Assembly (NCBI GenBank): GCA_002839705.1 | Contig: PGYO01000001.1 | Location: 248,001 to 312,000, forward strand | DNA length: 64,000 nt | Origin: Methanobacteriales archaeon HGW-Methanobacteriales-1 | Lineage (GTDB): Archaea > Methanobacteriota > Methanobacteria > Methanobacteriales > Methanobacteriaceae | Reading direction: 5' to 3' | In this document: piece by piece, positions 1 through 64,000 of the stretch | How positions within the stretch are numbered: position 1 is the first letter of the stretch | How the letters are laid out: each line of letters starts with the position of its first letter | Translations under genes and position numbers: made by a program | The notes under the pieces: generated by a model | Databases searched by the model: none | What the model saw: the letters and a program-made list of their open reading frames with translations, nothing else | What the model was told of the DNA's origin: nothing

Positions 1-2
1 CT

Positions 3-440
3 CTTTTTGAAAAAGTTATGAGCATGGTGGAAGAAGCTGAAAAAACCAGTGATTTCATTATCTTTGTTCTGGTACATCCCAAAGACTACAAGGACGCTGT
101 AAAGAATGCAGGTAACATTGCAGTTACTGTTGGAGATAGATTGAAACTGGATCACGCGCCATTGGTTGCGGTTCGTAATGATCTTTTCACGAGACCAGGT
201 AGCTTTGAATTAAATATAATATACTCCGATGAGATTTTAGAAGAATCTCCTTATAATGTAAATATAACTATTAATGATCATGACTATTCCTTTGTAAAAA
301 AGAACTCCCGAAACATTGCCAGTACCATAGCTGCTAGACTTGGAACCTGGAAATTTCCTATAGTATCTGTAAAACCCAGTATGCTCATGGAAAAACCAGG
401 ACAGTTTGATATAATCTTAGAAAAGGGAGGAAATGATTAA
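3..440 (+). CDS. Conserved methanogen protein with internal duplication (5' end outside window)
   Basis: The reading frame is open to the left edge and the first ATG (18) has no ribosome binding site, so the true start probably lies upstream and the gene is partial here. Counting from that ATG, the protein contains two similar halves: residues about 23-69 and about 89-134 share the pattern DY..V(K)..(N)IA.T...RL...P.V.V......PG.F...I. No catalytic motif or membrane segment is visible. Its stop overlaps the next gene's start (TAATG at 438-442), so the two are translationally coupled. It may belong to one of the small methanogen DUF families (DUF2120 comes to mind), but I cannot confirm that, and the function is unknown. 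Confidence 0.75.
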   Translation, partial: LFEKVMSMVEEAEKTSDFIIFVLVHPKDYKDAVKNAGNIAVTVGDRLKLDHAPLVAVRNDLFTRPGSFELNIIYSDEILEESPYNVNITINDHDYSFVKKNSRNIASTIAARLGTWKFPIVSVKPSMLMEKPGQFDIILEKGGND

Positions 441-1645
441 TGGTAGCAGACTATTTTTTAAGGGCGCTATCTGGGTTTTTTCTCAAACATAAGGTACTGA
501 GTATAGGCACTAAGTATTATCCCACGAATAATACCGAAAGGGAATACGTGGAAATGATAAACTACACTCAGACTATGCTTATAGAGATAGAAAAAGCCAA
601 TATTACTACTAATAAGATTTTTGAAAACCTTATTAGTGAGGTTGGGAAGGAAAATATTCCTGATAACAAAAGATTCATTGAAATAAAGCCTGCAGAGGAT
701 CGAGTGGATGAATATGCTCTTTTAAGTAATATTATCATGGGCAGTGATCGTTACTTGTATGTGGAAGTTTTTAATAAAGGACGTATAGTGCAGGAATTTG
801 CAGACATTATTAAACGAGAAAATGGTACTATTGTTGAACAGAGCTTGAGTGAGATTGTTGCTAAGTTGCTTTCTAAAAATGATGCAATAAGAGTAGCTAT
901 TGATCTCATTAGGGTAGGTAACAATAAGGATATTAGTGTTAGGGCCGCTGTGGGAATGACCGGTGCAGCATCCATTGAAAGATCCATCAATTTAAATAGA
1001 GAAATAGGTGAAGTTTCTGGGGTTGGATTTACGAAACTGGGGGGAGAATTTGCTGTTGTTTTTCCTTCAAAATTCTCTAAACTCAAAGGTGAACCTCTTT
1101 TATATGATAACTATCTTTTTATCGATGTTATTGATTCCACTAAATTTATTGATGAAAAAGGTAGAGATCATTTAGTGGAAATAATGAATGACATTAAAGC
1201 ATTCATTGAAAAAGAGTGTAAAGGAAAGATTGAAGGTTATAGGGAAGGTGGTGATGATCTTATAGCTAATTTCCCTACAAAAGATTTGGCTTTAAAAGCA
1301 GGAATTGATTCTGCCTGGCATGCTCTTAATAATGGTGCTAAAATTAGGGCAGGTATAGGTAAAAGTCGAAGAGAGGCTGGTGAAAGAGCTCAGCTTGCTG
1401 ATGGTATCAAACTATGGAATCCTAGTTCATTGATTGTATTTGATGTAGCAGATGGAGTATATGGTTATTTTATTCCATCAGAATTTGCAAGATCAATTAT
1501 GGATTTTGTTTTGCATAAAAAATCAAAAGCATTTTTAATATTCTTGCTGGTATTCTTTGCTACAGTTATAGGTTGGAATATAGGATATTGGCAGTTTGGA
1601 ATAGTAGCAATTTTCCTAGCTGTACTCTACGCTATTACTACCTAA
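440..1645 (+). CDS. Membrane-anchored protein with tandem palm domains, GTP cyclohydrolase III / GGDD type
   Basis: The 401-residue product ends in two hydrophobic helices (about 363-380 and 383-400), so the soluble part is tethered by its C-terminus. Residues about 222-340 look like a nucleotide-binding palm domain: D229 and D232 in FIDVIDST, GGDD at 270-273, then a RAGIG.....A..RA..AD segment strongly reminiscent of archaeal GTP cyclohydrolase III and related GGDN/GGDEF-fold proteins. Residues about 100-215 appear to be a degenerate first copy (a matching VRAAVGMTGAASIER segment but no GGDD). GTP cyclohydrolase III itself has two tandem domains but no membrane anchor. Function is inferred only: nucleotide cyclase, cyclohydrolase or sensor. 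Coupled to the preceding gene by a 1-base overlap. Confidence 0.75.
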   Translation: MVADYFLRALSGFFLKHKVLSIGTKYYPTNNTEREYVEMINYTQTMLIEIEKANITTNKIFENLISEVGKENIPDNKRFIEIKPAEDRVDEYALLSNIIMGSDRYLYVEVFNKGRIVQEFADIIKRENGTIVEQSLSEIVAKLLSKNDAIRVAIDLIRVGNNKDISVRAAVGMTGAASIERSINLNREIGEVSGVGFTKLGGEFAVVFPSKFSKLKGEPLLYDNYLFIDVIDSTKFIDEKGRDHLVEIMNDIKAFIEKECKGKIEGYREGGDDLIANFPTKDLALKAGIDSAWHALNNGAKIRAGIGKSRREAGERAQLADGIKLWNPSSLIVFDVADGVYGYFIPSEFARSIMDFVLHKKSKAFLIFLLVFFATVIGWNIGYWQFGIVAIFLAVLYAITT

Positions 1646-1694
1646 AGGTAACCTTTTTAAGGAGATAAATACAAAATTTATATATGGAGGTAGC

Positions 1695-2042
1695 ATGAGG
1701 CCCGAGACTGAAGGAAAAATAATTGTTGGTTTAATAATTTCCTTGATTGCATTTGGTTGTGGCTCTGGTGTGGGCATAGTGATAGGTATTTCTCAAAATG
1801 ATACCAATTCTCCTTTTTCACTCAATTACAGTCAGCCAAACAGCTCTGATTTTCCAACAACAACCACTAAATCTACAGATATTTCAAACAATTCCCCATC
1901 ACAAGATTCTCAGAGTAGTGATTCTGAAGTGGTTTATGTAAGCAAATCTGGTAGTAACAGTGGGAATAACAATGGAAATACTAATGGGAATAACAAGGAA
2001 AACACTAGTAGCAAGGATAATAATACTAACCCTGGTTACTAG
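1695..2042 (+). CDS. Small membrane-anchored protein with Ser/Asn/Thr-rich outer tail
   Basis: The 115-residue product has one hydrophobic segment near the N-terminus (about residues 9-32, glycine-rich at its end) followed by a low-complexity tail of Ser, Asn, Thr and Gly that should lie outside the membrane. There is no recognisable domain. A GGAGG site at 1686-1690 sits four bases before the ATG, so expression is credible. Such tails are common in surface proteins of Methanobacteriales and are likely glycosylated, but that is inference. It lies just downstream of the GGDD membrane protein and may share its transcript. Confidence 0.65.
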   Translation: MRPETEGKIIVGLIISLIAFGCGSGVGIVIGISQNDTNSPFSLNYSQPNSSDFPTTTTKSTDISNNSPSQDSQSSDSEVVYVSKSGSNSGNNNGNTNGNNKENTSSKDNNTNPGY

Positions 2043-2281
2043 ATATTTTAGGATTATTGAGTCTATTAAAAATATATTTTAAATAAAAAATTAGTTTCAA
2101 ATCTTATTTAAAAATAATTTATTCTCCTACTCAATGTTCTATTATATTTGGATTCTGAATAATGTTTGTTTCAGACTATTCTTAGTGCTTAAAATATCAA
2201 TTTACTATTTAAATCTTATAAATATGGAATTTATTAATTTTTTATTTTTATTAATTTTAAAAAATATTACGGTGAATTATC

Positions 2282-3523
2282 ATGAAAATTATTAGTGGTG
2301 GTGTTTGTGCTGTGGATGGAGTTTTGGCTTCTGGGGCACAGAAAGGAAAATATGGTGTGGGAATTATCTTTAATGAAAAAAGCAATGCTGCAGCGGTATT
2401 CACATCAAATAAAGTAGTTGCAGCTCCAGTTATTATTACAAAAAAGTCAATTGAAAATGGCCATATTTCAGCAATAGTGGCCAATAGTGGTAATGCAAAT
2501 TGTTTCACTGGTGAGAATGGTATTTCAAATGCATTGCATATGGCAAAAACGGTTTCTAACTTTTTAAAAATTGATTCTAACGATGTAGGGGTGGGATCCA
2601 CAGGGGTAATTGGTCGGGAAATGCCTATGGAAATAATAAATCCTTTAATTGATGAGTCTTTAAAAACTCTGGAGAATTCATCTGAAGGATCTTCACGAGC
2701 TGCAGAGGCCATAATGACCACTGATACATTTTCTAAAGAATTTGCTGTGGAGACTACTCTTAAAGATGGAAGTATTGTCAAAATTGGTGGCATGACTAAG
2801 GGTTCGGGTATGATTGCACCTAATATGGGGACTATGCTTTCTTATATGACCACTGATGTTAAGGCATCACCTGAAGACCTCCATAAAGCTCTTAAAGAGG
2901 CTGTGGAGCAAAGTTTTAATATGGTTATAGTGGATGGCGATGAAAGTACCAATGATATGCTGGTTATAATGGCTAATGGGAAGTCTGGAAAGATTGATGA
3001 AAATTTCCAGGAAGCATTGAATTTCCTTTGTCAGATGCTAGCGAAAATGATGGCTAAAGATGGGGAGGGAGCTACTAAATTCATGGAAGTTGAAGTTAAA
3101 AATGCAGATTCTATAGAAGATGCTCGACTGGCTGCAAAATCAATTGTGAAATCTCCTTTAGTTAAAACTGCATTGTTCGGTGCAGATCCTAACTGGGGCC
3201 GTATTGTTGCGGCTGCAGGATATTCTGGAGCTAAAATGGATGAAAAAATTATCAGTGTTTCTTTAAAATTATTAAAATCTTTTTCAATAACAGAATTGGT
3301 ATTGGAAGATTATTCAGATATTGAAAATCAAGTTAAAATAGTCGATAAAGGTAATGTGTTGGCCTTTGAAAATACAAAAGAACTATCTGATGCAGAAACT
3401 ATAATGAAAAACAAGGATATAAAAATTATTGTTGATTTAGGATTAGGCCAGTATTCTGCCACGGCTTATGGCTGTGATTTAAGTTATGATTATGTAAAAA
3501 TTAATGCGGAATATACAACCTAG
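2282..3523 (+). CDS. argJ: Bifunctional ornithine acetyltransferase / N-acetylglutamate synthase
   Basis: ArgJ moves the acetyl group from N-acetylornithine to glutamate (and may also use acetyl-CoA), recycling acetyl groups in arginine synthesis. The 413-residue protein has the family's usual length. The self-cleavage region [14 protein letters not shown] is present, with the predicted nucleophile Thr184; the residue before it is Gly where many homologues have Ala. The C-terminal half carries GADPNWGRI and ends with a DLGLGQ..A.A.GCDL segment typical of ArgJ. GGTGA upstream fits the ATG. It is followed after 114 bases by argB in the same direction, so the two probably form one arginine unit. 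Confidence 0.95.
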
Positions 3524-3637
3524 GTTATAAGATTTCTAACGCAAAGTCTTTAAACTTTTATTTGAAGTTTAATATTTATTTAATTTCATAATCAATTATT
3601 CATATAAATTATTATTGTTACTATAGAAGGTATCTAA

Positions 3638-4519
3638 ATGAAAACAGTGAATATTTTGGTGGAAGCCCTGCCTTATATTAAAAAATTCCACGAAAAAAAG
3701 ATCATGATAAAGTATGGTGGCCATGCCATGATTGATGAAAAGGCCATGGAATCTACAGCCAGAGATACAGTTCTCTTGAAATATGTAGGTATGGAACCGG
3801 TGGTAGTACATGGTGGAGGTCCAGAAATATCTAGATCCATGAATAAAATGGGTAAAGAGCCTAAATTTATTGAAGGACTACGTATAACTGATGAAGAAAC
3901 CATGGAAATCGTGAAAATGGTTTTAGTTGGAAAAATTAATACTAGTATAGTATCTAATATTTGTTTACATGGTGGTAAAGGTGTAGGATTGTCTGGAAAG
4001 GACAGCGGACTTATTAAGGCACGAAAAAAAGCACCACATGTATTTAAAAATATTGAAACTGGTGAGGAAAGACAGATTGATTTGGGATTGGTTGGTGAAA
4101 TAGAATCAATTAATACTGAAATTATTGAAATGCTAACTAATAATAATTATATTCCTATTATTTCTCCTATTGGTGTTGATAATACAGGCAATACTTTAAA
4201 TTTAAATGCAGATACGGTTGCGGGTGATATTGCTTCAAAAATAGATGCTGAAAAGTTAATCGTTTTAACCGATGTGCCGGGAATTTTAGAAGATCCTAAA
4301 GATCCAGAATCACTGATAAAGAAGATAAACATTGATGAAATCAGTGAACTGGTGAAAGATGGCATTATTAAAGATGGAATGCTTCCTAAAACTATGACTT
4401 GCATCCAGGCCATACAAGAAGGTGTTTCTTCGGCTCATATTATTGATGGAAGAGTGGAACATTCGATATTACTGGAAATATTCACTAAAAAAGGAATAGG
4501 GACTATGATAACCAAGTAA
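3638..4519 (+). CDS. argB: Acetylglutamate kinase
   Basis: ArgB phosphorylates N-acetylglutamate with ATP, the second step of arginine synthesis, in the cytoplasm. The 293-residue protein belongs to the amino acid kinase family: the N-terminal IKYGGHAM segment holds the phosphate-binding lysine (K25), VVHGGGPEI follows, and the later [10 protein letters not shown] and LTDVPGI segments are characteristic. Length is normal for the family. It follows argJ directly. A GAAGGT site about eight bases before the ATG supports the start. Confidence 0.95.
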
Positions 4520-4631
4520 TCATGTTATTTGATTTTTAGTTTATTAAAATAATTAAATTAATAAAATTAAAGAATCAATAAACTTATTTTATCTAAATTT
4601 TAATTTTTTTTTTAAATAATTACAATTTAAA

Positions 4632-5624
4632 TTAAATATTAATATTTTTTATAACTTCTCTAGTCATTTCCATGGTTTTGGAGCTACCACCTAAATCTGG
4701 AGTTAAAACTTTTCCTTCTTTTAGAACTTTAAGCAATGAATTTTCAACCAAATTCGCACTTTCTAATTCTCCGAGGTGTTTAAGCATCATAACGGTTGAT
4801 AGAATCATTCCTGATGGGTTAGCTATTCCTTTACCCGCAATATCTGGTGCTGAACCATGAACTGGCTCAAAAAGTCCATTATTTTCACCTATATTTGCGG
4901 AAGGTGTCATTCCAAGCCCACCTACCAAACCAGCTCCCTCATCAGATAGTATATCTCCAAAAAGATTGGTGGTAACCACTACATCGAAAATATGGGGTTT
5001 TGTTATGAAATACATGGCCGTAGCATCTACATAATAATCATTTGATTTTATTTCGGGATAATTGTTAGCAGTATTGTAAAATGCTTCTTTGAACAACCCG
5101 TCTGTTTTTTTAAGTACATTTGCTTTATGGACGGCAGTAACTTTATTTCTATTATTGGTTTTAGCATATTCAAAAGCAAATTTGCAGATGCGGATTGAAG
5201 CATTTTTAGTAATTAATCGGGTGGCATTGGCCCCATCTGGTGTGTATTCTTCTAATCCAGAATACAATCCTTCAGTGTTTTCTCTAACTATTACAAAATC
5301 CAGGTCTTGGTATAGAGAATTAATTCCTGGAATGGATTTAATTGGCCGTAAATTTGCAAAAAGATCTAAATTTTTTCTAAGTATTATTATGGAACTTTTT
5401 TGACCAGGTGCGCTGGTAACGGCCCCAAAAAGCGTTGCATCTGTTTTTTTTGCAATTTTTATTGTTTCATCAGGTATACTTGTTCCATTTTTTTGAAAAC
5501 ATTCATTTCCTGCTTCGGCTATTTTATATTCTAAATTCAATTCTAATGAATCTAAAACTGAAATAGCTGCTTCCATTACTTCTTTTCCAATACCATCGCC
5601 AGATATAACTGTAATTTTTTTCAT
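4632..5624 (-). CDS. leuB: Isopropylmalate / homoisocitrate dehydrogenase family enzyme
   Basis: This is a 330-residue NAD-dependent beta-decarboxylating dehydrogenase. It shows ISGDGIG near the N-terminus, LRKNLDLFANLRP, VIVRENTEGLYSG, the catalytic Lys region AVHKANVL, the metal-binding LFGDILSDEGAGLVGG, and the nucleotide-binding EPVHGSAPDIAGKGIANP. Methanogens carry two close paralogues: LeuB for leucine and AksF for the 2-oxosuberate chain of coenzyme B. Residue patterns such as DYY.DA..MY.ITKP look nearer to LeuB, but sequence reading alone cannot settle the substrate. It converges with argB. Confidence 0.8.
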   Translation of the reverse strand: MKKITVISGDGIGKEVMEAAISVLDSLELNLEYKIAEAGNECFQKNGTSIPDETIKIAKKTDATLFGAVTSAPGQKSSIIILRKNLDLFANLRPIKSIPGINSLYQDLDFVIVRENTEGLYSGLEEYTPDGANATRLITKNASIRICKFAFEYAKTNNRNKVTAVHKANVLKKTDGLFKEAFYNTANNYPEIKSNDYYVDATAMYFITKPHIFDVVVTTNLFGDILSDEGAGLVGGLGMTPSANIGENNGLFEPVHGSAPDIAGKGIANPSGMILSTVMMLKHLGELESANLVENSLLKVLKEGKVLTPDLGGSSKTMEMTREVIKNINI

Positions 5625-5969
5625 TTAGAACACCGATTTTTAAAAATGAATAATAAATGTTTTGTTAAATGTAAATTATATATGTTTATAAAAATATAAT
5701 TAAGTTAAATATCTTCTATTATAATATAATCTTGGATAATATAATGATTGGGGGATTATTTTTAATAGATATGGTTTCATATATAATAATTTCGTATTAT
5801 ATCTTGAATTACTCTTAGTTTAATCCTTAGGAAGTTTATAATAGATGTATTAGTTCATAGGACCTAGGAAACTTTTCTTGAAGTTTCTTAAAGGTAGGAA
5901 ATATAGATTAATTATAATTTAAAAAGGAAAAAAATTCTTATCAGAATTATAATCAAGAGAGGATTAATT
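5625..5969. other. Intergenic region between divergent leuB and TPR genes
   Basis: This AT-rich spacer must hold the promoters of both divergent genes; several TATA-like runs are present (for example around 5675-5700). The only distinct structure I see is the inverted repeat listed at 5866-5889. No credible small gene. Confidence 0.4.
5866..5889. repeat. Inverted repeat upstream of the TPR gene
   Basis: GAAACTT (5868-5874) and AAGTTTC (5881-5887) are perfect complements around a six-base loop TTCTTG. One G-T and one A-T pair extend the stem outward. It lies about 80 bases before the TPR start and may be an operator or an RNA hairpin in the leader. It has no T-run, so a terminator is less likely. 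Confidence 0.45.
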
Positions 5970-6956
5970 ATGAATGATGTTCTGTCAATATTGGGCTTTA
6001 TGGATGTTTTCACTGGCAGTAAAAAAGGTTCTCTAAAGTATTATGAGAAAAAACTCCATGAGTTTCAAGAACAAGAAGCCGAGACATTAATTGATATTGG
6101 TGTCATTTATTTAGAAAAAAATGACATGAAAAATGCTTTGAAAAACTTTAATGATGCTTTAAATGCTTACAAGAAACTTAAATATCATGAAGGAGTAGCT
6201 TATACACTTGATCTAATTGGTGACACCTATTTGTCTGCTAGAAATTGTGAAATGGCTCTAAAAAATTATAAACAATCACGGGAAATTTATGCTAGTATGG
6301 GTTCTCATTTAGAAGATGAAATGAGTGAAAAAATCGATGAAGTAGGTCAAATAAATGATTCCATGGATATTGATGCTGATTTAGTAGATTTTGGAGAAGA
6401 TAATAACTCAGTTCATCAGAAAGAATATTTTGATGGCGATTATTTTGATGAAGATCCCTTGGATGATGCAAATACTACTGGTGAAATTTTAGATGGCTCT
6501 TCTAAATCTGAGAAGATATCTATGAAAAAGATTGCCAAAAAGTTAGAAGAATCGATAATGCTTCTTGAAAATTCTGATACTTATTCAATTTACTATAAAG
6601 ATTCTAAAGATGAGGGCATGGAATACCTTAAAGAGGCATTATTAACTGCGGAAGTGATTGATGATACTGAAGGGCAGGCTACTCTTCATTTAATGATAGG
6701 GGATAATGATTTAAAGGAAAAAAATACATCTCAAGCTTTAAATCACTTTGACCAAGCACGGAAACTCTTTGAAAAAAACAGTAATAAAAAAGGTAAAGCT
6801 ATTGCCATGCTTTTGATGGGTGCTGTTTTTTTTGTTTTGGATGAAAAAGAAGAAATGTATGATTTATTTAAAACCTCTTTCAATTTATTTCATGATATTA
6901 ACTATAAACAAGGAGAAAACGTTGCCAAAGATCTTTTAGGGATGCTTTCTAATTAA
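5970..6956 (+). CDS. Tetratricopeptide repeat protein
   Basis: The 328-residue protein has two TPR units near the N-terminus (about residues 38-110; recognisable as Y.....M..AL..F..AL..Y), an acidic low-complexity linker (about 115-180, rich in Asp and Glu), and two to three further TPR-like units from about 215 to the end. It has no signal peptide or membrane helix, so it is a cytoplasmic scaffold for protein contacts; the partner is unknown. A strong GAGAGGAT site precedes the ATG. A HEAT-repeat protein follows in the same direction. Confidence 0.8.
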   Translation: MNDVLSILGFMDVFTGSKKGSLKYYEKKLHEFQEQEAETLIDIGVIYLEKNDMKNALKNFNDALNAYKKLKYHEGVAYTLDLIGDTYLSARNCEMALKNYKQSREIYASMGSHLEDEMSEKIDEVGQINDSMDIDADLVDFGEDNNSVHQKEYFDGDYFDEDPLDDANTTGEILDGSSKSEKISMKKIAKKLEESIMLLENSDTYSIYYKDSKDEGMEYLKEALLTAEVIDDTEGQATLHLMIGDNDLKEKNTSQALNHFDQARKLFEKNSNKKGKAIAMLLMGAVFFVLDEKEEMYDLFKTSFNLFHDINYKQGENVAKDLLGMLSN

Positions 6957-7135
6957 TAAATAATTCATGATGGTTTAATATTCCTGTCAAAAATAAATAT
7001 TAATTATTTAAATTATCATTATTAGAAAATTTATTAATTATGGTCTAATATAGAAAAATCTTTTATAAAAAGGATACAATATAATATTATATTAAATTTC
7101 TATATTGCTATCATTATTAATATCGAGGTGAAAAA

Positions 7136-7699
7136 ATGGAGAAAAAAGAGAATGTGATTAGACTCATCGAATCTTTACAGGAAGATGATGAACACGTTAG
7201 AGTGCAGGTTATTGAGCTTTTAGAAGAAATTGGAAATCCTGCTGTTGATCCACTTATTGAAGCCCTTGATAGTCCGAATAAATATGTTAGAATGGGTGCT
7301 GCTAAGGCTTTAGGGGTTATTGGTGATTCTAAAGCTATTGGACCATTGATTAAAACTTTAAAAGATGACAATAAGTGGGTTCGCCGAGATGCTTCAGGTG
7401 CTTTGGCTCAAATGGGAACTGATGCTGCTGAACCTTTGATAAATATTCTTTCAGATGATGATTGGAAAGTCAGAGGCGCGGCTACTTGGGCTTTAGGTAA
7501 TATTAAAGATTCTAGGGCAGTTGAACCTTTAATTGGTGTTTTAAATGATGAAAGTGGATTCGTAAGGGGTGGTGCTACCTGGGCTTTAGGTAATATCGGT
7601 GGTGAAAAAGCTGAAATTGCTTTAAAAGAAGTTGCTAAGGGTGAAGGAACATATACTAAAAAAGTTGCTTCTAATTATTTAAATAAAGATGATAACTAA
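7136..7699 (+). CDS. HEAT-repeat protein (PBS lyase-type repeats)
   Basis: The 187-residue protein is built almost entirely from five to six HEAT-like repeats of about 31 residues. Each follows a pattern like V.PLI..L.D....VR..A..ALG.IGD, clearest in ALDSPNKYVRMGAAKALGVI and the two near-identical ATWALGNI units. Proteins of this kind are helical solenoids that bind other proteins; the name PBS lyase refers only to repeat type. GAGGTGA upstream of the ATG is a strong ribosome site. A similar gene sits next to mdh in related Methanobacteriales, as I recall. Confidence 0.88.
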   Translation: MEKKENVIRLIESLQEDDEHVRVQVIELLEEIGNPAVDPLIEALDSPNKYVRMGAAKALGVIGDSKAIGPLIKTLKDDNKWVRRDASGALAQMGTDAAEPLINILSDDDWKVRGAATWALGNIKDSRAVEPLIGVLNDESGFVRGGATWALGNIGGEKAEIALKEVAKGEGTYTKKVASNYLNKDDN

Positions 7700-7744
7700 T
7701 TATTTTTATCATCTTAATTTTAATTTATTATATTATCTTATTTG

Positions 7745-7765
7745 AGCCCTAATGGCTTTTTAAAT
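7745..7765 (+). terminator. Possible terminator after the HEAT gene
   Basis: AGCC (7745-7748) and GGCT (7754-7757) form a short hairpin with a five-base loop, followed by TTTTTAAATTTTT. The stem is only four pairs, so the call is weak. Confidence 0.3.
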
Positions 7766-7923
7766 TTTTAATTTGTTTAAAGTACCTAATTTTCAGGGCT
7801 AAATAAAATTAAGATTAATTTATAAATTTCTATTATTTATTGGGCATTATTATTAAATATCTAACTCATCTTAATTTACTAAATTTATAGATAATAACTT
7901 AATTAACCTAAGCAGGTGTTTAT

Positions 7924-8871
7924 TTGAAAGTAAGTGTAATTGGAGCTTCAGGAAAGGTTGGAAGTTCAGCTGCCTTTTGTTTGGCAGAGGAATATTCACT
8001 CAGAGAGTTGGTCCTTGTTTCTAGAGAAGAAAGTTTAGATAAGATTAAAGGGGAAGCTATGGACATGTATGATGCTTTAGCAGCAAAAGATGTTCATGTT
8101 GATATTAAATCAACTAGTAATCTGGAAGATTTGGCTGGTTCTAATATTATTGTTTTGACATCAGGTGTTGCTCGAAAAGAAGGCATGTCCAGGATGGATT
8201 TGGCTATTCCTAATGCTAAAATTGTTGCAAAATATGCGAAAGCAGTTGCTAAATATGCTCCCGATTCTATATTGCTTGTAGTGAGTAATCCTGTGGATAT
8301 AATGACTCATGTGGCTTTAAAAGCTTCTGGAATGGATAAAAATCGAGTTATTGGTTTGGGAAATCACCTGGACTCTTTGCGTCTTAAAACTTTCATTGCC
8401 CGCCACTTCAATATAAATGTTAGTGAAGTAAGATCCAGGGTTATTGGAGAACATGGGGCAAATATGGTTCCTCTTTTAAGTTCAACATCTATTGGTGGTA
8501 TTTTACTCAAATATTTCTCTAATTATCATGATTTTGATATGGGGAATATTATAGGGAAGGTTAAAAGTGCAGGGGAAGAAGTAATTATTAGAAAAGGAGC
8601 AACTGAATTTGGCCCAGCCTATGCAATTTCTAATATTGTAACTACCATCTTAAATGATCAAAAAAGAATTTTAACAGTAAGCGCTTACCTTGATGGTGAA
8701 ATTGAGGGTGTTAAAGGTGTATGTCTGGGAGTACCTGCTAAAGTCGGTGCGAAGGGTATCGAAGAGATCATTCCTATAAAAATGAGTGATTATGAAATTA
8801 AAGCTTTTCTTAAAGCTGCTGATGTGGTTAAATCTTTAACTGATGATGTTTTTAAAGCGGCAGACATATAA
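7924..8871 (+). CDS. mdh: Malate dehydrogenase (LDH-like type)
   Basis: It interconverts malate and oxaloacetate with NAD(P)H, in the reductive branch of the incomplete citric acid cycle of methanogens. The 315-residue protein has an N-terminal Rossmann motif (GASGKVGSSAA), SNPVD, GLGNHLDSLRLK with the substrate Arg, and the catalytic His in VIGEHGANMVPL. The start is TTG at 7924, five bases after an AGGTG site at 7914-7918; no ATG fits. Transcribed alone, with a long spacer behind it. Confidence 0.93.
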   Translation: MKVSVIGASGKVGSSAAFCLAEEYSLRELVLVSREESLDKIKGEAMDMYDALAAKDVHVDIKSTSNLEDLAGSNIIVLTSGVARKEGMSRMDLAIPNAKIVAKYAKAVAKYAPDSILLVVSNPVDIMTHVALKASGMDKNRVIGLGNHLDSLRLKTFIARHFNINVSEVRSRVIGEHGANMVPLLSSTSIGGILLKYFSNYHDFDMGNIIGKVKSAGEEVIIRKGATEFGPAYAISNIVTTILNDQKRILTVSAYLDGEIEGVKGVCLGVPAKVGAKGIEEIIPIKMSDYEIKAFLKAADVVKSLTDDVFKAADI

Positions 8872-9388
8872 TTATTTATTTTTTTTATTTAATTTATATT
8901 TGATATTAAATACGCGGATATCAATATACTATTTTTCTTAAATCTCCATTAGAATAATATCTTTTTTCCATAAAGGGACTGACTAACTTAATTTGAATAA
9001 TGTTTAAAAAAATTTATTATTTTTTGATTTTAAGTTTATTCATATGGCAATTTAAGTATACTTACTCTAGAAAAACGATACTTTCTATGTATTTTGTTTA
9101 CTAAATGCTTTAAAAATGGAAGGAAATATTTATATCATCGTTCAGTTATACTGTATTTAATTAACATATTTCTGAACATTGTACATTAATACTGAAATAT
9201 AGAAATCAAAATTCAAAAAATAACTCTAGTCGGCAATGATTTTCCGGTAGCTTTATATAATATAATTTGAATAATATCTCATTACTTAGATTATGATTTT
9301 TTAAAATTACAGCTTATCTCTATCCATAATAGGTAAAGTTCATTCATAATCTTAAAAAAAACCCAGTAAACTTAATAAAGGAGCAAAA
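8872..9388. other. Long intergenic region before the pdxT-glutamate synthase operon
   Basis: AT-rich spacer. A TATA-like element TTTATATAA at 9252-9260, preceded by a purine/GC-containing stretch, is a candidate promoter for the downstream operon and would give a leader of about 100 bases. A 34-codon ORF from ATG 9000 lacks a ribosome site and I do not credit it. No RNA gene recognised. Confidence 0.35.
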
Positions 9389-9955
9389 ATGATACGAATT
9401 GGAATCTTAAATTTGCAGGGAGATGTTTCAGAGCATTTTCAGATTGCTCAGAAAGCTCTGGAAAATCTGAAAGTTGAATACCAGTTACTGAATGTGAGAA
9501 CGGCTGAAGATGCTTCTCAATGTAATGGAATAATAATATCTGGTGGAGAAAGCACTGTCATTGGTAAATTGATGGTGGAAAATGGAATAAAAGATATTAT
9601 AATTCAAAATAAGATTCCAGTTTTTGGAACTTGTGCTGGAATGGTGCTATTGGCCAAAGAAACTGATTATGAACAACCTTTGTTAGAGTTAATGGATATG
9701 AAAGTCAAAAGAAATGCTTTTGGCCGTCAAAAAGATTCTTTTGAGCAAGAAATAGAGATATTAGGTGGAAAATATACTGGAGTTTTCATCCGAGCCCCGG
9801 CCATAGAAAAAGTAGGGGAAGATGTTCAGATAATTTCTAAAATTGATGATATAATTATTGGGGTGAAGCAGGGGAAAAATATGGCCCTGGCATTTCATCC
9901 AGAACTTACTGAAGATACTAGATTACATGAATACTTTATAAAGGAGGTATTATAG
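9389..9955 (+). CDS. pdxT: PLP synthase glutaminase subunit PdxT
   Basis: PdxT hydrolyses glutamine and channels ammonia to PdxS for pyridoxal 5'-phosphate synthesis. The 188-residue protein has the family length. It shows GILNLQGDVSEH at the N-terminus, ISGGEST, the nucleophile Cys in FGTCAGMVLLA, and the His-Glu pair in AFHPELT. Its TAG overlaps the GTG start of the next gene (9953-9957), so it is the first gene of the glutamate synthase operon; pdxS is not in this window. A sharing of regulation between two glutamine-using systems is inference. Confidence 0.95.
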   Translation: MIRIGILNLQGDVSEHFQIAQKALENLKVEYQLLNVRTAEDASQCNGIIISGGESTVIGKLMVENGIKDIIIQNKIPVFGTCAGMVLLAKETDYEQPLLELMDMKVKRNAFGRQKDSFEQEIEILGGKYTGVFIRAPAIEKVGEDVQIISKIDDIIIGVKQGKNMALAFHPELTEDTRLHEYFIKEVL

Positions 9956-10872
9956 TGTGTGGAATTGCAGGCGTAGTTTATAAAGATAAAAAGCTTCACC
10001 CCGTGGGAAGCGACATGACAAAAATGCTAAATGCTCTACAACACAGAGGCCCTGATTCTGCAGGGTTTTCTCTATATGGTGGATTAGGCCTTGAAGATAA
10101 CGAGTATTTACTTAATATTGAAGTTAAAGAAAGACCAGGACTAATTGAATCTGTTAAAGAAATAGTGGAATTTGTTAGTCCTATTAAATCTGAAGAAATA
10201 ATTCCTTCTGTGGAAAATTTCAACATCTATCGATGTAAAATTTCTCTGAATGAATTTTCCCAGTTAAAACCCCTGATTATGGATATTGACAAACTGGAAG
10301 ATGTCATGGTACTTAATGGTAGTCATTCATTTGAAATGATTAAAGACGTAGGCTCTGTCTTAGAAATTGCGGATAGATATGACACCTGGTCAAAAATGGG
10401 AACTCATGCTATTGGCCACACTCGATTTTCCACTGAAAGTCTGGTAGATAGATATCACGCTCACCCTTTCCAGACTTACATTATACCAGATATCACGGTG
10501 GTCCACAACGGCCAGATAACTAACTACTGGAAAATAAGGGACCCTCTGGAACGTAAAGGACACATATTTGAAACTAATAATGATACGGAATGCATTGTGC
10601 ATTATGTGGCCGATAAACTGGACAATGGATACTCATTAGAGGAAGCTCTAGAACAATCTGTTAAAGACATGGATGGGCCTTTTTCTTATATTATAGGGAC
10701 TCCTAATGGTGTAGGAATTGCCAAAGATCAACTGGGACTTCGTCCGGGAGTAATGTCTGAAAACGATGATGTCTTTGCCATTGCCTCTGAAGAAGTTTCA
10801 CTGAGAGAAGTTATGGATACTCAGAATGTGGAACAGATTTCCCCGGGAGAAGTTAGGGTTTACGAAATTTAA
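9955..10872 (+). CDS. Glutamate synthase glutaminase subunit (class II amidotransferase domain)
   Basis: This is the stand-alone archaeal equivalent of domain 1 of glutamate synthase: it releases ammonia from glutamine. The start GTG is followed at once by TGT, giving the N-terminal nucleophile Cys2 (MCGIAG) after Met removal, and AAGGAGGT lies ahead of it. LQHRGPDSAG, GHTRFST, HAHPFQ, VHNGQITNY and the NNDTE segment are typical of the Ntn amidotransferase fold. Residues about 60-140 form an insert between the N-terminal strand region and the main domain. The operon also encodes the other glutamate synthase domains as separate proteins. Confidence 0.92.
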   Translation: MCGIAGVVYKDKKLHPVGSDMTKMLNALQHRGPDSAGFSLYGGLGLEDNEYLLNIEVKERPGLIESVKEIVEFVSPIKSEEIIPSVENFNIYRCKISLNEFSQLKPLIMDIDKLEDVMVLNGSHSFEMIKDVGSVLEIADRYDTWSKMGTHAIGHTRFSTESLVDRYHAHPFQTYIIPDITVVHNGQITNYWKIRDPLERKGHIFETNNDTECIVHYVADKLDNGYSLEEALEQSVKDMDGPFSYIIGTPNGVGIAKDQLGLRPGVMSENDDVFAIASEEVSLREVMDTQNVEQISPGEVRVYEI

Positions 10873-10920
10873 TAATTTAAATTTGATATTATTTGAATGA
10901 TTATATATGAAGGTGATTTA

Positions 10921-11610
10921 ATGAGGGAAATAGAAATTGACGCTCAATCAAAAACTCCCAGGGAAATAAACCGTGCTATACGGGATATGAGTCAGGAATA
11001 TGATCGAATTATCCTGAAAAATCCTGATGCCAAGCATTACCTCGCGGCTGGCCTTACAAATGATGTGGAACTGGTCATTGAAGGTTCGGCAGGATACTTT
11101 GTAGGAACTATGACTCATAACGCTCGTATAAAAATAAATGGTAATGCTGGATGGTTTCCGGCAGATAACATGACTGATGGCGAAGTGATTGTTGAAGGAT
11201 CTGCTGGAGACGGTGTAGGTCAAGGAATATATGGTGGAACTGTAGTGGTTCGAAGGGATGTTGGATCCCGTACCGGAGAAATAATGAAGAATGGAACCGT
11301 AATTATCGGTGGAAATTCTGGATTTATGACGGGTATATTTATGATGGGTGGTAGAATTATCATCCTGGGTGATCTGGCTGAAGATGCAGGAGAATCTATC
11401 ATAAGGGGAGCTATTTACGTTCTAGGTGAAATTAAGAGCCTGGGAAAAAATGCTAAAATAGAAGAAATAGACGAGGAAGATAAAAAGGAATTGAAGGAAC
11501 TTCTACCTTCTTATGGTTTTGAATTAGATGATTCAAAATATGATAACTTCCGTAAAATAGTCCCAAGAAGCAAAAGACCATTCTATGGTCAGGATTCGGA
11601 GGAAGGATAA
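10921..11610 (+). CDS. Glutamate synthase GXGXG-domain subunit
   Basis: This equals the C-terminal beta-helix (domain 3) of bacterial GltB, as a separate 229-residue protein; the same fold occurs in formylmethanofuran dehydrogenase subunit C. Repeated G.(A/S)G.......G....V turns are obvious (GNAGWF, GSAGDGVG, GGNSGF). I use ATG 10921 because AAGGTGAT (10909-10916) sits just before it; an in-frame ATG at 10897 has no site. The stop overlaps the next start (TAATG, 11608-11612). It probably has a structural role linking the glutaminase and synthase parts. Confidence 0.9.
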   Translation: MREIEIDAQSKTPREINRAIRDMSQEYDRIILKNPDAKHYLAAGLTNDVELVIEGSAGYFVGTMTHNARIKINGNAGWFPADNMTDGEVIVEGSAGDGVGQGIYGGTVVVRRDVGSRTGEIMKNGTVIIGGNSGFMTGIFMMGGRIIILGDLAEDAGESIIRGAIYVLGEIKSLGKNAKIEEIDEEDKKELKELLPSYGFELDDSKYDNFRKIVPRSKRPFYGQDSEEG

Positions 11611-12800
11611 TGAATAATAACTCTGTTAAAAATCAAGCTGAAATAAAAGCGGGCACTTGTTCGGAGAAAATTGCCATGACCGGAACCCCCTGTCAAATCA
11701 TGGCCGCTTCTATTATGGATGATTATTCTGGTCATCTAGGGGATTTACCAGTAGATTTAAAAATAGGTCTTTTCTGTATGGAAAACTTTTCCTACAGCTA
11801 CTTAAAGGAACTTTTGAAAAAGCACGACATTGATTTAAAGGATGTGAGCCAGTGTCGTATTGAAAAGGGCTATTTATGGTTATATCTCACTGAAGATCAA
11901 ATATTCAAAATATCTTTAGATGAAGCTAAAACATGTATCCGAAAAAGCTGCCAGATATGTATGGACTTCACTTCTGAACAGTCTGATCTATCTGTCGGTT
12001 CTGTAGGATCTCCTGAAGGCTGGTCTACAGTCATTATCCGTAATGAAAAAGGATTAGAATTAATGGAAAATGCTGAGAAAGCTAATTACATTGAAACTAA
12101 ACCTATGTCTGATTCAGGGATAAAATTAATGGAAAGATTAGCCCTTAAAAAGAAATCTGAAAACTTACAAGAAATTAAAAAACGGGAAAACATGGCTCGC
12201 CCAGTGTTATACTGGAGAATAATGCCTGAAGGAGAATACTTGGAAGAAATTGCAGATAGTCAATTTGCAGACCTTAAAAGTGATGTTATTGATGTTGGTG
12301 CATGCGTTCTTTGTGGGGCCTGTTTATTGTCCTGCCCTGAAAATATTGTAGAAATAAATGGTAGAAAACCTGAAGTAAAAGGAAAATGCCCAGAAGGTTG
12401 TAATGCCTGTTATGTGGCCTGTCCTAGAACTTACGTTCCAGATAATATAGTTAGTCATGACGCTGAAAAATCTGCCTTTGGGAACTACATTAAAATAGTC
12501 TCTGCCAGGGCTGCCATGTTCCAGGGTCAGGATGGGGGAGTTGTTACTTCTCTATTAAGTTTTGCCGTTTCTAGCAAAGTGGTTGACGAGGCATTAATAG
12601 TAGATAAAAGTGCCCATGACCCATGGAAACCAAAACCAGGACTTACTGGTGATGTGGAATCAATCGTTAAAGCTTCAGGGACTAAATATTCTGCTTGTCC
12701 CATTTTTAAACCATTAAAAGATGAACAAAATAAATCATTAAAAAATAATTCATTTAGTGAATCAGGATCCAATAAATTAAAATCTAATGGGGGATCATAA
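11610..12800 (+). CDS. FrhB-like F420/ferredoxin subunit, circularly permuted, of glutamate synthase
   Basis: The 396-residue protein has all segments of the coenzyme F420 hydrogenase/dehydrogenase beta-subunit family but in swapped order. Residues about 20-195 match the usual C-terminal part (GTPCQI 25-30, KIGLFCMENF 51-60, C114/C117, SVGSPEGWST 131-140). Then follow two [4Fe-4S] ferredoxin motifs (C232/235/238/242 and C260/264/267/271). Residues about 293-371 match the usual N-terminal part (QDGGVVTSLL, PWKPKP, GTKYSACP), ending in a low-complexity tail. It overlaps both neighbours (TAATG at each end). Inferred role: passing electrons from F420H2 or ferredoxin to the FMN/Fe-S synthase subunit. 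Confidence 0.85.
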   Translation: MNNNSVKNQAEIKAGTCSEKIAMTGTPCQIMAASIMDDYSGHLGDLPVDLKIGLFCMENFSYSYLKELLKKHDIDLKDVSQCRIEKGYLWLYLTEDQIFKISLDEAKTCIRKSCQICMDFTSEQSDLSVGSVGSPEGWSTVIIRNEKGLELMENAEKANYIETKPMSDSGIKLMERLALKKKSENLQEIKKRENMARPVLYWRIMPEGEYLEEIADSQFADLKSDVIDVGACVLCGACLLSCPENIVEINGRKPEVKGKCPEGCNACYVACPRTYVPDNIVSHDAEKSAFGNYIKIVSARAAMFQGQDGGVVTSLLSFAVSSKVVDEALIVDKSAHDPWKPKPGLTGDVESIVKASGTKYSACPIFKPLKDEQNKSLKNNSFSESGSNKLKSNGGS

Positions 12801-14302
12801 TGCCTTTCAAAGTAGAAAGAAGTAAAGAGCTCTGTATGAGAAATTTTGACAGGCCTGGATGCTGCTGGTACTTATGTGACAACCGGGACGAAAGTCAATG
12901 TAAAAACTGTTACTCCTGTTATAACAACTGTCCTCATGACGTTTATGAAATAGTTGGGGATCAACCTTACCCACTTCACCATGAAAACTGTGTGGGATGC
13001 CGTATATGTGAAGAAATGTGTCCTAACGATGCAATTGAAGTAAATGCCGTGCCCGAAGATACTCGTAATGTTTGGTCATTCTCAGATCTATTGGAAATCC
13101 AGAGAAAATCTAACGAAGGATCCTACAAAGTTAGGGGATGTGGTGCAACCCGTATCATACCTACATTTGATGATCTGGTAATTGTACCGGCCCAGGTTTC
13201 CAGGCCACCTATTGACAAGTATCGGGAACCATGTAACACCAAAGTGGTTTTAGGAAGTCGTTACGCTGAAAACCCACTGGTACTGGACACACCTATTATG
13301 ATTGCAGCCATGTCATTTGGTGCACTAAGTAAAGAAGCCAAAATTGCTCTGGCTATGGGAGCTACTCTTGCTGGAACAGCTACCAACACGGGTGAAGGTG
13401 GAATGCTTCCAGAAGAACGTAAATACGCTTCTAAATTAATTGCCCAATATGCATCTGGTCGATTTGGTGTATCTGCAGAATATTTAAATAATTCTGAGGC
13501 AATTGAGATTAAAATTGGTCAGGGAGCAAAATCCGGTATGGGAGGACACCTTTTAGGTGAAAAAGTTACTGCAGAGGTATCTAAAATCAGAATGATTCCT
13601 GAAGGAAGTGATGCTCTAAGCCCGGCCCGACACATGGATATTGTAGGTCCAGAAGATTTGAGTATGAAGATTTCTCAATTAAGAGAAATCAGTGACTGGA
13701 AAGTCCCAATCATGGTTAAATTCACCTCTGGAAGGGTAAGTGACGATGTAAAGATTGCTGCTAAAGCTGGAGCAGACATAATTGTAGTGGATGGTATGCA
13801 GGGCGGAACTGGCGCTGGTCCGGATATAGTAACTGAACACTCTGGTGTTCCAACTATTGCTGGAATTGTGGAAGCAGATGAAGCCTTAAAACATATCAAC
13901 CTGAGGGAAAAAGTGAGTCTGGTAGCTGCAGGTGGTATCCGAAATGGTGCCGATGTGGCCAAGGCCATTGCTTTAGGTGCAGATGCAGCATACATTGCAA
14001 CTTCTGCGCTGGTTTCCATAGGCTGCCGTGTTTGTCAAAAGTGTTATACTGGAACCTGTAGGAAAGGTATCGCTACCCAGAATCCTCAATTTAGAAGGAG
14101 ACTGGACTATGTGGAAGGTGGTAAAAAGGTGGCCCGCTACATAGAAGCTATGACTGAAGAAGCTTGCATGCTTACCCAGCAGGCAGGAAATACTGATGTG
14201 AGCAAACTGGAAAAGGACGATCTTCGTGCATTAACTATCGAGTCATCAGTCCTAACTGGTGTGAAAATGGCCGGATTGGAAGCCCCTTTCATTAAAAAAT
14301 AA
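12800..14302 (+). CDS. Glutamate synthase FMN/Fe-S synthase subunit (archaeal GltB core)
   Basis: It makes two glutamates from 2-oxoglutarate plus ammonia handed over from the glutaminase, using reduced FMN. The 500-residue protein begins with Cys-rich segments and two ferredoxin motifs (about residues 31-70: CKNCYSCYNNCP and CVGCRICEEMCP). The FMN-binding barrel follows, with SFGALSKEAK, NTGEGGM, GQGAKSGMGGHL, VDGMQGGTGAGP and GGIRNGADVAKAI. The [3Fe-4S] motif CRVCQKCYTGTC lies near residues 411-422. Last gene of the five-gene operon; a stem-loop overlaps its stop codon. Confidence 0.94.
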   Translation: MPFKVERSKELCMRNFDRPGCCWYLCDNRDESQCKNCYSCYNNCPHDVYEIVGDQPYPLHHENCVGCRICEEMCPNDAIEVNAVPEDTRNVWSFSDLLEIQRKSNEGSYKVRGCGATRIIPTFDDLVIVPAQVSRPPIDKYREPCNTKVVLGSRYAENPLVLDTPIMIAAMSFGALSKEAKIALAMGATLAGTATNTGEGGMLPEERKYASKLIAQYASGRFGVSAEYLNNSEAIEIKIGQGAKSGMGGHLLGEKVTAEVSKIRMIPEGSDALSPARHMDIVGPEDLSMKISQLREISDWKVPIMVKFTSGRVSDDVKIAAKAGADIIVVDGMQGGTGAGPDIVTEHSGVPTIAGIVEADEALKHINLREKVSLVAAGGIRNGADVAKAIALGADAAYIATSALVSIGCRVCQKCYTGTCRKGIATQNPQFRRRLDYVEGGKKVARYIEAMTEEACMLTQQAGNTDVSKLEKDDLRALTIESSVLTGVKMAGLEAPFIKK

Positions 14303-14329
14303 TTCCTTTTAATATTTTTAAGAGGAATT
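14301..14329 (+). terminator. Stem-loop terminator after the glutamate synthase operon
   Basis: AATTCCTTTT (14301-14310) pairs with AAGAGGAATT (14320-14329), one G-T pair, around a nine-base loop. The stem starts on the last bases of the stop codon and is followed by a T-run near 14341. Confidence 0.5.
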
Positions 14330-14430
14330 ATAATTCCTATTTTTTAATAGGGTCTAACATTAAAATAAGATAAGTAATCTTTTTGTTATTTGTTTCATTT
14401 AATTTAATATTAATTCTTTAAATAAAGAGT

Positions 14431-14685
14431 TCATTTTGTTTGTTTTTTTGGAATGCTAGCTTTTGCTCTTTTTCCTAAATTAATGGAATTTTTTGTATCA
14501 TCTTCAGTTTTATTAGAAAAATTGTCTTCTATTTTTTCTTTCTGGCTTATACATTCTGGACAAATAGTTAATTCATTAAATGGGTCCATTTCATCGGTAA
14601 AGTGTCCAATGAATGCTTGTTTATATTTAAATTTAGAAAAATCATCTTTATTAAAATTTTTTCCGCATTTTTCACATTTTTTCAT
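14431..14685 (-). CDS. Small zinc-ribbon protein
   Basis: The 84-residue protein starts MKKCEKCGKNF and has a second CPEC pair about 35 residues later, so two CxxC knuckles can hold one zinc. The C-terminal third is charged and lysine-rich (KRAKASIPKKQTK), suggesting contact with nucleic acid or protein. GGCGAT precedes the ATG. No family recognised; the longer ORF on the other strand over the same bases looks like a shadow. Confidence 0.65.
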   Translation of the reverse strand: MKKCEKCGKNFNKDDFSKFKYKQAFIGHFTDEMDPFNELTICPECISQKEKIEDNFSNKTEDDTKNSINLGKRAKASIPKKQTK

Positions 14686-14996
14686 ATCAATCGCCGATAA
14701 TAAGTTAAATTCCTTTTTAAAATTATATATTACTCATATCTAATTATTCATTTATATCATTTTTTTAATTTTAATAAGTTGTATTGTTTGAGATTGTTAT
14801 GGGGGACGGTTTTAATATCCCTAAAAACAGAAACAGAAAAATAAGATGTTGGAGTTAATTTAAAACATTTATATGTTACATTAATGCAATTTTATATATA
14901 ATTTAAAAAATTTGTTTAACCATCACTGTATTTATGGATTACATTATTGATAGATATGCTAATTAGATATGAAATATTATTTTAACGGGGATAGAA
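14686..14996. promoter_or_regulatory. Intergenic region with probable promoter of the MFS gene
   Basis: Divergent spacer. TTTATATATAA near 14891-14902 is a good TATA box, about 95 bases before the transporter start, and another TTTATATG lies near 14868. No operator-like palindrome stands out, and no RNA gene is visible. Confidence 0.35.
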
Positions 14997-16379
14997 ATGC
15001 AAATATCAGTAAAACATTACGTACTAATCATAGCTGCTCTTTCATCTTTCTTAACACCATTTATGGGAGCATCTGTTAATGTGGCCCTTCCTGCTATAGC
15101 AGCACAGTTCAAAATTGATGCGATAGTTCAAAACTGGATTCCTGCTTCATATCTTCTGGCAGCAGCCATATTTGCCGTTCCATTTGGTAGAATATCTGAA
15201 ATTTATGGTATGAAAAAGATATTTACCTATGGAATGCTTATTTTCACAATTTTCTCGGTTCTGTCTGCCATGGCCCCTGATGCTAATTCTCTTATAATAT
15301 TCCGGGTTTTCCAGGGAATTGGGTCTGCTATGATGTTTGTAACTGGTCTGGCACTTTTAACCAGAGTTTACCCTCCTAAAGATAGGGGAAAAGCTATCGG
15401 GATAAACATTGCAGTAGTTTACATTGGATTATCATTAGGGCCTGTTTTAGGTGGATTATTCACTAATTACTTAGGATGGGCTAGCATATTTTGGTTTACA
15501 GTACCTATTGGTATCCTGACTCTGGCTATTGTATTGGGAAAACTCAAAGACGAATGGGCAGATGCTAAGGGTGAAAAATTTGATTTCATTGGTTCTGCAT
15601 TTTATTCTGTGGCTCTTTTCCTTTTGATGTATGGATTTTCACTTTTACCAGATACATCAGGAATATGGATGCTTATAATCGGAGCTTTATTGTTAATTGG
15701 ATTTGTAAAATGGGAATTAGGTCATTCTAGTCCAGTATTCAACATGAAACTCTTTAAAAATTATACTTTCACCTTCTCCAGCTTGGCAGCTTTAATAAAT
15801 TACAGTTCAACCTTTGCAGTTTCTCTTCTTTTGAGTTACTACTTGCAGTACATAAAAGCATTTGATGCCCAGACCACAGGACTAATTTTGGTGGCTCAAC
15901 CAATAATTATGGCTATTGTAGCACCTATGGCCGGTCGTCTTTCTGATAAAAGAGATCCACAACTTTTAGCTGCTATGGGAATGGCCATCACTACAGTAGG
16001 CCTATTTATACTTTCGTTCCTGAACCAAAACACTAGTCTGGAACTAATTATAGTGGCTTTGATGATTTTGGGTCTTGGATTCGGACTTTTTTCTTCTCCA
16101 AATACCAATGCCATTATGGGGTCTGTGGAGAGAAAATACTATGGTATAGCCTCTGCTACAGTTAGTTCTATGCGTTTAATAGGTCAAACATTTAGTGTAG
16201 GCATTGTAACTCTGGTTTTTGCTTTTGTAATGGGTAGGGTTATTATTTCACCAGAATCTTATGCACTTTTATTGAAAAGCATCCCTATATGCTTCTCCAT
16301 ATTCACAGTAATGTGTTTCATTGGTATTTTTGCTGCAAAGGCTAAAAGAAACAGTAATAATATTGCTAAAGGAAAATAA
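14997..16379 (+). CDS. MFS drug/solute efflux transporter (DHA2-like)
   Basis: The 460-residue protein is almost wholly hydrophobic, with about 14 predicted membrane helices as in the DHA2 family of drug:proton antiporters. Visible motifs are PFGRISEIYGMKK (loop 2-3, motif A-like), FRVFQGIGSAM (helix 4), GLSLGPVLGG (motif C, the antiporter motif) and a second motif A-like AGRLSDKRDP. GGGGAT precedes the ATG. The substrate cannot be read from sequence. No regulator gene adjoins it. Confidence 0.85.
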   Translation: MQISVKHYVLIIAALSSFLTPFMGASVNVALPAIAAQFKIDAIVQNWIPASYLLAAAIFAVPFGRISEIYGMKKIFTYGMLIFTIFSVLSAMAPDANSLIIFRVFQGIGSAMMFVTGLALLTRVYPPKDRGKAIGINIAVVYIGLSLGPVLGGLFTNYLGWASIFWFTVPIGILTLAIVLGKLKDEWADAKGEKFDFIGSAFYSVALFLLMYGFSLLPDTSGIWMLIIGALLLIGFVKWELGHSSPVFNMKLFKNYTFTFSSLAALINYSSTFAVSLLLSYYLQYIKAFDAQTTGLILVAQPIIMAIVAPMAGRLSDKRDPQLLAAMGMAITTVGLFILSFLNQNTSLELIIVALMILGLGFGLFSSPNTNAIMGSVERKYYGIASATVSSMRLIGQTFSVGIVTLVFAFVMGRVIISPESYALLLKSIPICFSIFTVMCFIGIFAAKAKRNSNNIAKGK

Positions 16380-16465
16380 AAAGTATTTTTTTAAGAAATT
16401 TTAATTTTTTTATTTTAATAAAATAATAATTAAAAAAATGAGATTATTGGTCAATGAGGGATTAT

Positions 16466-17200
16466 ATGACTGTAAAAAAAGATAAAATGAAAATTAAAAT
16501 AACTAAAAATGGTCCATATATTGTTACTGGTGTAATTCCGCTTTATGAACAGAAATTAATTACTGATGAAGCCGGTCATACTAAAGAATTACAAGATATT
16601 CGTCAATTTCCTCCACAAGATAATTATACTTTATGTCGGTGCGGCCAGTCAAAAAACAAGCCTTATTGTGATGGATCTCATACTGAAGCTGGTTTTGATG
16701 GTACGGAAACAGCCAGTGAAAAAACATACATGGAAAAAGCAGAAATATTTGAAGGGCCTGAACTTAAATTAACTGATGCCCATGAGTTTTGTGACCACTC
16801 CCGATTCTGTTTACGAGCTGGAGGCATAAGAGAAAATATTAAAAAGTCTGATGATCCAGAAGCCCGCCAAACAGCCATCGACGAGGCTATGATATGTCCA
16901 TCTGGCAGATTGGTTCTTTGGGATAAGAAAACAGGACAAGCCTTTGAAAAAGAATACGAACCATCTATTGTACTTATACGAGACCCTCAAAAGAATTGTG
17001 AAGGCCCTATATGGGTAAGGGGTGGAGTCAATATTGAATCTGCTGATGGAACAGAATATGAAACTCGAAATAGGGTTACTTTATGTCGATGTGGTAAATC
17101 AGAAAATAAACCCTACTGTGATGGCAGTCACTGGATGAATGCTGAACAGAAATTAAAGTTCCGTAAAAAATGGGGTCTTGATGAAAGAAAAGAGGAATGA
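16466..17200 (+). CDS. CDGSH iron-sulfur protein with two CDGSH motifs and a central mono-cluster domain
   Basis: The 244-residue protein has an N-terminal CDGSH motif (C57, C59, C68, H72: CRCGQS...YCDGSH), a middle domain with Cys109, Cys115 and Cys144 in a pattern like divergent 4Fe-4S YjdI-type proteins (CDHSRFC...ICPSG), and a second CDGSH motif (C207, C209, C218, H222). CDGSH domains bind [2Fe-2S] with three Cys and one His. I use ATG 16466 because GAGGG (16456-16460) lies ahead of it; the upstream ATG 16454 overlaps that site. Probable redox or cluster-handling role in the cytoplasm; partner unknown. Confidence 0.87.
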   Translation: MTVKKDKMKIKITKNGPYIVTGVIPLYEQKLITDEAGHTKELQDIRQFPPQDNYTLCRCGQSKNKPYCDGSHTEAGFDGTETASEKTYMEKAEIFEGPELKLTDAHEFCDHSRFCLRAGGIRENIKKSDDPEARQTAIDEAMICPSGRLVLWDKKTGQAFEKEYEPSIVLIRDPQKNCEGPIWVRGGVNIESADGTEYETRNRVTLCRCGKSENKPYCDGSHWMNAEQKLKFRKKWGLDERKEE

Positions 17201-17278
17201 TTTTAATATTTTTACTTATTCTCTTTTTTTAAAGGCTAGATTTTTCAATGCTAATTATTTTTTAACTTTATTAAACTA

Positions 17279-17701
17279 TTATTCAAGAGATTTTAACCAT
17301 CTAATAGTGGTATCAGCTATTTCTTCTGAAATATCATCTATATTGTCCTGTTCACTCCAAGTGCAAATCCCTTCTTCGTCGATATCCCCCACTACATCTT
17401 CTATCTGGTCATCATCAGAGAGGTTGCCGTGTTCAGATTCGCAAAAGTTGAAATTTTTGTCGCGTTTTTCAAATAAAAGATCCCAATTTTGTGAATTTCT
17501 CAATTCCCAGTACCAGTAAAAAGTATTGACGGTTTCTGCTTCCGGATCATTTTCTTCAAAGTTTTCTTCTTTTTCATATCCTACAATCAAAACTTTATCA
17601 TCATCAAGATAAATTTTCTTTTCCCAGGTATCTTTGGCACTGTTAGTGATTTCCAGATCTGTTTTTTCAATTTGCTCAACCAGTTCGGTTTTTTCTATCA
17701 T
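17279..17701 (-). CDS. Acidic protein of unknown function
   Basis: The 140-residue protein is very acidic (many Asp/Glu), with several aromatic residues in FYWYWELRNSQNW and no membrane helix. A good AGGAGAT site precedes the ATG. I recognise no family. Composition suggests a soluble cytoplasmic protein, possibly binding a basic partner. The overlapping plus-strand ORF (17178-17519) is rejected as a shadow. Confidence 0.6.
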   Translation of the reverse strand: MIEKTELVEQIEKTDLEITNSAKDTWEKKIYLDDDKVLIVGYEKEENFEENDPEAETVNTFYWYWELRNSQNWDLLFEKRDKNFNFCESEHGNLSDDDQIEDVVGDIDEEGICTWSEQDNIDDISEEIADTTIRWLKSLE

Positions 17702-17859
17702 TTTAATCTCCTGAATAACACTATCAATAATATTATAATATGTATTGGAATTAGATATAGATATCTAATAATAATTAAGAATTTTCACGAAGAATATGAA
17801 AAATAATCAATAAAGACCTAATAAATAAATTCTCATAGCAATTAGGAGCGGAATAAAAA

Positions 17860-18522
17860 ATGGTGGATAACATACCTGAAAAAGGCGCTGCACTACAAAG
17901 AGATATGGAAACTTATGCTATAATTCCTTACCTTCCCGGTGGTTTTATTTCAGTGGAAGATTTGAAGAAAATGGTAAATATAGCAGAGAAATATCATGCT
18001 AAAACATTTAAAATTACGCCCGAACAGCGAGTGGCAATCATTGGCCTACCCGGAGATGATATTGACCAAATATGGGACGAATTAGATATGAAGCCTGGAG
18101 GTTTCACGGGTAAAGTCGTAAGATCCGCTAAATTTTGTCCAGGAACCATACACTGTAAAAAAGGGGAACAGGATACTATTAAGATGGGAATGGCCATTGA
18201 TGAAAAATTCATGGGAATGTCTTTGCCCAATAAGGCTAAAATTGGAGTTAGTGGATGTCCTAACTCATGTGCTATGTCTGCCGTCAGGGATATTGGCTTA
18301 ATTGGCACTAAAAAGGGTTGGAATGTTATGGTTGGGGGTAATAGTGGAAGAAAACCTATGATTGGGAGAAAAATAGCAAAGAATCTTTCTAATGATGATG
18401 CTATCGAACTAATTGATAACATTTTTAATTATTATGGGAAATTAGACACTAAAAGACGGCTGGGATTCTATATAGAAAAAATAGGATTTGAGAATTTCAA
18501 AAAAGATTTGCAGATTGGTTAA
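17860..18522 (+). CDS. Small siroheme/4Fe-4S reductase-like protein (Dsr-like, nitrite/sulfite reductase family)
   Basis: The 220-residue protein has an N-terminal ferredoxin-like half domain (GGFISVEDLKKM...TPEQRVAIIGLP) and a 4Fe-4S/siroheme half domain with Cys93, Cys99, Cys133 and Cys137 (CPGTIHC and SGCPNSC). This is one module only, roughly half the size of assimilatory sulfite reductases, as in the stand-alone Dsr-like proteins of methanogens whose substrate is generally unproven. A possible substrate is sulfite or nitrite, or it may act on another tetrapyrrole; I cannot decide. AGGAGCGG supports the start. Confidence 0.85.
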   Translation: MVDNIPEKGAALQRDMETYAIIPYLPGGFISVEDLKKMVNIAEKYHAKTFKITPEQRVAIIGLPGDDIDQIWDELDMKPGGFTGKVVRSAKFCPGTIHCKKGEQDTIKMGMAIDEKFMGMSLPNKAKIGVSGCPNSCAMSAVRDIGLIGTKKGWNVMVGGNSGRKPMIGRKIAKNLSNDDAIELIDNIFNYYGKLDTKRRLGFYIEKIGFENFKKDLQIG

Positions 18523-18656
18523 CTGTCAATTTGCTATTTATTTTCATCAATATTTGATTTTTATTTAGTCTTAATTCCTACTTCTAATTCTTTTCATGGC
18601 TAAAAATAGGAAATAAAATATAAATAATTACGATGATACTAATAAAATCAAATAAA

Positions 18657-19466
18657 TTAAGTGGTTCTTTTTAGGGTGATTACATATATCTGTGGTCTGG
18701 CAAAGAACCTTATAGGTAAATATACAGTTCCTATTCCATTACTCACAATCATTGTAGTGTTATCTTCGTTTGTAATTCCGGTCCGATATTTATTTCCATA
18801 ATCTGAATAAACTACAGGTGCCCATATCCCAAAAAATGTGACCTGTCCTCCATGGGTATGGCCAGAAAGTACCAGATCCACTTTGTTTTTATTTACCTCT
18901 GGGAAATAATCTGGGTTGTGTGATAATAAAATAACAAAATCTTCGGATGTTACTGGGCCGGTAGTGGCATTTTGTATTTGAGCACCATTGTTATAATCCC
19001 CAACTCCACCTAATCGGATTTGGGCACCATTTAGCTCTATCCATGTTCCTTTGTTACCAATGTAGGTCATATTTGATTTAGGTATGGTATTCAAAGTCCA
19101 GTACTGTGGATCACTATTCCCTAGAACGGTATAAACTCCTAAGGGCGCTTTTAATTTGGCCAGAGATGAGAATACAGGAGCAATGTAAGTAGAGTTACCA
19201 CTAACATAGTCCCCTCCTAATAAAATAAGGTCTGGATTTAAGCTATTGACTTGATTTACAAGATTATCTACTCTATTTTTATCAAAATATGGTCCATGAT
19301 GAATATCACTGATAAAAACGATTTTCTTGCCATCGAACTGGGAGGGTATTTGACTGGATTCAATGGTCACTTCCTTGGTTTCAATCCAGTAGGGCTCAAT
19401 GAACATGTAAGCCACAATTAAAAATCCAATTATTCCTAATAATCCTAAGGTGTTCTTTAATTTCAT
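18657..19466 (-). CDS. Membrane-anchored calcineurin-like metallophosphoesterase (YkuE-like)
   Basis: The 269-residue protein has one N-terminal membrane helix (about residues 5-25) and an outer or peripheral phosphoesterase domain. Metal-site motifs are D54-I-H56, GGD (D86), GN-S-D (N117, S118, D119), SHNPD and GHTHGGQ. The usual GNH(D/E) has Ser118 in place of the catalytic His, an unusual change that may lower or alter activity. Relatives act on phosphodiesters or lipid A-type substrates; here the substrate is unknown. GAGATT precedes the ATG. Confidence 0.85.
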
Positions 19467-19770
19467 TTAAATCTCTTTTAATCTTTTACTTTTATTTAAT
19501 AGGGTTTTTATCCAATAAAAAGCTTTTCATGAGTTTAATAATTAAATTGACCTATTTTATTAAATAAGTGTAAATAATTAAAAATTGATTTAAAAGGTTA
19601 TATTATAAATAACGAGAATATTTTTCATTCAAACAAAGGAATTAAGAAAGATAATTAGAAGGAATTAAAAAGAAATTTCTAGAAAAAAATATTAATGAAA
19701 AATATAATAGAATTTAAGAAAATATCTAAAACAAAAATTTAAAAAATAAATTTTTATAATTAAAATTTAA
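19467..19770. other. AT-rich spacer
   Basis: This spacer lies between two minus-strand genes. It should hold the promoter of the phosphoesterase and the end of the helicase transcript. I see no palindrome, RNA gene or credible ORF. Confidence 0.3.
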
Positions 19771-21069
19771 TTAATTAGTGTTTTTATCGTTAGCAATCTT
19801 CAATAGGGCCGCGGATATATCTACAGAGTTATAACCGACTTCTATTAACCGCTCCACGTTGTGAACACATTTACTTAAATCTTCCTTATCGATAGTTGCT
19901 TTAACTTTTTCCAGAATCATATCTGTTTTAAGCTTGTCAACATCTTTTAGTGAAGGAATTTGTTGTTGTTGGATTTTAGTTTTGGTAAATCTTTGGATAT
20001 CTCTTAATTTGTAGATTTCTTTACCAGATACAAAAGTAAAAGCCTGTCCTTTTTTACCAGCACGTCCAGTTCGACCAATCCGGTGCACATAATATTCATT
20101 GTCGTTAGGCACGTCGTAGTTGAATACTGCTTCCACATCAGGCACGTCGATTCCTCTGGCTGCTACATCAGTGGCCACTAGAATGTCTATTTTACCATTA
20201 CGGTATTTGTTCATGACCTTATCTCTTTGGCCCTGTCTCATATCGCCGTGAATACCATCTACAAAGTATCCTCGAGTTTTTAAGTCTTTTACTAACCTAT
20301 CTACTCGGCGTTTGGTGTTACAGAATACTAATGCTAATTTAATATCATGAACATCCATTACACGGGACAGTACTTCTGTCTTCATTTTTTCTTTTGCTTC
20401 AAAATAGATTTGCTCGATTTCAGGGGCAGTAAGTTGGTGATGAGCAACTTTAATCAGTTTTGGATTTTTCTGATATTTTTTAGTGAGTCTTAAAATGTCC
20501 TTGGACATGGTAGCAGAGAATAATAGGGTCTGCCTTTTCTTAGGAACGTGTCTTAGGATTTCTTCTATGTCATCCCGGAATCCCATATCAAGCATTTCAT
20601 CTGCTTCATCCAGAACAACCATTTCCACACCATCTAATTTAAGAGTTCCTCTCTGGATGTGATCAATTACTCTTCCTGGAGTTCCAATAACCACATGCAC
20701 TCCTTTATTAAGTGCTCTAATCTGCCTTCCAATAGGCTGTCCACCATAAATTGGCAGTACTTTAACTCTTTCCATATGTGCTGAAATTCTTCCTACTTCT
20801 TCAGCTACTTGAATACATAATTCTCTTGTAGGGCATAATACAATAGCCTGAACTGTTTTGTCCGGTGTGTAAACTTTTTCTAGAACAGGAATCCCAAATG
20901 CTGCGGTTTTTCCAGTACCAGTTTGGGCCTGTCCAATAATATCTTTTCCGGTTAATGCTATGGGAATAGTGAGAGACTGAATTGGAGTAGCTTCTTCAAA
21001 TCCCATGTCTACAATAGCTTTTTTAATCTCTTTTGATATATCTAAATCGTTGAATAGTAATTGATCCAT
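19771..21069 (-). CDS. DEAD-box RNA helicase
   Basis: An ATP-dependent RNA unwinding enzyme of 432 residues. Motifs in order: Q motif (F..LDI...GFEEATPIQ), AQTGTGKT (I), PTRELC (Ia), GTPGRVID (Ib), DEAD (II), SATM (III), then in the second domain ALVFCNTKRR (IV), TDVAARGIDVPDV (V) and HRIGRTGRAGKKG (VI). Length matches a minimal CshA/DeaD-like helicase with a short C-terminal tail of about 60 residues. It may help ribosome assembly or RNA decay. AAGGAAGAT precedes the ATG. Confidence 0.95.
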   Translation of the reverse strand: MDQLLFNDLDISKEIKKAIVDMGFEEATPIQSLTIPIALTGKDIIGQAQTGTGKTAAFGIPVLEKVYTPDKTVQAIVLCPTRELCIQVAEEVGRISAHMERVKVLPIYGGQPIGRQIRALNKGVHVVIGTPGRVIDHIQRGTLKLDGVEMVVLDEADEMLDMGFRDDIEEILRHVPKKRQTLLFSATMSKDILRLTKKYQKNPKLIKVAHHQLTAPEIEQIYFEAKEKMKTEVLSRVMDVHDIKLALVFCNTKRRVDRLVKDLKTRGYFVDGIHGDMRQGQRDKVMNKYRNGKIDILVATDVAARGIDVPDVEAVFNYDVPNDNEYYVHRIGRTGRAGKKGQAFTFVSGKEIYKLRDIQRFTKTKIQQQQIPSLKDVDKLKTDMILEKVKATIDKEDLSKCVHNVERLIEVGYNSVDISAALLKIANDKNTN

Positions 21070-21325
21070 ATTATCTTCCTTATTTTACAAAATATACAAA
21101 TTCTAAAAATATGATAATTAATTATTTAAGGCTATTTTAAAATAAAACAAAATTAGCAAATAATCAAAAATCAGTCGTTAACATACTATTAGTAAGAGGA
21201 TACATTTAAAGTATCCTATTAATATGAGTAATTAATTAAATTTTCTTAGTTTTAATATAATATATTGGGTATTTGATTTATAACTATCTAATTATCTAAT
21301 TGTCCAGTTTCTAAAATTCTATTTT

Positions 21326-21345
21326 ATAATATAATATAATATAAT
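21326..21345. repeat. Pentanucleotide tandem repeat (ATAAT)4
   Basis: Four perfect copies of ATAAT lie just downstream of the Cas4-like gene's stop, in the 298-base spacer before the helicase. Probably neutral low-complexity sequence. Confidence 0.7.
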
Positions 21346-21367
21346 ATTTGATTATAATCCATTGAAT

Positions 21368-22045
21368 TTATTTAAATTCACAGTAACTACTAAAACGGCA
21401 CTTAGCACATTTTCGAGGATTATCTGTAGGTAAAAATGCTTTAGAACCATTTAATAAATCTTGCATACGATTAATAAGAGTTTTAATCTTTTTTTCTGCA
21501 GTCTGATCAAATTCTGAACTCCAAAAAATATTATCTGTTCCTCTTTCTCTTAGAGCAGCTCTTATTTTTCGTTTATTGATGGTATTTTCACTATTTTTTT
21601 CAATTATATCTTTAAATGCAAGACAATATCCAAAAACTTGATTAATGGTGGAATAATAGGCAATTTTACCTGGTTTATCATCAATTATAATAAATTCATC
21701 GGGAGTTAACCATATTTCATCAATGAAACCTCTTATGCCATATTCCGGTGAAACTACCCATAATTCTCGAGATAATATTTCTTCCTTTTGGGAAAGTTCC
21801 ATCATTTCTGCAAATGTGGCGGGGACCGCTTCTTCTTGGAATTTATCTTCCAGTTCTTGGTGAACTTCTTGACCTTTCATCATTTCGGGAGTGGGTGTGG
21901 TACTTATTCCTTCCACATATTCTAAAAATATGCTGTATTCACAGTAACCCTGTTGATTTAACCAGCTTATTGGAAAATTTAATTTTCCATCTATTATTTT
22001 GGCTCCTTTTATCGTAGGATGATTTTTAGAATTTTTATCGTGCAT
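21368..22045 (-). CDS. Cas4-like PD-(D/E)XK nuclease with 4Fe-4S cluster (not in a CRISPR locus)
   Basis: The 225-residue protein has a RecB/Cas4-type nuclease core. H62 lies in GQEVHQELE, D109 in GFIDE, the D122-x-K124 pair in IDDKPG, and Q136 plus Tyr in NQVFGYC. Cys35 together with Cys213, Cys216 and Cys222 (CAKCRFSSYC) can hold the family's iron-sulfur cluster. No cas gene or repeat array is in the window, so this is a solitary Cas4-family exonuclease, perhaps for DNA repair. GAGGATTAAT precedes the ATG. Confidence 0.85.
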   Translation of the reverse strand: MHDKNSKNHPTIKGAKIIDGKLNFPISWLNQQGYCEYSIFLEYVEGISTTPTPEMMKGQEVHQELEDKFQEEAVPATFAEMMELSQKEEILSRELWVVSPEYGIRGFIDEIWLTPDEFIIIDDKPGKIAYYSTINQVFGYCLAFKDIIEKNSENTINKRKIRAALRERGTDNIFWSSEFDQTAEKKIKTLINRMQDLLNGSKAFLPTDNPRKCAKCRFSSYCEFK

Positions 22046-22140
22046 ATTAATCCTCTAATTGTAGTTTATTATTTTACATATTTTGGCCGTTTTGGTTGAA
22101 TTTAATAATTATATTCCTAAAACGACATAATTGATGATAT

Positions 22141-22239
22141 TTAAGGTATTATATTGGATAATTTAAGGAGAATTGTAAGAATAATGCTGAATATTATGGC
22201 TATAATAATTTCTTTCCAATCAATATTTTTTAAATTCAT
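22141..22239 (-). CDS. Possible 32-residue membrane miniprotein
   Basis: A short ORF in the spacer between two minus-strand genes begins MNLKNIDWKE and continues as one hydrophobic helix (IIIAIIFSIILTILL) with a short tail. The Lys/Trp start before a helix resembles the N-termini of small archaeal membrane proteins (DUF5518-like, from memory), so it could be a true miniprotein or the front of a decayed gene. The ribosome site (AAGGC) is weak. The rest of 22046-22345 holds nothing else I can name. Confidence 0.4.
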   Translation of the reverse strand: MNLKNIDWKEIIIAIIFSIILTILLKLSNIIP

Positions 22240-22345
22240 TATTATGCCTTTGATTTTAAATTGATAAATTCTTTATTTAATGTATCTATTAATCTTTGAA
22301 TAAACTCATTAACTTATGTGGCGTTTAATTAATTATTTCCATTAT

Positions 22346-22996
22346 TTATTTCACCAATGCAATTTTAGGATCTAATAATAATCTAATAACTTCATTGGGA
22401 GTAACTATCATGTTAATTTTTTGATCATGGATTTCCACGGGCACATTACTTACTATTTGCAAAGGATGAATAGTGGTGACCATAGGAGTTTGTTCATGCA
22501 CTGATTTTTGATTTAATAGTTCATAAATTTCTTTATCCGCATATCCCCCACCTTTTCCCAGCCTATTTCCATTCATATCCACAGCCACGGATCCTTCTAT
22601 TACCATATCTACATGTGGAATTTTAGATATTGATTTTCCATATTCAAAGGCCCCTCTTATGGTGGAAGCTATTTCTTCATTATTTTCTTTTAAAGATTCA
22701 CCTTCAATTAAAAGATAGCCATGTTCTAATTTGGGGGTGGCCATGATTAATTCTTTATCGTGATTTAATGCTAGCTCCCTAACATGTTTTTGGGCTGAAT
22801 CCGGACTGCAAAATATTACTTTGGAATTTGCCCATTCTATGGTCCTACTTAATCTTTCTGCTGCAATTTTTGCTCCTTTAAAGTTAGGTATCCTACCATG
22901 ATCTCCTTCAGGCCTTTTTGAAATTCCGTTTTCATTTATTAATTCCCATATATGATTTCTAAGATTTTCTTTTTCTTTTGAAACCTGAAAATTCAT
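22346..22996 (-). CDS. 5-formyltetrahydrofolate cyclo-ligase family protein
   Basis: The family makes 5,10-methenyl-tetrahydrofolate from 5-formyl-tetrahydrofolate with ATP. The 216-residue protein shows KGAKIAAERL, SPDSAQ, and the substrate/phosphate loop GSVAVD...NRLGKGGGYADKEIYEL, then TT(I)HPLQIV. In methanogens, which use tetrahydromethanopterin, this family may act on a different pterin, so the substrate is uncertain. I prefer the start at 22996: GGTG (23003-23006) lies six bases ahead, while the ATG at 23008 has no site. Confidence 0.85.
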   Translation of the reverse strand: MNFQVSKEKENLRNHIWELINENGISKRPEGDHGRIPNFKGAKIAAERLSRTIEWANSKVIFCSPDSAQKHVRELALNHDKELIMATPKLEHGYLLIEGESLKENNEEIASTIRGAFEYGKSISKIPHVDMVIEGSVAVDMNGNRLGKGGGYADKEIYELLNQKSVHEQTPMVTTIHPLQIVSNVPVEIHDQKINMIVTPNEVIRLLLDPKIALVK

Positions 22997-23143
22997 TTTA
23001 AACACCATTAATCATTTTTAATTGATTGATTTATTATATTTGGCCGGGATGGATTCCATAAAACAATAAATGTCTAAATAACTACTGAATACTAAATTTA
23101 ATTAAAAATAATTATATTGTTTCAATAATATAATCTTACAACA

Positions 23144-23656
23144 ATGCCAATAAAAAACTTCTTTAATAAATCTACAATTTTAATAATATGTTTAATTTTA
23201 TTCTCTATTTTATCTTCCGGTTGCATAGAGAATGATTCTTCTTCAAACACAGATAATTATATTTCTAATGATTCTTCTTTAAATAGCTCAGATTTTAATA
23301 ATTCTCAAAATAACACAACTACGGCCCATTATGAGAAACAAGGTTACTGTGATTATGTGGTAGATGGTGACACCATTGATGTTGTTGGGGTGGGTAGAAT
23401 ACGTTTTTCTGGTGTTAACACTCCTGAAAGGGCCCAAGCAGGATATCAAGAAGCAAAAGATTTCGTGAAATCATATTGCCTTGGAAAAACGGTATATCTG
23501 GACATTGATGATGCTAAAAATCATGATAAGTATGGAAGAACTTTGGCCGTGGTTTATGTGGATAATCAGAATATTAATGCTCTTCTTTTAAAGAAAGGAT
23601 ATGCTGAGATTATGTATATTCCGCCTTCAGAATTCCCAAGGGGATTGAATACTTAA
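23144..23656 (+). CDS. Secreted lipoprotein with staphylococcal nuclease (thermonuclease) domain
   Basis: The 170-residue protein starts with a hydrophobic signal ending in a lipobox-like LSSGC (Cys about residue 27), then a Ser/Asn-rich linker, then an SNase domain from about residue 66. The domain has YVVDGDTIDV, RFSGVNTPER (Asn replaces one catalytic Asp; this NTPE form is frequent in homologues), and YGRTLAVVYVD with the catalytic Arg, then NALLLKKGYAE. It should sit on the outer face of the membrane and cut nucleic acid with Ca2+. No ribosome site is seen, so the transcript may be leaderless. Confidence 0.85.
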   Translation: MPIKNFFNKSTILIICLILFSILSSGCIENDSSSNTDNYISNDSSLNSSDFNNSQNNTTTAHYEKQGYCDYVVDGDTIDVVGVGRIRFSGVNTPERAQAGYQEAKDFVKSYCLGKTVYLDIDDAKNHDKYGRTLAVVYVDNQNINALLLKKGYAEIMYIPPSEFPRGLNT

Positions 23657-23992
23657 ATCACTATTTTGATATCTTAATTTTAATGTGGCTATAAATTGAC
23701 TTTTTTTTGATAAAAGCTCAATTAATATGCTAAATCTTTTAATAAGGCAGTAACAAGTCTTTAATTATCAATTTTAAATTTAAATAATTGAAGCAAATGC
23801 TATTGAAAAAAATAAGAAAAGAAAAAATATATGTTATATTATTTTTATTTTAGGCTTGGTTTTCGTACGATTAATGCGTTTAATGTCTGTTCCCACACTG
23901 ATTCCATTTACTTTGAAATCCTATTTTTGTTTTATAATGCTAAATAAGAAATATTAAAATAAAATATAAAAAATAGCAAAATTATTCTATTT
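23657..23992. other. Intergenic region with a possible gene remnant
   Basis: Most of it is featureless AT-rich sequence. On the minus strand 23920-23834 is a 28-codon open stretch (begins DFKVNGISVGTD, ends at TAA) that reads like the C-terminus of a real protein and is richer in GC than its surroundings. It has no start and follows a stop, so it may be a decayed gene end. No RNA gene recognised. Confidence 0.3.
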
Positions 23993-24256
23993 TTATTCTA
24001 CTATTCTTACTTCTTGAACTGCAGGCTTAGCAATGAGTTTTCCAATTATTATGGTTGCAACAATGGCCAATACTGTAATAATTATTGCATAAATAAATAA
24101 ACCGGTTATTCCATTTCCTTTTCCTATCAATTCTGTTATTAAAGCTTTAATTGCTTCATTCCAGGCCAATGCAGCAATTAATCCAAATGCAGTTGTTATT
24201 AAAAGGCCTATGTTTTCTAATACTTGACTTTTCACTTCATTTATATGATCCTTCAT
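23993..24256 (-). CDS. Small two-helix membrane protein (DUF5654-like)
   Basis: The 87-residue protein has two hydrophobic helices (about residues 15-40 and 50-72), the first containing LITTAFGLIAALAWNEAIKAL. This pattern is typical of a small archaeal membrane family that I associate with DUF5654. The function is unknown. GAGGTCA precedes the ATG. Confidence 0.75.
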   Translation of the reverse strand: MKDHINEVKSQVLENIGLLITTAFGLIAALAWNEAIKALITELIGKGNGITGLFIYAIIITVLAIVATIIIGKLIAKPAVQEVRIVE

Positions 24257-24446
24257 TTTTTTGACCTCACTTAATTCATATTATTATTAATTTTGAATTT
24301 TTGGAAGTAAAAAGATAATGGCTTTGGGAAACCATTTTAATGCATAAATAAAAAAATTAGATGTATAAAAAAGATTATTGACTTGATTTACTAGATGCAA
24401 AAAGAAATCGAAAAATATGAAAAATGAATAATATTAATTGATATTT

Positions 24447-24857
24447 TTAAGAGTTTTCGCTCTCAAAAACAACTTCAGTCTTAGCATACTTGTCTAATAA
24501 CCTAAGATAGCCGTTTTTTATGAGTTTACCTAACAAGAGATCTATTAAAACAGGAATCCATAATATTTTAGATAGGTTACGGATAAAACTTTGTTTGTAA
24601 TTTAATTCGTCATCAATTGACTTAACTTCGATTCCCACTAGACTTTTACCTATTGTTTTTTGGTAATGACCTTCTAGATAAGTAAAATAACATATAATTA
24701 CCAAAGCCAGTAAAATTATCCAGTAGTTAAATATAGTAAAATACCCGGTTACTACTACCAAGGGGTAAATAACAACACTTAAAATCCACATTAATGCGGT
24801 AATAACAATGAAATCAATAATAAATGCCCAGAATCTTTTTTTAGTTAAGTTTTCCAT
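24447..24857 (-). CDS. RDD family membrane protein
   Basis: The 136-residue protein has the N-terminal KRFWAFIIDFI motif (the Arg and first Asp of the RDD signature), two to three membrane helices, and the conserved (G)KSLVGIEV...(R)N after the helices. RDD proteins are small integral membrane proteins; some are linked to cation:proton exchange, but most are uncharacterised. AGGGATTT precedes the ATG. It reads in the same direction as its two neighbours but with large spacers, so probably on its own. Confidence 0.85.
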   Translation of the reverse strand: MENLTKKRFWAFIIDFIVITALMWILSVVIYPLVVVTGYFTIFNYWIILLALVIICYFTYLEGHYQKTIGKSLVGIEVKSIDDELNYKQSFIRNLSKILWIPVLIDLLLGKLIKNGYLRLLDKYAKTEVVFESENS

Positions 24858-25131
24858 TTAAATCCCTATTTTATATTCAATTTTTTTTTATTTGACTTAT
24901 ATTACTAATTAATTCATTAATTATTGAACTCAATCATGGAAATTATGATGAAATCCTATTAATATTAGTATTAAATTATTATTTGTTAAAATTAATCTTG
25001 AATTGAAAATATTTATAATTTCCTAAATGTTCTTACTTACAATTAATGATTATCCTGCATTAAAATAAAAATTAAAAGAATAAAAAATTTTAACTAGTTC
25101 ATTAATTTGATTTAGACTAATTAATATCTTA

Positions 25132-26142
25132 TTAACAAACTCTAGGAACTGGATCAGCAATTGGTGCTTCTAAAATTCTTGTTCCACCTAAAGAAGTCTC
25201 CATTAGAACATGATGGCCTTCAGTGACTTCTCCAATAATTTGTGCTTCAGAGCCGTATTTGGTCTTCCTAATAGCTTTTAAAGTCTCCTCAGCAACATCA
25301 GGCTTTACACCCATTACTACTTTTCCTTCATTGGCCACATCAAAGGGATCTATTCCTAACATTTCTGAAACTGCTTTAACCTGTTCTTTTAATGGTATTT
25401 GATCTTCATCAAGCATTAATCCCACACCAGATTTACTGGCCAGTTCATTGACCGCATTGGCCAGGCCTCCACGGGTAGGGTCTTTTAGAGCAGTTACTCC
25501 CCCAATTCCCAGAGCAGTTTCTACTATCTCCCATACTGGAGCCACATCCGATTTTAAATCAGTTTCAAAACCAAAACCTTCACGATAGGCCATTAGGGCC
25601 ATTCCATGGTCTCCCACACTCCCGCTGAGAATGATTTTGTCCCCAATTTCCAGGCCAGAATCCCTTTTTACTTCTCCTCTTTTTGCTAGACCAATTCCGG
25701 TAGTGGCAATGACCATCTGGTCTAATTTTCCCTGTTCCATGACCTTGGTATCTCCAGTGATAATAGAAACCCCGGTTTCCTGACAAACTTCATCCATAGA
25801 TTTTATTATGGTTTCCAAGTCTTCTCCAGGGAATCCTTCTCGGATGATCATAGCATTGGCAATGGCTAGAGGTTTGGCCCCCATAACTGAAACGTCATTA
25901 ACAGTTCCAGCTATTGATATTCTTCCAATATCTCCTCCTGGGAAGAACAATGGGTCAATGGTGTGTCCATCAGTACTTACCACGATTTCATAATCACCAA
26001 GTGGGATTGAGGCCCCGTCATCTAAATCATCCAGACCTACACCACCATTCACACTTTTATTGTGTATGTTGTTTAATATGATATCTGAGATTAAATTCTG
26101 CATTACTTCTCCGCCAGCACCGTGGGACATACCAATTTTCAT
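25132..26142 (-). CDS. hypE: Hydrogenase maturation protein HypE (carbamoyl dehydratase)
   Basis: HypE dehydrates the carbamoyl group on its C-terminal cysteine to a thiocyanate, giving the cyanide ligands of [NiFe] hydrogenases. The 336-residue protein begins MSHGAGGEVMQ (the HypE glycine-rich start), then STDGHTIDP, GDIGRISIAGTVNDVSVMGAKP, GDTKVM and DPTRGGLANAVNE. It ends in PRVC, the essential C-terminal Cys336. GGGTGA precedes the ATG. The partner hypF and other hyp genes are not in the window. Confidence 0.96.
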   Translation of the reverse strand: MKIGMSHGAGGEVMQNLISDIILNNIHNKSVNGGVGLDDLDDGASIPLGDYEIVVSTDGHTIDPLFFPGGDIGRISIAGTVNDVSVMGAKPLAIANAMIIREGFPGEDLETIIKSMDEVCQETGVSIITGDTKVMEQGKLDQMVIATTGIGLAKRGEVKRDSGLEIGDKIILSGSVGDHGMALMAYREGFGFETDLKSDVAPVWEIVETALGIGGVTALKDPTRGGLANAVNELASKSGVGLMLDEDQIPLKEQVKAVSEMLGIDPFDVANEGKVVMGVKPDVAEETLKAIRKTKYGSEAQIIGEVTEGHHVLMETSLGGTRILEAPIADPVPRVC

Positions 26143-26793
26143 AGAAATTCACCCTTTGAATGTTTTAAATGTGATTAAATTTATGCTATAGATACTATTA
26201 AATTGAAAATACAATTAAATTAGTTTATAATTTAATTATATGATATTTCATGATTGAGCATTTACAATATTTAAATGTTACAAAAAATTTATTAAATAAA
26301 CTTCTTAAAACCAATTGTAAATTTTAAACTTTAAATATGAGTTTAGTTAAATTATAATAAATTACAATGAACACACAATTTCTTGTATATTGGTTGTCTG
26401 AATAAACGAAAAAAATTATTATACTGGTTTATTAAATAAAATCAGGAATATGATACATGCAAATAAGACTTGATTGGTTTTCATGTTTTAATATGCTCCA
26501 AACAATAAGAATATTTTTAAGGTTTGATGGATAACTTTAATAAGTAATTAAATTGATATAATTGATATATATTGTTTAAAATAGAATTATTTTAAATATA
26601 GATAAATTAAATAGGATACCAGTTGTGTTTTAAATTCAGTTTTTACTGATTTTGGAATTTTAATTAAGGTTTCTAAATGGGTATTAAATCTAATAAATTT
26701 TAGATAAGTATTCCATAATATTATTCTAAAGGCAAAATCAACAGTCTTTTTGAATGATATTAATTACAAAAATAACGTTAACAAGGTGAAATA
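26143..26793. other. Long divergent spacer between hypE and rps8e
   Basis: About 650 bases of AT-rich sequence that must contain both divergent promoters; several TATA-like runs exist. I looked for tRNA arms, C/D boxes and hairpins and saw none I would defend, nor a small ORF with a ribosome site. Confidence 0.3.
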
Positions 26794-27177
26794 ATGGCAA
26801 TTTGGCAAGGAAAATCAATGAAAAAACCTAGTGGTGGACGAGCAAAAATGAACCGAGGAAAGAAGAAATGTGAACTCGGTAGAGAAGCTGCTGAAACCAA
26901 AATAGGTGACAGAAAAATTAGAAGGATTAGAACTCAAGGTGGAAACGAAAAAATCCGATTATCCAATGATTCTAAAATTAATGTAATGGACCCTTCAACC
27001 AAAAAAACTGAAACGGCTGAAATATTAAATGTTGTAGAAAACTTGGCCAATCCCAACTTTGTAAGAAGGAACATCATAACTAAAGGTGCTTTAGTGGAAA
27101 CCAGTGCAGGTAAAGTTCGAGTTACTTCCAGGCCTGGCCAACACGGTATCATTAATGGTGTGCTCATTGCAGAATGA
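26794..27177 (+). CDS. rps8e: 30S ribosomal protein S8e
   Basis: The archaeal/eukaryotic small-subunit protein S8e. The 127-residue basic protein begins [15 protein letters not shown], contains [14 protein letters not shown] and [12 protein letters not shown], and ends [12 protein letters not shown]. Length is right for archaea. AGGTGAAATA precedes the ATG. The start of polB2 lies within its last codons, so the two are likely co-transcribed. Confidence 0.96.
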
Positions 27178-27832
27178 ATGGGAAGCAGAAATTCAATCCC
27201 AGAAGGATAAATTTTTAGAATTCATAAACCAGGACCTGCCAGAAGGTATGGAACTGGAATATGAAGGATTTTACAAGCGGGGTTTTTTTGTTACCAAAAA
27301 GAGATATGCTCTTATTGAAAATGAAAAAATTGTAGCAAAGGGTCTGGAGCTTGTAAGAAGAGACTGGGCTCCTATTGCTAAAGATACCCAGCAAAATATC
27401 TTAATGGCCATTTTAAAAGATGGTTCTCCAGAAAAAGCTAGAGAAATCATTAAAAATGTTATTATGGATATAAAATCGGGTGAAGTGGCCATGAATGATA
27501 TGGTCATACACACTCAAATCACTAAGAAGTTAAGTGATTACAAACAGATTGGGCCTCATGTGGTTGCTGCTCAGAGATCTATTGCCAAGGGACGGAAAAT
27601 AGAGAGAGGATCTATTATTCGTTATGTTATTGTTAAAGGTAAATCTCCAATAAGTAAAAGAGCATTTCCTATTGAAGATACTGAAAAAATGGAATACGAT
27701 CCGGAGTATTATCTTAAAAACCAGGTTTTACCTGCGGTCTCAAGGATTATGGATTCACTAGGTTATTCCTCAGAAGAATTAGCTGAACTAGCTCAAAAAG
27801 AGAAACAAAGTAGTTTAGATGCTTTTTTTTAA
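27155..27832 (+). CDS. polB2: DNA polymerase B, small split subunit (PolB2)
   Basis: Methanobacteriales carry family B DNA polymerase as two genes; this is the short 3' piece. The product (about 220-225 residues) corresponds to the thumb and end of the palm: [54 protein letters not shown], ending in [10 protein letters not shown], which resembles a PCNA-binding tail. The catalytic YGDTDS region and exonuclease must be in PolB1 elsewhere. Candidate starts are ATG 27155 or TTG 27167; the latter has GGTG (27157-27160) six bases ahead. Both fall inside rps8e. Confidence 0.9.
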
Positions 27833-27846
27833 TTAAAATTAATTGA

Positions 27847-27870
27847 ATTATTATTATTATTATTATTATT
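27847..27870. repeat. Trinucleotide tandem repeat (ATT)8
   Basis: Eight perfect ATT units lie 15 bases after the polB2 stop. It is one of three trinucleotide tracts in the window, the other two being inside a coding region near 50 kb. Confidence 0.8.
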
Positions 27871-28067
27871 TGAATGTTTTTTAAGTAATTTTAGTTAGTA
27901 CGATTTTTGCATTAATTTTTTTAATATAGGTCATTTTTAGATTATTTTATTAATGAATCAGTTTTTAATTTATTTTTAAATATTAACTGATAAGTTTAAT
28001 GATATAATTATCCTAAAAACAACAACTTATTAAGTTATAATTGCGCAATATAAAATTAGGTGGGATA

Positions 28068-28748
28068 ATGCTAAAAGCGGTCTTTTTTGATATCGATGAT
28101 ACTTTGTTTGACACTTCAGGTTTTGCTAAACTTGCCAGAAAGGCAGCATTAAATATGATGATTGATGCAGGCTTGCCTTTATCTTCTTCTGAAGCGTATG
28201 CTCTTCTAAGAGAAATAATAGCCCAAAAAGGCTCTAATTATGATAAACATTTCAATGTTTTAACTAAAACTGTTTTTGGTGAGGAAAAACCTCTTTTAAT
28301 TGCATTGGGAATGATAAATTATCATAATGTAAAATTTGCACTTTTAAGGCCTTTTCCAGAAACTACTTCGACTTTAATTAATATTAAGGCAAAAGGTTAT
28401 CGTTTAGGTGTCATATCTAATGGAATCACTATAAAACAATGGGAAAAACTTATTAGATTGGGAATTTACCCCTTCTTTGATGAAGTGGTTACCTCTGATG
28501 AAGTTGGTTTTGAAAAACCTCATGGACGGATTTTTGAGGAAGCCCTAAATCGTATGGGTTGTAAGGCCGAAAAATCAGTTATGATTGGTAATAAATTTAG
28601 TGAGGATATTATGGGTGCAGTAAATGCTGGAATGTCTGCAATTCTTGTCAATTCAGAACTTACTCCTGAAGAAGAGAGTTATATTGAAAAAGAAAATCTT
28701 GATGTCCAAATTATTTCTAATATTAAAGAATTAGAGAATATTTTATGA
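28068..28748 (+). CDS. HAD-family hydrolase
   Basis: The 226-residue protein is a haloacid dehalogenase-type phosphatase with a cap of mainly helices. It shows motif I FFDIDDTLFDT (nucleophile Asp), motif II VISNG, and motifs III/IV GFEKPHGRIFEEAL and MIGNKFSEDIMGAVNAGM. The substrate is unknown. AGGTGGG (28058-28064) points to ATG 28068; an upstream TTG at 28041 is not needed. Confidence 0.88.
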   Translation: MLKAVFFDIDDTLFDTSGFAKLARKAALNMMIDAGLPLSSSEAYALLREIIAQKGSNYDKHFNVLTKTVFGEEKPLLIALGMINYHNVKFALLRPFPETTSTLINIKAKGYRLGVISNGITIKQWEKLIRLGIYPFFDEVVTSDEVGFEKPHGRIFEEALNRMGCKAEKSVMIGNKFSEDIMGAVNAGMSAILVNSELTPEEESYIEKENLDVQIISNIKELENIL

Positions 28749-28964
28749 ACCTAGATTTCATAAGCCTTTTTTTATTTAAATATTAAAATATTAAACAATT
28801 TTTATTAATTTATAATATTTTTAGTAGGATTAATTAGTTTCTAAAATTATTAATTGGGATTATTTCTGCAGATTTTATGATTTAATTTTCATATAAGCAT
28901 TTATTAGTAACCTTAATAAATCTATATAATATTATTATTTTATTATGTATTGGGGTTTGAATAG

Positions 28965-30521
28965 ATGACTTATTATCACGATGAACAAATGCAAGAACTT
29001 TTTGATCAATTAAAACAACCAAAAACATTGGAGGATCTTCGATTATCTGATGTTTTTGTAAGGGACCTTATTTTAAAAATTATTTCAGCTTTTGGGACTG
29101 TTAAAACCAGTAGATTAAATGAATTAACTGGAATTCACTGGGACATTTTAGAAGCTTCACTTCGTAAAATTGAGGAGGATGGTTTTTGTGCTCAAGTAGG
29201 TGGAAGTTTTCTTTTTTCAAGTATTGATTACACTGTAACTCAAAAAGGAAAGGAAAAAGTTAGTAGAATTGCTGAAGAAAATCCTTACATGGGTATAGCT
29301 CCAGTATCCTATGAGAACTATGAAGAAATGATGAATAAGCAATTAAAGGATCGTCATCCAGTCAATGTACCTAAAGAAGTGGCTGAAAAAACTTTTAGTG
29401 ATGTAGTTGGACTTCGAAAAGCTAAAACATGCCTTATAGAATCATGTACTATTGGTAAGGGTATTTTTGTTTATGGTTCTCCTGGAGCCGGAAAAACTTT
29501 TATTATCAGTAAAACTTCTGATCTTTTACCCCCCATTATAATTCCGAAATTTATAGAGTTCGGTGGAAAGGTAATTCAGCTTCATGATCCTGATTTTCAT
29601 AGAAATTGTCCAGAACAACCTGAAGATCCAAGATGGGTTAAAATACACGCACCCTTTGTTTTTACAGGTGCAGAATTGAGTTTAAATAAATTAGAAACTC
29701 TTTATAACCCTAATAAAGGGGTTTATGAAACTTCCCCTATGATAAAAGCAAATGGCGGAATTTTGCTGGTGGACGATTTAGGACGACAAAGGGATGATCA
29801 CGAACTTATTTTAAATAGAATGATTGTGCCTATGGAAAATAAAAAGGATGTTATATATGTTCGGGGAGTGCCAGTAATTGTCCACAGTCACTTTATTCCA
29901 GCTTTTTCTACTAACCTTGATGTGAGTATTATGGATGAGGCCCACTTAAGACGTGCTCCACTTCATATTTTCATGACCCATCCTCCTGTGGAGAATGTGG
30001 CTGAGGTTTTCAAGCGAAATCTGGATTTAATCGGGGAAACTTATGATGAAAATATAATTGAGAGATTTAAAAAGGTTTATACTCCTGCAGTTAAGGGCGG
30101 AGAGGGACTTGAACCTAGTTATGCTCATGCAAGGGATTTGGCCCATATATGTCAAGCAGCACGTATTATCTCTGGTAAGGATATTGTTGATATTGGTATT
30201 ATTGAAGATGCCTTGGAAAAACACGTTTTGATTGCATTGCAACGAATGAATATTGATATTTCGCAAGTGCAGAAGAAAATACGGACCTTTAGAATAAAAA
30301 CATCTCAAAAAGAAGAAGCATACAATAATGTTTCTATTTTTGGGGTTGATTCTATATCTTGTGAATCAGATGGAATAATTGCAGATATGGAAGATAGTGT
30401 TACTCCTACTCAACTGGCAGAATATCTAAGGGAAAATGATGTTGCATTTGAAAGTATAGATATTATAGCTGAAACTGAAAGGGAACTCAGAAGGACTATC
30501 ATGGAATATGAAGAAGATTAA
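28965..30521 (+). CDS. AAA+ ATPase with N-terminal winged-helix domain
   Basis: The 518-residue protein has a helix-turn-helix region (about residues 30-100: IISAFGTVKTSRLNELTG), then an ATPase domain with Walker A GSPGAGKT (171-178) and Walker B ILLVDD (266-271). A segment rich in His/Pro/Cys lies between them (LHDPDFHRNCPEQPEDPRW). The C-terminal part has a sensor-like SYAHARDLAHICQAARI. I recognise it as a conserved archaeal ATPase of unknown role, not MoxR proper. It might couple DNA binding to ATP use, but that is inference. Confidence 0.75.
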   Translation: MTYYHDEQMQELFDQLKQPKTLEDLRLSDVFVRDLILKIISAFGTVKTSRLNELTGIHWDILEASLRKIEEDGFCAQVGGSFLFSSIDYTVTQKGKEKVSRIAEENPYMGIAPVSYENYEEMMNKQLKDRHPVNVPKEVAEKTFSDVVGLRKAKTCLIESCTIGKGIFVYGSPGAGKTFIISKTSDLLPPIIIPKFIEFGGKVIQLHDPDFHRNCPEQPEDPRWVKIHAPFVFTGAELSLNKLETLYNPNKGVYETSPMIKANGGILLVDDLGRQRDDHELILNRMIVPMENKKDVIYVRGVPVIVHSHFIPAFSTNLDVSIMDEAHLRRAPLHIFMTHPPVENVAEVFKRNLDLIGETYDENIIERFKKVYTPAVKGGEGLEPSYAHARDLAHICQAARIISGKDIVDIGIIEDALEKHVLIALQRMNIDISQVQKKIRTFRIKTSQKEEAYNNVSIFGVDSISCESDGIIADMEDSVTPTQLAEYLRENDVAFESIDIIAETERELRRTIMEYEED

Positions 30522-30629
30522 GGCCTGAAATAATAAATTATCGGCTTTTTAATTTATTTTAATTCTATTTTTTTATTTTCCATTTTTTATTAAATTTTAA
30601 AAAACAAAAAGACTATTTTTATCAGAAAT

Positions 30630-31403
<774 letters not shown>

Positions 31404-31547
31404 AGATTCACTTCCATTTAAATAAACTTTTAATTTAATTTTATACATAACTAATATTTATTTTTCAATATTGAATAAAATCTTTTTAAATATAACAATC
31501 AATCCACTTATTTCTGTTTGTTTTCGTAATTGTTTTATATTTCTATT

Positions 31548-33533
31548 TTACAAAATAAATGGAAGTATATGGGCAAAAATGCCCCCTACAACGAATGCGG
31601 TAACTAAATTAGCAGTGGTTATCACACTGGATGCTTTTACTCCAAATTCTTTTAATAATATCCCAATTGTTGAAAGACATGGAATATAAAGCATTCCTAC
31701 TATGGCCAACACAATAAACTGTTGAGAGGTTAAAGCCAGGCTTAAATCAGTTCCCACAAATGAAACCAACGTTAAAATTATGAATTCTTTTCTTACAATT
31801 CCCAGTAAAAGCAGGACTCCTGCAAAGGCAGGTAAACCAAGCCAACCAACGGTTAGTGGTGTTAATAGATTTCCTATAAAATTTAGAACTCCTAATACAT
31901 ATAAAACTTGTATTATGGCCCCTCCAATTATAAAAATAGGAAATACTAAATAAATTAAAGATTTTGTACGGTTCCATGTCTGTTTAAATACCATGGATGC
32001 CGTAGGCATCCTTAAAGAGTGCATTTCCATAATAAGACTGGTTGATTCTCCAGGCATTGCTTTAAGAGCCAATTTTCCCATAATGAAAATTATAACCAGA
32101 TCAAGCACATACAATGCCAGAGCCCACCATATGCTGACGAATATGGCCACCAGGCTCAATATAATTATTGTTCGTGCTGCACAAGGCGCAAATGTAATGG
32201 CGAATGCTGCTAAAAGTCTTTCCCTTCTACTTTCAAGAATTCTAGTACTATCAATAGCTGGAACACTGCAGCCATACCCTAATATGAGTGGAATGAGAGC
32301 TTTACCATGTAATCCGATTTTATGCATGAAAGTATCCATCATGAATGCTACTCGGGTTAAAAGGCCGGAATTCTCAATGTAAGATAAAAGAATGTAAAAT
32401 GGGACCACAAATGGTACAATAAGAGTTAATCCTGCTACTAAACCTCCAAAAGCACCATTCCATAATATAACGGGTATGGTACTAGATGTGCTGGGATCAA
32501 CTGGCTGGAAAAAACTCAGTGCATTAGTTATTATCCCTGAAATAAAATCTCCAATTATAAAAGTCCATAGAAGCAGTCCTAATATGACCATGGTTGAAGT
32601 AATGTATCCATAAAAAGGATGGGTTAAAACATTATCCAACTTATCGGAAAAGGTGATTTTAACATCTGTTTGAATTTGAGCCCCGGAAGCAATTTTATTG
32701 GCCAGCGCATATCTTTCTGATGCCATAACTGCAAAAGCAGGTTCTTGGTGAATTTTTTCTATTCCTAATTCCAGTTGATAGGCAAAGGGGATTATATTAG
32801 GAGATTTTGAATTTACTAGATTCTTAATCTCTGGATCATTTTCCAATATTTTTATAGCCATCCATTTATTAGGATATTCTAATTCCAGATTTTCAGAATC
32901 CATTAAATCTTTCAGTAATTTAATTCTGTTTTCGATTTCCCCACCATATTCAATTGCTTTATAATCAATAGGTATTTTGTTCTCTTTTCGGGTTTTTGAA
33001 ACTTCTAAAGCTTTTTTAATTAATTCTTGGAGCCCTTCTCCTCTAATAGCAACGGTGGGAATAACTGGAATGCCCAATGCTTTCTCCAGTTTTTCAGTAT
33101 CAATAACTATTCCCTTTTGTTTGGCAATATCCATTTGATTTATACATATTATCATGGGAATTTCCATTTCCATTAATTGTATAGTAAAAAATAGATTTCG
33201 CTCTAAAACAGACGCATCTAGAACATTAATAACTACATCTGGTTTTTCATGAGCTATGTACTCTCGAGAAACTATTTCTTCCATAGAAAATGTGGAAAAT
33301 GAGTAAATACCAGGTAAATCAATTATATGAATATTATAATCATCAAATAGTAGTTTACCTTCAGCCCTTTCTACAGTTTTTCCCGGCCAGTTGCCAACTG
33401 TTTGTTTGGAACCTGTAAAGTGATTGAATATAACACTTTTACCAACATTAGCATTTCCTGCCAGGGCTATGGTAAAATCAGCATTATTATTGGTAATTTT
33501 GGGGTTATCTGCATTTTCAACTGACTTATCCAT
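31548..33533 (-). CDS. feoB: Ferrous iron transporter FeoB
   Basis: FeoB imports Fe2+ across the membrane and carries a GTPase domain. The 661-residue protein has G1 GNANVGKS, G3 DLPG (with IYSFS), G4 NQMD, a helical spacer, and a membrane part of about eight helices. Gate signatures include YGCSVPA and FAPCAART. The start at 33533 overlaps the end of the upstream regulator by eight bases and has GGAG ahead of it. FeoA is not separate but is fused to that regulator. Regulated by iron through the candidate DtxR operators at 34303-34372. Confidence 0.95.
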
Positions 33534-34302
33534 GAACCGCAGCTCCATCATTATCAATATTTTCAGGCATAATTTCTACAAAGACATTGTTGGCTATTTC
33601 TCTTCCTAAAGCAAGCTTTGATCCCCTAACCGCGATTTCAACAGGACCTTTAAACGGTGCAATTTGCATCATGCTTATGGTAGCACCCAGGGTTATCCCC
33701 ATATCCATTAAACGCCTAATAACCTTGTAATCTCCTCTTATAAATGAAACCTTACCTTTTTCATGTTCATGAAGATCAACAATGGAAACTAAATTCTCTT
33801 TTCGATTTCCAACTTGCTCCACTTCTTCATTTTTCCTTTCCATACATTCTTCACAGCTTTGAAAGCTAAAATTACATGCTGGAATTAACTCTTCATCATC
33901 AGGACATTCATCTGGCCTTTCTAAAAGATGGCAAAGGGCTCTTTCTGCATCATCAGACAATGTGTGTTCCATATCACAGGCCTGATCATGCACTTTTTCT
34001 TTTTTAATTTTTAAAATGTCATGTAAAAATTTTTCAAGTAATCTATGTTTTCTGGTAATACTTTTAGCTTTTTTAAGACCAGTTTCAGTTAAAATTGCTC
34101 CTTTATATGGAGAATATTTTACGTAACCCATAGTATCAAGCTTTTTTAGCATTTGGGTGACACTTCCAGGTGCTATATTTAAATTAGTCGATATTTTAGA
34201 AGTTTTAACTAACTGGTCTCCTTTACTCAGTTTATAAAGAATTTCCAAGTATTCTTCAATGTTTTCACTTAATGATTCATTACCTGAATTTTTGTTTGAC
34301 AT
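33526..34302 (-). CDS. DtxR/MntR-family metal regulator with FeoA domain
   Basis: An iron (or manganese) sensing repressor. The 258-residue protein has a winged helix (about residues 12-85), a dimerisation/metal domain with C109 and E112-H113 in ACDMEH, a Cys cluster (C133, C143, C150, C153) seen in archaeal DtxR proteins, and a C-terminal SH3-like FeoA domain (about 172-247). The stop overlaps feoB, so both are one operon. Two palindromes, one over the ribosome site and one by the TATA box, suggest it represses itself and feoB when metal is plentiful. Confidence 0.92.
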
Positions 34303-34318
34303 TTTAGGCCCACCTAAA
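34303..34318 (-). promoter_or_regulatory. Candidate DtxR operator overlapping the ribosome site
   Basis: TTTAGG (34303-34308) and CCTAAA (34313-34318) form a perfect inverted repeat with a four-base centre. On the minus strand it reads TTTAGGTGGGCCTAAA directly before the ATG, so it contains the AGGTGG ribosome site. It resembles iron/manganese regulator boxes (TTAGG-n-CCTAA). Confidence 0.6.
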
Positions 34319-34346
34319 TATATTAATAATATTTAAATTAAATTCT

Positions 34347-34372
34347 TATATATAATTTTTGGTTGGCCTAAA
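34347..34372 (-). promoter_or_regulatory. Promoter (TATA) with second candidate DtxR operator
   Basis: On the minus strand TTATATATAA (34346-34355) is a strong TATA box for the dtxR-feoB operon. Directly upstream, TTTTGG-TTGG-CCTAAA (plus-strand 34357-34372) repeats the operator pattern with one mismatch and would cover the TFB recognition element. Confidence 0.55.
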
Positions 34373-34544
34373 ATCATTATAATTCATTAGAAATTAATAT
34401 TAATTGAAATTCTATAATTTTTTAAAATTAGTTATCAGAATAAATATAAACTACAATACAATAAAATGGGTATTAATAGATTTTTCAATGATTTAAACAA
34501 TATTTAATCTAATTATTCAATAAATCTAATAAAAATGTGATACC

Positions 34545-34937
34545 ATGCCTCTTGTAAAAATAGAAATTTTAAAAGGTTACTCTGAAGAGTATAAAAAGGC
34601 CATTCTGGATGCAGTTCATGATGCTTTGGTAGAATCTATTAAAATACCTGATGATGATCGTTTTCAACGTCTTTACGAGTTAGAAAAAGAAAATTTTGAA
34701 TTTCCACCCAATAAATCAGAACATGTTACTTTAATTGAGATAACCATGTTTCCTGGAAGATCCTTTGATGCCAAGAAAGCATTATATCAAAAAATAGTGG
34801 ATAAATTGGCAAAAAATCCGGGAATTGATGGAGAAGATATCTTAATTATTCTTTATGAACCACCAATGGATAACTGGGCTTTAAAAGGCGGTAAACCGGC
34901 CAGTGAAGTAGATATTGGATTTAAAATAGATGTTTAA
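34545..34937 (+). CDS. Tautomerase-superfamily protein
   Basis: The 130-residue protein begins MPLVKIEI, so processing would expose the catalytic Pro (Pro2 in gene numbering) of the tautomerase/4-oxalocrotonate tautomerase group. The length and the PPNKSEHVTLIEITMFPGRS segment resemble the longer MSAD-like or bacterial homologues rather than the 62-residue forms. EDILIILYEPPMDNW is a typical second-half strand-turn. The physiological substrate is unknown. Confidence 0.85.
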   Translation: MPLVKIEILKGYSEEYKKAILDAVHDALVESIKIPDDDRFQRLYELEKENFEFPPNKSEHVTLIEITMFPGRSFDAKKALYQKIVDKLAKNPGIDGEDILIILYEPPMDNWALKGGKPASEVDIGFKIDV

Positions 34938-34956
34938 AATAAATATAAAAAATATA

Positions 34957-34987
34957 GGCCCATTGAGTTTTAAATAATCAATGGGCC
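34957..34987. terminator. Strong stem-loop between convergent genes
   Basis: GGCCCATTGA (34957-34966) and TCAATGGGCC (34978-34987) are a perfect 10-bp stem with an 11-base loop. It sits between the tautomerase and the convergent transporter gene, so it probably ends both transcripts. Confidence 0.6.
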
Positions 34988-34989
34988 AT

Positions 34990-35009
34990 TTTGACATGGA
35001 GGCGTCAAA
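34990..35009. terminator. Second stem-loop between convergent genes
   Basis: TTTGAC (34990-34995) and GTCAAA (35004-35009) form a six-bp stem with an eight-base loop immediately beside the larger hairpin. Confidence 0.4.
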
Positions 35010-35038
35010 TTAAATTCTTAAATCAACTATTTTAATTC

Positions 35039-35644
35039 TTATAATGGAACTAGGGGTTTTTGGTAGGCATCATTAATCACTTCTCCTAAACCAACATAAA
35101 TTGCAGCTGCTCCAGTAAATATACCTTCATAACCGGCAATCATGGTAATCATTGGATTTCCAGTGAATTTTCCTATAGCTAAAAGGAAGAAAAGTATGGC
35201 CAATGAAATGAATACCACTTGAACTCCCCTGCTATGTTTCAGAGATGCTATGAACATTCCCAGTGTGAATACTCCCCACATAAATAGATAGAAACCCATG
35301 GACATTGGATCTGCGGCTTGAAAAGCGGATCCTCCGGTTGTATTGAAAAATGCCACTTGAGGTAATATTAATATTAAAACCAGTGACCACCAGAAGAGTC
35401 CATAGGAACCAAATGCAACTGTTCCAAAGGTGTTTCCTTTTTTAAATTCCATTGCACTGGCCATAATTTGAGCTATACCTCCATAAGCAAATCCCATGGC
35501 CAGAATCATACTACTTATGGGTATAAATCCAGCATTATGTACATTTAAGAGAACTGTGGTTAGTCCAAATCCTAATAGGCCCAGTGGCCCTGGAATTGCA
35601 TATGTATCTTTTATGGTCACCGTTTTCTCATTTTCTATTGACAT
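35039..35644 (-). CDS. GPR1/FUN34/YaaH (SatP-type) acetate transporter
   Basis: The 201-residue protein has about six membrane helices and starts with the family signature ([15 protein letters not shown], a variant of NPAPLGL). [33 protein letters not shown] is the conserved central region. Such proteins move acetate or succinate with protons. It lies directly after the acetyl-CoA synthetase gene in the same direction (55 bases), so the pair likely takes up and activates acetate for carbon assimilation. GGTGAGGGAT precedes the ATG. Confidence 0.92.
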
Positions 35645-35698
35645 TTAAATCCCTCACCTGTCAATTAATTTTTTTTTATTTTTATTTCCTTAAGAGGA

Positions 35699-37603
35699 TT
35701 ATTCTTCTAATGTAGAAGTATCACCTAGATCTTTTCCTTCTTCCTGTGCACGAAGTATCCGGCGCATAATTTTACCACTTCTGGTTTTTGGAAGCGCATC
35801 AACTTGTACTATATCTCCTATAACTGCCACAGGCCCTAATTCATAACGCACGTGTTTTTGGAGATCTTCTATAAGAATAGTGTTTAATTTATGCCCTTCT
35901 TTTAATATCAAGAATGCTTTAATCACCTGTCCTTTAATTGGATCTGATTTTCCAATAACTGCAGATTCGGCCACTGCAGGATGAGAAACAAAGGCTGATT
36001 CCACTTCAGAGGATCCTACTCTATGCCCTGCAATCTTAAGAACATCATCAGAACGGCCTTGAATCCATATATATCCGTCTTTGTCCTTCCTAGCCATATC
36101 TCCGGCCCGATAGACTCCACCAGGAATATCTTTCCAATAAACATCTTTGAATCGTTCTTCGTCTTTATAAAGGGTCCTAAACATGGCAGGCCATGGCCTT
36201 TTGATTACTAAATATCCTCCTTTTCCTAGGGGCACGGATTCTCCGTTTTCATCTACCACATCTGCCTCTATTCCAGGGAGGGGCAAAGTTGCAGTTCCAG
36301 GTTTAAGAGGAGATATGGGGAGGGGTGATATCATATGCATTCCAGTCTCAGTTTGCCACCAGGTGTCCATTATAGGTGTTTTTTCTTGGCCTATATTTTT
36401 GTAAAACCACATCCAGGCCTCTGGATTTATAGGTTCTCCTACACTACCTAGTATTTTAAGCGAATCCAAATTATGAATTTTTGGATATTTGTTCCCGAAT
36501 CTCATTAAGTGTCTTATGGCGGTAGGGGCAGTGTATAACTTAGTTACACCATATTTTTCTACAATTTCCCACCATATTCCTGGATCGGGGTAATCTGGTG
36601 CTCCTTCATAAACCAAGGTAGTGGTACCTAAAAGCAGCGGGCCATAAATTACATAACTATGACCGGTTATCCAGCCTATATCTCCAGTACACCACCATAA
36701 ATCTCCATCATGAATATCAAATACATTTTTCAAGGTTGTGGCCACACCCACCATGTATCCTGCTGTTGTATGGAGAACTCCTTTAGGTTTTCCGGTACTG
36801 CCGGATGTGTAAAGTATGAATAATGGATCTTCGGAATCCATTTCTTCAACGGCGCACTCGTCAGATTCTCCTTCTATTAATCTTTCGTAGAATATCTCTT
36901 TACCACTTAAATCAGAAATTTCGATGGGGCTTCCGGTGTGTTTAACCACTACTACGGTTTCTATAGTAGGACACTGCAGCATGGCCTCATCCACAATTTT
37001 TTTGAGGTCTATTATTTTTCCCCTTCTATAAGTTCCATCGGCGGTAATTAGAACTTTAGCATTAGCATCATTCATTCGCTCTACAAATGCACCAACACTT
37101 AGTCCAGAATATACCACACTGTGAACGGCTCCAATTTTGTTACAAGCAAGCATGGATATGAGCAGTTCGGGACACATAGGAAGATACATGGAAACTGTAT
37201 CTCCTTTTTTTATACCCAGATTTTTTAGGGCATTTCCCATTTTATTTACTTCACGGTAAAGCTCATAGTAAGTAAGCTTTTTCTCATCTCCTCTTTCATT
37301 AGCATATAATATGGCCACCTGATTTCTTTTATCTGTTGTTATCCACCTATCTACTGCATTATAGGCCAGATTTATTTTTCCTTTGGTGAACCATTTGTAG
37401 AATGGTTTTTTACTTTCATCCAGAACTTTGTCCCATTTTTCAAACCATTCAAATTGTTCTGCTTTCTCAGACCAGTATTTCTCCAGGTCTTTCCCCTTTT
37501 CGATTTCAGCCTCCCAGTTTTTTACATGGGCCTCTTCTACAATTTTGTAGTTTGCTTTAAAAACCCTATTTTCATCCAGGAGAACAGAGGTGTCCTTTGT
37601 CAT
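35699..37603 (-). CDS. acs: Acetyl-CoA synthetase (AMP-forming)
   Basis: Acs activates acetate with ATP and CoA by way of acetyl-AMP. The 634-residue protein has the usual length. It shows the phosphate loop [12 protein letters not shown], the adenylate-site [33 protein letters not shown] and the C-terminal catalytic Lys in [13 protein letters not shown]. The ATG at 37603 has GGTGGTG five bases ahead; an upstream GTG (37621) is less likely. Followed by the acetate transporter. In a hydrogen-using methanogen this serves biosynthesis rather than methane formation. Confidence 0.95.
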
Positions 37604-37921
37604 ATTGCACCACCCTTTCACTTTTTCAATGATACTAACTAAGTTGTCTTTGACATATATATTTTACTATTATTAATCATTATAAATATTGATTAATCAT
37701 GTTAAATCTTAATTATGTCGTGAATATTTATGATTTATGGATATTAATTAAAACAAAAAATTAAAGATTATTTTGCAATTTATTGAATTATTAGGATAAT
37801 GTTGAACATTTAGGAAAAAATTAGTTTATAATTTTTTTAAAATAAATTTTCAAAAAGAAAATAGAAAGAATAGAATAGAATAAAAAAAATGAAAAAAGAT
37901 AGAAGGGTTAATTTCCATCTA

Positions 37922-39568
<1,647 letters not shown>

Positions 39569-39961
39569 AATAATCACCTCATAATTGTTCTTGTAATTTA
39601 TCGATGGGTTAGAGGTTCTATAAATAGTTTCTTATTATAATTTACAATTGATTTATGTATTAGATTTTAATTTTCATCTTTTAGTGATTTTCTACTATAA
39701 TTCCAAAAAAAGAATATTTTTTGTAATTAAAAAACAAAACCATCAACCTATATCATAAGCTTAAAAAATAAAATAAGCATTTTAAACCAAGAAAAATTTA
39801 AAGAATACATTATTTTTTTTATTATAAAAATTAAAGATTTTTTGTTTTATCCTTGTTCTTTAATAATATTTTTTTATACATCAAAATCATTTAGAAATTA
39901 TTAAATATTATTAGACAATTATCCTAATTTTAAAAATAAAAATAGAATAAGATAACTAGTT
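39569..39961. promoter_or_regulatory. Spacer with thermosome promoter
   Basis: On the minus strand CTATTTATAG (39618-39627) is a likely TATA box, about 50 bases before the thermosome start, giving a leader of about 25-30 bases. The rest of the spacer is AT-rich with no further structure that I can name. Confidence 0.45.
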
Positions 39962-40396
39962 TCAAAGCTCTTTAGATCGATTACTGTCTCGCGGAAAGAC
40001 TTTGGGCACAAAGGTCTTGCAGAAATCAGGAGTTACCCGTATCATTTCAAGTTCCATTTTTTCAACAATCTCTTCTTCCAGCTCTGGACTTTTAGTGGTA
40101 GATATGGAAAAAGACTCATCCATAACTTTTAATTCAATTGTTTCATTACCCATAGAAATTTCAAATTCAACTTCTTGGTTATTCTGCATGGAATCAACCA
40201 CATCATCAAAGATTTCATCAGATAGTTTCAGTAATTTCCGACCTTCAGGAAGATAAGTGTTTTTGGCAGTTTTTATCTGTTTAATACGAACAGGAGCACA
40301 ACCTTCCGTTTTAATAGTCTTTCTTATTGGCCAGAAAAGCCCTAAAACTAATTTTTTCTTGGTCTCTAAATCATTATCAATTTTCATTGATTTCAA
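39962..40396 (-). CDS. Protein of unknown function
   Basis: The 144-residue protein is mixed charged with no membrane helix. N-terminal lysines and IKTEGCAPVRIKQIKTAKNTYLP are followed by an acidic second half (FEISMGNETIELKVMDESFSI). I recognise no family. The start is TTG at 40396, four bases after the strong GGAGGGAT site; the ATG three codons later is too far from it. Probably monocistronic between fprA and the thermosome. Confidence 0.6.
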   Translation of the reverse strand: MKSMKIDNDLETKKKLVLGLFWPIRKTIKTEGCAPVRIKQIKTAKNTYLPEGRKLLKLSDEIFDDVVDSMQNNQEVEFEISMGNETIELKVMDESFSISTTKSPELEEEIVEKMELEMIRVTPDFCKTFVPKVFPRDSNRSKEL

Positions 40397-40563
40397 ATTA
40401 ATCCCTCCTTGAAATAAACCTGATAGCTCCCCAAATGAAAAAATAAACTCCTAAAGAAAATTAAATTAATAATTTAACTAAATATATTAACAAATAATTT
40501 CTTATTTAAAAAATATGAATTATAAAGATTTAAAGTTAAAGATTTAAATGCACAAATAATGCT

Positions 40564-41787
40564 TTAAATCTTTTTAATCTTTTCAGCAACGGATTTTCCT
40601 ATTTCATAACATTTATCCAAGTTATCTTCTTTTGGAATGAAATCGACATCCAGTGTTTCCACAACTTCAAAACCGCATTTTTCAAGTTCAGTGGACAGTT
40701 TTCTGGTAGCTCCTCCACCCCATCCTTTGGAACCAAAGGCAACGGCTAATCTTTTAAAACCAGTTCTATTGAAGCTTAGGCCCTCTAAATAATACATTAA
40801 ATCTCCTAAAGTCGGATAAATTCCATTGTATATGGTAGGGCTTCCAATAAGAATAGCTTTACTGTCTAATATATCTTTTACTATTTCACTTCGCTCGTCA
40901 TGACTTAAGAAGTACATAACGACTTCTACGTCTTGACCCATAGCTCCTTCGGCCATAGCATGGGCCATTTTTTGGGTAGAGTAGTGCATGGTATCATAAA
41001 CAATGGTTATTTTATCCTTGCATTTTCCAGTAGCCCAGTCAGTATAAGCACCAATCATTTTTAAAGGATCAGTTAAAATTTGTCCGTGAGATGGTGCAAT
41101 TACTTTAATCTTATCTAGAAGATCTAATTCTGTGACTTCTGCAAATTTTCTAAGTACTAATGGGGATAAAGGTGTCACCAGATTGGCAAAAAACTTTTGG
41201 GAAGCTTCCATAAGTACATTTTCTGGAATTTCGTGATCATATCTTTGAGTTAAACAGAGATGCTGACCAAAGGCATCATTGGAAAATAGAATTCCATCTT
41301 CCACAAGCAAAGTAAACATGCTGTCTGGCCAGTGTATCATAGGGGCTTCTAAAAATGCGAGGGTTTTCCCTCCTAAATCCATAGTATCTCCAGTCTTAAC
41401 AATTCCTATCTCCTTGCTTTCCAATGCAGGATAATGATTTTTAAGGCCAGCCACACCTTTTTCAGTACAGTAAACTTTTGCTTCAGGGAATTTCTTGCAT
41501 ACTTCTACTAATGTTCCGCTGTGATCCTTTTCCACGTGATTTTGAATAATAACATCAATTTTAGGTTCCTTCCCTTCTTTTTCGAAAGCATCATTAATTC
41601 TTCCCCAGAGTTGTCCAGAGGTTCCAGGATAACTGTTGTCTATTAAAGCAACCTTTTCCTCTCCAAATACCATGTAAACATTGTAAGTTGTTCCACCTAA
41701 TGTGTATCCATGATAATTTCGGATATCCCAATCCATTACTCCGGTCCAGTATACTCCATCAGCCATTTTTTTTGCGTCTGCTTTCAT
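40564..41787 (-). CDS. fprA: F420H2 oxidase / A-type flavodiiron protein
   Basis: FprA reduces O2 to water with F420H2, protecting the anaerobe. The 407-residue protein has a metallo-beta-lactamase-like diiron domain (ligands in NHVEKDHSG, then H and D in further segments such as SNDAFGQH and APSHG) and a flavodoxin domain from about residue 250 ([35 protein letters not shown]). Length fits methanogen FprA. AGGTG precedes the ATG. Confidence 0.95.
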
Positions 41788-41968
41788 ATTTTACACCTAT
41801 TAATTAATTAGATTGAATTTTTAGTTTAGTTATTAATTATTATAATATAATATTATTATTTCAAAGTATTATATTTTATTAAAACATTAATTAAGAGAAA
41901 ATCTATTAAATTGATAATAATGACTTAATATTATTGTTCTAACTAAAATTAATTAATAGGGGAATTAA

Positions 41969-42754
41969 ATGGATTTATATTTAAAAGAAACTGGAAATGA
42001 TAACCCTGAAACCATAGTATTTCTGCATGGTGGAGCACTGGGTGGTTGGATGTGGGATAAACAGTTGGAGGCTTTTAAAGATTATCACTGTTTAGTTCCA
42101 GATCTTCCAGAACATGGAAAAAGTAATGAAATAAAACCATTTACCATAAAAAATGCTGCTGCTGATATACTAGATTTAATCCGTAACAGGGCACATGGGG
42201 GAAAGGCCCATGTGGTGGGAATATCATTAGGTGCTCAAATTGCGGTGGAAATGCTAAGTAAATCACCGGAACTTATTGATCATGTTCTTATCAGTGGAAT
42301 TCTTGTTAGAAGAATTCCTGCAACAGATTTTTTCTTAAAGCTCTTAAATTATACTATAAAAGCATATATGCCTATAAAAGATTCTGATTTTTTAATCAAA
42401 GCAAATATTAGAAGCTATAATTTTCCAAAAGAGTATTTTAAAACTTTAAAAGAGGCCACGAAGTCTATTTCCTCAGATTCACTAAATAGAATTTTACATG
42501 AAAATATGCTTTTTAAAATACCTGAAGGTCTGGAAAAAGTAAATAATCCAGTTCTGATTCTTGCGGGTGAAAAAGAATATGGTATTATTAAAAAATCAGC
42601 AAAAGACATGAATGAAGTAATCCCCAATTCCCAATATTTCATTGCTGCTAATATGGTCCATGCCTGGAACTTAACCGGACCTGAATTTTTCAACAGTGTT
42701 TTGAGAGCATGGATTACTGATAAAAAACTGCCAGAGGGGCTTAATCATGAATAA
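41969..42754 (+). CDS. Alpha/beta hydrolase
   Basis: The 261-residue protein has FLHGGALGGWMW (oxyanion region), the nucleophile elbow GISLG (Ser in VVGISLGAQIA), a cap region in the middle, and a final His in NMVHAWNL. It may be an esterase or C-C hydrolase; the substrate is unknown. AGGGGAAT precedes the ATG. Its end overlaps the next gene by eight bases. Confidence 0.85.
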   Translation: MDLYLKETGNDNPETIVFLHGGALGGWMWDKQLEAFKDYHCLVPDLPEHGKSNEIKPFTIKNAAADILDLIRNRAHGGKAHVVGISLGAQIAVEMLSKSPELIDHVLISGILVRRIPATDFFLKLLNYTIKAYMPIKDSDFLIKANIRSYNFPKEYFKTLKEATKSISSDSLNRILHENMLFKIPEGLEKVNNPVLILAGEKEYGIIKKSAKDMNEVIPNSQYFIAANMVHAWNLTGPEFFNSVLRAWITDKKLPEGLNHE

Positions 42755-43580
42755 AATGAAAATAGGATTCATTGGATATGGAAGTATGGGAAGTATGATT
42801 TTGAATGGATTTTTGGATTCAAATGCAATATCTGCTAAGGATATAATAGTCTCAAACCGTACAATTTCTAAATTAGATGATTTAAAGGAAAAATATCCTG
42901 AGATCGAAATTTCCCTAAAAAATATGGATTTAGCTAAAGAATGTAACCTCCTATTTCTTTTTGTAAATACTGGTGAAGTAAAGAATGTATTAGATGAAAT
43001 AAAAGAAGGATTAAGGAAAGATGCCCATATAATTCATATATCTGCTGGTTTAAGCTTAAAAACAATTGAAAAAAGTTTTTCTTTTAAAATAACCCAAATA
43101 ATTCCCAGCTTAACTTCAGAGCTTAAAGAAGGAGTATCTCTGGTATGCCACAATGGAAAAGTTAATTCACAGGAAAAAAAGTTTGTAGAAAGTCTTTTTA
43201 GTAGAATTAGTCAGGTAAAAGTTGTGAGCGAAGAAGATTTAGACATTTCTACGGATCTTACTAGCTGTTCCCCAGCATTTATGGCTTATATTTTTAAGGG
43301 ATTTGCTGATATTGGAGCTGCTAGAAGTGAATTAACTGAAAAAGAAGCAGAAGAAATGTTTTTACAGACTTTATTGGGTACGGTTAAACTTTTAACTGAA
43401 AATAAAATGAGTTTTGAAGAAATTATATCTCGAGTAGCCACTAAAGGCGGCATTACTGAAGAAGGAATAAAATCACTGGAAACTGATCTCCCATTAGTTT
43501 TTGATAACTTATTTAAAAGCACTTTTAATAAACGTGAAAAATTAAAAAGAGATTTAGATAAACAGTATAATCTTCAATGA
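42747..43580 (+). CDS. Pyrroline-5-carboxylate reductase family protein (ProC-like)
   Basis: The 277-residue protein begins with a Rossmann motif (IGFIGYGSMGSMI) followed by SNRT and the central HISAGLSLKTIEKSF, then SPAFMAYIFKGFADI and TKGGITEEGIKSLE. These match the ProC fold. As it shares an operon with a hydrolase, it may not be the biosynthetic proline enzyme; the true substrate is open. GAGGGG lies eight bases before the ATG. Confidence 0.82.
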   Translation: MNKMKIGFIGYGSMGSMILNGFLDSNAISAKDIIVSNRTISKLDDLKEKYPEIEISLKNMDLAKECNLLFLFVNTGEVKNVLDEIKEGLRKDAHIIHISAGLSLKTIEKSFSFKITQIIPSLTSELKEGVSLVCHNGKVNSQEKKFVESLFSRISQVKVVSEEDLDISTDLTSCSPAFMAYIFKGFADIGAARSELTEKEAEEMFLQTLLGTVKLLTENKMSFEEIISRVATKGGITEEGIKSLETDLPLVFDNLFKSTFNKREKLKRDLDKQYNLQ

Positions 43581-43684
43581 TAAGATTATTTGATGGTATT
43601 TTGAATAATTAGATAATAAAATGTTTAAATCACTAATTTAATCAAATCAATCTTTTTTAACTAATTTAATAATAATTGATTAAA

Positions 43685-44281
43685 TTAATCCTTAATTTTA
43701 TATTCAAATTCCCAGAATGGCTTCCCCTTTGTCTCTTTCTCTTCCAAATGTTCCATTTCATGAGAAACTCCGTAAGCACTGGGTCCTGTAAACTTTAAAG
43801 GACTGTTTATCTTTTTAAGTCCAATTTCTGATTCTATAGGGTCCAAAGTAGCTTCTAAAATGTAATCAGCATCAACTGAAACTTTATATGGTCTTTTAAC
43901 CATTTCACGTTCTTGTTTATTACTGCATTTTTCTAAACGGTAAATCGTACCTTCTTGTGTTAAAATAACTGGATTTAAAAATAAATAAACTCTTTCTAAA
44001 GTGTATCCTACTTTTGTTTCTTCATCATATTTAGTAATCTTTTCTTTGATGGACATAACTTTTTTAGAATTTTTATTTAAGCTCCAATCTCCACCAAATC
44101 TAATGGAAAAAATAAGGGGCAAAAAAGCATCTTCTGGCAATTCAAGTTCTTTGATAACCTTTTTTTCATTTAAACTAAATTTTAAAAGCTTTTTTAACTC
44201 TGAAGATTCCAATATATCACCTAAAAAATCAAATAATAGATTTAACTTGATAAAATTAAAATTAAAAATTCCGGAATTCAA
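43685..44281 (-). CDS. Divergent peptide deformylase-like protein
   Basis: The 198-residue protein shows, from residue about 95, an order typical of peptide deformylase: a strand FLNPVI (101-106), then EKCS (Cys119, at the place of EGCLS), VKRPYKVSVDADYI (128-141), and VSHEMEHLEE (H174-E175-x-x-H178, the HExxH metal site). The first deformylase motif (GxGLAAxQ) is missing, so it could be inactive or have a new substrate. The start is TTG 44281 with AGGAG five bases ahead. It is followed upstream by cpgS in the same direction (20 bases). Confidence 0.6.
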   Translation of the reverse strand: MNSGIFNFNFIKLNLLFDFLGDILESSELKKLLKFSLNEKKVIKELELPEDAFLPLIFSIRFGGDWSLNKNSKKVMSIKEKITKYDEETKVGYTLERVYLFLNPVILTQEGTIYRLEKCSNKQEREMVKRPYKVSVDADYILEATLDPIESEIGLKKINSPLKFTGPSAYGVSHEMEHLEEKETKGKPFWEFEYKIKD

Positions 44282-44301
44282 AAGAACTCCTATTTTTTTA
44301 A

Positions 44302-45681
44302 TTATTTTGAATTAAATGATTCAATGGAACGGTCTACCACATCAATAATTGCTTCAGAGAGACTACCATATTTTTCATCGATTACAATAGGGATGTTATC
44401 ACAGTAAACAACTTCCAGTCCGGCTTCCAGAGAATCTTTAGTAGCTACATCCACTGCTGCGGCCTTTAGCTCAGTTAGCATCACATCTGCTTTTTCAATG
44501 TATTTTTCAATGTCTTTTTGTAAAAGAGGCCTATTAGAAAGGTGAGGAGTAGTTCCCACTACATTACAACCGTATTCCTTTTCTAAATGTTCTACTAAAA
44601 CGCTTTTAATTGAATCTGGTGCGGTTGTGGCAAATAAAACGTTTTTACCCTTTACATCTCCCAGAGGTTTTGGCCTAAATACTGTTGGAATAACTTTTGC
44701 TGTAGGATTAACTTCTTTCACAAGCTCTTCAACCTGTTTAACTTTTTCAACACTAGCCATAGGCTCTTCACACATGGTCAAAACAACTAAATCTGCTAAT
44801 CCTATTCTAAACGGACCAAAAAAGTTTTCTATATTAATTAGGGGTTGGTTAACACCTACCAGGACTATGTGTTTGTCAGTCTTTACTGGGGGTATGGCTG
44901 CTCCACTTCCTTCCATAATTACAAAGTCCGCATCAACTTCATTAGCCAGCTGAGCACCTTTTTTCATGTTGGTAATGAAAACGTCCCCTACCATTCCGCC
45001 ACCACATCTGCGGCATCCAATAGTCAGTATTCTACTCATTAAAGCATCTTCCCAGTGGTCTGATGCCGCATGTACTCCTTTATTGGATTGTTCCATTAAA
45101 AATTGAGGAGTTATTTCAATTTGATCTCCACGGACAATTTCTGGTTCTTCTGGTCCTCCACGGCCCATAGCAACCACGCAAGGATTATATTCTTTTTTAT
45201 GAATTAATCTAGCAGCATAAGCAGAAACTGCTGTTTTACCAATTCTTTTACCGGTACCTAGAATCTTTAAAGAAGGTTTTTTCAAAACATCGTATTCAGT
45301 CAATGGTTGGAATTTAAAATCAGGCCCTTCATAAGGGACTCCTAAAGATAATATTATCGAAGCGATCTTGAATCTTTGAGAGTAGTCAACTACTGGTTCA
45401 TCTGATAAATCCATTACAACATCTACGTCATATTTTTTTACAGACTCAGAAATGAGATTATAAGGGATTTCATTGGTGTGTGGGCCAAAATGAACTGGCC
45501 GCCCCATCTTTTTAGAGAAAGATTCTTCACTGGTTTCCCTTAACTTTTCTGTTCCTCCAATAAATACCAGAGCTACAACTTCTAAATGTTCTAAACTATC
45601 CAATGTATCAATTGCTGATTTAGTGACAGGTAAATAATGTTCTCCATCCACTAGACACATCATTTTTTTCATAGCCTTCAT
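44302..45681 (-). CDS. cpgS: Cyclic 2,3-diphosphoglycerate synthetase
   Basis: It makes cyclic 2,3-diphosphoglycerate, an osmolyte and phosphate store in Methanobacteriales, from 2,3-diphosphoglycerate with ATP. The 459-residue protein has the known family length. It has a P-loop-like [41 protein letters not shown] and MEGSGAA. AAGGAG lies seven to eight bases before the ATG. The deformylase-like gene follows closely and may share its transcript. Confidence 0.92.
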
Positions 45682-46072
45682 ATTAAAACTCCTTTTATTA
45701 AAAAAAGATAAAAAACAAAGATAAGAAAGATTTACTTATTAATAAATTGTTTTTAACATTATTAAAATTTTTTGGTATTATAAAAAAAAATATAAAATAA
45801 AAATAATTTAAAATCTAACTATAAAATAGTAAAAATTAATTTATTAAGTAGTTTAATAGCTTATTTTTCCTGATGAATTCTCATAATACTGCCCAAAATC
45901 TGAGATATTAAAAGTATTAAAAATATTTTTATTTATACCTTATTCTGATTGTAGAGTTATCTTTGAAATAATCCTTTTAAATAATCAGTAAAATGGTTTT
46001 AAATAAAATTTTAGCCAGTATTAAGATAAAAATAGTGATTATTCATTTTAAATATAAATTTTGTTTATTCAT
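45682..46072. other. AT-rich spacer
   Basis: This spacer lies between two minus-strand genes. It must hold the cpgS promoter, but I see no clear palindrome, ORF or RNA gene. Confidence 0.3.
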
Positions 46073-46378
46073 TTATTTTGCTAATTGAACATCAACTTTA
46101 ATTAATTCTTTTTTAGATCTTTTTGCAAGTTCAGATAAACCATTTACCACATTAGATGGTAGGGTTCCTGAGTTTTCTTTTGCTATAATTTCAGAAATTG
46201 CGCTTGATAGAACAAAAATTGCGTATTTATGTTCTGCTTTGGTTCTATGGATATGATGTGGGCTTATATTGAGTGAAATATAATCTTCACACTCACTTTT
46301 TATTTCATAGCCATTTTCCAAATATTTTAGGACATATACCAAAAATTGGTGGAGTTGTATCATTTCATCTTTATACAT
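46073..46378 (-). CDS. UPF0058 family protein
   Basis: The 101-residue protein matches the archaeal UPF0058 family: MYKDEMIQLHQFLVYVLKYLE, ISPHHIHRTKAEHKYAIFVLS, then a helical end. The histidine clusters suggest a metal-binding site; function is unknown. I start at 46378: GAGG lies about nine bases ahead, and the upstream ATG (46393) follows its GGAG without any gap. Confidence 0.85.
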   Translation of the reverse strand: MYKDEMIQLHQFLVYVLKYLENGYEIKSECEDYISLNISPHHIHRTKAEHKYAIFVLSSAISEIIAKENSGTLPSNVVNGLSELAKRSKKELIKVDVQLAK

Positions 46379-46919
46379 GGGTACCAGCCTCATCTCCTAT
46401 TTAAAATTAGAATACGCACCTTATAGATGCTAGCCTTCTTTGAGAACGCTTAGATCAGTATGATTTTGAGTAATGAAATTGAATATTTCATAATAGAAAT
46501 TATCAAATATAATATAATATTTCAATGAACAATCTTTTTTTATATTTGACATAAGATAAGGTTTTCCTTACTAAATAATTTCTAATTGATAATACTGATG
46601 ACTTTTAATTAATTCTTACTTAGTTCATTATAATTCTAATTTACTTTATAATTACTAATTTATTATTGCCTATTTAAAAAAGGATGTAATAAAATATAGT
46701 TTAAAAATAATCATATAGCCAATGGAGCCTATTACTTTTTATTATAAATAAATTTAATAATGATTTTTAATAACCTTAATTAATATCCTAGCTAATTATA
46801 TTATTTAATAACAATTTATTTTTATAAATTAATTATTAAATTATATTTATTAAGAGACTTTAATTAATCAATTTTAATAGTTGTCTTTGATAATTTACAC
46901 AATATTTACTGTGATTATA
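46379..46919. other. Long spacer before hisD
   Basis: The spacer of about 540 bases contains promoters for the divergent UPF0058 and hisD genes. TATA-like runs are frequent, so I single none out. I see no tRNA, hairpin or credible ORF. Confidence 0.3.
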
Positions 46920-48191
46920 ATGGAAATTATAGAATATAAACGTGAAGATGTTATAGAACTTGTTAAACGTTCTCAAATTGATGTTGATGATGTTTTGCTT
47001 AGTGTGCAGTCTATTATTAATGAAGTAAAAATTCATGGGGATAATGCATTAAGTAAATTCACCGAAAAATTTGACGGCGTTAAACTACAGACTTTCAAGG
47101 TTTCTCGAGAGGAGATAGAAAATAGTTATCAGAATTTGGAACCTGAAATTATAAATTCGTTGAAAAAAGCTTCAGAAAATATAGAAAAATTTCATTGCTC
47201 ACAGCTACCTGAGGAATGGTTCCAAGAGGTTGCTCCGGGAATATGTGCCGGCCAAATTATCAGACCGATTGAAAGTGTGGGATGTTATATCCCTGGTGGA
47301 AGAGCTGTTTATCCTTCAACAATATTAATGACTGTTATTCCGGCTAAAATAGCTGGTGTGGAAAGAATAGTCTGCTGTACTCCACCTCAAGCTGATGGTA
47401 AAATTGGGGATGCTGTGTTAGTGGCCGCAGATTTAGCTGGTGCTGATGAGATTTATAAAGTAGGTGGTGCTCAGGCCATTGCAGCATTAGCTTATGGGAC
47501 CGAAGAAATTAAGAAGGTTAACAAAATTGTAGGGCCGGGAAATATTTTTGTAACTGGGGCCAAAAAGCTGGTCTATGGTGAAGTGGATATTGATTTTCCG
47601 GCTGGACCTTCAGAAGTTCTTATAATTGCTGATGAGGCTGCTAATGCAGAATTTATTGCTTTTGATATTCTGGCCCAGGCTGAACATGATCCGAATGCGT
47701 CGTGTGTTCTGGTGACCACTTCCAGTGATCTGGCCCATGAAGTACAGAGTATGGTTCTACAAAACATTAAATATATGGAAAGAAGCAATATTATAAAAGA
47801 ATCTCTTGAGAAATATGGTAAAATTATTTTAACTAATTCTACACATGAATCTCTTGATTTTACCAACGAATATGCAGCAGAACATTTAATTATCATGACT
47901 AAAGACCCTGAGGAAACACTCAAATCTGTTAAAAACGCAGGTTCAATATTTTTAGGTGAATTAACTCCGGTTTCTGCAGGGGATTATGGTTCTGGAACTA
48001 ATCATGTTCTCCCTACAGCAGGATGTGCTAAGATGTATTCTGGCCTTTCAACGGAATCATTTTTAAAGAAACCAACTGTTCAGAGGTTATCCCGAGAAGG
48101 TTTGGATAATTTGAAAGATGTTGTTATTCCTTTAGCGGAATATGAAGGTCTTTTTGCCCATGCAGAATCATTTAAAAAGAGATTAAAATAA
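46920..48191 (+). CDS. hisD: Histidinol dehydrogenase
   Basis: HisD oxidises histidinol to histidine in two NAD-dependent steps. The 423-residue protein shows [69 protein letters not shown], the zinc-site segment AQAEHDPNA, and the catalytic [10 protein letters not shown] choose ATG 46920 because GTGAT (46911-46915) lies four bases ahead; the 13 upstream residues are not part of the family. No other his gene adjoins it. Confidence 0.96.
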
Positions 48192-48338
48192 TTGAATTAA
48201 AAATTTTCAAATATGGTTTAATATTCAATATGGTAATATTTTAATTTAAAATATTCTATTTAATATTCTAATAATGTTTAAATAAAAAAATAATACTTAT
48301 TTAATTAATAAATTCAATTTTAGAGGTGTTCAACATTG

Positions 48339-49655
48339 ATGAATTCATTAGGCGATTTAAGAAGAAGTCATTATTCTAAAGAAATTAATCCCGATATGAA
48401 TGATGAGGAAATCCTGGTTATGGGATGGACTCATGAGATTCGAGATCTGGGTGGAATTATTTTTGTTCTTTTAAGAGACCGTGATGGCTTAGTTCAAATC
48501 ACTGCTCCCAGCAAAAAGATTGAAACTGATCTTTTTGAAAAACTGCGAAAAATTAAGAAAGAATCTGTAATCGCGGTTAAAGGAAAAGTTCAGGGATCTC
48601 CAAAAGCTCCAGGTGGAGTGGAAGTTATACCTTCCGAATTGTACATATTAAATGAATCTAAACAGCCATTACCTCTGGATCCTACTGAAAAGGTTAGAGC
48701 AGAGATTGATACTCGTTTAGATTCCAGGTTTTTAGATCTTAGAAAACCATCTATTAGTTCAATTTTCAAAATTAAAAGTACTATGCTACATTCGGTAAGA
48801 GTTTTTCTGGAAAAGAATGGATATTTAGAAATTAACACTCCTAAGTTAGTAGCTTCAGCTACAGAGGGTGGAACAGAATTATTTCCCATCACCTATTTTG
48901 AGAGGGAAGCATTCCTTGGCCAAAGTCCTCAACTTTATAAACAGATTATGATGTCCTCTGGATTTGATAGGGTTTATGAAATAGCACCTATATTTCGGGC
49001 AGAAGAGCATGATACTCTCAGACATTTAAATGAAGTTATTTCCATTGATATAGAATCTTCTTTCATGGATCAACACGATGTAATGAATGTTCTTGAGAAA
49101 CTGGTTGTCCAGGCTATTACTGATGTTACAGAAAACTGTGAATCAGAACTTGAGGTTTTAGGAAAAGATCTACAAATTCCAGAAACTCCATTTGAAAAAA
49201 TCGAGTACGATGACTTGATTGATATGGTCAATTCTAAGGGAGTTCCTATTGAACATGGAGAAGACTTATCCCGGGCAGCTGAAAAAGCCATGGGTGAGAT
49301 AATGGATGGATATTATTTCATTACAGGATGGCCAACTGAAATTAAGCCATTTTATGTCCTACATGAGGAAAAAACACCTGAAAAGAGCCAGGCCTTTGAT
49401 TTAATGTATAAAGATCTGGAAATATCTTCTGGTGCTACCAGGGTTCATCAGCATGATCTTTTAGTGGAAAAAATTAAAGGAAAAGGATTAAATCCGGAAT
49501 CTTTTGAAAGATACTTAGCAGCCTTTGAATATGGGATGCCACCTCATGCTGGATGGGGATTAGGAGCTGAAAGGTTTAATATGACTTTAACAGGCCTTAA
49601 CAACATTAGAGAAACGGTTTTATTCCCAAGAGATAGAAGAAGGTTAACTCCTTAA
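48339..49655 (+). CDS. aspS: Aspartyl-tRNA synthetase (archaeal type)
   Basis: A class II tRNA synthetase. The 438-residue protein has an N-terminal OB-fold anticodon domain ([24 protein letters not shown]), motif 2 [15 protein letters not shown], and motif 3 [13 protein letters not shown] plus [15 protein letters not shown]. Archaeal enzymes of this length often charge both tRNA-Asp and tRNA-Asn. The GAGGTG site suits either ATG 48339 or TTG 48336. A terminator hairpin overlaps the stop. Confidence 0.96.
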
Positions 49656-49685
49656 TTCTATCTTTTTTAATAGAATTTTTTTATT
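49654..49685 (+). terminator. Terminator hairpin after aspS
   Basis: AATTCTAT (49654-49661) and ATAGAATT (49670-49677) form a perfect eight-bp stem with an eight-base loop, followed by a T-run. The stem starts within the stop codon. Confidence 0.6.
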
Positions 49686-49757
49686 TTTATTATTTTTAAA
49701 TATGAATTTTCAATCTACAATAATCGCTGATTAGAACTTAACGGATTTTGAAATATC

Positions 49758-51323
<1,566 letters not shown>

Positions 51324-51422
51324 TTCTGTGAACTTTCAATTTGTCAATTATTTAAAAAGTAAATTTATTATTTATTAATTTCTAAGAATTAAATCTTTTA
51401 AAAAAATTTATTAAATCAAAGT

Positions 51423-51452
51423 CAAATAATGAAATAGCAAATAATGAAATAG
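51423..51452. repeat. 15-bp tandem duplication
   Basis: CAAATAATGAAATAG occurs twice back to back between the flavoprotein and cbiC genes. Related fragments (AATGAGTTG) recur within the next 60 bases. Confidence 0.8.
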
Positions 51453-51590
51453 AATATTATTAAATGAGTTGGCATATAATGAATAGTTAATAGAATATTC
51501 TAATGAGTTGTCAATTTTAATTGATTATTCATTAATAAGAGTCTAAATTTAGCTAATAATGTTATTTATACCTCAAATTGAGTGATAATC

Positions 51591-52223
51591 ATGTTCATGG
51601 GTGCATCTACTAAACAGGGCTATGAAATTGCCCATAAAAGTCGGGATATAGTTAGGTCTTTAATTGGTGATAAAACTGCTTCGTTATCTTCTGAAGAAAA
51701 ATCTATTGTAGAGAGAATTGTTCATTCCACGGCTGATGTGGAATACGCGGACTTAACACTTATAACGGATGATTTTGTTTCTAAAAGTGTTAAATCGTTA
51801 AAAAAAGATTTGGATATTTTAACGGATATCAATATGGTTCGTGTTGGTATAAATAAATATTCTGGTAATGTCAATTGTTTTATAAGTCACCCTGATGTCA
51901 TTAAAATGGCCAAAGAAAGTGAAATTACCAGAGCAGCAGCCGCCATGCAATATGCTGCAGATAATGGGTTTAAGGGCATAGTGGTCATTGGAAATGCACC
52001 TACTGCACTTTATAAAGTCATGGAACTGGTTGAAAATGGAGAAATGGATGTTAAATCTGTTGTTGGAGTTCCTGTTGGTTTTGTTGGTGCTGCTGATTCA
52101 AAAGAATCACTTTTAAAAACAAATATTGATAGTTTAATAACCAGAGGCCCTAAAGGAGGCACTCCAGTGGCTGTAGCTACTGTAAATTCCCTTATTAATA
52201 TTAGTAAAACTGGCCAGGAATAA
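51591..52223 (+). CDS. cbiC: Precorrin-8X / cobalt-precorrin-8 methylmutase
   Basis: CbiC moves a methyl group on the corrin ring in cobamide synthesis. The 210-residue protein has the catalytic His region ERIVHSTADVEYADL (His45), ITRAAAAMQYAA, VVIGNAPTALY, VVGVPVGFVGAADSKE and RGPKGGTPVAVA. The ATG at 51591 has GTGAT four bases ahead. Followed by hemL, which supplies the tetrapyrrole precursor, a sensible pairing for one pathway. Confidence 0.95.
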   Translation: MFMGASTKQGYEIAHKSRDIVRSLIGDKTASLSSEEKSIVERIVHSTADVEYADLTLITDDFVSKSVKSLKKDLDILTDINMVRVGINKYSGNVNCFISHPDVIKMAKESEITRAAAAMQYAADNGFKGIVVIGNAPTALYKVMELVENGEMDVKSVVGVPVGFVGAADSKESLLKTNIDSLITRGPKGGTPVAVATVNSLINISKTGQE

Positions 52224-52294
52224 TGGTTAGTTTTGTTTAAAATTATTTTAAATATTTTATAAAGCTTATATTCTTGATTAAATGAGGAAAAACA

Positions 52295-53554
52295 ATGAAA
52301 TCTGAAGATTTATTTAAAGAATCCCAAAAATACTTGCCGGGGGGCGTAGATTCTCCAGTCAGAGCATTTAAACCATATCCATTTTTTGCAGATAAAGGAA
52401 AAGGTTCAAAACTATGGGATGTTGATGGAAATGTTTATACTGATTACTGCCTTGGTTATGGTCCTTTAATAATGGGCCATGCCCCTGAAAATATAATTGA
52501 ATCAGTTTACGAGCAAATTAAAAAGGGAACTACCTTTGGTGCTCCTACGGAAAAAGAAATTGAATTAGCTAAATTAGTGATAAGCAAAGTTCCCTGTGCA
52601 GAAATGGTTAGGTTTGTTAATTCTGGAACGGAAGCAACCATGAGTGCCATAAGACTTGCTCGGGGGGTCACTGGTAAAAACAAAATTATTAAATTTGAAG
52701 GATCTTATCATGGCGCCCATGATTATGTTCTGGTAAAATCAGGTTCTGGAGCTGCATGTTTGCCCGATTCTCTTGGTGTACCAGAGGATACCACAAAGAA
52801 TACTCTTTCTATTCCCTTCAATGATATGGATGCACTTTCGGCATTAATTGAATTGGAAGCAGATGAAATAGCAGCTATCATAGTAGAACCCGTAATGGGC
52901 AATATTGGCTGTATTGAACCTCAAAAAGGATATTTAGAATTTTTACGTGAAATAACTGAAGAAAATAATATAATTCTTATTTTTGATGAAGTTATCACTG
53001 GTTTCAGACTTTCAGAAGGAGGTGCTCAGGAATATTTTGGCGTTACTCCAGATCTGGTAACTATGGGGAAAATAATTGGTGGTGGATTCCCTATGGGTGC
53101 TTTAGCCGGTAAAAAAGAGATAATGGAGTTCATAGCACCTTGCGGAAGTGTTTATCAAGCAGGAACTTTCAATGGAAATCCTGTTTCAGTAACTGCTGGA
53201 TTGAACACACTGGAATTACTTGATAAAAAATTCTATTCTGGTTTGAATGAAAAAAGTCAGTCTTTAAGGGATGGAATCAGAGATATTTTAGAAGATAACG
53301 ATTTTAATTTGAAGTTAGTTGGTTTAGCATCCATGTTCCAGATTTATTTCACTGAAATTGAGGTAAAAAACTATAATGATGCTAAGACTTCTGATGTTGA
53401 TAAGTTTTCGATTTATTTCCAAGAACTTCTTAAAAAGGGAGTTTTCATACCACCATCTCAATTCGAGTGCTGTTTCTTATCACAATCTCATTCTCGTGAA
53501 GATATTGAGAATACATTAAATATTATGGAATCTGCTTTAAAAATAGTATTTTAA
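52295..53554 (+). CDS. hemL: Glutamate-1-semialdehyde 2,1-aminomutase
   Basis: HemL converts glutamate-1-semialdehyde to 5-aminolevulinate, the tetrapyrrole precursor for F430, cobamides and siroheme. The 419-residue PLP enzyme begins [20 protein letters not shown] and shows [38 protein letters not shown] and the PLP Lys259 in [15 protein letters not shown]. Length is normal. It probably shares a transcript with cbiC upstream. Confidence 0.96.
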
Positions 53555-53626
53555 TAATTATGATCGATTTAATTATTTGAATTAAATTATTAAATATAGA
53601 TCGTTATTGAATTCTATTTTAAGATG

Positions 53627-54754
53627 TTATTTAAGCCATTCCAACATAGCATCCAGTGCTAATACTGTATTTCCAACTTGACAATGATTTTGGGCCTGAT
53701 CTTCTTTGGTAAAAACTCTATCTATAACAGATTTAGCATTAATTAATGCATCTACTTGTTTTTTATGCATTTTAAATCCGATAAAGTGATCTTGTTTTCC
53801 AGATAACAATAATACATCTTGTTTAATTTTTTTTGAATGCATATTTTCTTCATTCATACTGAAAGCTAATTCCATGGCATCTAAAGGCATCTTTTTATCA
53901 GTGATGTACATCAGATTACTGGTGGTCCACGCTTCCATATCACATTTTTTAAGGTTATTTAGAGCCATTTTGTTGGAAAAATTTGGGAAATATTTAGTAA
54001 AGAAAATCAACATTTTTTGAGCTAAAATATTATGTATTTTCATATAATCCATGGCATGTCCCTGAGCAATAATTTTCTTTATTCTTGGCTCAAATGCAGC
54101 TGCTCTAAGGCAAAACCATCCACCCATGGATGTTCCTATCAAACTAACCTCATCTAAGTTGAAATAATCTAAGATAGCTGAAGTAGGTTTTTCCCATTCA
54201 ATATCCAGAGGAATTCCATATTTTTTCCGAGCTGCACCCTGTCCAGGGCCTTCAAAACCTATTACTTCATATCCTTGTCTGGAAAAATACCACATCCATG
54301 AATAAAATTCCTCAATATATGAATCAAAACCACCATGGAGGACTATGGTGCCTTTACTCTTACCATCAGGTGATGTTTTTATCACTGGCAAAAATCCATC
54401 TTTATACGGTACTTTAAATCTTTCCAATCCTTCATTTTGGAATATATTATAAAAAAGGTCACAGAACTTATCATAGAGTATTTCTTTATCCGGATCATTG
54501 GAAAATGTGTAAAATTCAGCGGCCCGATAATAGAAAGCTGCATTAATTAGTCTGTCTTCCTGAAGGGCTATTTTGGCCAGTTTTATCATTATATTTTTCC
54601 AATCTTGGAAATTATCTATTTTTAATCCGGCTTCTTCCATATCTTCATATCTAGCATAACCCCATGAATACCAACGATTTAGTTGATAGTTGAATAATTG
54701 GTCTTTGTGGAAGTTTTGGTATCCTACAGGGAACTTGAATTGTGTTTTTTGCAT
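53627..54754 (-). CDS. Alpha/beta hydrolase (esterase/FrsA-like), partner of a TetR regulator
   Basis: The 375-residue protein has a helical N-terminal region (about residues 1-110) before the hydrolase core. The core contains IVLHGGFDSYIEEFY, VIGFEGPGQGAARKK, the nucleophile elbow GTSMGGW and a late LLSGKQDHFIGF acid/His region. N-terminally extended hydrolases of this shape act on esters or small metabolites. The TetR gene upstream reads the same way 73 bases before it, so they are probably co-regulated. AGAGGTGAT precedes the ATG. Confidence 0.85.
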   Translation of the reverse strand: MQKTQFKFPVGYQNFHKDQLFNYQLNRWYSWGYARYEDMEEAGLKIDNFQDWKNIMIKLAKIALQEDRLINAAFYYRAAEFYTFSNDPDKEILYDKFCDLFYNIFQNEGLERFKVPYKDGFLPVIKTSPDGKSKGTIVLHGGFDSYIEEFYSWMWYFSRQGYEVIGFEGPGQGAARKKYGIPLDIEWEKPTSAILDYFNLDEVSLIGTSMGGWFCLRAAAFEPRIKKIIAQGHAMDYMKIHNILAQKMLIFFTKYFPNFSNKMALNNLKKCDMEAWTTSNLMYITDKKMPLDAMELAFSMNEENMHSKKIKQDVLLLSGKQDHFIGFKMHKKQVDALINAKSVIDRVFTKEDQAQNHCQVGNTVLALDAMLEWLK

Positions 54755-54827
54755 TAATAATCACCTCTAACAATTAACTGTACTTAAAGATTTTAATCCT
54801 CATCTAACTCATGAAAATCTACTTTAA

Positions 54828-55508
54828 TCATTTTTGGGCTATTTTAAATGCATTTAGTATAGTCCCACTTTCTGTACCTAAAATTCGTTCTACAAAATCG
54901 AAAATTGCCATGAATTTCATTCTAAATTCATTTGAATTATGATCCGCACTATCTATTCCCTGTAAAACCATGGCCGAGATTCCATTAAATGCTTTGGCAG
55001 CATCTTCAGGATATTTAGTATCGAAAATTCCTTCTGCAATACCCTGTTTAAATATATGAGCTAATGGCCCTACTGTTTCTACAGGAATCCTTTGTTCAAA
55101 TTTACGATGTAAGTGAAAATTCTTTTCATCATGGACATACCGCATGATACTCCGAGTATCATCCCTGAAGGATAAAGAAAACTGAAATATTTTTACCAGT
55201 TTTTCCAGTGCATTTAGATTATCCTGTTTTGAGATTTTTTCCATGCTTTCAATGATAATATGAATATATTTTTCAGTAATTTCATCTAGAATTGCTTCTT
55301 TTGATTCGAAATAATAGTAAAAAGTGCCCTGAGCAACATCCGCCTTTTTAACGATATCTTTAACCCGGGTTTCTTGGTAGCCTTTCTCCAGAAATAATTG
55401 TTCGGCTATATCTATGAGTTCTCTACGTCTTAGTTCAGGATTCTTGGTAATACGAATTGAATTCCTCCATTTGACTTGATTATTGACTGATGAATATATT
55501 TTAGCCAA
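54828..55508 (-). CDS. TetR-family transcriptional regulator (start uncertain)
   Basis: The N-terminal helix-turn-helix is clear: RRRELIDIAEQLF, GYQETRVKDIVKKADVAQGTFYYYF; the rest is the helical ligand/dimer domain. The outer frame starts at TTG 55508 but that codon has no ribosome site and adds about 17 non-family residues. A strong GGAGG (55468-55464) instead lies six bases before an in-frame ATT (55457), giving 209 residues; no ATG, GTG or TTG fits. A perfect palindrome at 55542-55557 beside the TATA box is its likely operator. Confidence 0.85.
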   Translation of the reverse strand: MAKIYSSVNNQVKWRNSIRITKNPELRRRELIDIAEQLFLEKGYQETRVKDIVKKADVAQGTFYYYFESKEAILDEITEKYIHIIIESMEKISKQDNLNALEKLVKIFQFSLSFRDDTRSIMRYVHDEKNFHLHRKFEQRIPVETVGPLAHIFKQGIAEGIFDTKYPEDAAKAFNGISAMVLQGIDSADHNSNEFRMKFMAIFDFVERILGTESGTILNAFKIAQK

Positions 55509-55541
55509 TATTGGGAAGAGTATTTTTCAATATCTAATAAT

Positions 55542-55570
55542 TGACTGATGTCAGTCAGTTTATAAAAAGT
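55542..55570 (-). promoter_or_regulatory. TetR operator and TATA box
   Basis: TGACTGA (55542-55548) and TCAGTCA (55551-55557) are a perfect 7-2-7 palindrome. On the minus strand a TATA-like TTTTTATAAA (55559-55568) lies just upstream, so a bound repressor would block transcription start. TTGACTGATG recurs at 55483-55492 as a half site. Confidence 0.65.
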
Positions 55571-55595
55571 GATATATAAAGATTGTGCAGAAGGT

Positions 55596-55706
55596 ATGCT
55601 AAATAAATTCACTCCACTTGAAATGATATACGTCGGGGAGTACATTTTAATATTATACTTGAGCAAAAATATAAAGGTCGGCCCAGGTTTCTTTTCAAAT
55701 TTTTAA
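55596..55706 (+). other. Possible divergent mini-ORF in the spacer upstream of TetR
   Basis: The spacer 55509-55880 holds a 36-codon plus-strand ORF (starts MLNKFTPLEMIYVGEY) downstream of a TATA-like GATATATAAAG (55571-55580). Its ribosome site AAGGT is too close to the ATG, so it may be a leaderless miniprotein, a truncated gene or chance. Farther right is an isolated GC-rich stretch (55816-55835) I cannot explain. No RNA gene recognised. Confidence 0.25.
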
Positions 55707-55880
55707 TTATTCCATCTAATTTCTAATTTGGTTTAATTCCAGTAATGATTATTCCAATAACGATAAATAATCTATTTTTATAACTTATTTTTTAACATTA
55801 TTTTAAATTAGACAATCCTGCCCGTGACAAGTATTATAATGTCAATAATAAACTAATTTAAAAATTAATATAAAATGGTT

Positions 55881-56543
55881 CTATTTAAAGAAATAAAGAT
55901 ATATTGCTAAAATAAGTGCTATTATTGCTATTATTGACGCTACTATTAACGGGGAAATGTTTTCTTTGAAGGAATAAGATGAAATCTTTTGGTCACGAAC
56001 ATTGGTTCTTTTCTCTTGAATACGAGCCATAAGCTTTTTTTCTTCCTTTTCCATGGTTTCTTTGAGATTCTTTTCATCAAATGGGTAAATATCACTATTT
56101 CCAGAAATATTATTTACTGGGTTTTTAGGAGGTATAAATCCTGTTTTAATAATTTTATCAGGATTTTTTCCCAACATGGGGAGTTTTCCATCCTTGATTT
56201 CATTTAAAATCTCTTCTTGGATTTCAACTTTTTTGGAAAGCTCTTCGAACTGTTTTTTCCTTTTTTCAGCTTTATTCTTCAGATTAATTACCATTTCTTG
56301 AATTTCTTCATATTCAAGTTGGTCTTCTTCTAATTGTGTAGTATCAGTTCCATTTTTCTTTTTAGAAATAAAATTATGAGTTTCTTGATAGTTTAAATGT
56401 CCCCCGCATTCACACAAATCAAAGTCTGAAGGTGATTCGCCTTCCTGCAACTGGTAATAACCATTACAATTCTCACAAATAAGATATCCGCCTATTGACA
56501 TATTATCAATGCCACTTTCAAATAAATCCATATTTGAAACCAT
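55881..56543 (-). CDS. Zinc-ribbon, coiled-coil membrane protein
   Basis: The 220-residue protein has a zinc ribbon near the N-terminus ([10 protein letters not shown]...CECGG), a long charged helical region typical of a coiled coil (about residues 75-125, rich in Glu and Lys), and one membrane helix at the extreme C-terminus ([21 protein letters not shown]). It is therefore a tail-anchored cytoplasmic protein; function unknown. ATG 56543 has GGGGGATGAT four bases ahead; the upstream TTG (56564) is not needed. Confidence 0.75.
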
Positions 56544-56770
56544 ATCATCCCCCCGAGGCCTCAACCCAATAAAATAAATATTGTGTTAAAACTCGTATTA
56601 ATAAATTAATTAATATAGTATATTTTTTTGTAAACTATATCCTATTAATTTTTCTATTAATATTAAAAAGTAGTCTCAAAATAAAAATATTAATAATAGA
56701 TCTTACTTTAATTTGCTTTAATTTAATTATAAAACTTATTGGGTAATAAAAAAGAATAATAAAAAAAATA

Positions 56771-56794
56771 AAAAACTCTATTTAAAGAGTTTTT
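56771..56794 (-). terminator. Terminator hairpin of the DUF4012 gene
   Basis: AAAAACTCT (56771-56779) pairs perfectly with AGAGTTTTT (56786-56794). On the minus strand the stem spans the stop codon and is followed by T-rich sequence. Confidence 0.55.
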
Positions 56795-57492
56795 TGAATT
56801 CCTTCTGAAATCAAGAACTGGGCAAATGCACCTTTAGGATAAACATAGATATTTCCCTGGTTATATTGATTAACTCCAACATTAATCAGGGTTAAATACT
56901 TACTTTTATCATTTTGTGTGGTATTTAATATGGCAGTCATCATTCCCTGTACTGCATCTCCACGAGAAACACCGCCTGCTTGTTCATCTCTAAGTAACTG
57001 AAGTGAATTTCCACTCACATCACCAAGCCCTTCCACATAAATAGGACCAATAGCCCTTAAAGCTGCATCAACTGCATCAACAGTAATTACTAGAACTACG
57101 TCTGATTTTTGTCCAGTATTAATTTGTACGATTTCTTGGGCCAGTTTAACATCTTTTTCTGTGTCATTATCCCATAAAGAATCGTGTAAACGTAATTTTG
57201 TTTCACCAATACTTTTTAAATAATCTGGAACTGGAGCAGTAGGGTGCATCATACCTCCAGGGTAAACTGGAGTTATTTTGGTTATATTCCCATCTTTTAA
57301 TTTAATAATGAATGCCATGTCTACAGCACCCATTCCTGGCCGACCTTCGCTGGGATCAGTACACAAGACTAGCACATTATGTTCACCCAGGGTTACATTT
57401 TCTGAAGTGGTAACATAAAGTTGATAGGCACTTACGGACAGTCCAACAATGGCCAGAAACAATATTATGATAATAATGCTCTTTTTATCCAT
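56782..57492 (-). CDS. DUF4012 domain protein, membrane anchored
   Basis: The 236-residue protein has one N-terminal membrane helix (about residues 5-25), then an outer domain beginning HNVLVLCTDPSEGRPGMGAVDMAFIIKL and containing VVLVITVDAVDAALRAIGPI and an Arg-containing LLRDEQAGGVSRGDAVQ. This matches my memory of DUF4012, which has a distant likeness to LytR-CpsA-Psr proteins that attach polymers to the cell wall. A role in the pseudomurein envelope is conjecture. AAGGTT precedes the ATG. Confidence 0.75.
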   Translation of the reverse strand: MDKKSIIIIILFLAIVGLSVSAYQLYVTTSENVTLGEHNVLVLCTDPSEGRPGMGAVDMAFIIKLKDGNITKITPVYPGGMMHPTAPVPDYLKSIGETKLRLHDSLWDNDTEKDVKLAQEIVQINTGQKSDVVLVITVDAVDAALRAIGPIYVEGLGDVSGNSLQLLRDEQAGGVSRGDAVQGMMTAILNTTQNDKSKYLTLINVGVNQYNQGNIYVYPKGAFAQFLISEGIQKTL

Positions 57493-57856
57493 ATTTTAAC
57501 CTTCTTTAATAAATTTTCTATAATTTTTTTGTAATGTTATTTTGAAATTATTTAGCTTAATATTATGTATTTTAAAATAATTATTAACAAAAAACAGTCT
57601 TTTGTTAGTTTAAATCATTTAAATTAATAAAATTCATTATGTTAATATTCTATAACTAAATTAATTTATTAGAATTCAATATAAATGTTCTTGTTAATAA
57701 ATAAGATTACATTATAATAAATATATGTTTATATATAATATATTTTTTTATAGAATAAAAATCAAGTGATTTAATGAGTTATTATTCTTAAAATTTACTA
57801 AATTAAAACAGTTATCAATCGAATTTTCATATTGAGCTTTAATAAAGGAATTTAAA
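57493..57856. other. AT-rich divergent spacer
   Basis: It contains TATA-like runs, notably TTTATATATAATATA around 57726-57740, likely the promoter of the mtxX-uppS pair. I see no other structure. Confidence 0.3.
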
Positions 57857-58657
57857 ATGAAAACAATTGTTATTGGTGTTGGTGGGAATAAGAATATTAT
57901 TGAAGCTGCTAAAAAAGTAGGGGCTGAAAATCCAGAAATTAATTTTATTTTCACCAGTTCTGAAAAAGAATTACTGGCCATTTTTTTAGATAAGAAGGCA
58001 GATGGTTATGTAAGAGGATCTTTAAGTGCTTCTTTAGTCATGAAACACATTAAAAATAGTTCGGATAAAGCAGAAATTAACAATGAAATAATTGAAGAGA
58101 ATAACTATTCTGAAAAATCTGAAGCAGATGAAAAATCAATTAATCATGGAAAAATTAACCGTGTATCTTTTATAAAATTAGATAATAATTACTTTCTACT
58201 GGCCCCGGTGGGAATTGATGAAGGCCAAAATACGGAAGAAAAAATGATTATTGTGGAGCAGGCCTGTGATTTTCTAAAAAAACTAGGTAAAGAACCAAAA
58301 ATTGGTGTTTTATCTGGTGGTAGGTCTCAGGATATGGGAAGAAGCTCTCAAATAGATAAATCGATTATGGATGGAGAAAAATTAACTTCAATCATAAAGC
58401 ATAAATACTCTGTTAAGCATTACTACATATTAATAGAAGATGCAATAAAAGATAAATGTAATCTAATTTTAGCTCCAGATGGTATTTCAGGAAATTTAAT
58501 ATTCAGATCCCTGGTTTTAGTTGGCTCAGCAGAGAGTTATGGTGCTATTACCTTGGGAATAGATCAGATTTTTATAGATACTTCCCGAGCACAGAGTGTT
58601 GAGGGATATATTAGAGCAATAAATTTTGCGCATTACTTAGCCAAAAGAAAAATGTAG
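57857..58657 (+). CDS. mtxX: Methanogenesis marker protein 4 (MtxX)
   Basis: A protein found in methanogens, annotated as MtxX or marker 4, with a phosphate acetyl/butyryltransferase-like fold. The 266-residue protein has IVIGVGGNKNIIEAAKK, KKADGYVRGSLSAS, FLLAPVGIDEG, IGVLSGGRSQDMGRS and LILAPDGISGNLIFRSLVLVGSAESYGA. Its exact reaction is not established. An acidic low-complexity insert lies around residues 75-95. uppS follows nine bases later, so they are one operon. Confidence 0.9.
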   Translation: MKTIVIGVGGNKNIIEAAKKVGAENPEINFIFTSSEKELLAIFLDKKADGYVRGSLSASLVMKHIKNSSDKAEINNEIIEENNYSEKSEADEKSINHGKINRVSFIKLDNNYFLLAPVGIDEGQNTEEKMIIVEQACDFLKKLGKEPKIGVLSGGRSQDMGRSSQIDKSIMDGEKLTSIIKHKYSVKHYYILIEDAIKDKCNLILAPDGISGNLIFRSLVLVGSAESYGAITLGIDQIFIDTSRAQSVEGYIRAINFAHYLAKRKM

Positions 58658-58666
58658 GAGAGGTAA

Positions 58667-59434
58667 ATGTCATCCTTAAAACCTGTTTATAAACTTTATG
58701 AATGGTATATTTCACGCAATCTTAAAGAAGAAAATATGCCTAAACATGTGGCCATTATCATGGATGGAAATCGCAGATATTCCAAAATCCAAGGCAATGT
58801 TCCTGTTATTGATGGACACAAAAGAGGAGTAAGCACCTTAGAAAAAGTACTGGACTGGTGTGTGGATTTAGGCATTGAAATAGTCACAGCTTATGCATTT
58901 TCCACTGAAAACTTTAATAGGTCCGATAAAGAAGTAGAAGGTCTTATGAAACTTTTCCAGGAAAATTTTGAAGGAATTGCCAGCAATAAAAAAATTCATA
59001 AAAATGAAGTTAGGGTAAAAGCAGTGGGAAACCTGGAACTGCTTCCGGAAAATGTCAGAAAAGCTATAAAAGTGGCAGAGGATTCTACAGCATCATATAG
59101 CAAACGCCAAGTAAATATTGCCATTGGATATGATGGACGTTTGGAAATTATTGATGCGACTAAAAAAATAGCGCGTGACGTTAGAGATGGAAAAATAAAC
59201 CCTGAAGATATTGATGAAGATTTAATCAATAAGAATCTTTATACGGCTGGTCTGGAAGACCCTAATTTAATTATAAGGACTAGTGGTGAAGAAAGATTAA
59301 GTGGTTTCTTGTTATGGCAGTCTTCTTATTCTGAACTTTATTTCTGTGATAGTTTATGGCCTCAACTTAGAAAAGTGGACTTTTTAAGGGCATTAAGGTC
59401 CTATCAACAGAGAGAAAGGCGCTATGGAATTTAA
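58667..59434 (+). CDS. uppS: Cis-prenyltransferase (archaeal undecaprenyl-type diphosphate synthase)
   Basis: It adds isopentenyl units in cis to an allylic primer (geranylgeranyl diphosphate in archaea) to make the lipid carrier for glycan assembly. The 255-residue protein has [14 protein letters not shown] (catalytic Asp33), [64 protein letters not shown]. The ATG 58667 follows GGAGAGGT. Confidence 0.94.
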
Positions 59435-59583
59435 TTTAAATTTTTTATTTTTATTAAGTATAGAAACTTATTAAATTAAATTTATTAAAATCCATTTTAT
59501 TTTGAAAGTTTATTTTATATCATTATTCCAATAATAGAATTAATTAGTCATATTCACCAAATTAATTAAATAGGAGATAATTT

Positions 59584-60342
59584 ATGATCGATACACATTG
59601 CCATGTTGATTTTAAGGACTTTAATAAAGACAGAGCAGAAATTATAAAGCGGGCCCAAAAAAAACTTACCTGTATTGTAAACTGTGGTGTAACTTTAGAT
59701 GGTAATAGAAGAGTATTGGAACTTTCTGAGGAATATAAAAAATTTGTTTTCCCATCATTAGGATTTCACCCAGTTAATTCTTCTAAATCTGATCAATCTG
59801 CGGTGGAAGCAGTTATTGAAGAGCTCCACGAAAATATTGATAAAACAGTGGCTATTGGTGAAGTAGGAATGGATTATTATCATGTTAAAGATTCTGAAGG
59901 TCGAAATAGACAAGAAAAAATATTTAATCAGTTCTGTGGCCTGGCTGAGGAATATGAGCTTCCTTTAATAGTTCATGCCCGAGATTCTGAGGAAAAAGCC
60001 TTTAAAATAGTAAAAAAATATAAATCGATTCCAGAAGTCATTTTTCATTGTTACAGTGGTAGTTTAGAAACAGCAAACAAAATTATAGAAGAAGAGTATT
60101 ATACTTCATTTTCAACTATGATATGTTATTCTAAGCACCATCAAGTTTTGGCTAAGGAAATACCTCTTAAATACATTCTAACTGAAACTGATAGCCCGTA
60201 TCTATCTCCTTTTAAAGGAAAAAAAAATGAACCTGCCTTTGTGGAGGAGGCGGTTAAAAAAATTGCAGAGATAAAAGGAAATAAGTTTTCAAAAGTGGAT
60301 AATATCACAGAAAAAAATGCTAAAAAAGCTTTTGATATTTAA
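59584..60342 (+). CDS. TatD family metal-dependent hydrolase
   Basis: A TIM-barrel hydrolase of 252 residues with the TatD ligand set: MIDTHCHVDF (His5, His7), AIGEVGMDYY (Glu), LIVHARDS (His), VIFHCYSG (His) and LTETDSPYL (Asp). Relatives are DNases that act on single-stranded DNA ends, or aminoacyl-type hydrolases. AGGAGATAATTT precedes the ATG. Transcribed alone after uppS. Confidence 0.92.
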   Translation: MIDTHCHVDFKDFNKDRAEIIKRAQKKLTCIVNCGVTLDGNRRVLELSEEYKKFVFPSLGFHPVNSSKSDQSAVEAVIEELHENIDKTVAIGEVGMDYYHVKDSEGRNRQEKIFNQFCGLAEEYELPLIVHARDSEEKAFKIVKKYKSIPEVIFHCYSGSLETANKIIEEEYYTSFSTMICYSKHHQVLAKEIPLKYILTETDSPYLSPFKGKKNEPAFVEEAVKKIAEIKGNKFSKVDNITEKNAKKAFDI

Positions 60343-60453
60343 TTTGCTTGATTAACAGAATTTACAATGCAATTAGAGACTTGTATAATAATTTTAATTT
60401 TTGATGAAATAAAAGTTAAAATAATTAATCCTAATTTATTTAACTCTTCATAT

Positions 60454-60833
60454 CTATTTTTTAGCATCTAGTTCTTCAAATACCTCTTTTGCTGCTGTAA
60501 TTCCATTTATTGCTGCGGGAAACCCAGCATATGCAACCATTTGAATTATAATTTCTATTATTTCTTCTCTACTACAACCAACATTCAACGCACCATGGAT
60601 GTGGCTTTTTAATTGAAGTGGTGCTGTGGCCATGGCAGTAAGTGCAGCTATTGTTGATATTTCCCTGGTTTTCAGATCCAATCCTTCACGTGTGTAAATG
60701 TCTCCATAGGCAAATTCAGCTATAATCTAGCTAAATCTGGGGCAGTATCATCCAAACTGTCTTTTAAAATTTTATAAGAATCTTTATTCATTATTTCTAG
60801 CTGTTTCAAACCTTTTTGGTATCTTTCAGACAT
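60454..60833 (-). pseudogene. Frameshifted carboxymuconolactone decarboxylase family gene
   Basis: The minus strand from ATG 60833 (GAGGAATAAA ahead) reads MSERYQKGLKQLEIMN...DLARL and then hits TAG at 60722-60720. The rest of the family continues in another frame from about 60720: [22 protein letters not shown], then [30 protein letters not shown]. One missing base near 60722 restores a full protein of about 126 residues. It keeps the family's active-site Cys (GCSREE) and His (KSHIHGAL). This could be a recent pseudogene or a sequencing error. Confidence 0.85.
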
Positions 60834-61100
60834 TTTATTCCTCTATTTTTTCCTATTTTTGTAATACAATCTGTACTTTAATAATATTAATTGTTTATAA
60901 TTTAGATTTATTAATTTATTTAATTCTAGAACATTAAATAATTCTTTTAAATATCTTTTAATTATCAAGAAGCTATTTAATTTTTATAAATCATTAAATC
61001 AGGAATTATAACCACAAAATTTAATATTTCTAAAGCTAAATGAAGAATGTAAGTAATATAACTTTAAAATTAATTATAAAAATAAGATAGGTTGGATATC

Positions 61101-61370
61101 ATGAAAGATAAAATTATATTTTTAGCCACGATTTTACTGATGTTTAGTTTTTTAAGCGCAGTAAACGCGGAACCAGTTACAAAAACAATTGATAACATTA
61201 CCAATAAAACCAATGAAGCACTGAATAATGCTTCGGATATCACTAATCAAACTGCAAATGAAGTTAAAAAAACATTGGACCCTATTCAAAGTATTATGAA
61301 TGAAATTAACTCAATTATTCAACAGATCCAACAAATAATGCAGTCTTTACAAAACATAACTGGACAATAA
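61101..61370 (+). CDS. Small secreted helical protein
   Basis: The 89-residue protein has an N-terminal signal peptide (KDKIIFLATILLMFSFLSAVNA, likely cut after NA) and a mature part rich in Asn, Thr, Gln and Ile that should form an amphipathic helix (IQSIMNEINSIIQQIQQIMQSL). No family recognised. ATG 61101 follows AGGTTGGAT; an upstream TTG (61092) is less likely. The next gene begins 40 bases later. Confidence 0.7.
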   Translation: MKDKIIFLATILLMFSFLSAVNAEPVTKTIDNITNKTNEALNNASDITNQTANEVKKTLDPIQSIMNEINSIIQQIQQIMQSLQNITGQ

Positions 61371-61409
61371 TTTATTTATTTACCATTAATTTATTTTTTA
61401 GGTGATTAT

Positions 61410-62078
61410 TTGAGGCCTCATGTAATTTTAAACGCAGCTATGACATTGGATGGGAAAATAGCCACTCGAACAGGAAGTTCTGAAATTTCAGGCCCAGAAG
61501 ATTTGAAAAGAGTTCATCAAATTAGAAAGGATTCTGACGCTATTATGGTGGGCATTAACACTCTTTTAGCGGATGACCCAAGATTAACTGTGCATAAAAT
61601 TTCATCTAATCCATCAGATAATCCTCTAAGAGTAGTGGTTGATAGTAAAGCACGCACACCACTCAAATCCCGGGTTTTAAACAATGATTCCTCTACAATA
61701 ATAGCTGTTTCAAAAAAAGCACCTTTAGAGAAAGTGGAAAAACTCAGAGAAGAAGTAGAAGTGATTATTTGTGGGGATAATAGAGTTGATCTGGAGCAAT
61801 TAATGAAAAAACTCAAAATTAAAGGCATCAATAATCTCATGCTGGAAGGAGGATCTACATTGAACTTTTCCATGCTCAAAAATGGCTTAATAGATGAAGT
61901 AAGGGTCTGTGTTGCTCCCATGATGGTTGGTGGGAAAGATGCCAAAACCCTGGTTGATGGTGATGGCTTCGATTTTATGGCTGATGCAGTCAAACTGGAA
62001 CTAAAAAAGAGTTTTAATTTGGGCAATGATTTAATTTTAGAATATCATGTCTTAGATAATTTATTAAAAAAAGAATAA
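61410..62078 (+). CDS. arfC: 2,5-diamino-6-(ribosylamino)pyrimidinone 5'-phosphate reductase
   Basis: It reduces the ribosyl side chain of the pyrimidine intermediate in archaeal riboflavin and F420 synthesis, using NADPH. The 222-residue protein shows RPHVILNAAMTLDGKIATR, DLKRVHQIRKDSDAIMVG.NTLLADDPRLT, LMLEGGSTLNFSML, and VAPMMVGG, all typical of the RibD reductase domain in its archaeal stand-alone form. The start is TTG with GGTGAT ahead. Confidence 0.94.
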   Translation: MRPHVILNAAMTLDGKIATRTGSSEISGPEDLKRVHQIRKDSDAIMVGINTLLADDPRLTVHKISSNPSDNPLRVVVDSKARTPLKSRVLNNDSSTIIAVSKKAPLEKVEKLREEVEVIICGDNRVDLEQLMKKLKIKGINNLMLEGGSTLNFSMLKNGLIDEVRVCVAPMMVGGKDAKTLVDGDGFDFMADAVKLELKKSFNLGNDLILEYHVLDNLLKKE

Positions 62079-62171
62079 GTATCTATATAAAAAAATATTT
62101 AATTATTTTTAACTTATAATTAAAATTAGATTCTAATAATATTATATAATAATTTACTTTTTTCTATTTAA

Positions 62172-62837
62172 TTATAACAAACCTTTATTTTTTAAAATTC
62201 TTTCAGGATTTGTAGTTAATGCTTTTTTAACTTCTTTTTTGGGCAAACCAGCACCTAATCCATAACTATAAGCTGTTTCATAATTAATAAGGTCGACTGG
62301 AGAGTGAGTATCTGTATCTATAATTAAATTCGCTCCTACTTCCAGGGCAACTTTTCCCACATGCCCATTTCCCAATGAATGTCCTCGCCTGGAGCTAATT
62401 TCAAGATATATATTATTCTCTTTAGCTATTTCAGCTTCTTCATAAGTAATAAGTCCGGGATGTGCTAATATGTCTACATCTGGACAATTTACAGCAGCCC
62501 AGTTGGTTCCTTCAATAACTGGTTCTACTAATGTTTCCCCGTGAACTACTATAACTTCTGCACCCAATTCTTTAGCTTTTTTAGCCAATTTAGGAATAAT
62601 TTCTGCAGGAGCATGGGTTATTTCAGCACCAGGAACAATGGTAATGCCCCAATTATCGTTTATATCTTGTACAGCATCAATTATGCGGCCCACACAATCC
62701 ATATTGGTTGCATCTACATGGTCTGTAATGGCAATAGCTTTATGATCTAAAACACATGCTCTTCGAGCAATTTCAGATGGTAAAAGTTCTCCATCACTAA
62801 AAAGACTGTGAATATGTAAATCTATTCTTTGTGTAAT
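62172..62837 (-). CDS. PHP-family phosphoesterase, apparent ATT start
   Basis: Translating beyond the first ATG (62702) adds 45 residues with essential PHP ligands: [14 protein letters not shown] (HxH) and AITDHVD. The rest supplies PGAEIT, VVHGET, DILAHPG and IDTDTHS, so the full 221-residue protein has the whole metal site. The frame opens after a TAA just upstream and contains no ATG, GTG or TTG. AGGGG (62849-62845) lies seven bases before an ATT at 62837, the best start. Such proteins are histidinol-phosphatase-like or DNA-polymerase-X-type phosphoesterases; substrate unknown. Confidence 0.85.
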
Positions 62838-63104
62838 TTTAATTCCCCTAATTGTTTAATAAATAATAAACATATGCTGAAATAATGATTATGTTAATTA
62901 TAAATAATTTATAAATTAATTAATATATTAAATTTGTTTATTAACCTAACTATTATTTAATTAATAATCTAATAATCTATTTTTATAGAATAATAGTTTT
63001 ACAAAATATAGGATAAATTCTGTTCAATAATCTAATATAATTAATATCATATATTAATATCCAAAATACTGTTTGAAATTTTAAAGTTTTAAAATTGTGA
63101 TAAA

Positions 63105-63971
63105 ATGGAAGTTTCAATATTTGTGCCATCCCATATTACTGGCTTTTTTCAAATTATAAATCATAATAATCCTTTAAAAAAAGGTTCCCGTGGTGCGGGT
63201 GTGGTTATGGATAAAGGAGTCATAACTAGAATTAAAGCTTCTAAATCAGATAATAAAATAGATATTAGTATAAATGGAAAATCTGAATCTTTCAATAATT
63301 CTATTACTCTGAAAACTGTTGAATTACTCCAAAAAAAATTTTCCATTTACTGTGGGTTTAAAATAGAACATGAAATTCAGGTTCCCATAGGATGTGGATT
63401 TGGAACGTCTGCTGCGTGTGCATTAGGAACTGCATTAGGGTTAGCATATATCTTTAATTTACCAATGACTTTTAATGAGGCCTCAGGAGTAGCTCATCAG
63501 GCTGAAGTAGAATTAGGAACGGGGTTAGGTGATTTAATCGCAGAAACTTCGGGTGGAATCGTTATCAGATTAAAAGAAGGCTCCCCTGGATTCGGAAAGA
63601 TTGATAAAATCATCAGCGAGCCTCTTTATGTGATATCAAAAACTTTAGGAGATATAGACACTTCTTCTATTATTCAGAATCCATCTCATCAGAGAATAAT
63701 AAATCGCACTGGTGAGGGTATGCTTAAGAAATTATTATATGATCCAACACCTCAAAAATTCATGTCATTATCTAAAGAATTTGCTGAGAAGACTGCACTG
63801 ATGAATGAAAATGTAAAAGAGCTGGTTGATATTTTAAATGAAGAAACCATAGGGGCCTCCATGGCTATGCTTGGAAATACAGTTTTTGCCTTATCTAAAA
63901 CTCCAGATAATAGTCTTGAAAATAGTATTGTAAGTAAAATAGATTTTCATGGAGTTAGGTTCTTAGAATAA
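63105..63971 (+). CDS. Pantoate kinase (archaeal GHMP kinase)
   Basis: It phosphorylates pantoate in the archaeal route to coenzyme A, ahead of phosphopantothenate synthetase. The 288-residue protein starts VFVPSHITGFFQI-like (here IFVPSHITGFFQI), has SRGAGVVMDKGV, the GHMP glycine-rich loop PIGCGFGTSAACALG, and GTGLGDLIAETSGGIVIRLKEG. These match archaeal pantoate kinase. GTGAT lies ahead of the ATG. The window ends 30 bases after its stop. Confidence 0.92.
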   Translation: MEVSIFVPSHITGFFQIINHNNPLKKGSRGAGVVMDKGVITRIKASKSDNKIDISINGKSESFNNSITLKTVELLQKKFSIYCGFKIEHEIQVPIGCGFGTSAACALGTALGLAYIFNLPMTFNEASGVAHQAEVELGTGLGDLIAETSGGIVIRLKEGSPGFGKIDKIISEPLYVISKTLGDIDTSSIIQNPSHQRIINRTGEGMLKKLLYDPTPQKFMSLSKEFAEKTALMNENVKELVDILNEETIGASMAMLGNTVFALSKTPDNSLENSIVSKIDFHGVRFLE

Positions 63972-64000
63972 AAAATTTGGTATGGATTCATTAATAAATA

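Follow-up and report, generated by a model that had tools for sequence, protein, structure and literature searches.

The gene at positions 440 to 1645 of the DNA analysed here encodes a membrane protein with two palm domains and a GGDD motif, and it raises two questions: does its product make a nucleotide signal and, if so, what would that signal act on? The window, i.e. the whole stretch of 64,000 nucleotides that was analysed (G000:C1:248001-312000), belongs to a 2.57-Mb genome of the Methanobacteriaceae; related public contigs were mostly MAGs of the same family. A first-pass annotation, made from the sequence, had suggested a nucleotide cyclase or a cyclohydrolase-like sensor.

Layout and predicted structure of the palm protein

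The open reading frame at 440-1645 starts with ATG and encodes 401 amino acids. The features discussed below are as follows (window positions).

3 to 440, forward strand: last 145 residues of the partner protein, whose gene starts outside the window
440 to 1645, forward strand: membrane-anchored tandem-palm, nucleotide-cyclase-like protein, 401 aa
440 to 739, forward strand: N-terminal alpha/beta segment (residues 1-100), conserved, without identified relative
740 to 1078, forward strand: palm 1 (residues ~101-213), with E109 and S/T137-E138 in place of the metal ligands
1100 to 1480, forward strand: palm 2 (residues ~221-347), the presumed catalytic half
1124 to 1126, forward strand: D229, first putative metal ligand, in FIDVIDST, equivalent to FTDIVGST of Rv1900c; 72/72 homologues
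1133 to 1135, forward strand: D232
1247 to 1258, forward strand: GGDD (270-273), whose D272 falls on the second metal Asp (GD) in class III cyclases; 72/72 homologues
1346 to 1360, forward strand: RAGIG (303-307)
1346 to 1384, forward strand: RAGIGKSRREAGE (303-315), a conserved strand and the beginning of a helix that follow the putative catalytic hairpin
1520 to 1639, forward strand: transmembrane hairpin at the C-terminus (helices 361-381 and 385-400), from model and hydrophobicity
1695 to 2042, forward strand: small protein with one TM helix and a low-complexity tail rich in Ser/Asn, between the palm gene and argJ

D229, D232, GGDD and RAGIG were all found where the first-pass annotation had placed them. 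Structure prediction, which it had proposed as a check, was run with AlphaFold2 on a 46-member alignment of palm protein homologues (mean pLDDT 86.7, pTM 0.76) and predicted a palm fold for both halves, with an identical order of elements in residues 105-207 and 224-345: strand, helix, hairpin, helix, strand, helix, hairpin. The tandem palm architecture was borne out by this model, by the Foldseek matches given below and by a direct alignment of the profile of palm 1 (residues 100-218) with that of palm 2 (219-350), which reached a probability of 97% (E 1.8e-10), versus 1.5% for the reversed control. Judged from these profiles, palm 1 and palm 2 share a common origin. We have very high confidence that this open reading frame contains the predicted palm fold and its metal ligands. 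Upstream of palm 1, a further conserved segment of ~100 residues, which had gone unmentioned in the annotation, showed no profile similarity to either palm that would make it a third copy. At the other end, the two membrane helices noted earlier were recovered as hydrophobic helices at ~364-382 and ~381-399 and, in the model, as helices 361-381 and 385-400; these last two helices are predicted to form a membrane hairpin.

Residue conservation was scored across 72 distinct homologues. In palm 2, D229, S233, T234, G270, G271, D272, D273, G305, G307 and R310 were invariant (72/72), a conservation far beyond chance, and the D232 position was occupied by Asp in 60 sequences and Asn in 12. The loss of D229 or GGDD among orthologues, which had been named as the outcome that would speak against the first reading, was not seen. 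In palm 1, the D229 column is occupied by E109 and the D272-D273 columns by S/T137-E138; D103, R104, E138, G172, E180, R181, K199 and G201-G202-E203 were invariant in all 72 sequences. The N-terminal copy described as degenerate is thus a real copy that lacks the metal ligands, but by this alignment it is strongly conserved in its own residues and is not decaying. Palm 1 could possibly be a regulatory or pseudo half.

The upstream partner is a Zc3h12a-like NYN ribonuclease

The first-pass annotation had placed a partner with a duplicated domain at 3-440. The duplication was found, but these positions hold no more than the C-terminal end of a protein of 341 aa, the complete gene of which (L010:9415-10440) extends beyond the window, with the ribonuclease domain outside it; the identity of the partner had been missed because the window edge cuts the gene. 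At its N-terminus the partner carries an NYN ribonuclease domain of the Zc3h12a-like type (PF11977, E 3e-23). PF11977 was matched in 43/43 homologues of the partner; the catalytic aspartates are intact, with D6, D77 and D95 invariant, and the model matched the Regnase/ZC3H12C fold (7ndk/3v34). The protein therefore resembles the NYN-PIN ribonucleases of the Zc3h12a/Regnase (MCPIP1) type in its Pfam domain, fold and conserved Asp residues, but differs from them in that no CCCH zinc finger was found and in an additional tandem repeat at the C-terminus.

This repeat (residues ~209-341, window 42-437) consists of two copies of a beta-alpha-alpha-beta-beta unit of ~65 residues, which matched each other with an E-value of 2e-11 (reversed control negative). 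A fold search with the whole partner model found no solved relative of the repeats, and the partner had no match to a CARF-type domain. The repeat is a candidate ligand-binding or RNA-binding domain. The partner gene ends with TAA at 438-440, the last base of which is also the first base of the palm gene's ATG (440-442), and GGGAGG is present just 5' of this ATG (425-430). Both features make translational coupling plausible, in agreement with the coupled, duplicated-domain partner originally described.

Distribution and conservation of the locus

The palm gene was found in 148 of the 152 genomes of the phylum that were examined, in 90 of the 91 of good quality and in all 20 genera represented, as a single copy (in two fragments in one genome). 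In 57 of 59 loci, some of which represent the same genome from two collections, the NYN gene lies directly upstream. Of the two exceptions, one contig begins at the palm gene and one genome (G133) has the NYN gene on another contig. The NYN gene, too, is missing from the four genomes in which the palm gene was not found, probably because their assemblies do not contain the region. The usual gene order is TgtA-NAC-phosphoesterase-NYN-palm-small TM protein-argJ-argB, and intergenic gaps at the locus are often a few bases in the compact genomes. The most distant member (L113) has argJ-argB inverted downstream, with NAC-phosphoesterase-NYN-palm kept together. The small one-TM protein is conserved in position and fast-diverging in sequence; in many genomes it is recognisable or swapped for a similar small ORF.

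Three side observations were made on these loci. In G133 (L130, L035), unrelated genes are located upstream of the palm gene and the NYN gene is at a contig edge elsewhere, which suggests rearrangement or misassembly. A contig binned as Candidatus Bipolaricaulota (L008) carries a Methanobacteriaceae segment with a palm locus nearly as in L007, probably a binning error. Finally, a Zc3h12a-like NYN protein was also matched in the control genome of Methanocaldococcus jannaschii.

Between the NAC and NYN genes, to the left of the window, we found a calcineurin-like phosphoesterase (L010:8282-9031; G000:C1:246282-247031) with all calcineurin-type motifs. Among solved structures it is closest to Rv0805 (E 1e-8); CpdA is matched at E 2e-14, with scores below curated cut-offs. 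The gene contains an in-frame TAA in G121, and in G128, G129 and G133 the match falls into two pieces within one open frame. Its orthologue is absent or relocated in several Methanobacteriaceae that keep the NYN-palm pair; a role as obligate partner was therefore rejected, and we treat it as an optional accessory.

A cyclase encoded next to an RNase effector could suggest an anti-viral defence pair, since the logic is like that of nucleotide-signal defence systems, and the phosphoesterase does match an 'anti-phage phosphoesterase' model, albeit with 71.5 of 420 bits, far under the cut-off. We give this reading the slimmest of chances: the palm gene is present as a single copy in nearly all genomes, in conserved synteny with TgtA-NAC and argJ-argB, no relatives were found in viral contigs or plasmids, and PADLOC returned no match for the palm protein. 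On present evidence, the NYN-palm pair is not a defence system.

Relationship of the palm protein to class III nucleotide cyclases

When the family profile was compared with PDB sequences, the adenylyl cyclase Rv1900c ranked first (E 0.0076 with the whole protein, 0.0036 with palm 2 alone); next came mainly Ma1120 cyclases, ahead of unrelated proteins. In the palm 2 profile, D229 and G271-D272 aligned on the metal-ligand motifs of Rv1900c and Ma1120. Palm 1 aligned weakly to Ma1120 when the full-length single sequence was used, and its profile alone had no match in the PDB. Foldseek likewise placed class III cyclases (1ybu, E 8e-5, prob 1.0) at the top, ahead of GTP cyclohydrolase III (2qv6, E 4e-4), with Csm1 (6o79, E 3.5e-3; 4uw2, E 3.9e-3) behind both. 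"Nucleotide cyclase" was thus the better half of the original guess, since class III adenylyl cyclases lead the matches of palm 2 in the sequence as well as the fold comparison.

The palm protein has in common with Rv1900c and Ma1120 the ferredoxin-like palm topology (in the predicted model), the metal Asp of strand beta1 (FxD..ST) and that of the GD hairpin, both invariant; its two unequal halves are reminiscent of the mammalian C1/C2 pseudo-heterodimers. It differs from class III in having GGDD instead of GDG and a C-terminal membrane hairpin, and it does not match PF00211. Neither Pfam nor NCBIfam yielded a match to a cyclase model, or anything else meaningful. The purine-selecting residues, Lys/Asp in adenylyl and Glu/Cys in guanylyl cyclases, are not matched: the position of the Lys (KSQGD in Ma1120) is occupied by R268 in palm 2 (Arg in 67 homologues, Lys in 5), and the second position found no clear place in the alignment. 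No N..AAR motif of the transition-state Asn-Arg pair was recognisable in palm 2, where the invariant R310 (R311 is nearly so), together with E180-R181 of palm 1, could act as substitutes, to judge from the alignment. Because R268 stands at the purine-selecting Lys position and the Asn-Arg pair cannot be placed, we call the protein class-III-like and not a member of the class.

Comparison with other palm families

GTP cyclohydrolase III (MJ0145, PF05165) also has two tandem palms with a GGD turn, and shares with the palm protein a KAGIGK...AxxAxLAD motif. Together with the 2qv6 fold match, this would fit a membrane-tethered enzyme of that type making a formylated pyrimidine, which we regard as very improbable. 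GTP cyclohydrolase III is soluble, unlike the membrane-anchored palm protein; PF05165 matches no member of the palm family; profiles built for the comparison matched over a 22-residue motif alone, with a probability of 7%; and the palm gene is paired with that of an RNase rather than with a flavin or deazaflavin gene. In addition, a true GTP cyclohydrolase III is encoded elsewhere in the genome, as in most relatives. The identity was rejected on the missing Pfam match, the weak profile match and this separate enzyme; "cyclohydrolase-like" was the weaker half of the guess, with a real resemblance in fold.

The GGDD turn is shared with Cas10/Csm1 and mCpol, and the combination with an RNase (Cas10) or a membrane (Panoptes) partner follows a similar logic. 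The palm protein might accordingly be a synthase closer to the Cas10/mCpol/GGDEF kind. Its GGDD would then produce cyclic di- or oligonucleotides that switch on the RNase, and the pair would be a housekeeping counterpart of type III CRISPR signalling. In favour of this reading, class III cyclases usually have GDG, Csm1 is among the fold matches and the partner would be analogous to Cas10-activated RNases. We consider it quite unlikely, because class III cyclases outrank Cas10 by both sequence and fold, the partner has no CARF-type match, and the locus is single-copy and conserved amid housekeeping genes, without CRISPR or defence genes nearby and without a PADLOC match of the palm protein. A GGDEF diguanylate cyclase was rejected: the Pfam GGDEF model did not match and the motif is GGDD[LFI], not GG(D/E)EF. 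The KLGGE[FY] of palm 1 was also discarded as a GGDEF motif, since it sits in the terminal hairpin and not in the catalytic one. The profile check against these three families suggested by the first-pass annotation returned the short GTP cyclohydrolase III match, and nothing from Pfam GCH_III, Pfam GGDEF or PADLOC.

Other cyclic-nucleotide genes and previous reports

A survey of cyclic-nucleotide domains in 16 genomes (the genome holding the window and relatives) revealed no canonical class III cyclase (PF00211), with control genomes positive, and no cNMP-binding domain PF00027, so that a receptor in these organisms would need to be non-standard. One CYTH protein was present in each of the 16 genomes.

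In a study of pseudomurein, Lupo et al. 2025 (PMC11915815) tabulated, and then set aside, a cluster D composed of OG0001213 ('Zc3h12a-like ribonuclease NYN domain') and OG0001214 ('Nucleotide cyclase', >1 TM), listed for the five pseudomurein archaea studied, including one of the Methanopyrales. Judged by annotation, the >1 TM prediction and lineage, cluster D is the NYN-palm pair. Cyclic AMP was reported in Methanothermobacter in 1986 (PMC8646023), and a 2021 paper concluded that most archaea probably make cAMP by an unknown class of cyclase, as few archaea have class III and one archaeal class IV (CYTH) protein turned out to be a phosphohydrolase (PMC8646023). Our literature search, outside which most subscription journals lay, found no paper devoted to the NYN and palm genes, and a search by Methanothermobacter locus tags returned nothing.

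A possible signalling switch

We tentatively propose, at somewhat less than an even chance, that the palm protein acts as a class-III-like nucleotide cyclase anchored in the membrane, or as a closely related nucleotidyl-transfer enzyme, and that its product or direct contact controls the co-encoded NYN ribonuclease. Palm 2 would supply two metal-binding aspartates, D229 and D272, with D273 adjacent. Palm 1, devoid of metal ligands, keeps the invariant E138, E180, R181, K199 and E203. The chain may thus fold as a pseudo-heterodimer whose halves share a single composite active site, for which the mammalian adenylyl cyclases are the model. In response to some state, the membrane-bound protein would make a cyclic mono- or dinucleotide from ATP or GTP. 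Control would then run from the cyclase to the ribonuclease: the product, or the cyclase itself by contact, would act through the duplicated C-terminal domain of the RNase. The CpdA/Rv0805-like phosphodiesterase that many genomes encode just upstream could clear the signal away. It seems reasonably probable that the palm protein is an active nucleotidyl-transfer enzyme. That its product controls the ribonuclease is plausible, though we would not presume it, and an action of the phosphodiesterase on this product, where it is present, is rather doubtful. Several points speak against this proposal: the sequence match to cyclases is weak and no Pfam or NCBIfam cyclase model matches, palm 2 has R268 at the purine-selecting Lys position and no recognisable Asn-Arg motif, no canonical cNMP-binding domain turned up in the 16 genomes, the phosphodiesterase is not an obligate partner, and the CYTH protein found in every genome tested is an alternative source of cAMP.

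The palm protein could instead be a scaffold that binds nucleotides (sensing the level of ATP or GTP) and recruits or gates the NYN ribonuclease by contact, a degradosome-like anchor without a signalling product. The strict pairing and one-base overlap of the two genes would suit such a role, as would the strong conservation that extends beyond the active site to palm 1, to the N-terminal segment and to the membrane hairpin, and the absence of a known cNMP receptor from the genomes surveyed. We see this as a minority possibility, because the invariant D229, D272 and D273 and the GG turn exceed the usual needs of simple nucleotide binding.

In its widest and unlikely form, the cyclase proposal would describe a near-universal housekeeping second messenger of the pseudomurein methanogens, in which a pseudo-heterodimeric cyclase in the membrane, representing a new family, makes a nucleotide that switches a Regnase-type RNase, has a CpdA-like off-switch in many species and is the source of Methanothermobacter cAMP. 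The sampled genomes have no canonical class III cyclase, yet they encode a conserved, divergent class-III-like palm protein. The pair suggests a signal-controlled RNA-cutting switch in a large group of methanogens and, if the proposal is true, would be a directly testable candidate for signal-controlled RNA decay in archaea.

Follow-up and report, generated by a model that had tools for sequence, protein, structure and literature searches.

Predictions of an F420-dependent glutamate synthase date from 2011–2012 (PMC3087415, PMC3448663). The MTBMA_c06440/MTH193 enzyme was listed as still to be proven (PMC3087415), and the forms FGltS(I) and FGltS(II) were named, the subunit of the latter being called an FdhB homologue (PMC3448663). 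For the corresponding subunit of Methanothermobacter marburgensis (ADL58239), the legend to Fig. 9 of a 2013 eLife paper states that the C-terminal 83 residues match the N-terminus of FrhB and the N-terminal 182 residues its C-terminus (PMC3591093). This legend was the only account of the swapped order found in the open-licence literature searched, and wording beginning with 'permut' is absent from PMC3591093, PMC3087415, PMC3448663 and PMC9012536. Since both the swap and the F420 assignment have been published for an orthologue, the gene described here was already known and we claim no discovery of it. What is added is the phylum-wide distribution, the branch support for the permuted proteins and their contexts outside the phylum: POR (a Pfam name, 2-oxoacid:ferredoxin oxidoreductase, which does not specify the 2-oxoacid), mtd and fusion.

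The window, i.e. the whole stretch of 64,000 nucleotides that was analysed (Methanobacteriales archaeon HGW-Methanobacteriales-1, contig PGYO01000001.1), contains an operon in the order GATase, GXGXG, permuted FrhB and GltS. This association of an FrhB-type gene with those for GATase, GXGXG and GltS in a single operon is the arrangement of FGltS(II). The features are as follows.

9955–10872, + strand: class-II glutamine amidotransferase subunit, the glutaminase component of the split synthase, with a GTG start (Pfam GATase_6/GATase_7); first of the four conserved genes
10897–11610, + strand: GXGXG (glutamate synthase C-terminal-like) subunit (Pfam GXGXG, E 2.2e-28)
11610–12800, + strand: circularly permuted FrhB-type subunit of 396 aa (C-half, ferredoxin, N-half)
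11661–12209, + strand: FrhB C-half, residues 18–200 (Pfam FrhB_FdhB_C, mapping to the organism's own FrhB, conservation)
12285–12431, + strand: two-cluster ferredoxin, residues 226–274 (Fer4 models; Cys232/235/238/242 and Cys260/264/267/271)
12465–12722, + strand: FrhB N-half, residues 286–371, with the start of the QDGG helix and the FAD loop (Pfam FrhB_FdhB_N, mapping, conservation)
12800–14302, + strand: GltS, an FMN glutamate synthase core that carries a two-cluster ferredoxin of its own at the N-terminus (Glu_synthase, E 1.3e-134; Fer4)

A sequence-only reading of this DNA had proposed a glutamate synthase, driven by F420H2 or ferredoxin, with a circularly permuted FrhB-like electron subunit. 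This interpretation is supported: sequence, operon and structure prediction all show an FrhB module in circularly permuted form that serves a split glutamate synthase. The overlaps that it reported on both sides of the permuted gene amount to exactly one base each, within TAATG at 11610 for the GXGXG gene and TAATG at 12800, where GltS starts on the stop codon that ends the permuted gene. Directly upstream of the amidotransferase gene, at 9389–9955, lies what reads as a PdxT-like glutaminase gene, whose stop overlaps the GTG start by one base. The GXGXG subunit also matches NCBIfam models of formylmethanofuran dehydrogenase subunit C (FwdC) below cut-off; this likeness reflects a known homology and could mislead annotation. 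Promoter-like sites were no commoner in the window than in shuffles, under a bacterial model applied to an archaeal host. Elsewhere in the same genome (G000, C4:85569-86628 and C21:608-1657), we found two further GltS-like cores, one full and one broken by in-frame stops.

Compared with the M. marburgensis orthologue, which belongs to the same family and has the same swapped order, nothing of substance differs, except that the N- and C-terminal tails of the window protein are longer. The latter is about 62–64% identical to the other-family rows of the alignment, which may include Methanothermobacter. The Methanobacteriales orthologues surveyed likewise carry the two-cluster ferredoxin between the halves. 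In FGltS(I), found in Methanococcales and others, an FrhB-family subunit also adjoins a split glutamate synthase, but it is unpermuted (ferredoxin-N-C), the gene order is GATase-GltS-GXGXG-FrhB and its tree position is separate; FrhB-family proteins therefore joined glutamate synthase at least twice.

Pfam places FrhB_FdhB_C (PF04432) at residues 19–168 (E 1.8e-47) and FrhB_FdhB_N (PF04422) at residues 299–370 (E 4.5e-18), both above the curated cut-offs, with the ferredoxin motifs at about 226–274 and no internal stops in the ORF. The single chain thus holds both halves that define the FrhB/FdhB family, but with the C-half ahead of the N-half, and so counts as a permuted form of the family, not as an ordinary member. 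When the PDB was searched with phmmer, the nine top chains, all of the FrhB family, matched as two stretches in swapped order, and the alternative of a normal-order alignment to a known family was not borne out. A rotated copy (residues 205–372 followed by 17–204, i.e. ferredoxin-N-C) gave a single stretch in all 11 PDB chains listed, including 8riu_B, 9r51_B, 8rja_E, 6qgr_B, 3zfs_C and Fsr, and the rotation raised the scores of FrhB-type chains (from 200.8 to 211.3 bits for 8riu_B, and from 138 to 151 for Fsr, 7np8_A). Rotation therefore restores a collinear match to the parent family. The swapped-order alignment signal is far beyond chance, and the permutation is real, with the cyclic order of the modules intact. 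The chain is cut in a linker of about six residues, between residues 87 and 94 of the organism's own canonical FrhB. The order first read from the sequence (ending half, ferredoxin motifs, beginning half) agrees with both Pfam and the PDB alignments; of the clean breakpoints also claimed, the single ORF and the cut in the linker stand, but residues 1–17 and the last 25 or so form tails with little conservation. In relatives such as L010, the chain begins directly with the GTPCQI half.

FrhB shares with the window protein both halves, the four cluster cysteines and the FAD loop, and differs in its N-C order, in having no ferredoxin of its own (this is located in FrhG) and in keeping the IGKGK loop. 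The N-half of Fsr, FpoF/FqoF and CODH zeta (8riu_B) share all three modules and the ferredoxin-to-N junction with the window protein, and provide the best PDB match; these chains are opened elsewhere, so that their C-half comes last, not first. FdhB, the formate dehydrogenase beta subunit, described as FrhB with a C-terminal ferredoxin, consists of the same modules with a third opening (N-C-ferredoxin), but its sequence match is much weaker, and the best PDB matches do not favour the label of FdhB homologue. One cyclic order of modules is opened at three different points, giving ferredoxin-N-C in Fsr and FpoF, N-C-ferredoxin in FdhB and C-ferredoxin-N in the window protein. The last of these is a clean, naturally occurring case of circular permutation in a module central to archaeal electron transfer. 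Family models that score the halves separately conceal this difference in order.

AlphaFold, supplied with 68 permuted homologues, produced a single compact model (pLDDT 89.5, pTM 0.88); with 29 near relatives only, the pLDDT was 68.5, and it was the distant permuted homologues that raised it. The top Foldseek matches in the PDB were all of the FrhB family, the C-half superposing with 1.8 Å rmsd over 188 columns. Because Foldseek aligns in sequence order, the N-half was not superposed together with the C-half. According to the model, the two halves likely close into one FrhB fold: the confident single-chain model speaks for the whole, and the superposition for the C-half alone.

The cluster ligands of FrhB, Cys104/134/192/195 (PMC3591093), map through the organism's own FrhB to Cys28/56/114/117, so that the proximal [4Fe-4S] ligands are kept; they are invariant in all 68 permuted proteins aligned. 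Lys75-Tyr76 of the FrhB FAD loop corresponds to Lys359-Tyr360, and this Lys-Tyr pair, like the eight ferredoxin cysteines, is retained in 29 of 29 Methanobacteria rows. The F420-side elements lie in the C-half and comprise loop 84–88 and Ser131/Val132. Ser131 is kept in Methanobacteria, while the loop, IGKGK in FrhB, reads IEKGY here; it also varies among canonical and other F420-family members. In some host-associated, glutamate-synthase-linked relatives the loop has decayed further (IEGGS, IENNR), hinting that some members of the order may have changed donor.

It is quite probable that the permuted gene encodes the electron-input subunit of a split, predicted F420H2-dependent glutamate synthase, FGltS(II), and that this subunit, a naturally occurring, circularly permuted FrhB module, belongs to a wider archaeal clade. 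From the observed domain order, ligands, operon and distribution and the confident single-chain model, we infer the assembly of the complex, the electron path and F420H2 as donor. The chain would begin in the linker between the FrhB halves and run through the C-half, with the cluster and the F420 side; the two-cluster ferredoxin would then bridge the old C-end and N-end, and the N-half would complete the FAD site. Electrons would pass from F420H2 to FAD, the proximal [4Fe-4S] cluster, the internal ferredoxin, the GltS ferredoxin, FMN and finally the adduct of 2-oxoglutarate and ammonia, the latter supplied by the amidotransferase subunit. The synthase part of this mechanism is modelled on the established bacterial glutamate synthase. 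Its input side follows from homology to FrhB, Fsr and CODH zeta, relatives in which F420 coupling has been measured (e.g. CODH zeta, 8riu; PMC11493965).

The identity of the donor is the weak point, given that the F420-side loop is altered and decays further in relatives. Plant 7-hydroxymethyl chlorophyll a reductase is a relative of FrhB that works with ferredoxin. We consider it unlikely that the permuted FrhB takes its electrons physiologically from reduced ferredoxin and not from F420H2. One or both loop lysines have been lost in many glutamate-synthase-linked rows, 5dqr is also among the Foldseek and phmmer matches, and one genome (G002) keeps GATase, GXGXG and GltS without the subunit; however, the closest solved relatives are F420 enzymes, Ser131 and Lys359-Tyr360 are retained in Methanobacteria, and the orthologue has been published, as a prediction, as F420-dependent.

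The permuted form was detected in about 128 of the 152 genomes of the GTDB phylum Methanobacteriota, counting rows with a best E below 1e-45; in the others, matches were weaker and of the canonical FrhB type, or absent. Within the order, families f1, f2 and f3 have the permuted form, as does the sister lineage f4 (G120). Of 111 loci (some genomes being counted twice), 76 show all four genes as GATase>GXGXG>permuted FrhB>GltS, and most of the remaining loci have short flanks. No unpermuted FrhB was seen in a GATase-GXGXG-GltS operon in the survey of these 152 genomes. As for the question raised by the sequence-only reading, whether the order is fixed in Methanobacteriales, the subunit is permuted wherever it was found. 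Among eight genomes examined that lack it, seven have a divergent GltS and one, G002, has GATase>GXGXG>GltS. Since G002 keeps the other three genes, the enzyme may take electrons another way. At the site of the permuted subunit, this genome (L120, G002:C23, Methanobacteriaceae) has only about 20 bases, a clean loss of the electron-input gene. The divergent GltS cores (L121–L127, in G031, G016, G052, G110, G032, G035 and G014, also Methanobacteriaceae) score 246–288 bits versus 860–1140.

A profile built from 29 permuted proteins was run against 74 FrhB_C-bearing archaeal genomes of other lineages. Single-ORF C-ferredoxin-N proteins were found in an archaeal phylum of 23 genomes (19 of them with a match at E ≤ 1e-50), in a phylum represented by one genome (G173) and in a single genome (G157) out of 247 sampled from a large phylum; G157 shares family f10 with G239, a genome with an FqoF-like gene that we take to be a relative of Archaeoglobus. 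Pfam and a three-domain HMM confirmed the C-ferredoxin-N order outside Methanobacteriota, and we reject the idea that the permuted form is confined to Methanobacteriales. MCR_alpha was absent from the outside representatives tested, including POR-linked genomes; the latter are therefore not ANME, and the assignment of family f5 to ANME-1 was dropped. A candidate in G242 (L176/L209) was also rejected, as it consists of two adjacent FrhB-family genes, the first truncated at the contig start.

Four classes of context were distinguished. In class 1 (L193, L195, L196, L198, L201, L204, L206 and L208, plus partial loci), the permuted FrhB gene opens a POR operon and is directly followed by POR gamma, delta, alpha and beta. 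In class 2, permuted FrhB and the POR beta domain (TPP_enzyme_C) share one ORF, truncated by the contig end (L192:5036-6667, G173:C104), and this C-ferredoxin-N-TPP fusion directly follows POR gamma, delta and alpha genes. In class 3 (L191, L197, L200, L203, L205, L210, L214 and L216), the permuted protein, mostly of 486–493 aa, is followed by mtd, whose product is itself an F420 enzyme; at L197:6210-8491, L200, L203, L205 and L214, its C-terminus is extended by about 85 residues that match no Pfam family, with mtd immediately next. Class 4 (L194, L199, L224 and L226) is a third permuted paralogue without a POR or mtd neighbour, and the gene after the L199 copy (L199:6672-7781) encodes a multihaem cytochrome. 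No GltS neighbour was seen at the outside loci examined. We found no description of the POR, mtd and POR-beta-fusion contexts of the permuted form in the open-licence literature searched. ANME-1 FrhB6 and FrhB10 are FrhB paralogues encoded in clusters for pyruvate:ferredoxin oxidoreductase or glutamate synthase, published with domain order not stated (PMC9012536); compared by context alone, they resemble the permuted POR group. For POR, redox considerations were argued to allow the reduction of F420 but not its oxidation (PMC9012536). With the permutant heading POR operons, F420-coupled 2-oxoacid chemistry becomes directly testable.

From the distribution and gene contexts observed, we infer a shared function and a single origin: it seems probable that permuted FrhB is a distinct archaeal electron module, likely of one origin, employed in at least three settings, namely glutamate synthase in Methanobacteriales, POR operons with the POR-beta fusion in further phyla of archaea, and an mtd-linked operon. 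If true, F420-coupled 2-oxoacid oxidation and F420-coupled glutamate synthesis would be carried out by one rewired unit. In the best full tree (IQ-TREE, C- and N-halves, 77 proteins), a single permuted/canonical change was found, weakly supported (45/88; 52% of bootstraps), and the glutamate synthase rows form one group (100/100). When the ferredoxin columns were included, with ferredoxin-bearing rows only, the permuted proteins made up one side of a branch (87/89; 88% of bootstraps), and the breakpoint and ferredoxin junction are identical in all permuted proteins examined. Against these results, a repeated origin, with the glutamate synthase and POR/mtd forms convergent, is rather improbable, even though with all FrhB types included barely half of the bootstrap trees need only one change, a quick tree built after the longest rows were dropped calls for two, and the proteins of L163 (G173) and of the L194/L199/L224/L226 paralogues sit on unresolved or long branches. 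A single origin of permuted FrhB is likely, not proven. It may have come about through tandem duplication of a ferredoxin-N-C gene and subsequent loss of the outer parts, with recruitment to its present partners later. Assembly errors often yield swapped domains, but no evidence was found for a frameshift, a chimeric assembly or the erroneous joining of two gene pieces, and such an artefact is refuted to near certainty by the multi-genome survey, in which the single ORF recurs across Methanobacteriota and in other phyla, together with the conserved operon and the high-confidence model.

Follow-up and report, generated by a model that had tools for sequence, protein, structure and literature searches.

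Predicted operators in front of the dtxR-feoB operon

The window, by which we mean the whole 64-kb stretch of DNA analysed, carries on its minus strand a dtxR-feoA fusion gene and feoB, which presumably form one operon. These genes and the features in front of them are as follows.

31548–33557, minus strand: feoB, with an uncertain start codon; it overlaps the end of dtxR
33526–34302, minus strand: dtxR-feoA fusion gene, 258 aa, with Fe_dep_repress, Fe_dep_repr_C and FeoA domains
34303–34318, minus strand: op2, perfect TTTAGG-TGGG-CCTAAA (TTTAGGTGGGCCTAAA), at about +6 to +22 by the predicted start
34311–34315, minus strand: AGGTG, presumed Shine-Dalgarno sequence, inside op2 and 8 nt from the ATG
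34323–34324, minus strand: predicted transcription start, inferred from the TATA position; leader of about 22 nt
34348–34355, minus strand: TATA box TTATATAT, read from the sequence
34357–34372, minus strand: op1, DtxR-type single-dimer site TTTAGG-CCAA-CCAAAA (TTTAGGCCAACCAAAA, 34372–34357)

Read from upstream on the minus strand, the order is op1, one base, the TATA box, a spacer, op2 and the ATG, with 54 bp between op1 and op2 from start to start. The usual archaeal start lies about 30 bp past the start of the TATA box, and AGGTG is presumably the Shine-Dalgarno sequence, going by the 16S tail. Lying 1 nt upstream of the TATA box, op1 would thus cover the BRE position, and op2 adjoins the ATG (34302) and overlaps the ribosome site. 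Both palindromes announced in the preliminary description were found where it had placed them, op2 being perfect and ending directly before the ATG. They match the single-dimer IdeR/DtxR half site TTAGG-N4-CCTAA, op2 perfectly and op1 with one departure, the third base of its right CCTAA repeat having changed from T to A in the window sequence. The 19-bp double palindrome of four CCTAA repeats is not present at op1 or op2, each of which has two repeats.

The DtxR-FeoA protein matches PF01325 (E 9.6e-23) and PF02742 (E 1.6e-24), both above the cut-offs, and in its third domain PF04023 (FeoA, E 2.7e-20), and by these matches it is a three-domain relative of DtxR and IdeR. It is also the single PF02742 match in the window's genome, which is 98% complete. 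In the HMMER alignment, Gln50 falls on IdeR Gln43, and Cys109, Glu112 and His113 fall on IdeR C102, E105 and H106, which together with M10 are the primary metal ligands of the iron type. Since these three ligands are aligned but the M10 position is held by Glu17 in the window protein, iron is the likely, not the proven, metal. All 13 relatives aligned share the HTH core IAPGSVT unchanged, in step with a near-invariant operator. Four cysteines that lie after the metal domain and before the FeoA domain (Cys133, Cys143, Cys150 and Cys153) are likewise invariant in all 13 and may constitute an extra metal or Fe-S site of the regulator.

Copies of the palindrome and the genes behind them

The perfect pattern TTTAGG-N4-CCTAAA occurs at one place in the 64-kb window against 0.01 expected (1 of 100 shuffles reaches 1), and with up to one mismatch at four places against 0.62 expected (0 of 100 shuffles reach 4). 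The window's own genome holds five perfect places; at up to one mismatch it holds 32, where the reversed pattern gives 19, and isolated one-mismatch copies are thus largely noise; a scan for operator plus TATA that allowed three mismatches (27+33 against 22+30) also came close to background. With whole-genome one-mismatch counts near background, the case for op1 and op2 rests on placement and conservation, and it is on these grounds that we rejected the view of the two sites as one-mismatch noise. A search of the genome for the palindrome near iron genes had been proposed. Four of the five perfect places precede dtxR-feoB or a second iron operon, being op2 and three sites exactly 54 bp apart, and the fifth lies within a reading frame resembling an ABC ATPase (named by reading the translation).

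The promoter of this second operon (contig C3, L005:7400-8160) consists of two head-to-tail 54-bp operator+TATA units and a third operator. Behind it lie a gene for a 93-aa histone-fold protein and then a feoA fragment fused to a feoB tail, which by reading the translation is an internal deletion. A counterpart operon in G011, a genome of a third genus, has histone, feoA and feoB behind a pair 55 bp apart, the two feo genes reading as intact there, its FeoB domains being assigned by Pfam, and operator pairs at 55 bp also occur in G017, G027 and G008. Strong histone matches (E below 1e-40) were obtained in only four of 119 genomes, namely the three of the window's genus and G011. A second DtxR-like protein with PF02742 is encoded near the second iron operon in G008 (L156:1561-2292, minus strand), where it has a FeoA domain, and in G017 (C4:434139-434645); it was not detected in the window's genome by the PF02742 search.

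Elsewhere in the window's own genome (contig C8, L144:2454-4844), TTTAGGTGAACCAAAA with a TATA box stands before genes for zinc-ribbon-like, NifX-like and cation-efflux proteins, the cation-efflux transporter carrying a NifX-like domain of its own; an efflux gene under a predicted iron-repressor site was unexpected. In five loci (L083, L084, L085, L106 and L126) a small protein (KHALLFVGGIATAIVGKKILES...), by eye probably membrane-bound, is encoded behind operators, in four of the five beside feoA.

The upstream operator in relatives

A protein search of 119 genomes of the family gave a match in 117 at E 0.001 or better. The 110 dtxR upstream regions gathered included 30 loci (of the 117 matching genomes, with L011 replaced by L154) and 80 of 87 loci; removal of 21 duplicates, and of L012 for having no readable start, left 88 distinct regions, the window included. 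Within 450 bp upstream of dtxR, op1 followed by TATA is present in 64 of the 88, starting less than 80 bp from the ATG in 45 and 95–358 bp from it in 19. It was not found within this distance in 24 regions; ten of the proteins behind these begin MHGK, with Methanosphaera as the label of several. The preliminary description had named absence of the palindromes from relatives as grounds for abandoning its reading. For op1 this did not happen, as the site is widely kept; conservation of op2 is confined to the window's genus and a single sister genus. Since the genomes are related, counts over them are not independent.

At the third base of the right repeat the 64 dtxR sites have A in 61, C in two and T in one, the thymine being missing in 63 of 64. 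A comparison of 150 listed operator+TATA rows from 39 genomes, for which the search pattern admits only A or T at this base, gave CC-A-AAA in 23 of 23 dtxR promoters against 11 of 127 other promoters among the matches listed (Fisher 3.9e-19, relatedness ignored). The earlier wording of op1 as a one-mismatch copy at the TATA box is accurate as to the single departure and the 1-nt distance, yet "conserved asymmetric operator" describes the site better. For IdeR, Ser37 and Pro39 contact the position-3 thymine of CCTAA (PMC8464063; PMC10317159), and specific binding was abolished when this thymine was replaced by G in each repeat (PMC8464063). Lacking this thymine in one of its repeats, op1 may bind poorly, and the conserved loss of the thymine at the regulator's own promoter suggests, as far as sequence can tell, a tuned and weak operator. 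A demand of TFB for a purine at the third base is a possible alternative cause of the CCAAAA asymmetry; we do not adopt such a BRE demand as proven, since CCTAAA is retained, at an equal distance from TATA, in other promoters of the family.

More generally, the operator+TATA pattern occurs in 104 of the 119 genomes of the family, with none of the reversed control in any of the 119, and the same operators precede feoA and feoB genes elsewhere in the family (names mostly given by reading translations). In thirteen of the 119 genomes no full-length DtxR match was obtained, the best E being weaker than 1e-50 where there was a match at all, and ten of these still have one to six operator+TATA sites; G012, G013 and G032 have neither a full-length DtxR match nor an operator+TATA site. 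In G101 (99% complete) and G058 (95%) sites are present and no PF02742 match was found, while most of the other eight site-bearing genomes are 68–77% complete, with G102 at 93% and G116 at 91%. The sites track the regulator only partly, which assembly gaps or another binder could explain. The possibility that sites of the op1/op2 type are bound by a different protein, either another DtxR-like paralogue or a factor unrelated to DtxR, draws on these ten genomes, on G101 and G058 above all, and on the two PF02742 matches in each of G017, G008 and G011, those of G011 (on C218 and C311) being probably pieces of one gene. We nevertheless consider it unlikely, as the sites persist in the window's 98% complete genome with its one PF02742 match, and as the palindrome precedes dtxR itself and feo genes and is the half site described for IdeR (PMC8464063).

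The downstream operator and its distance from the TATA box

Op2 is perfect throughout the window's genus (three of three genomes) and also in G008, which belongs to the sister genus (the same locus as L161, UBA587), and the 54-bp spacing from op1 holds in the same three genomes and in one of the sister genus; in G011 op2 has two mismatches and the spacing is 50. Between genus and sister genus all 12 half-site bases of op2 are identical, against 7 of the 38 bp that separate op1 from op2, the spacing being unchanged. Op2 might in part be a coincidence, in that the flanks of a TAAGGTGA-like ribosome site happen to complete a palindrome: relatives without op2 (L021 and L025) have Shine-Dalgarno sequences such as CTAAGGTGA there, few changes away, and the op2 spacer TGGG is unusual, with G as second base in three and as third base in one of the 150 listed rows. 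The retention of 12 of 12 half-site bases and of the 54-bp spacing around so changed an intervening sequence argues against such an origin, as does the distance of op2 from the TATA box, 37, the commonest value among 46 pairs, and we hold coincidence to be improbable.

Operator pairs at 39–69 bp were present in 88 of the 119 genomes, with none for the control in any, and pairs at 70–100 bp in 47 of 119, with controls likewise at 0. Among 137 distinct operator+TATA promoters in the fetched loci, which were mostly fetched by operator searches and are no random sample, the gap from the end of op1 to the TATA box is 1–2 nt in 107 and 12 nt in 13. Forty-six of the 137 have a second operator, at an op1-op2 spacing of 54–55 in 21, 67 in 11 and 51 in four; within these fetched loci the distance from the start of the TATA box to the second operator is 34–40 bp in 40 of 46 pairs, and most often (14 of 46) it is 37, as in the window. 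The same TATA distance recurs in promoters without a close start codon, and a scripted ORF rule, to which short ORFs, distant starts and a number of real genes, that of the histone-fold protein included, are invisible, found no long reading frame within 330 bp in 58 of 81 of these promoters. As the TATA distance is kept in 40 of 46 pairs while the op1-op2 spacing varies by class, the second operator appears to be set by the promoter. On this geometry the best reading of op2 is that of a roadblock whose position the promoter sets; it overlaps the ribosome site because the leader is short (about 22 nt) in the window's genus. The ribosome site as the purpose of op2 is not upheld, given that second operators keep their TATA distance also where there is no close start codon.

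A hairpin of op2 in the mRNA had also been suggested to hide the ribosome site, and for this the evidence turned out to be weak. The predicted stem has 6–7 bp, and the folded pieces gave −7, −4.3 and −6.8 kcal/mol, with folding z-scores of −0.91 and −0.16 for the genus, compared with −2.23 for its sister genus; in G011 the left half of op2 is degraded, the stem is lost and z is +0.41. Were op2 to act in RNA, its hairpin masking the ribosome site and setting dtxR-feoB translation while DNA binding is secondary, one would understand why it covers AGGTG and abuts the ATG in both genus and sister genus, and the stem and the sister-genus score are in keeping with this. The scores within the genus and the loss of the stem in G011 speak against it, as do the second operators found equally far from TATA in front of other genes and the retention of op1 without op2 in the other op1-bearing genera examined; Rfam gave three matches far below gathering scores, taken as chance. 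An RNA role is hence judged to have little likelihood, and as the main function of op2 the hairpin was demoted on the folding z-scores; it is probably a by-product.

A candidate small RNA and leader hairpins behind the operator

Several operator+TATA promoters lead into hairpins. Seven of these could be aligned on an 11-bp stem with 92.2% of cells paired; five pairs are changed on both sides (10 of 500 shuffles reach 5) and the covariation score is 0.433 (0 of 500 shuffles reach it), while the further pair types number 7, below the shuffled mean of 9.6. Folding z-scores are −3.27 to −5.21 for six of the seven, and Rfam gave no match up to E 0.5 in 15 loci. The stem is of the ACUCUUAAUUGAGG/CCUCAAUUAAGAGU type, with the tail UUUUCUUCUG in most.

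A model made from six hairpins without operator sequence (training loci L068, L070, L075, L077, L078 and L157; L150 was left out of the alignment as MAFFT misplaced its 3' stem) has matches at E 0.1 or better in 38 of the 119 genomes when strict filters are applied, with no match in the three genomes of the window's genus. Thirty matches with loci (L256–L285), among at least 49, were checked, for example L264:1501-1592 on the minus and L265:1501-1592 on the plus strand. All 30 have the operator upstream, 27 times perfect and three times with one mismatch, starting 66–161 bp before the match, compared with 109 of 14,080 random anchors in the same loci. An exact training stretch is contained in four of the 30; the operator is also present in the other 26, which include close homologues of the training set. 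Across 33 model-fitted rows, three of them on the strand opposite true matches, 7 of 12 pairs are changed on both sides, in a fitted alignment that leans to structure. We read these loci as a candidate family of operator-controlled small RNAs. A target search with the UCAACCUCAAUUA complement at up to one mismatch in 16 genomes gave no excess (139 matches against 174 for the reversed sequence), and 12 of 16 exact matches fall within the RNA locus itself; in a literature search of a limited library no RNA under iron control came up for methanogens.

Seven of nine loci examined in genus g11 have two operators, spaced 54 bp, followed by a leader hairpin with a long loop and an ORF of 32–33 aa (L081:1367-1462 on the minus strand, L086, L090, L093, L095, L107 and L121). 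The loop contains GUCAU-AAUC-CUC, and the three hairpins folded gave z-scores of −2.32, −5.57 and −1.33. The ORF resembles MLGRSKSGICGKKQ..., and Pfam returned no match for a composite g11 peptide.

Discussion

We think it probable that op1 and op2 are operators for the metal-loaded DtxR-FeoA protein of the same operon, which would repress at two points. Binding, affinities and repression are what we infer here from computed sites, positions, spacing, conservation and asymmetry, from the family of the regulator and from its being the sole PF02742 protein detected; the metal and the start site carry the qualifications given above. A dimer on op1 would cover the BRE as well as the margin of the TATA box, thereby blocking TFB and TBP, while a dimer on op2, at about +6 to +22, would block RNA polymerase at or just past the start. 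When iron is plentiful both sites would be occupied and the dtxR-feoB operon shut, and when iron is scarce the apo-repressor would leave. Both sites look compromised, op1 being one conserved thymine short and op2 having an atypical spacer since it carries the ribosome site too, and the result may be a leaky, easily relieved feedback loop. In Methanococcus voltae grown on pyrite, DtxR and FeoB rise together (PMC8516115), as expected if both are under metal-repressed control. The preliminary description had proposed metal autorepression at two points of the leader; comparison supports the DtxR type of the operators, the autoregulation of dtxR-feoB and the pairing of sites within a single promoter, but not the ribosome site as the point of op2.

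Membership in the DtxR family and the operator class are in themselves ordinary. Like the protein described here, MDR1 of Archaeoglobus fulgidus is an archaeal metal repressor of the DtxR family that acts on its own operon, with operators downstream of the promoter, and archaeal DtxR regulons have been predicted earlier. Leyn and Rodionov reportedly predicted, in 2015, archaeal DtxR (FetR) regulons of feo operons from palindromic motifs, and their work may include Methanobacteriales sites already; we know of no statement in it on TATA-anchored pairs, an asymmetric dtxR operator, overlap with a ribosome site or small RNAs.

In bacteria, a designed half site with two CCTAA repeats takes up one IdeR dimer, with an estimated apparent KD of 78 nM, and the proposed consensus is TTAGGNNNNCCTAA (PMC8464063). 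The IdeR/DtxR box of S. erythraea is built on the same TTAGG-N4-CCTAA palindrome (PMC8464063; PMC10317159), and IdeR of this organism is, like DtxR-FeoA, a three-domain metal repressor, with which the key Gln and most metal ligands align. Whereas the bacterial boxes described are mostly 19-bp double sites that take two dimers (PMC10317159), the sites found here are single half sites, of which op1, with its conserved departure, lies at the BRE/TATA and op2 beyond the predicted start. To our knowledge, the putative half sites that bracket a core promoter at a fixed TATA distance are new, as are the apparently conserved asymmetry of the dtxR operator and the merging, in one clade, of a predicted operator with the ribosome site. 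Our literature search found no paper on the Methanobrevibacter feoB promoter.

A broader picture, which we hold to be possible rather than probable, is that in much of the Methanobacteriaceae DtxR acts via single-dimer half sites bracketing the core promoter, one at the BRE and one fixed just past the start, with the dimers possibly bridged by their C-terminal domains. A swap of the C-terminal domain is seen in IdeR crystals, and the authors note that it may be an artefact (PMC8464063). The bracket, or its upstream half, would control feo operons and a structured small RNA made at low iron, an archaeal counterpart of the iron-sparing RNAs of the RyhB kind, and in the window's genus the downstream operator would have merged with the ribosome site into one 16-bp word for DNA and RNA.

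What half sites do is a question that the IdeR work raises (PMC8464063), and here an archaeal family seems to use them as its regular operator. As they are placed by a simple geometry from the TATA box, defined promoters make it possible to test this question. The operator of dtxR, conserved and probably weak, may in addition offer a natural experiment in the tuning of autoregulation by a repressor. In gut and rumen methanogens a candidate small-RNA family lies behind the same DtxR-type operator.
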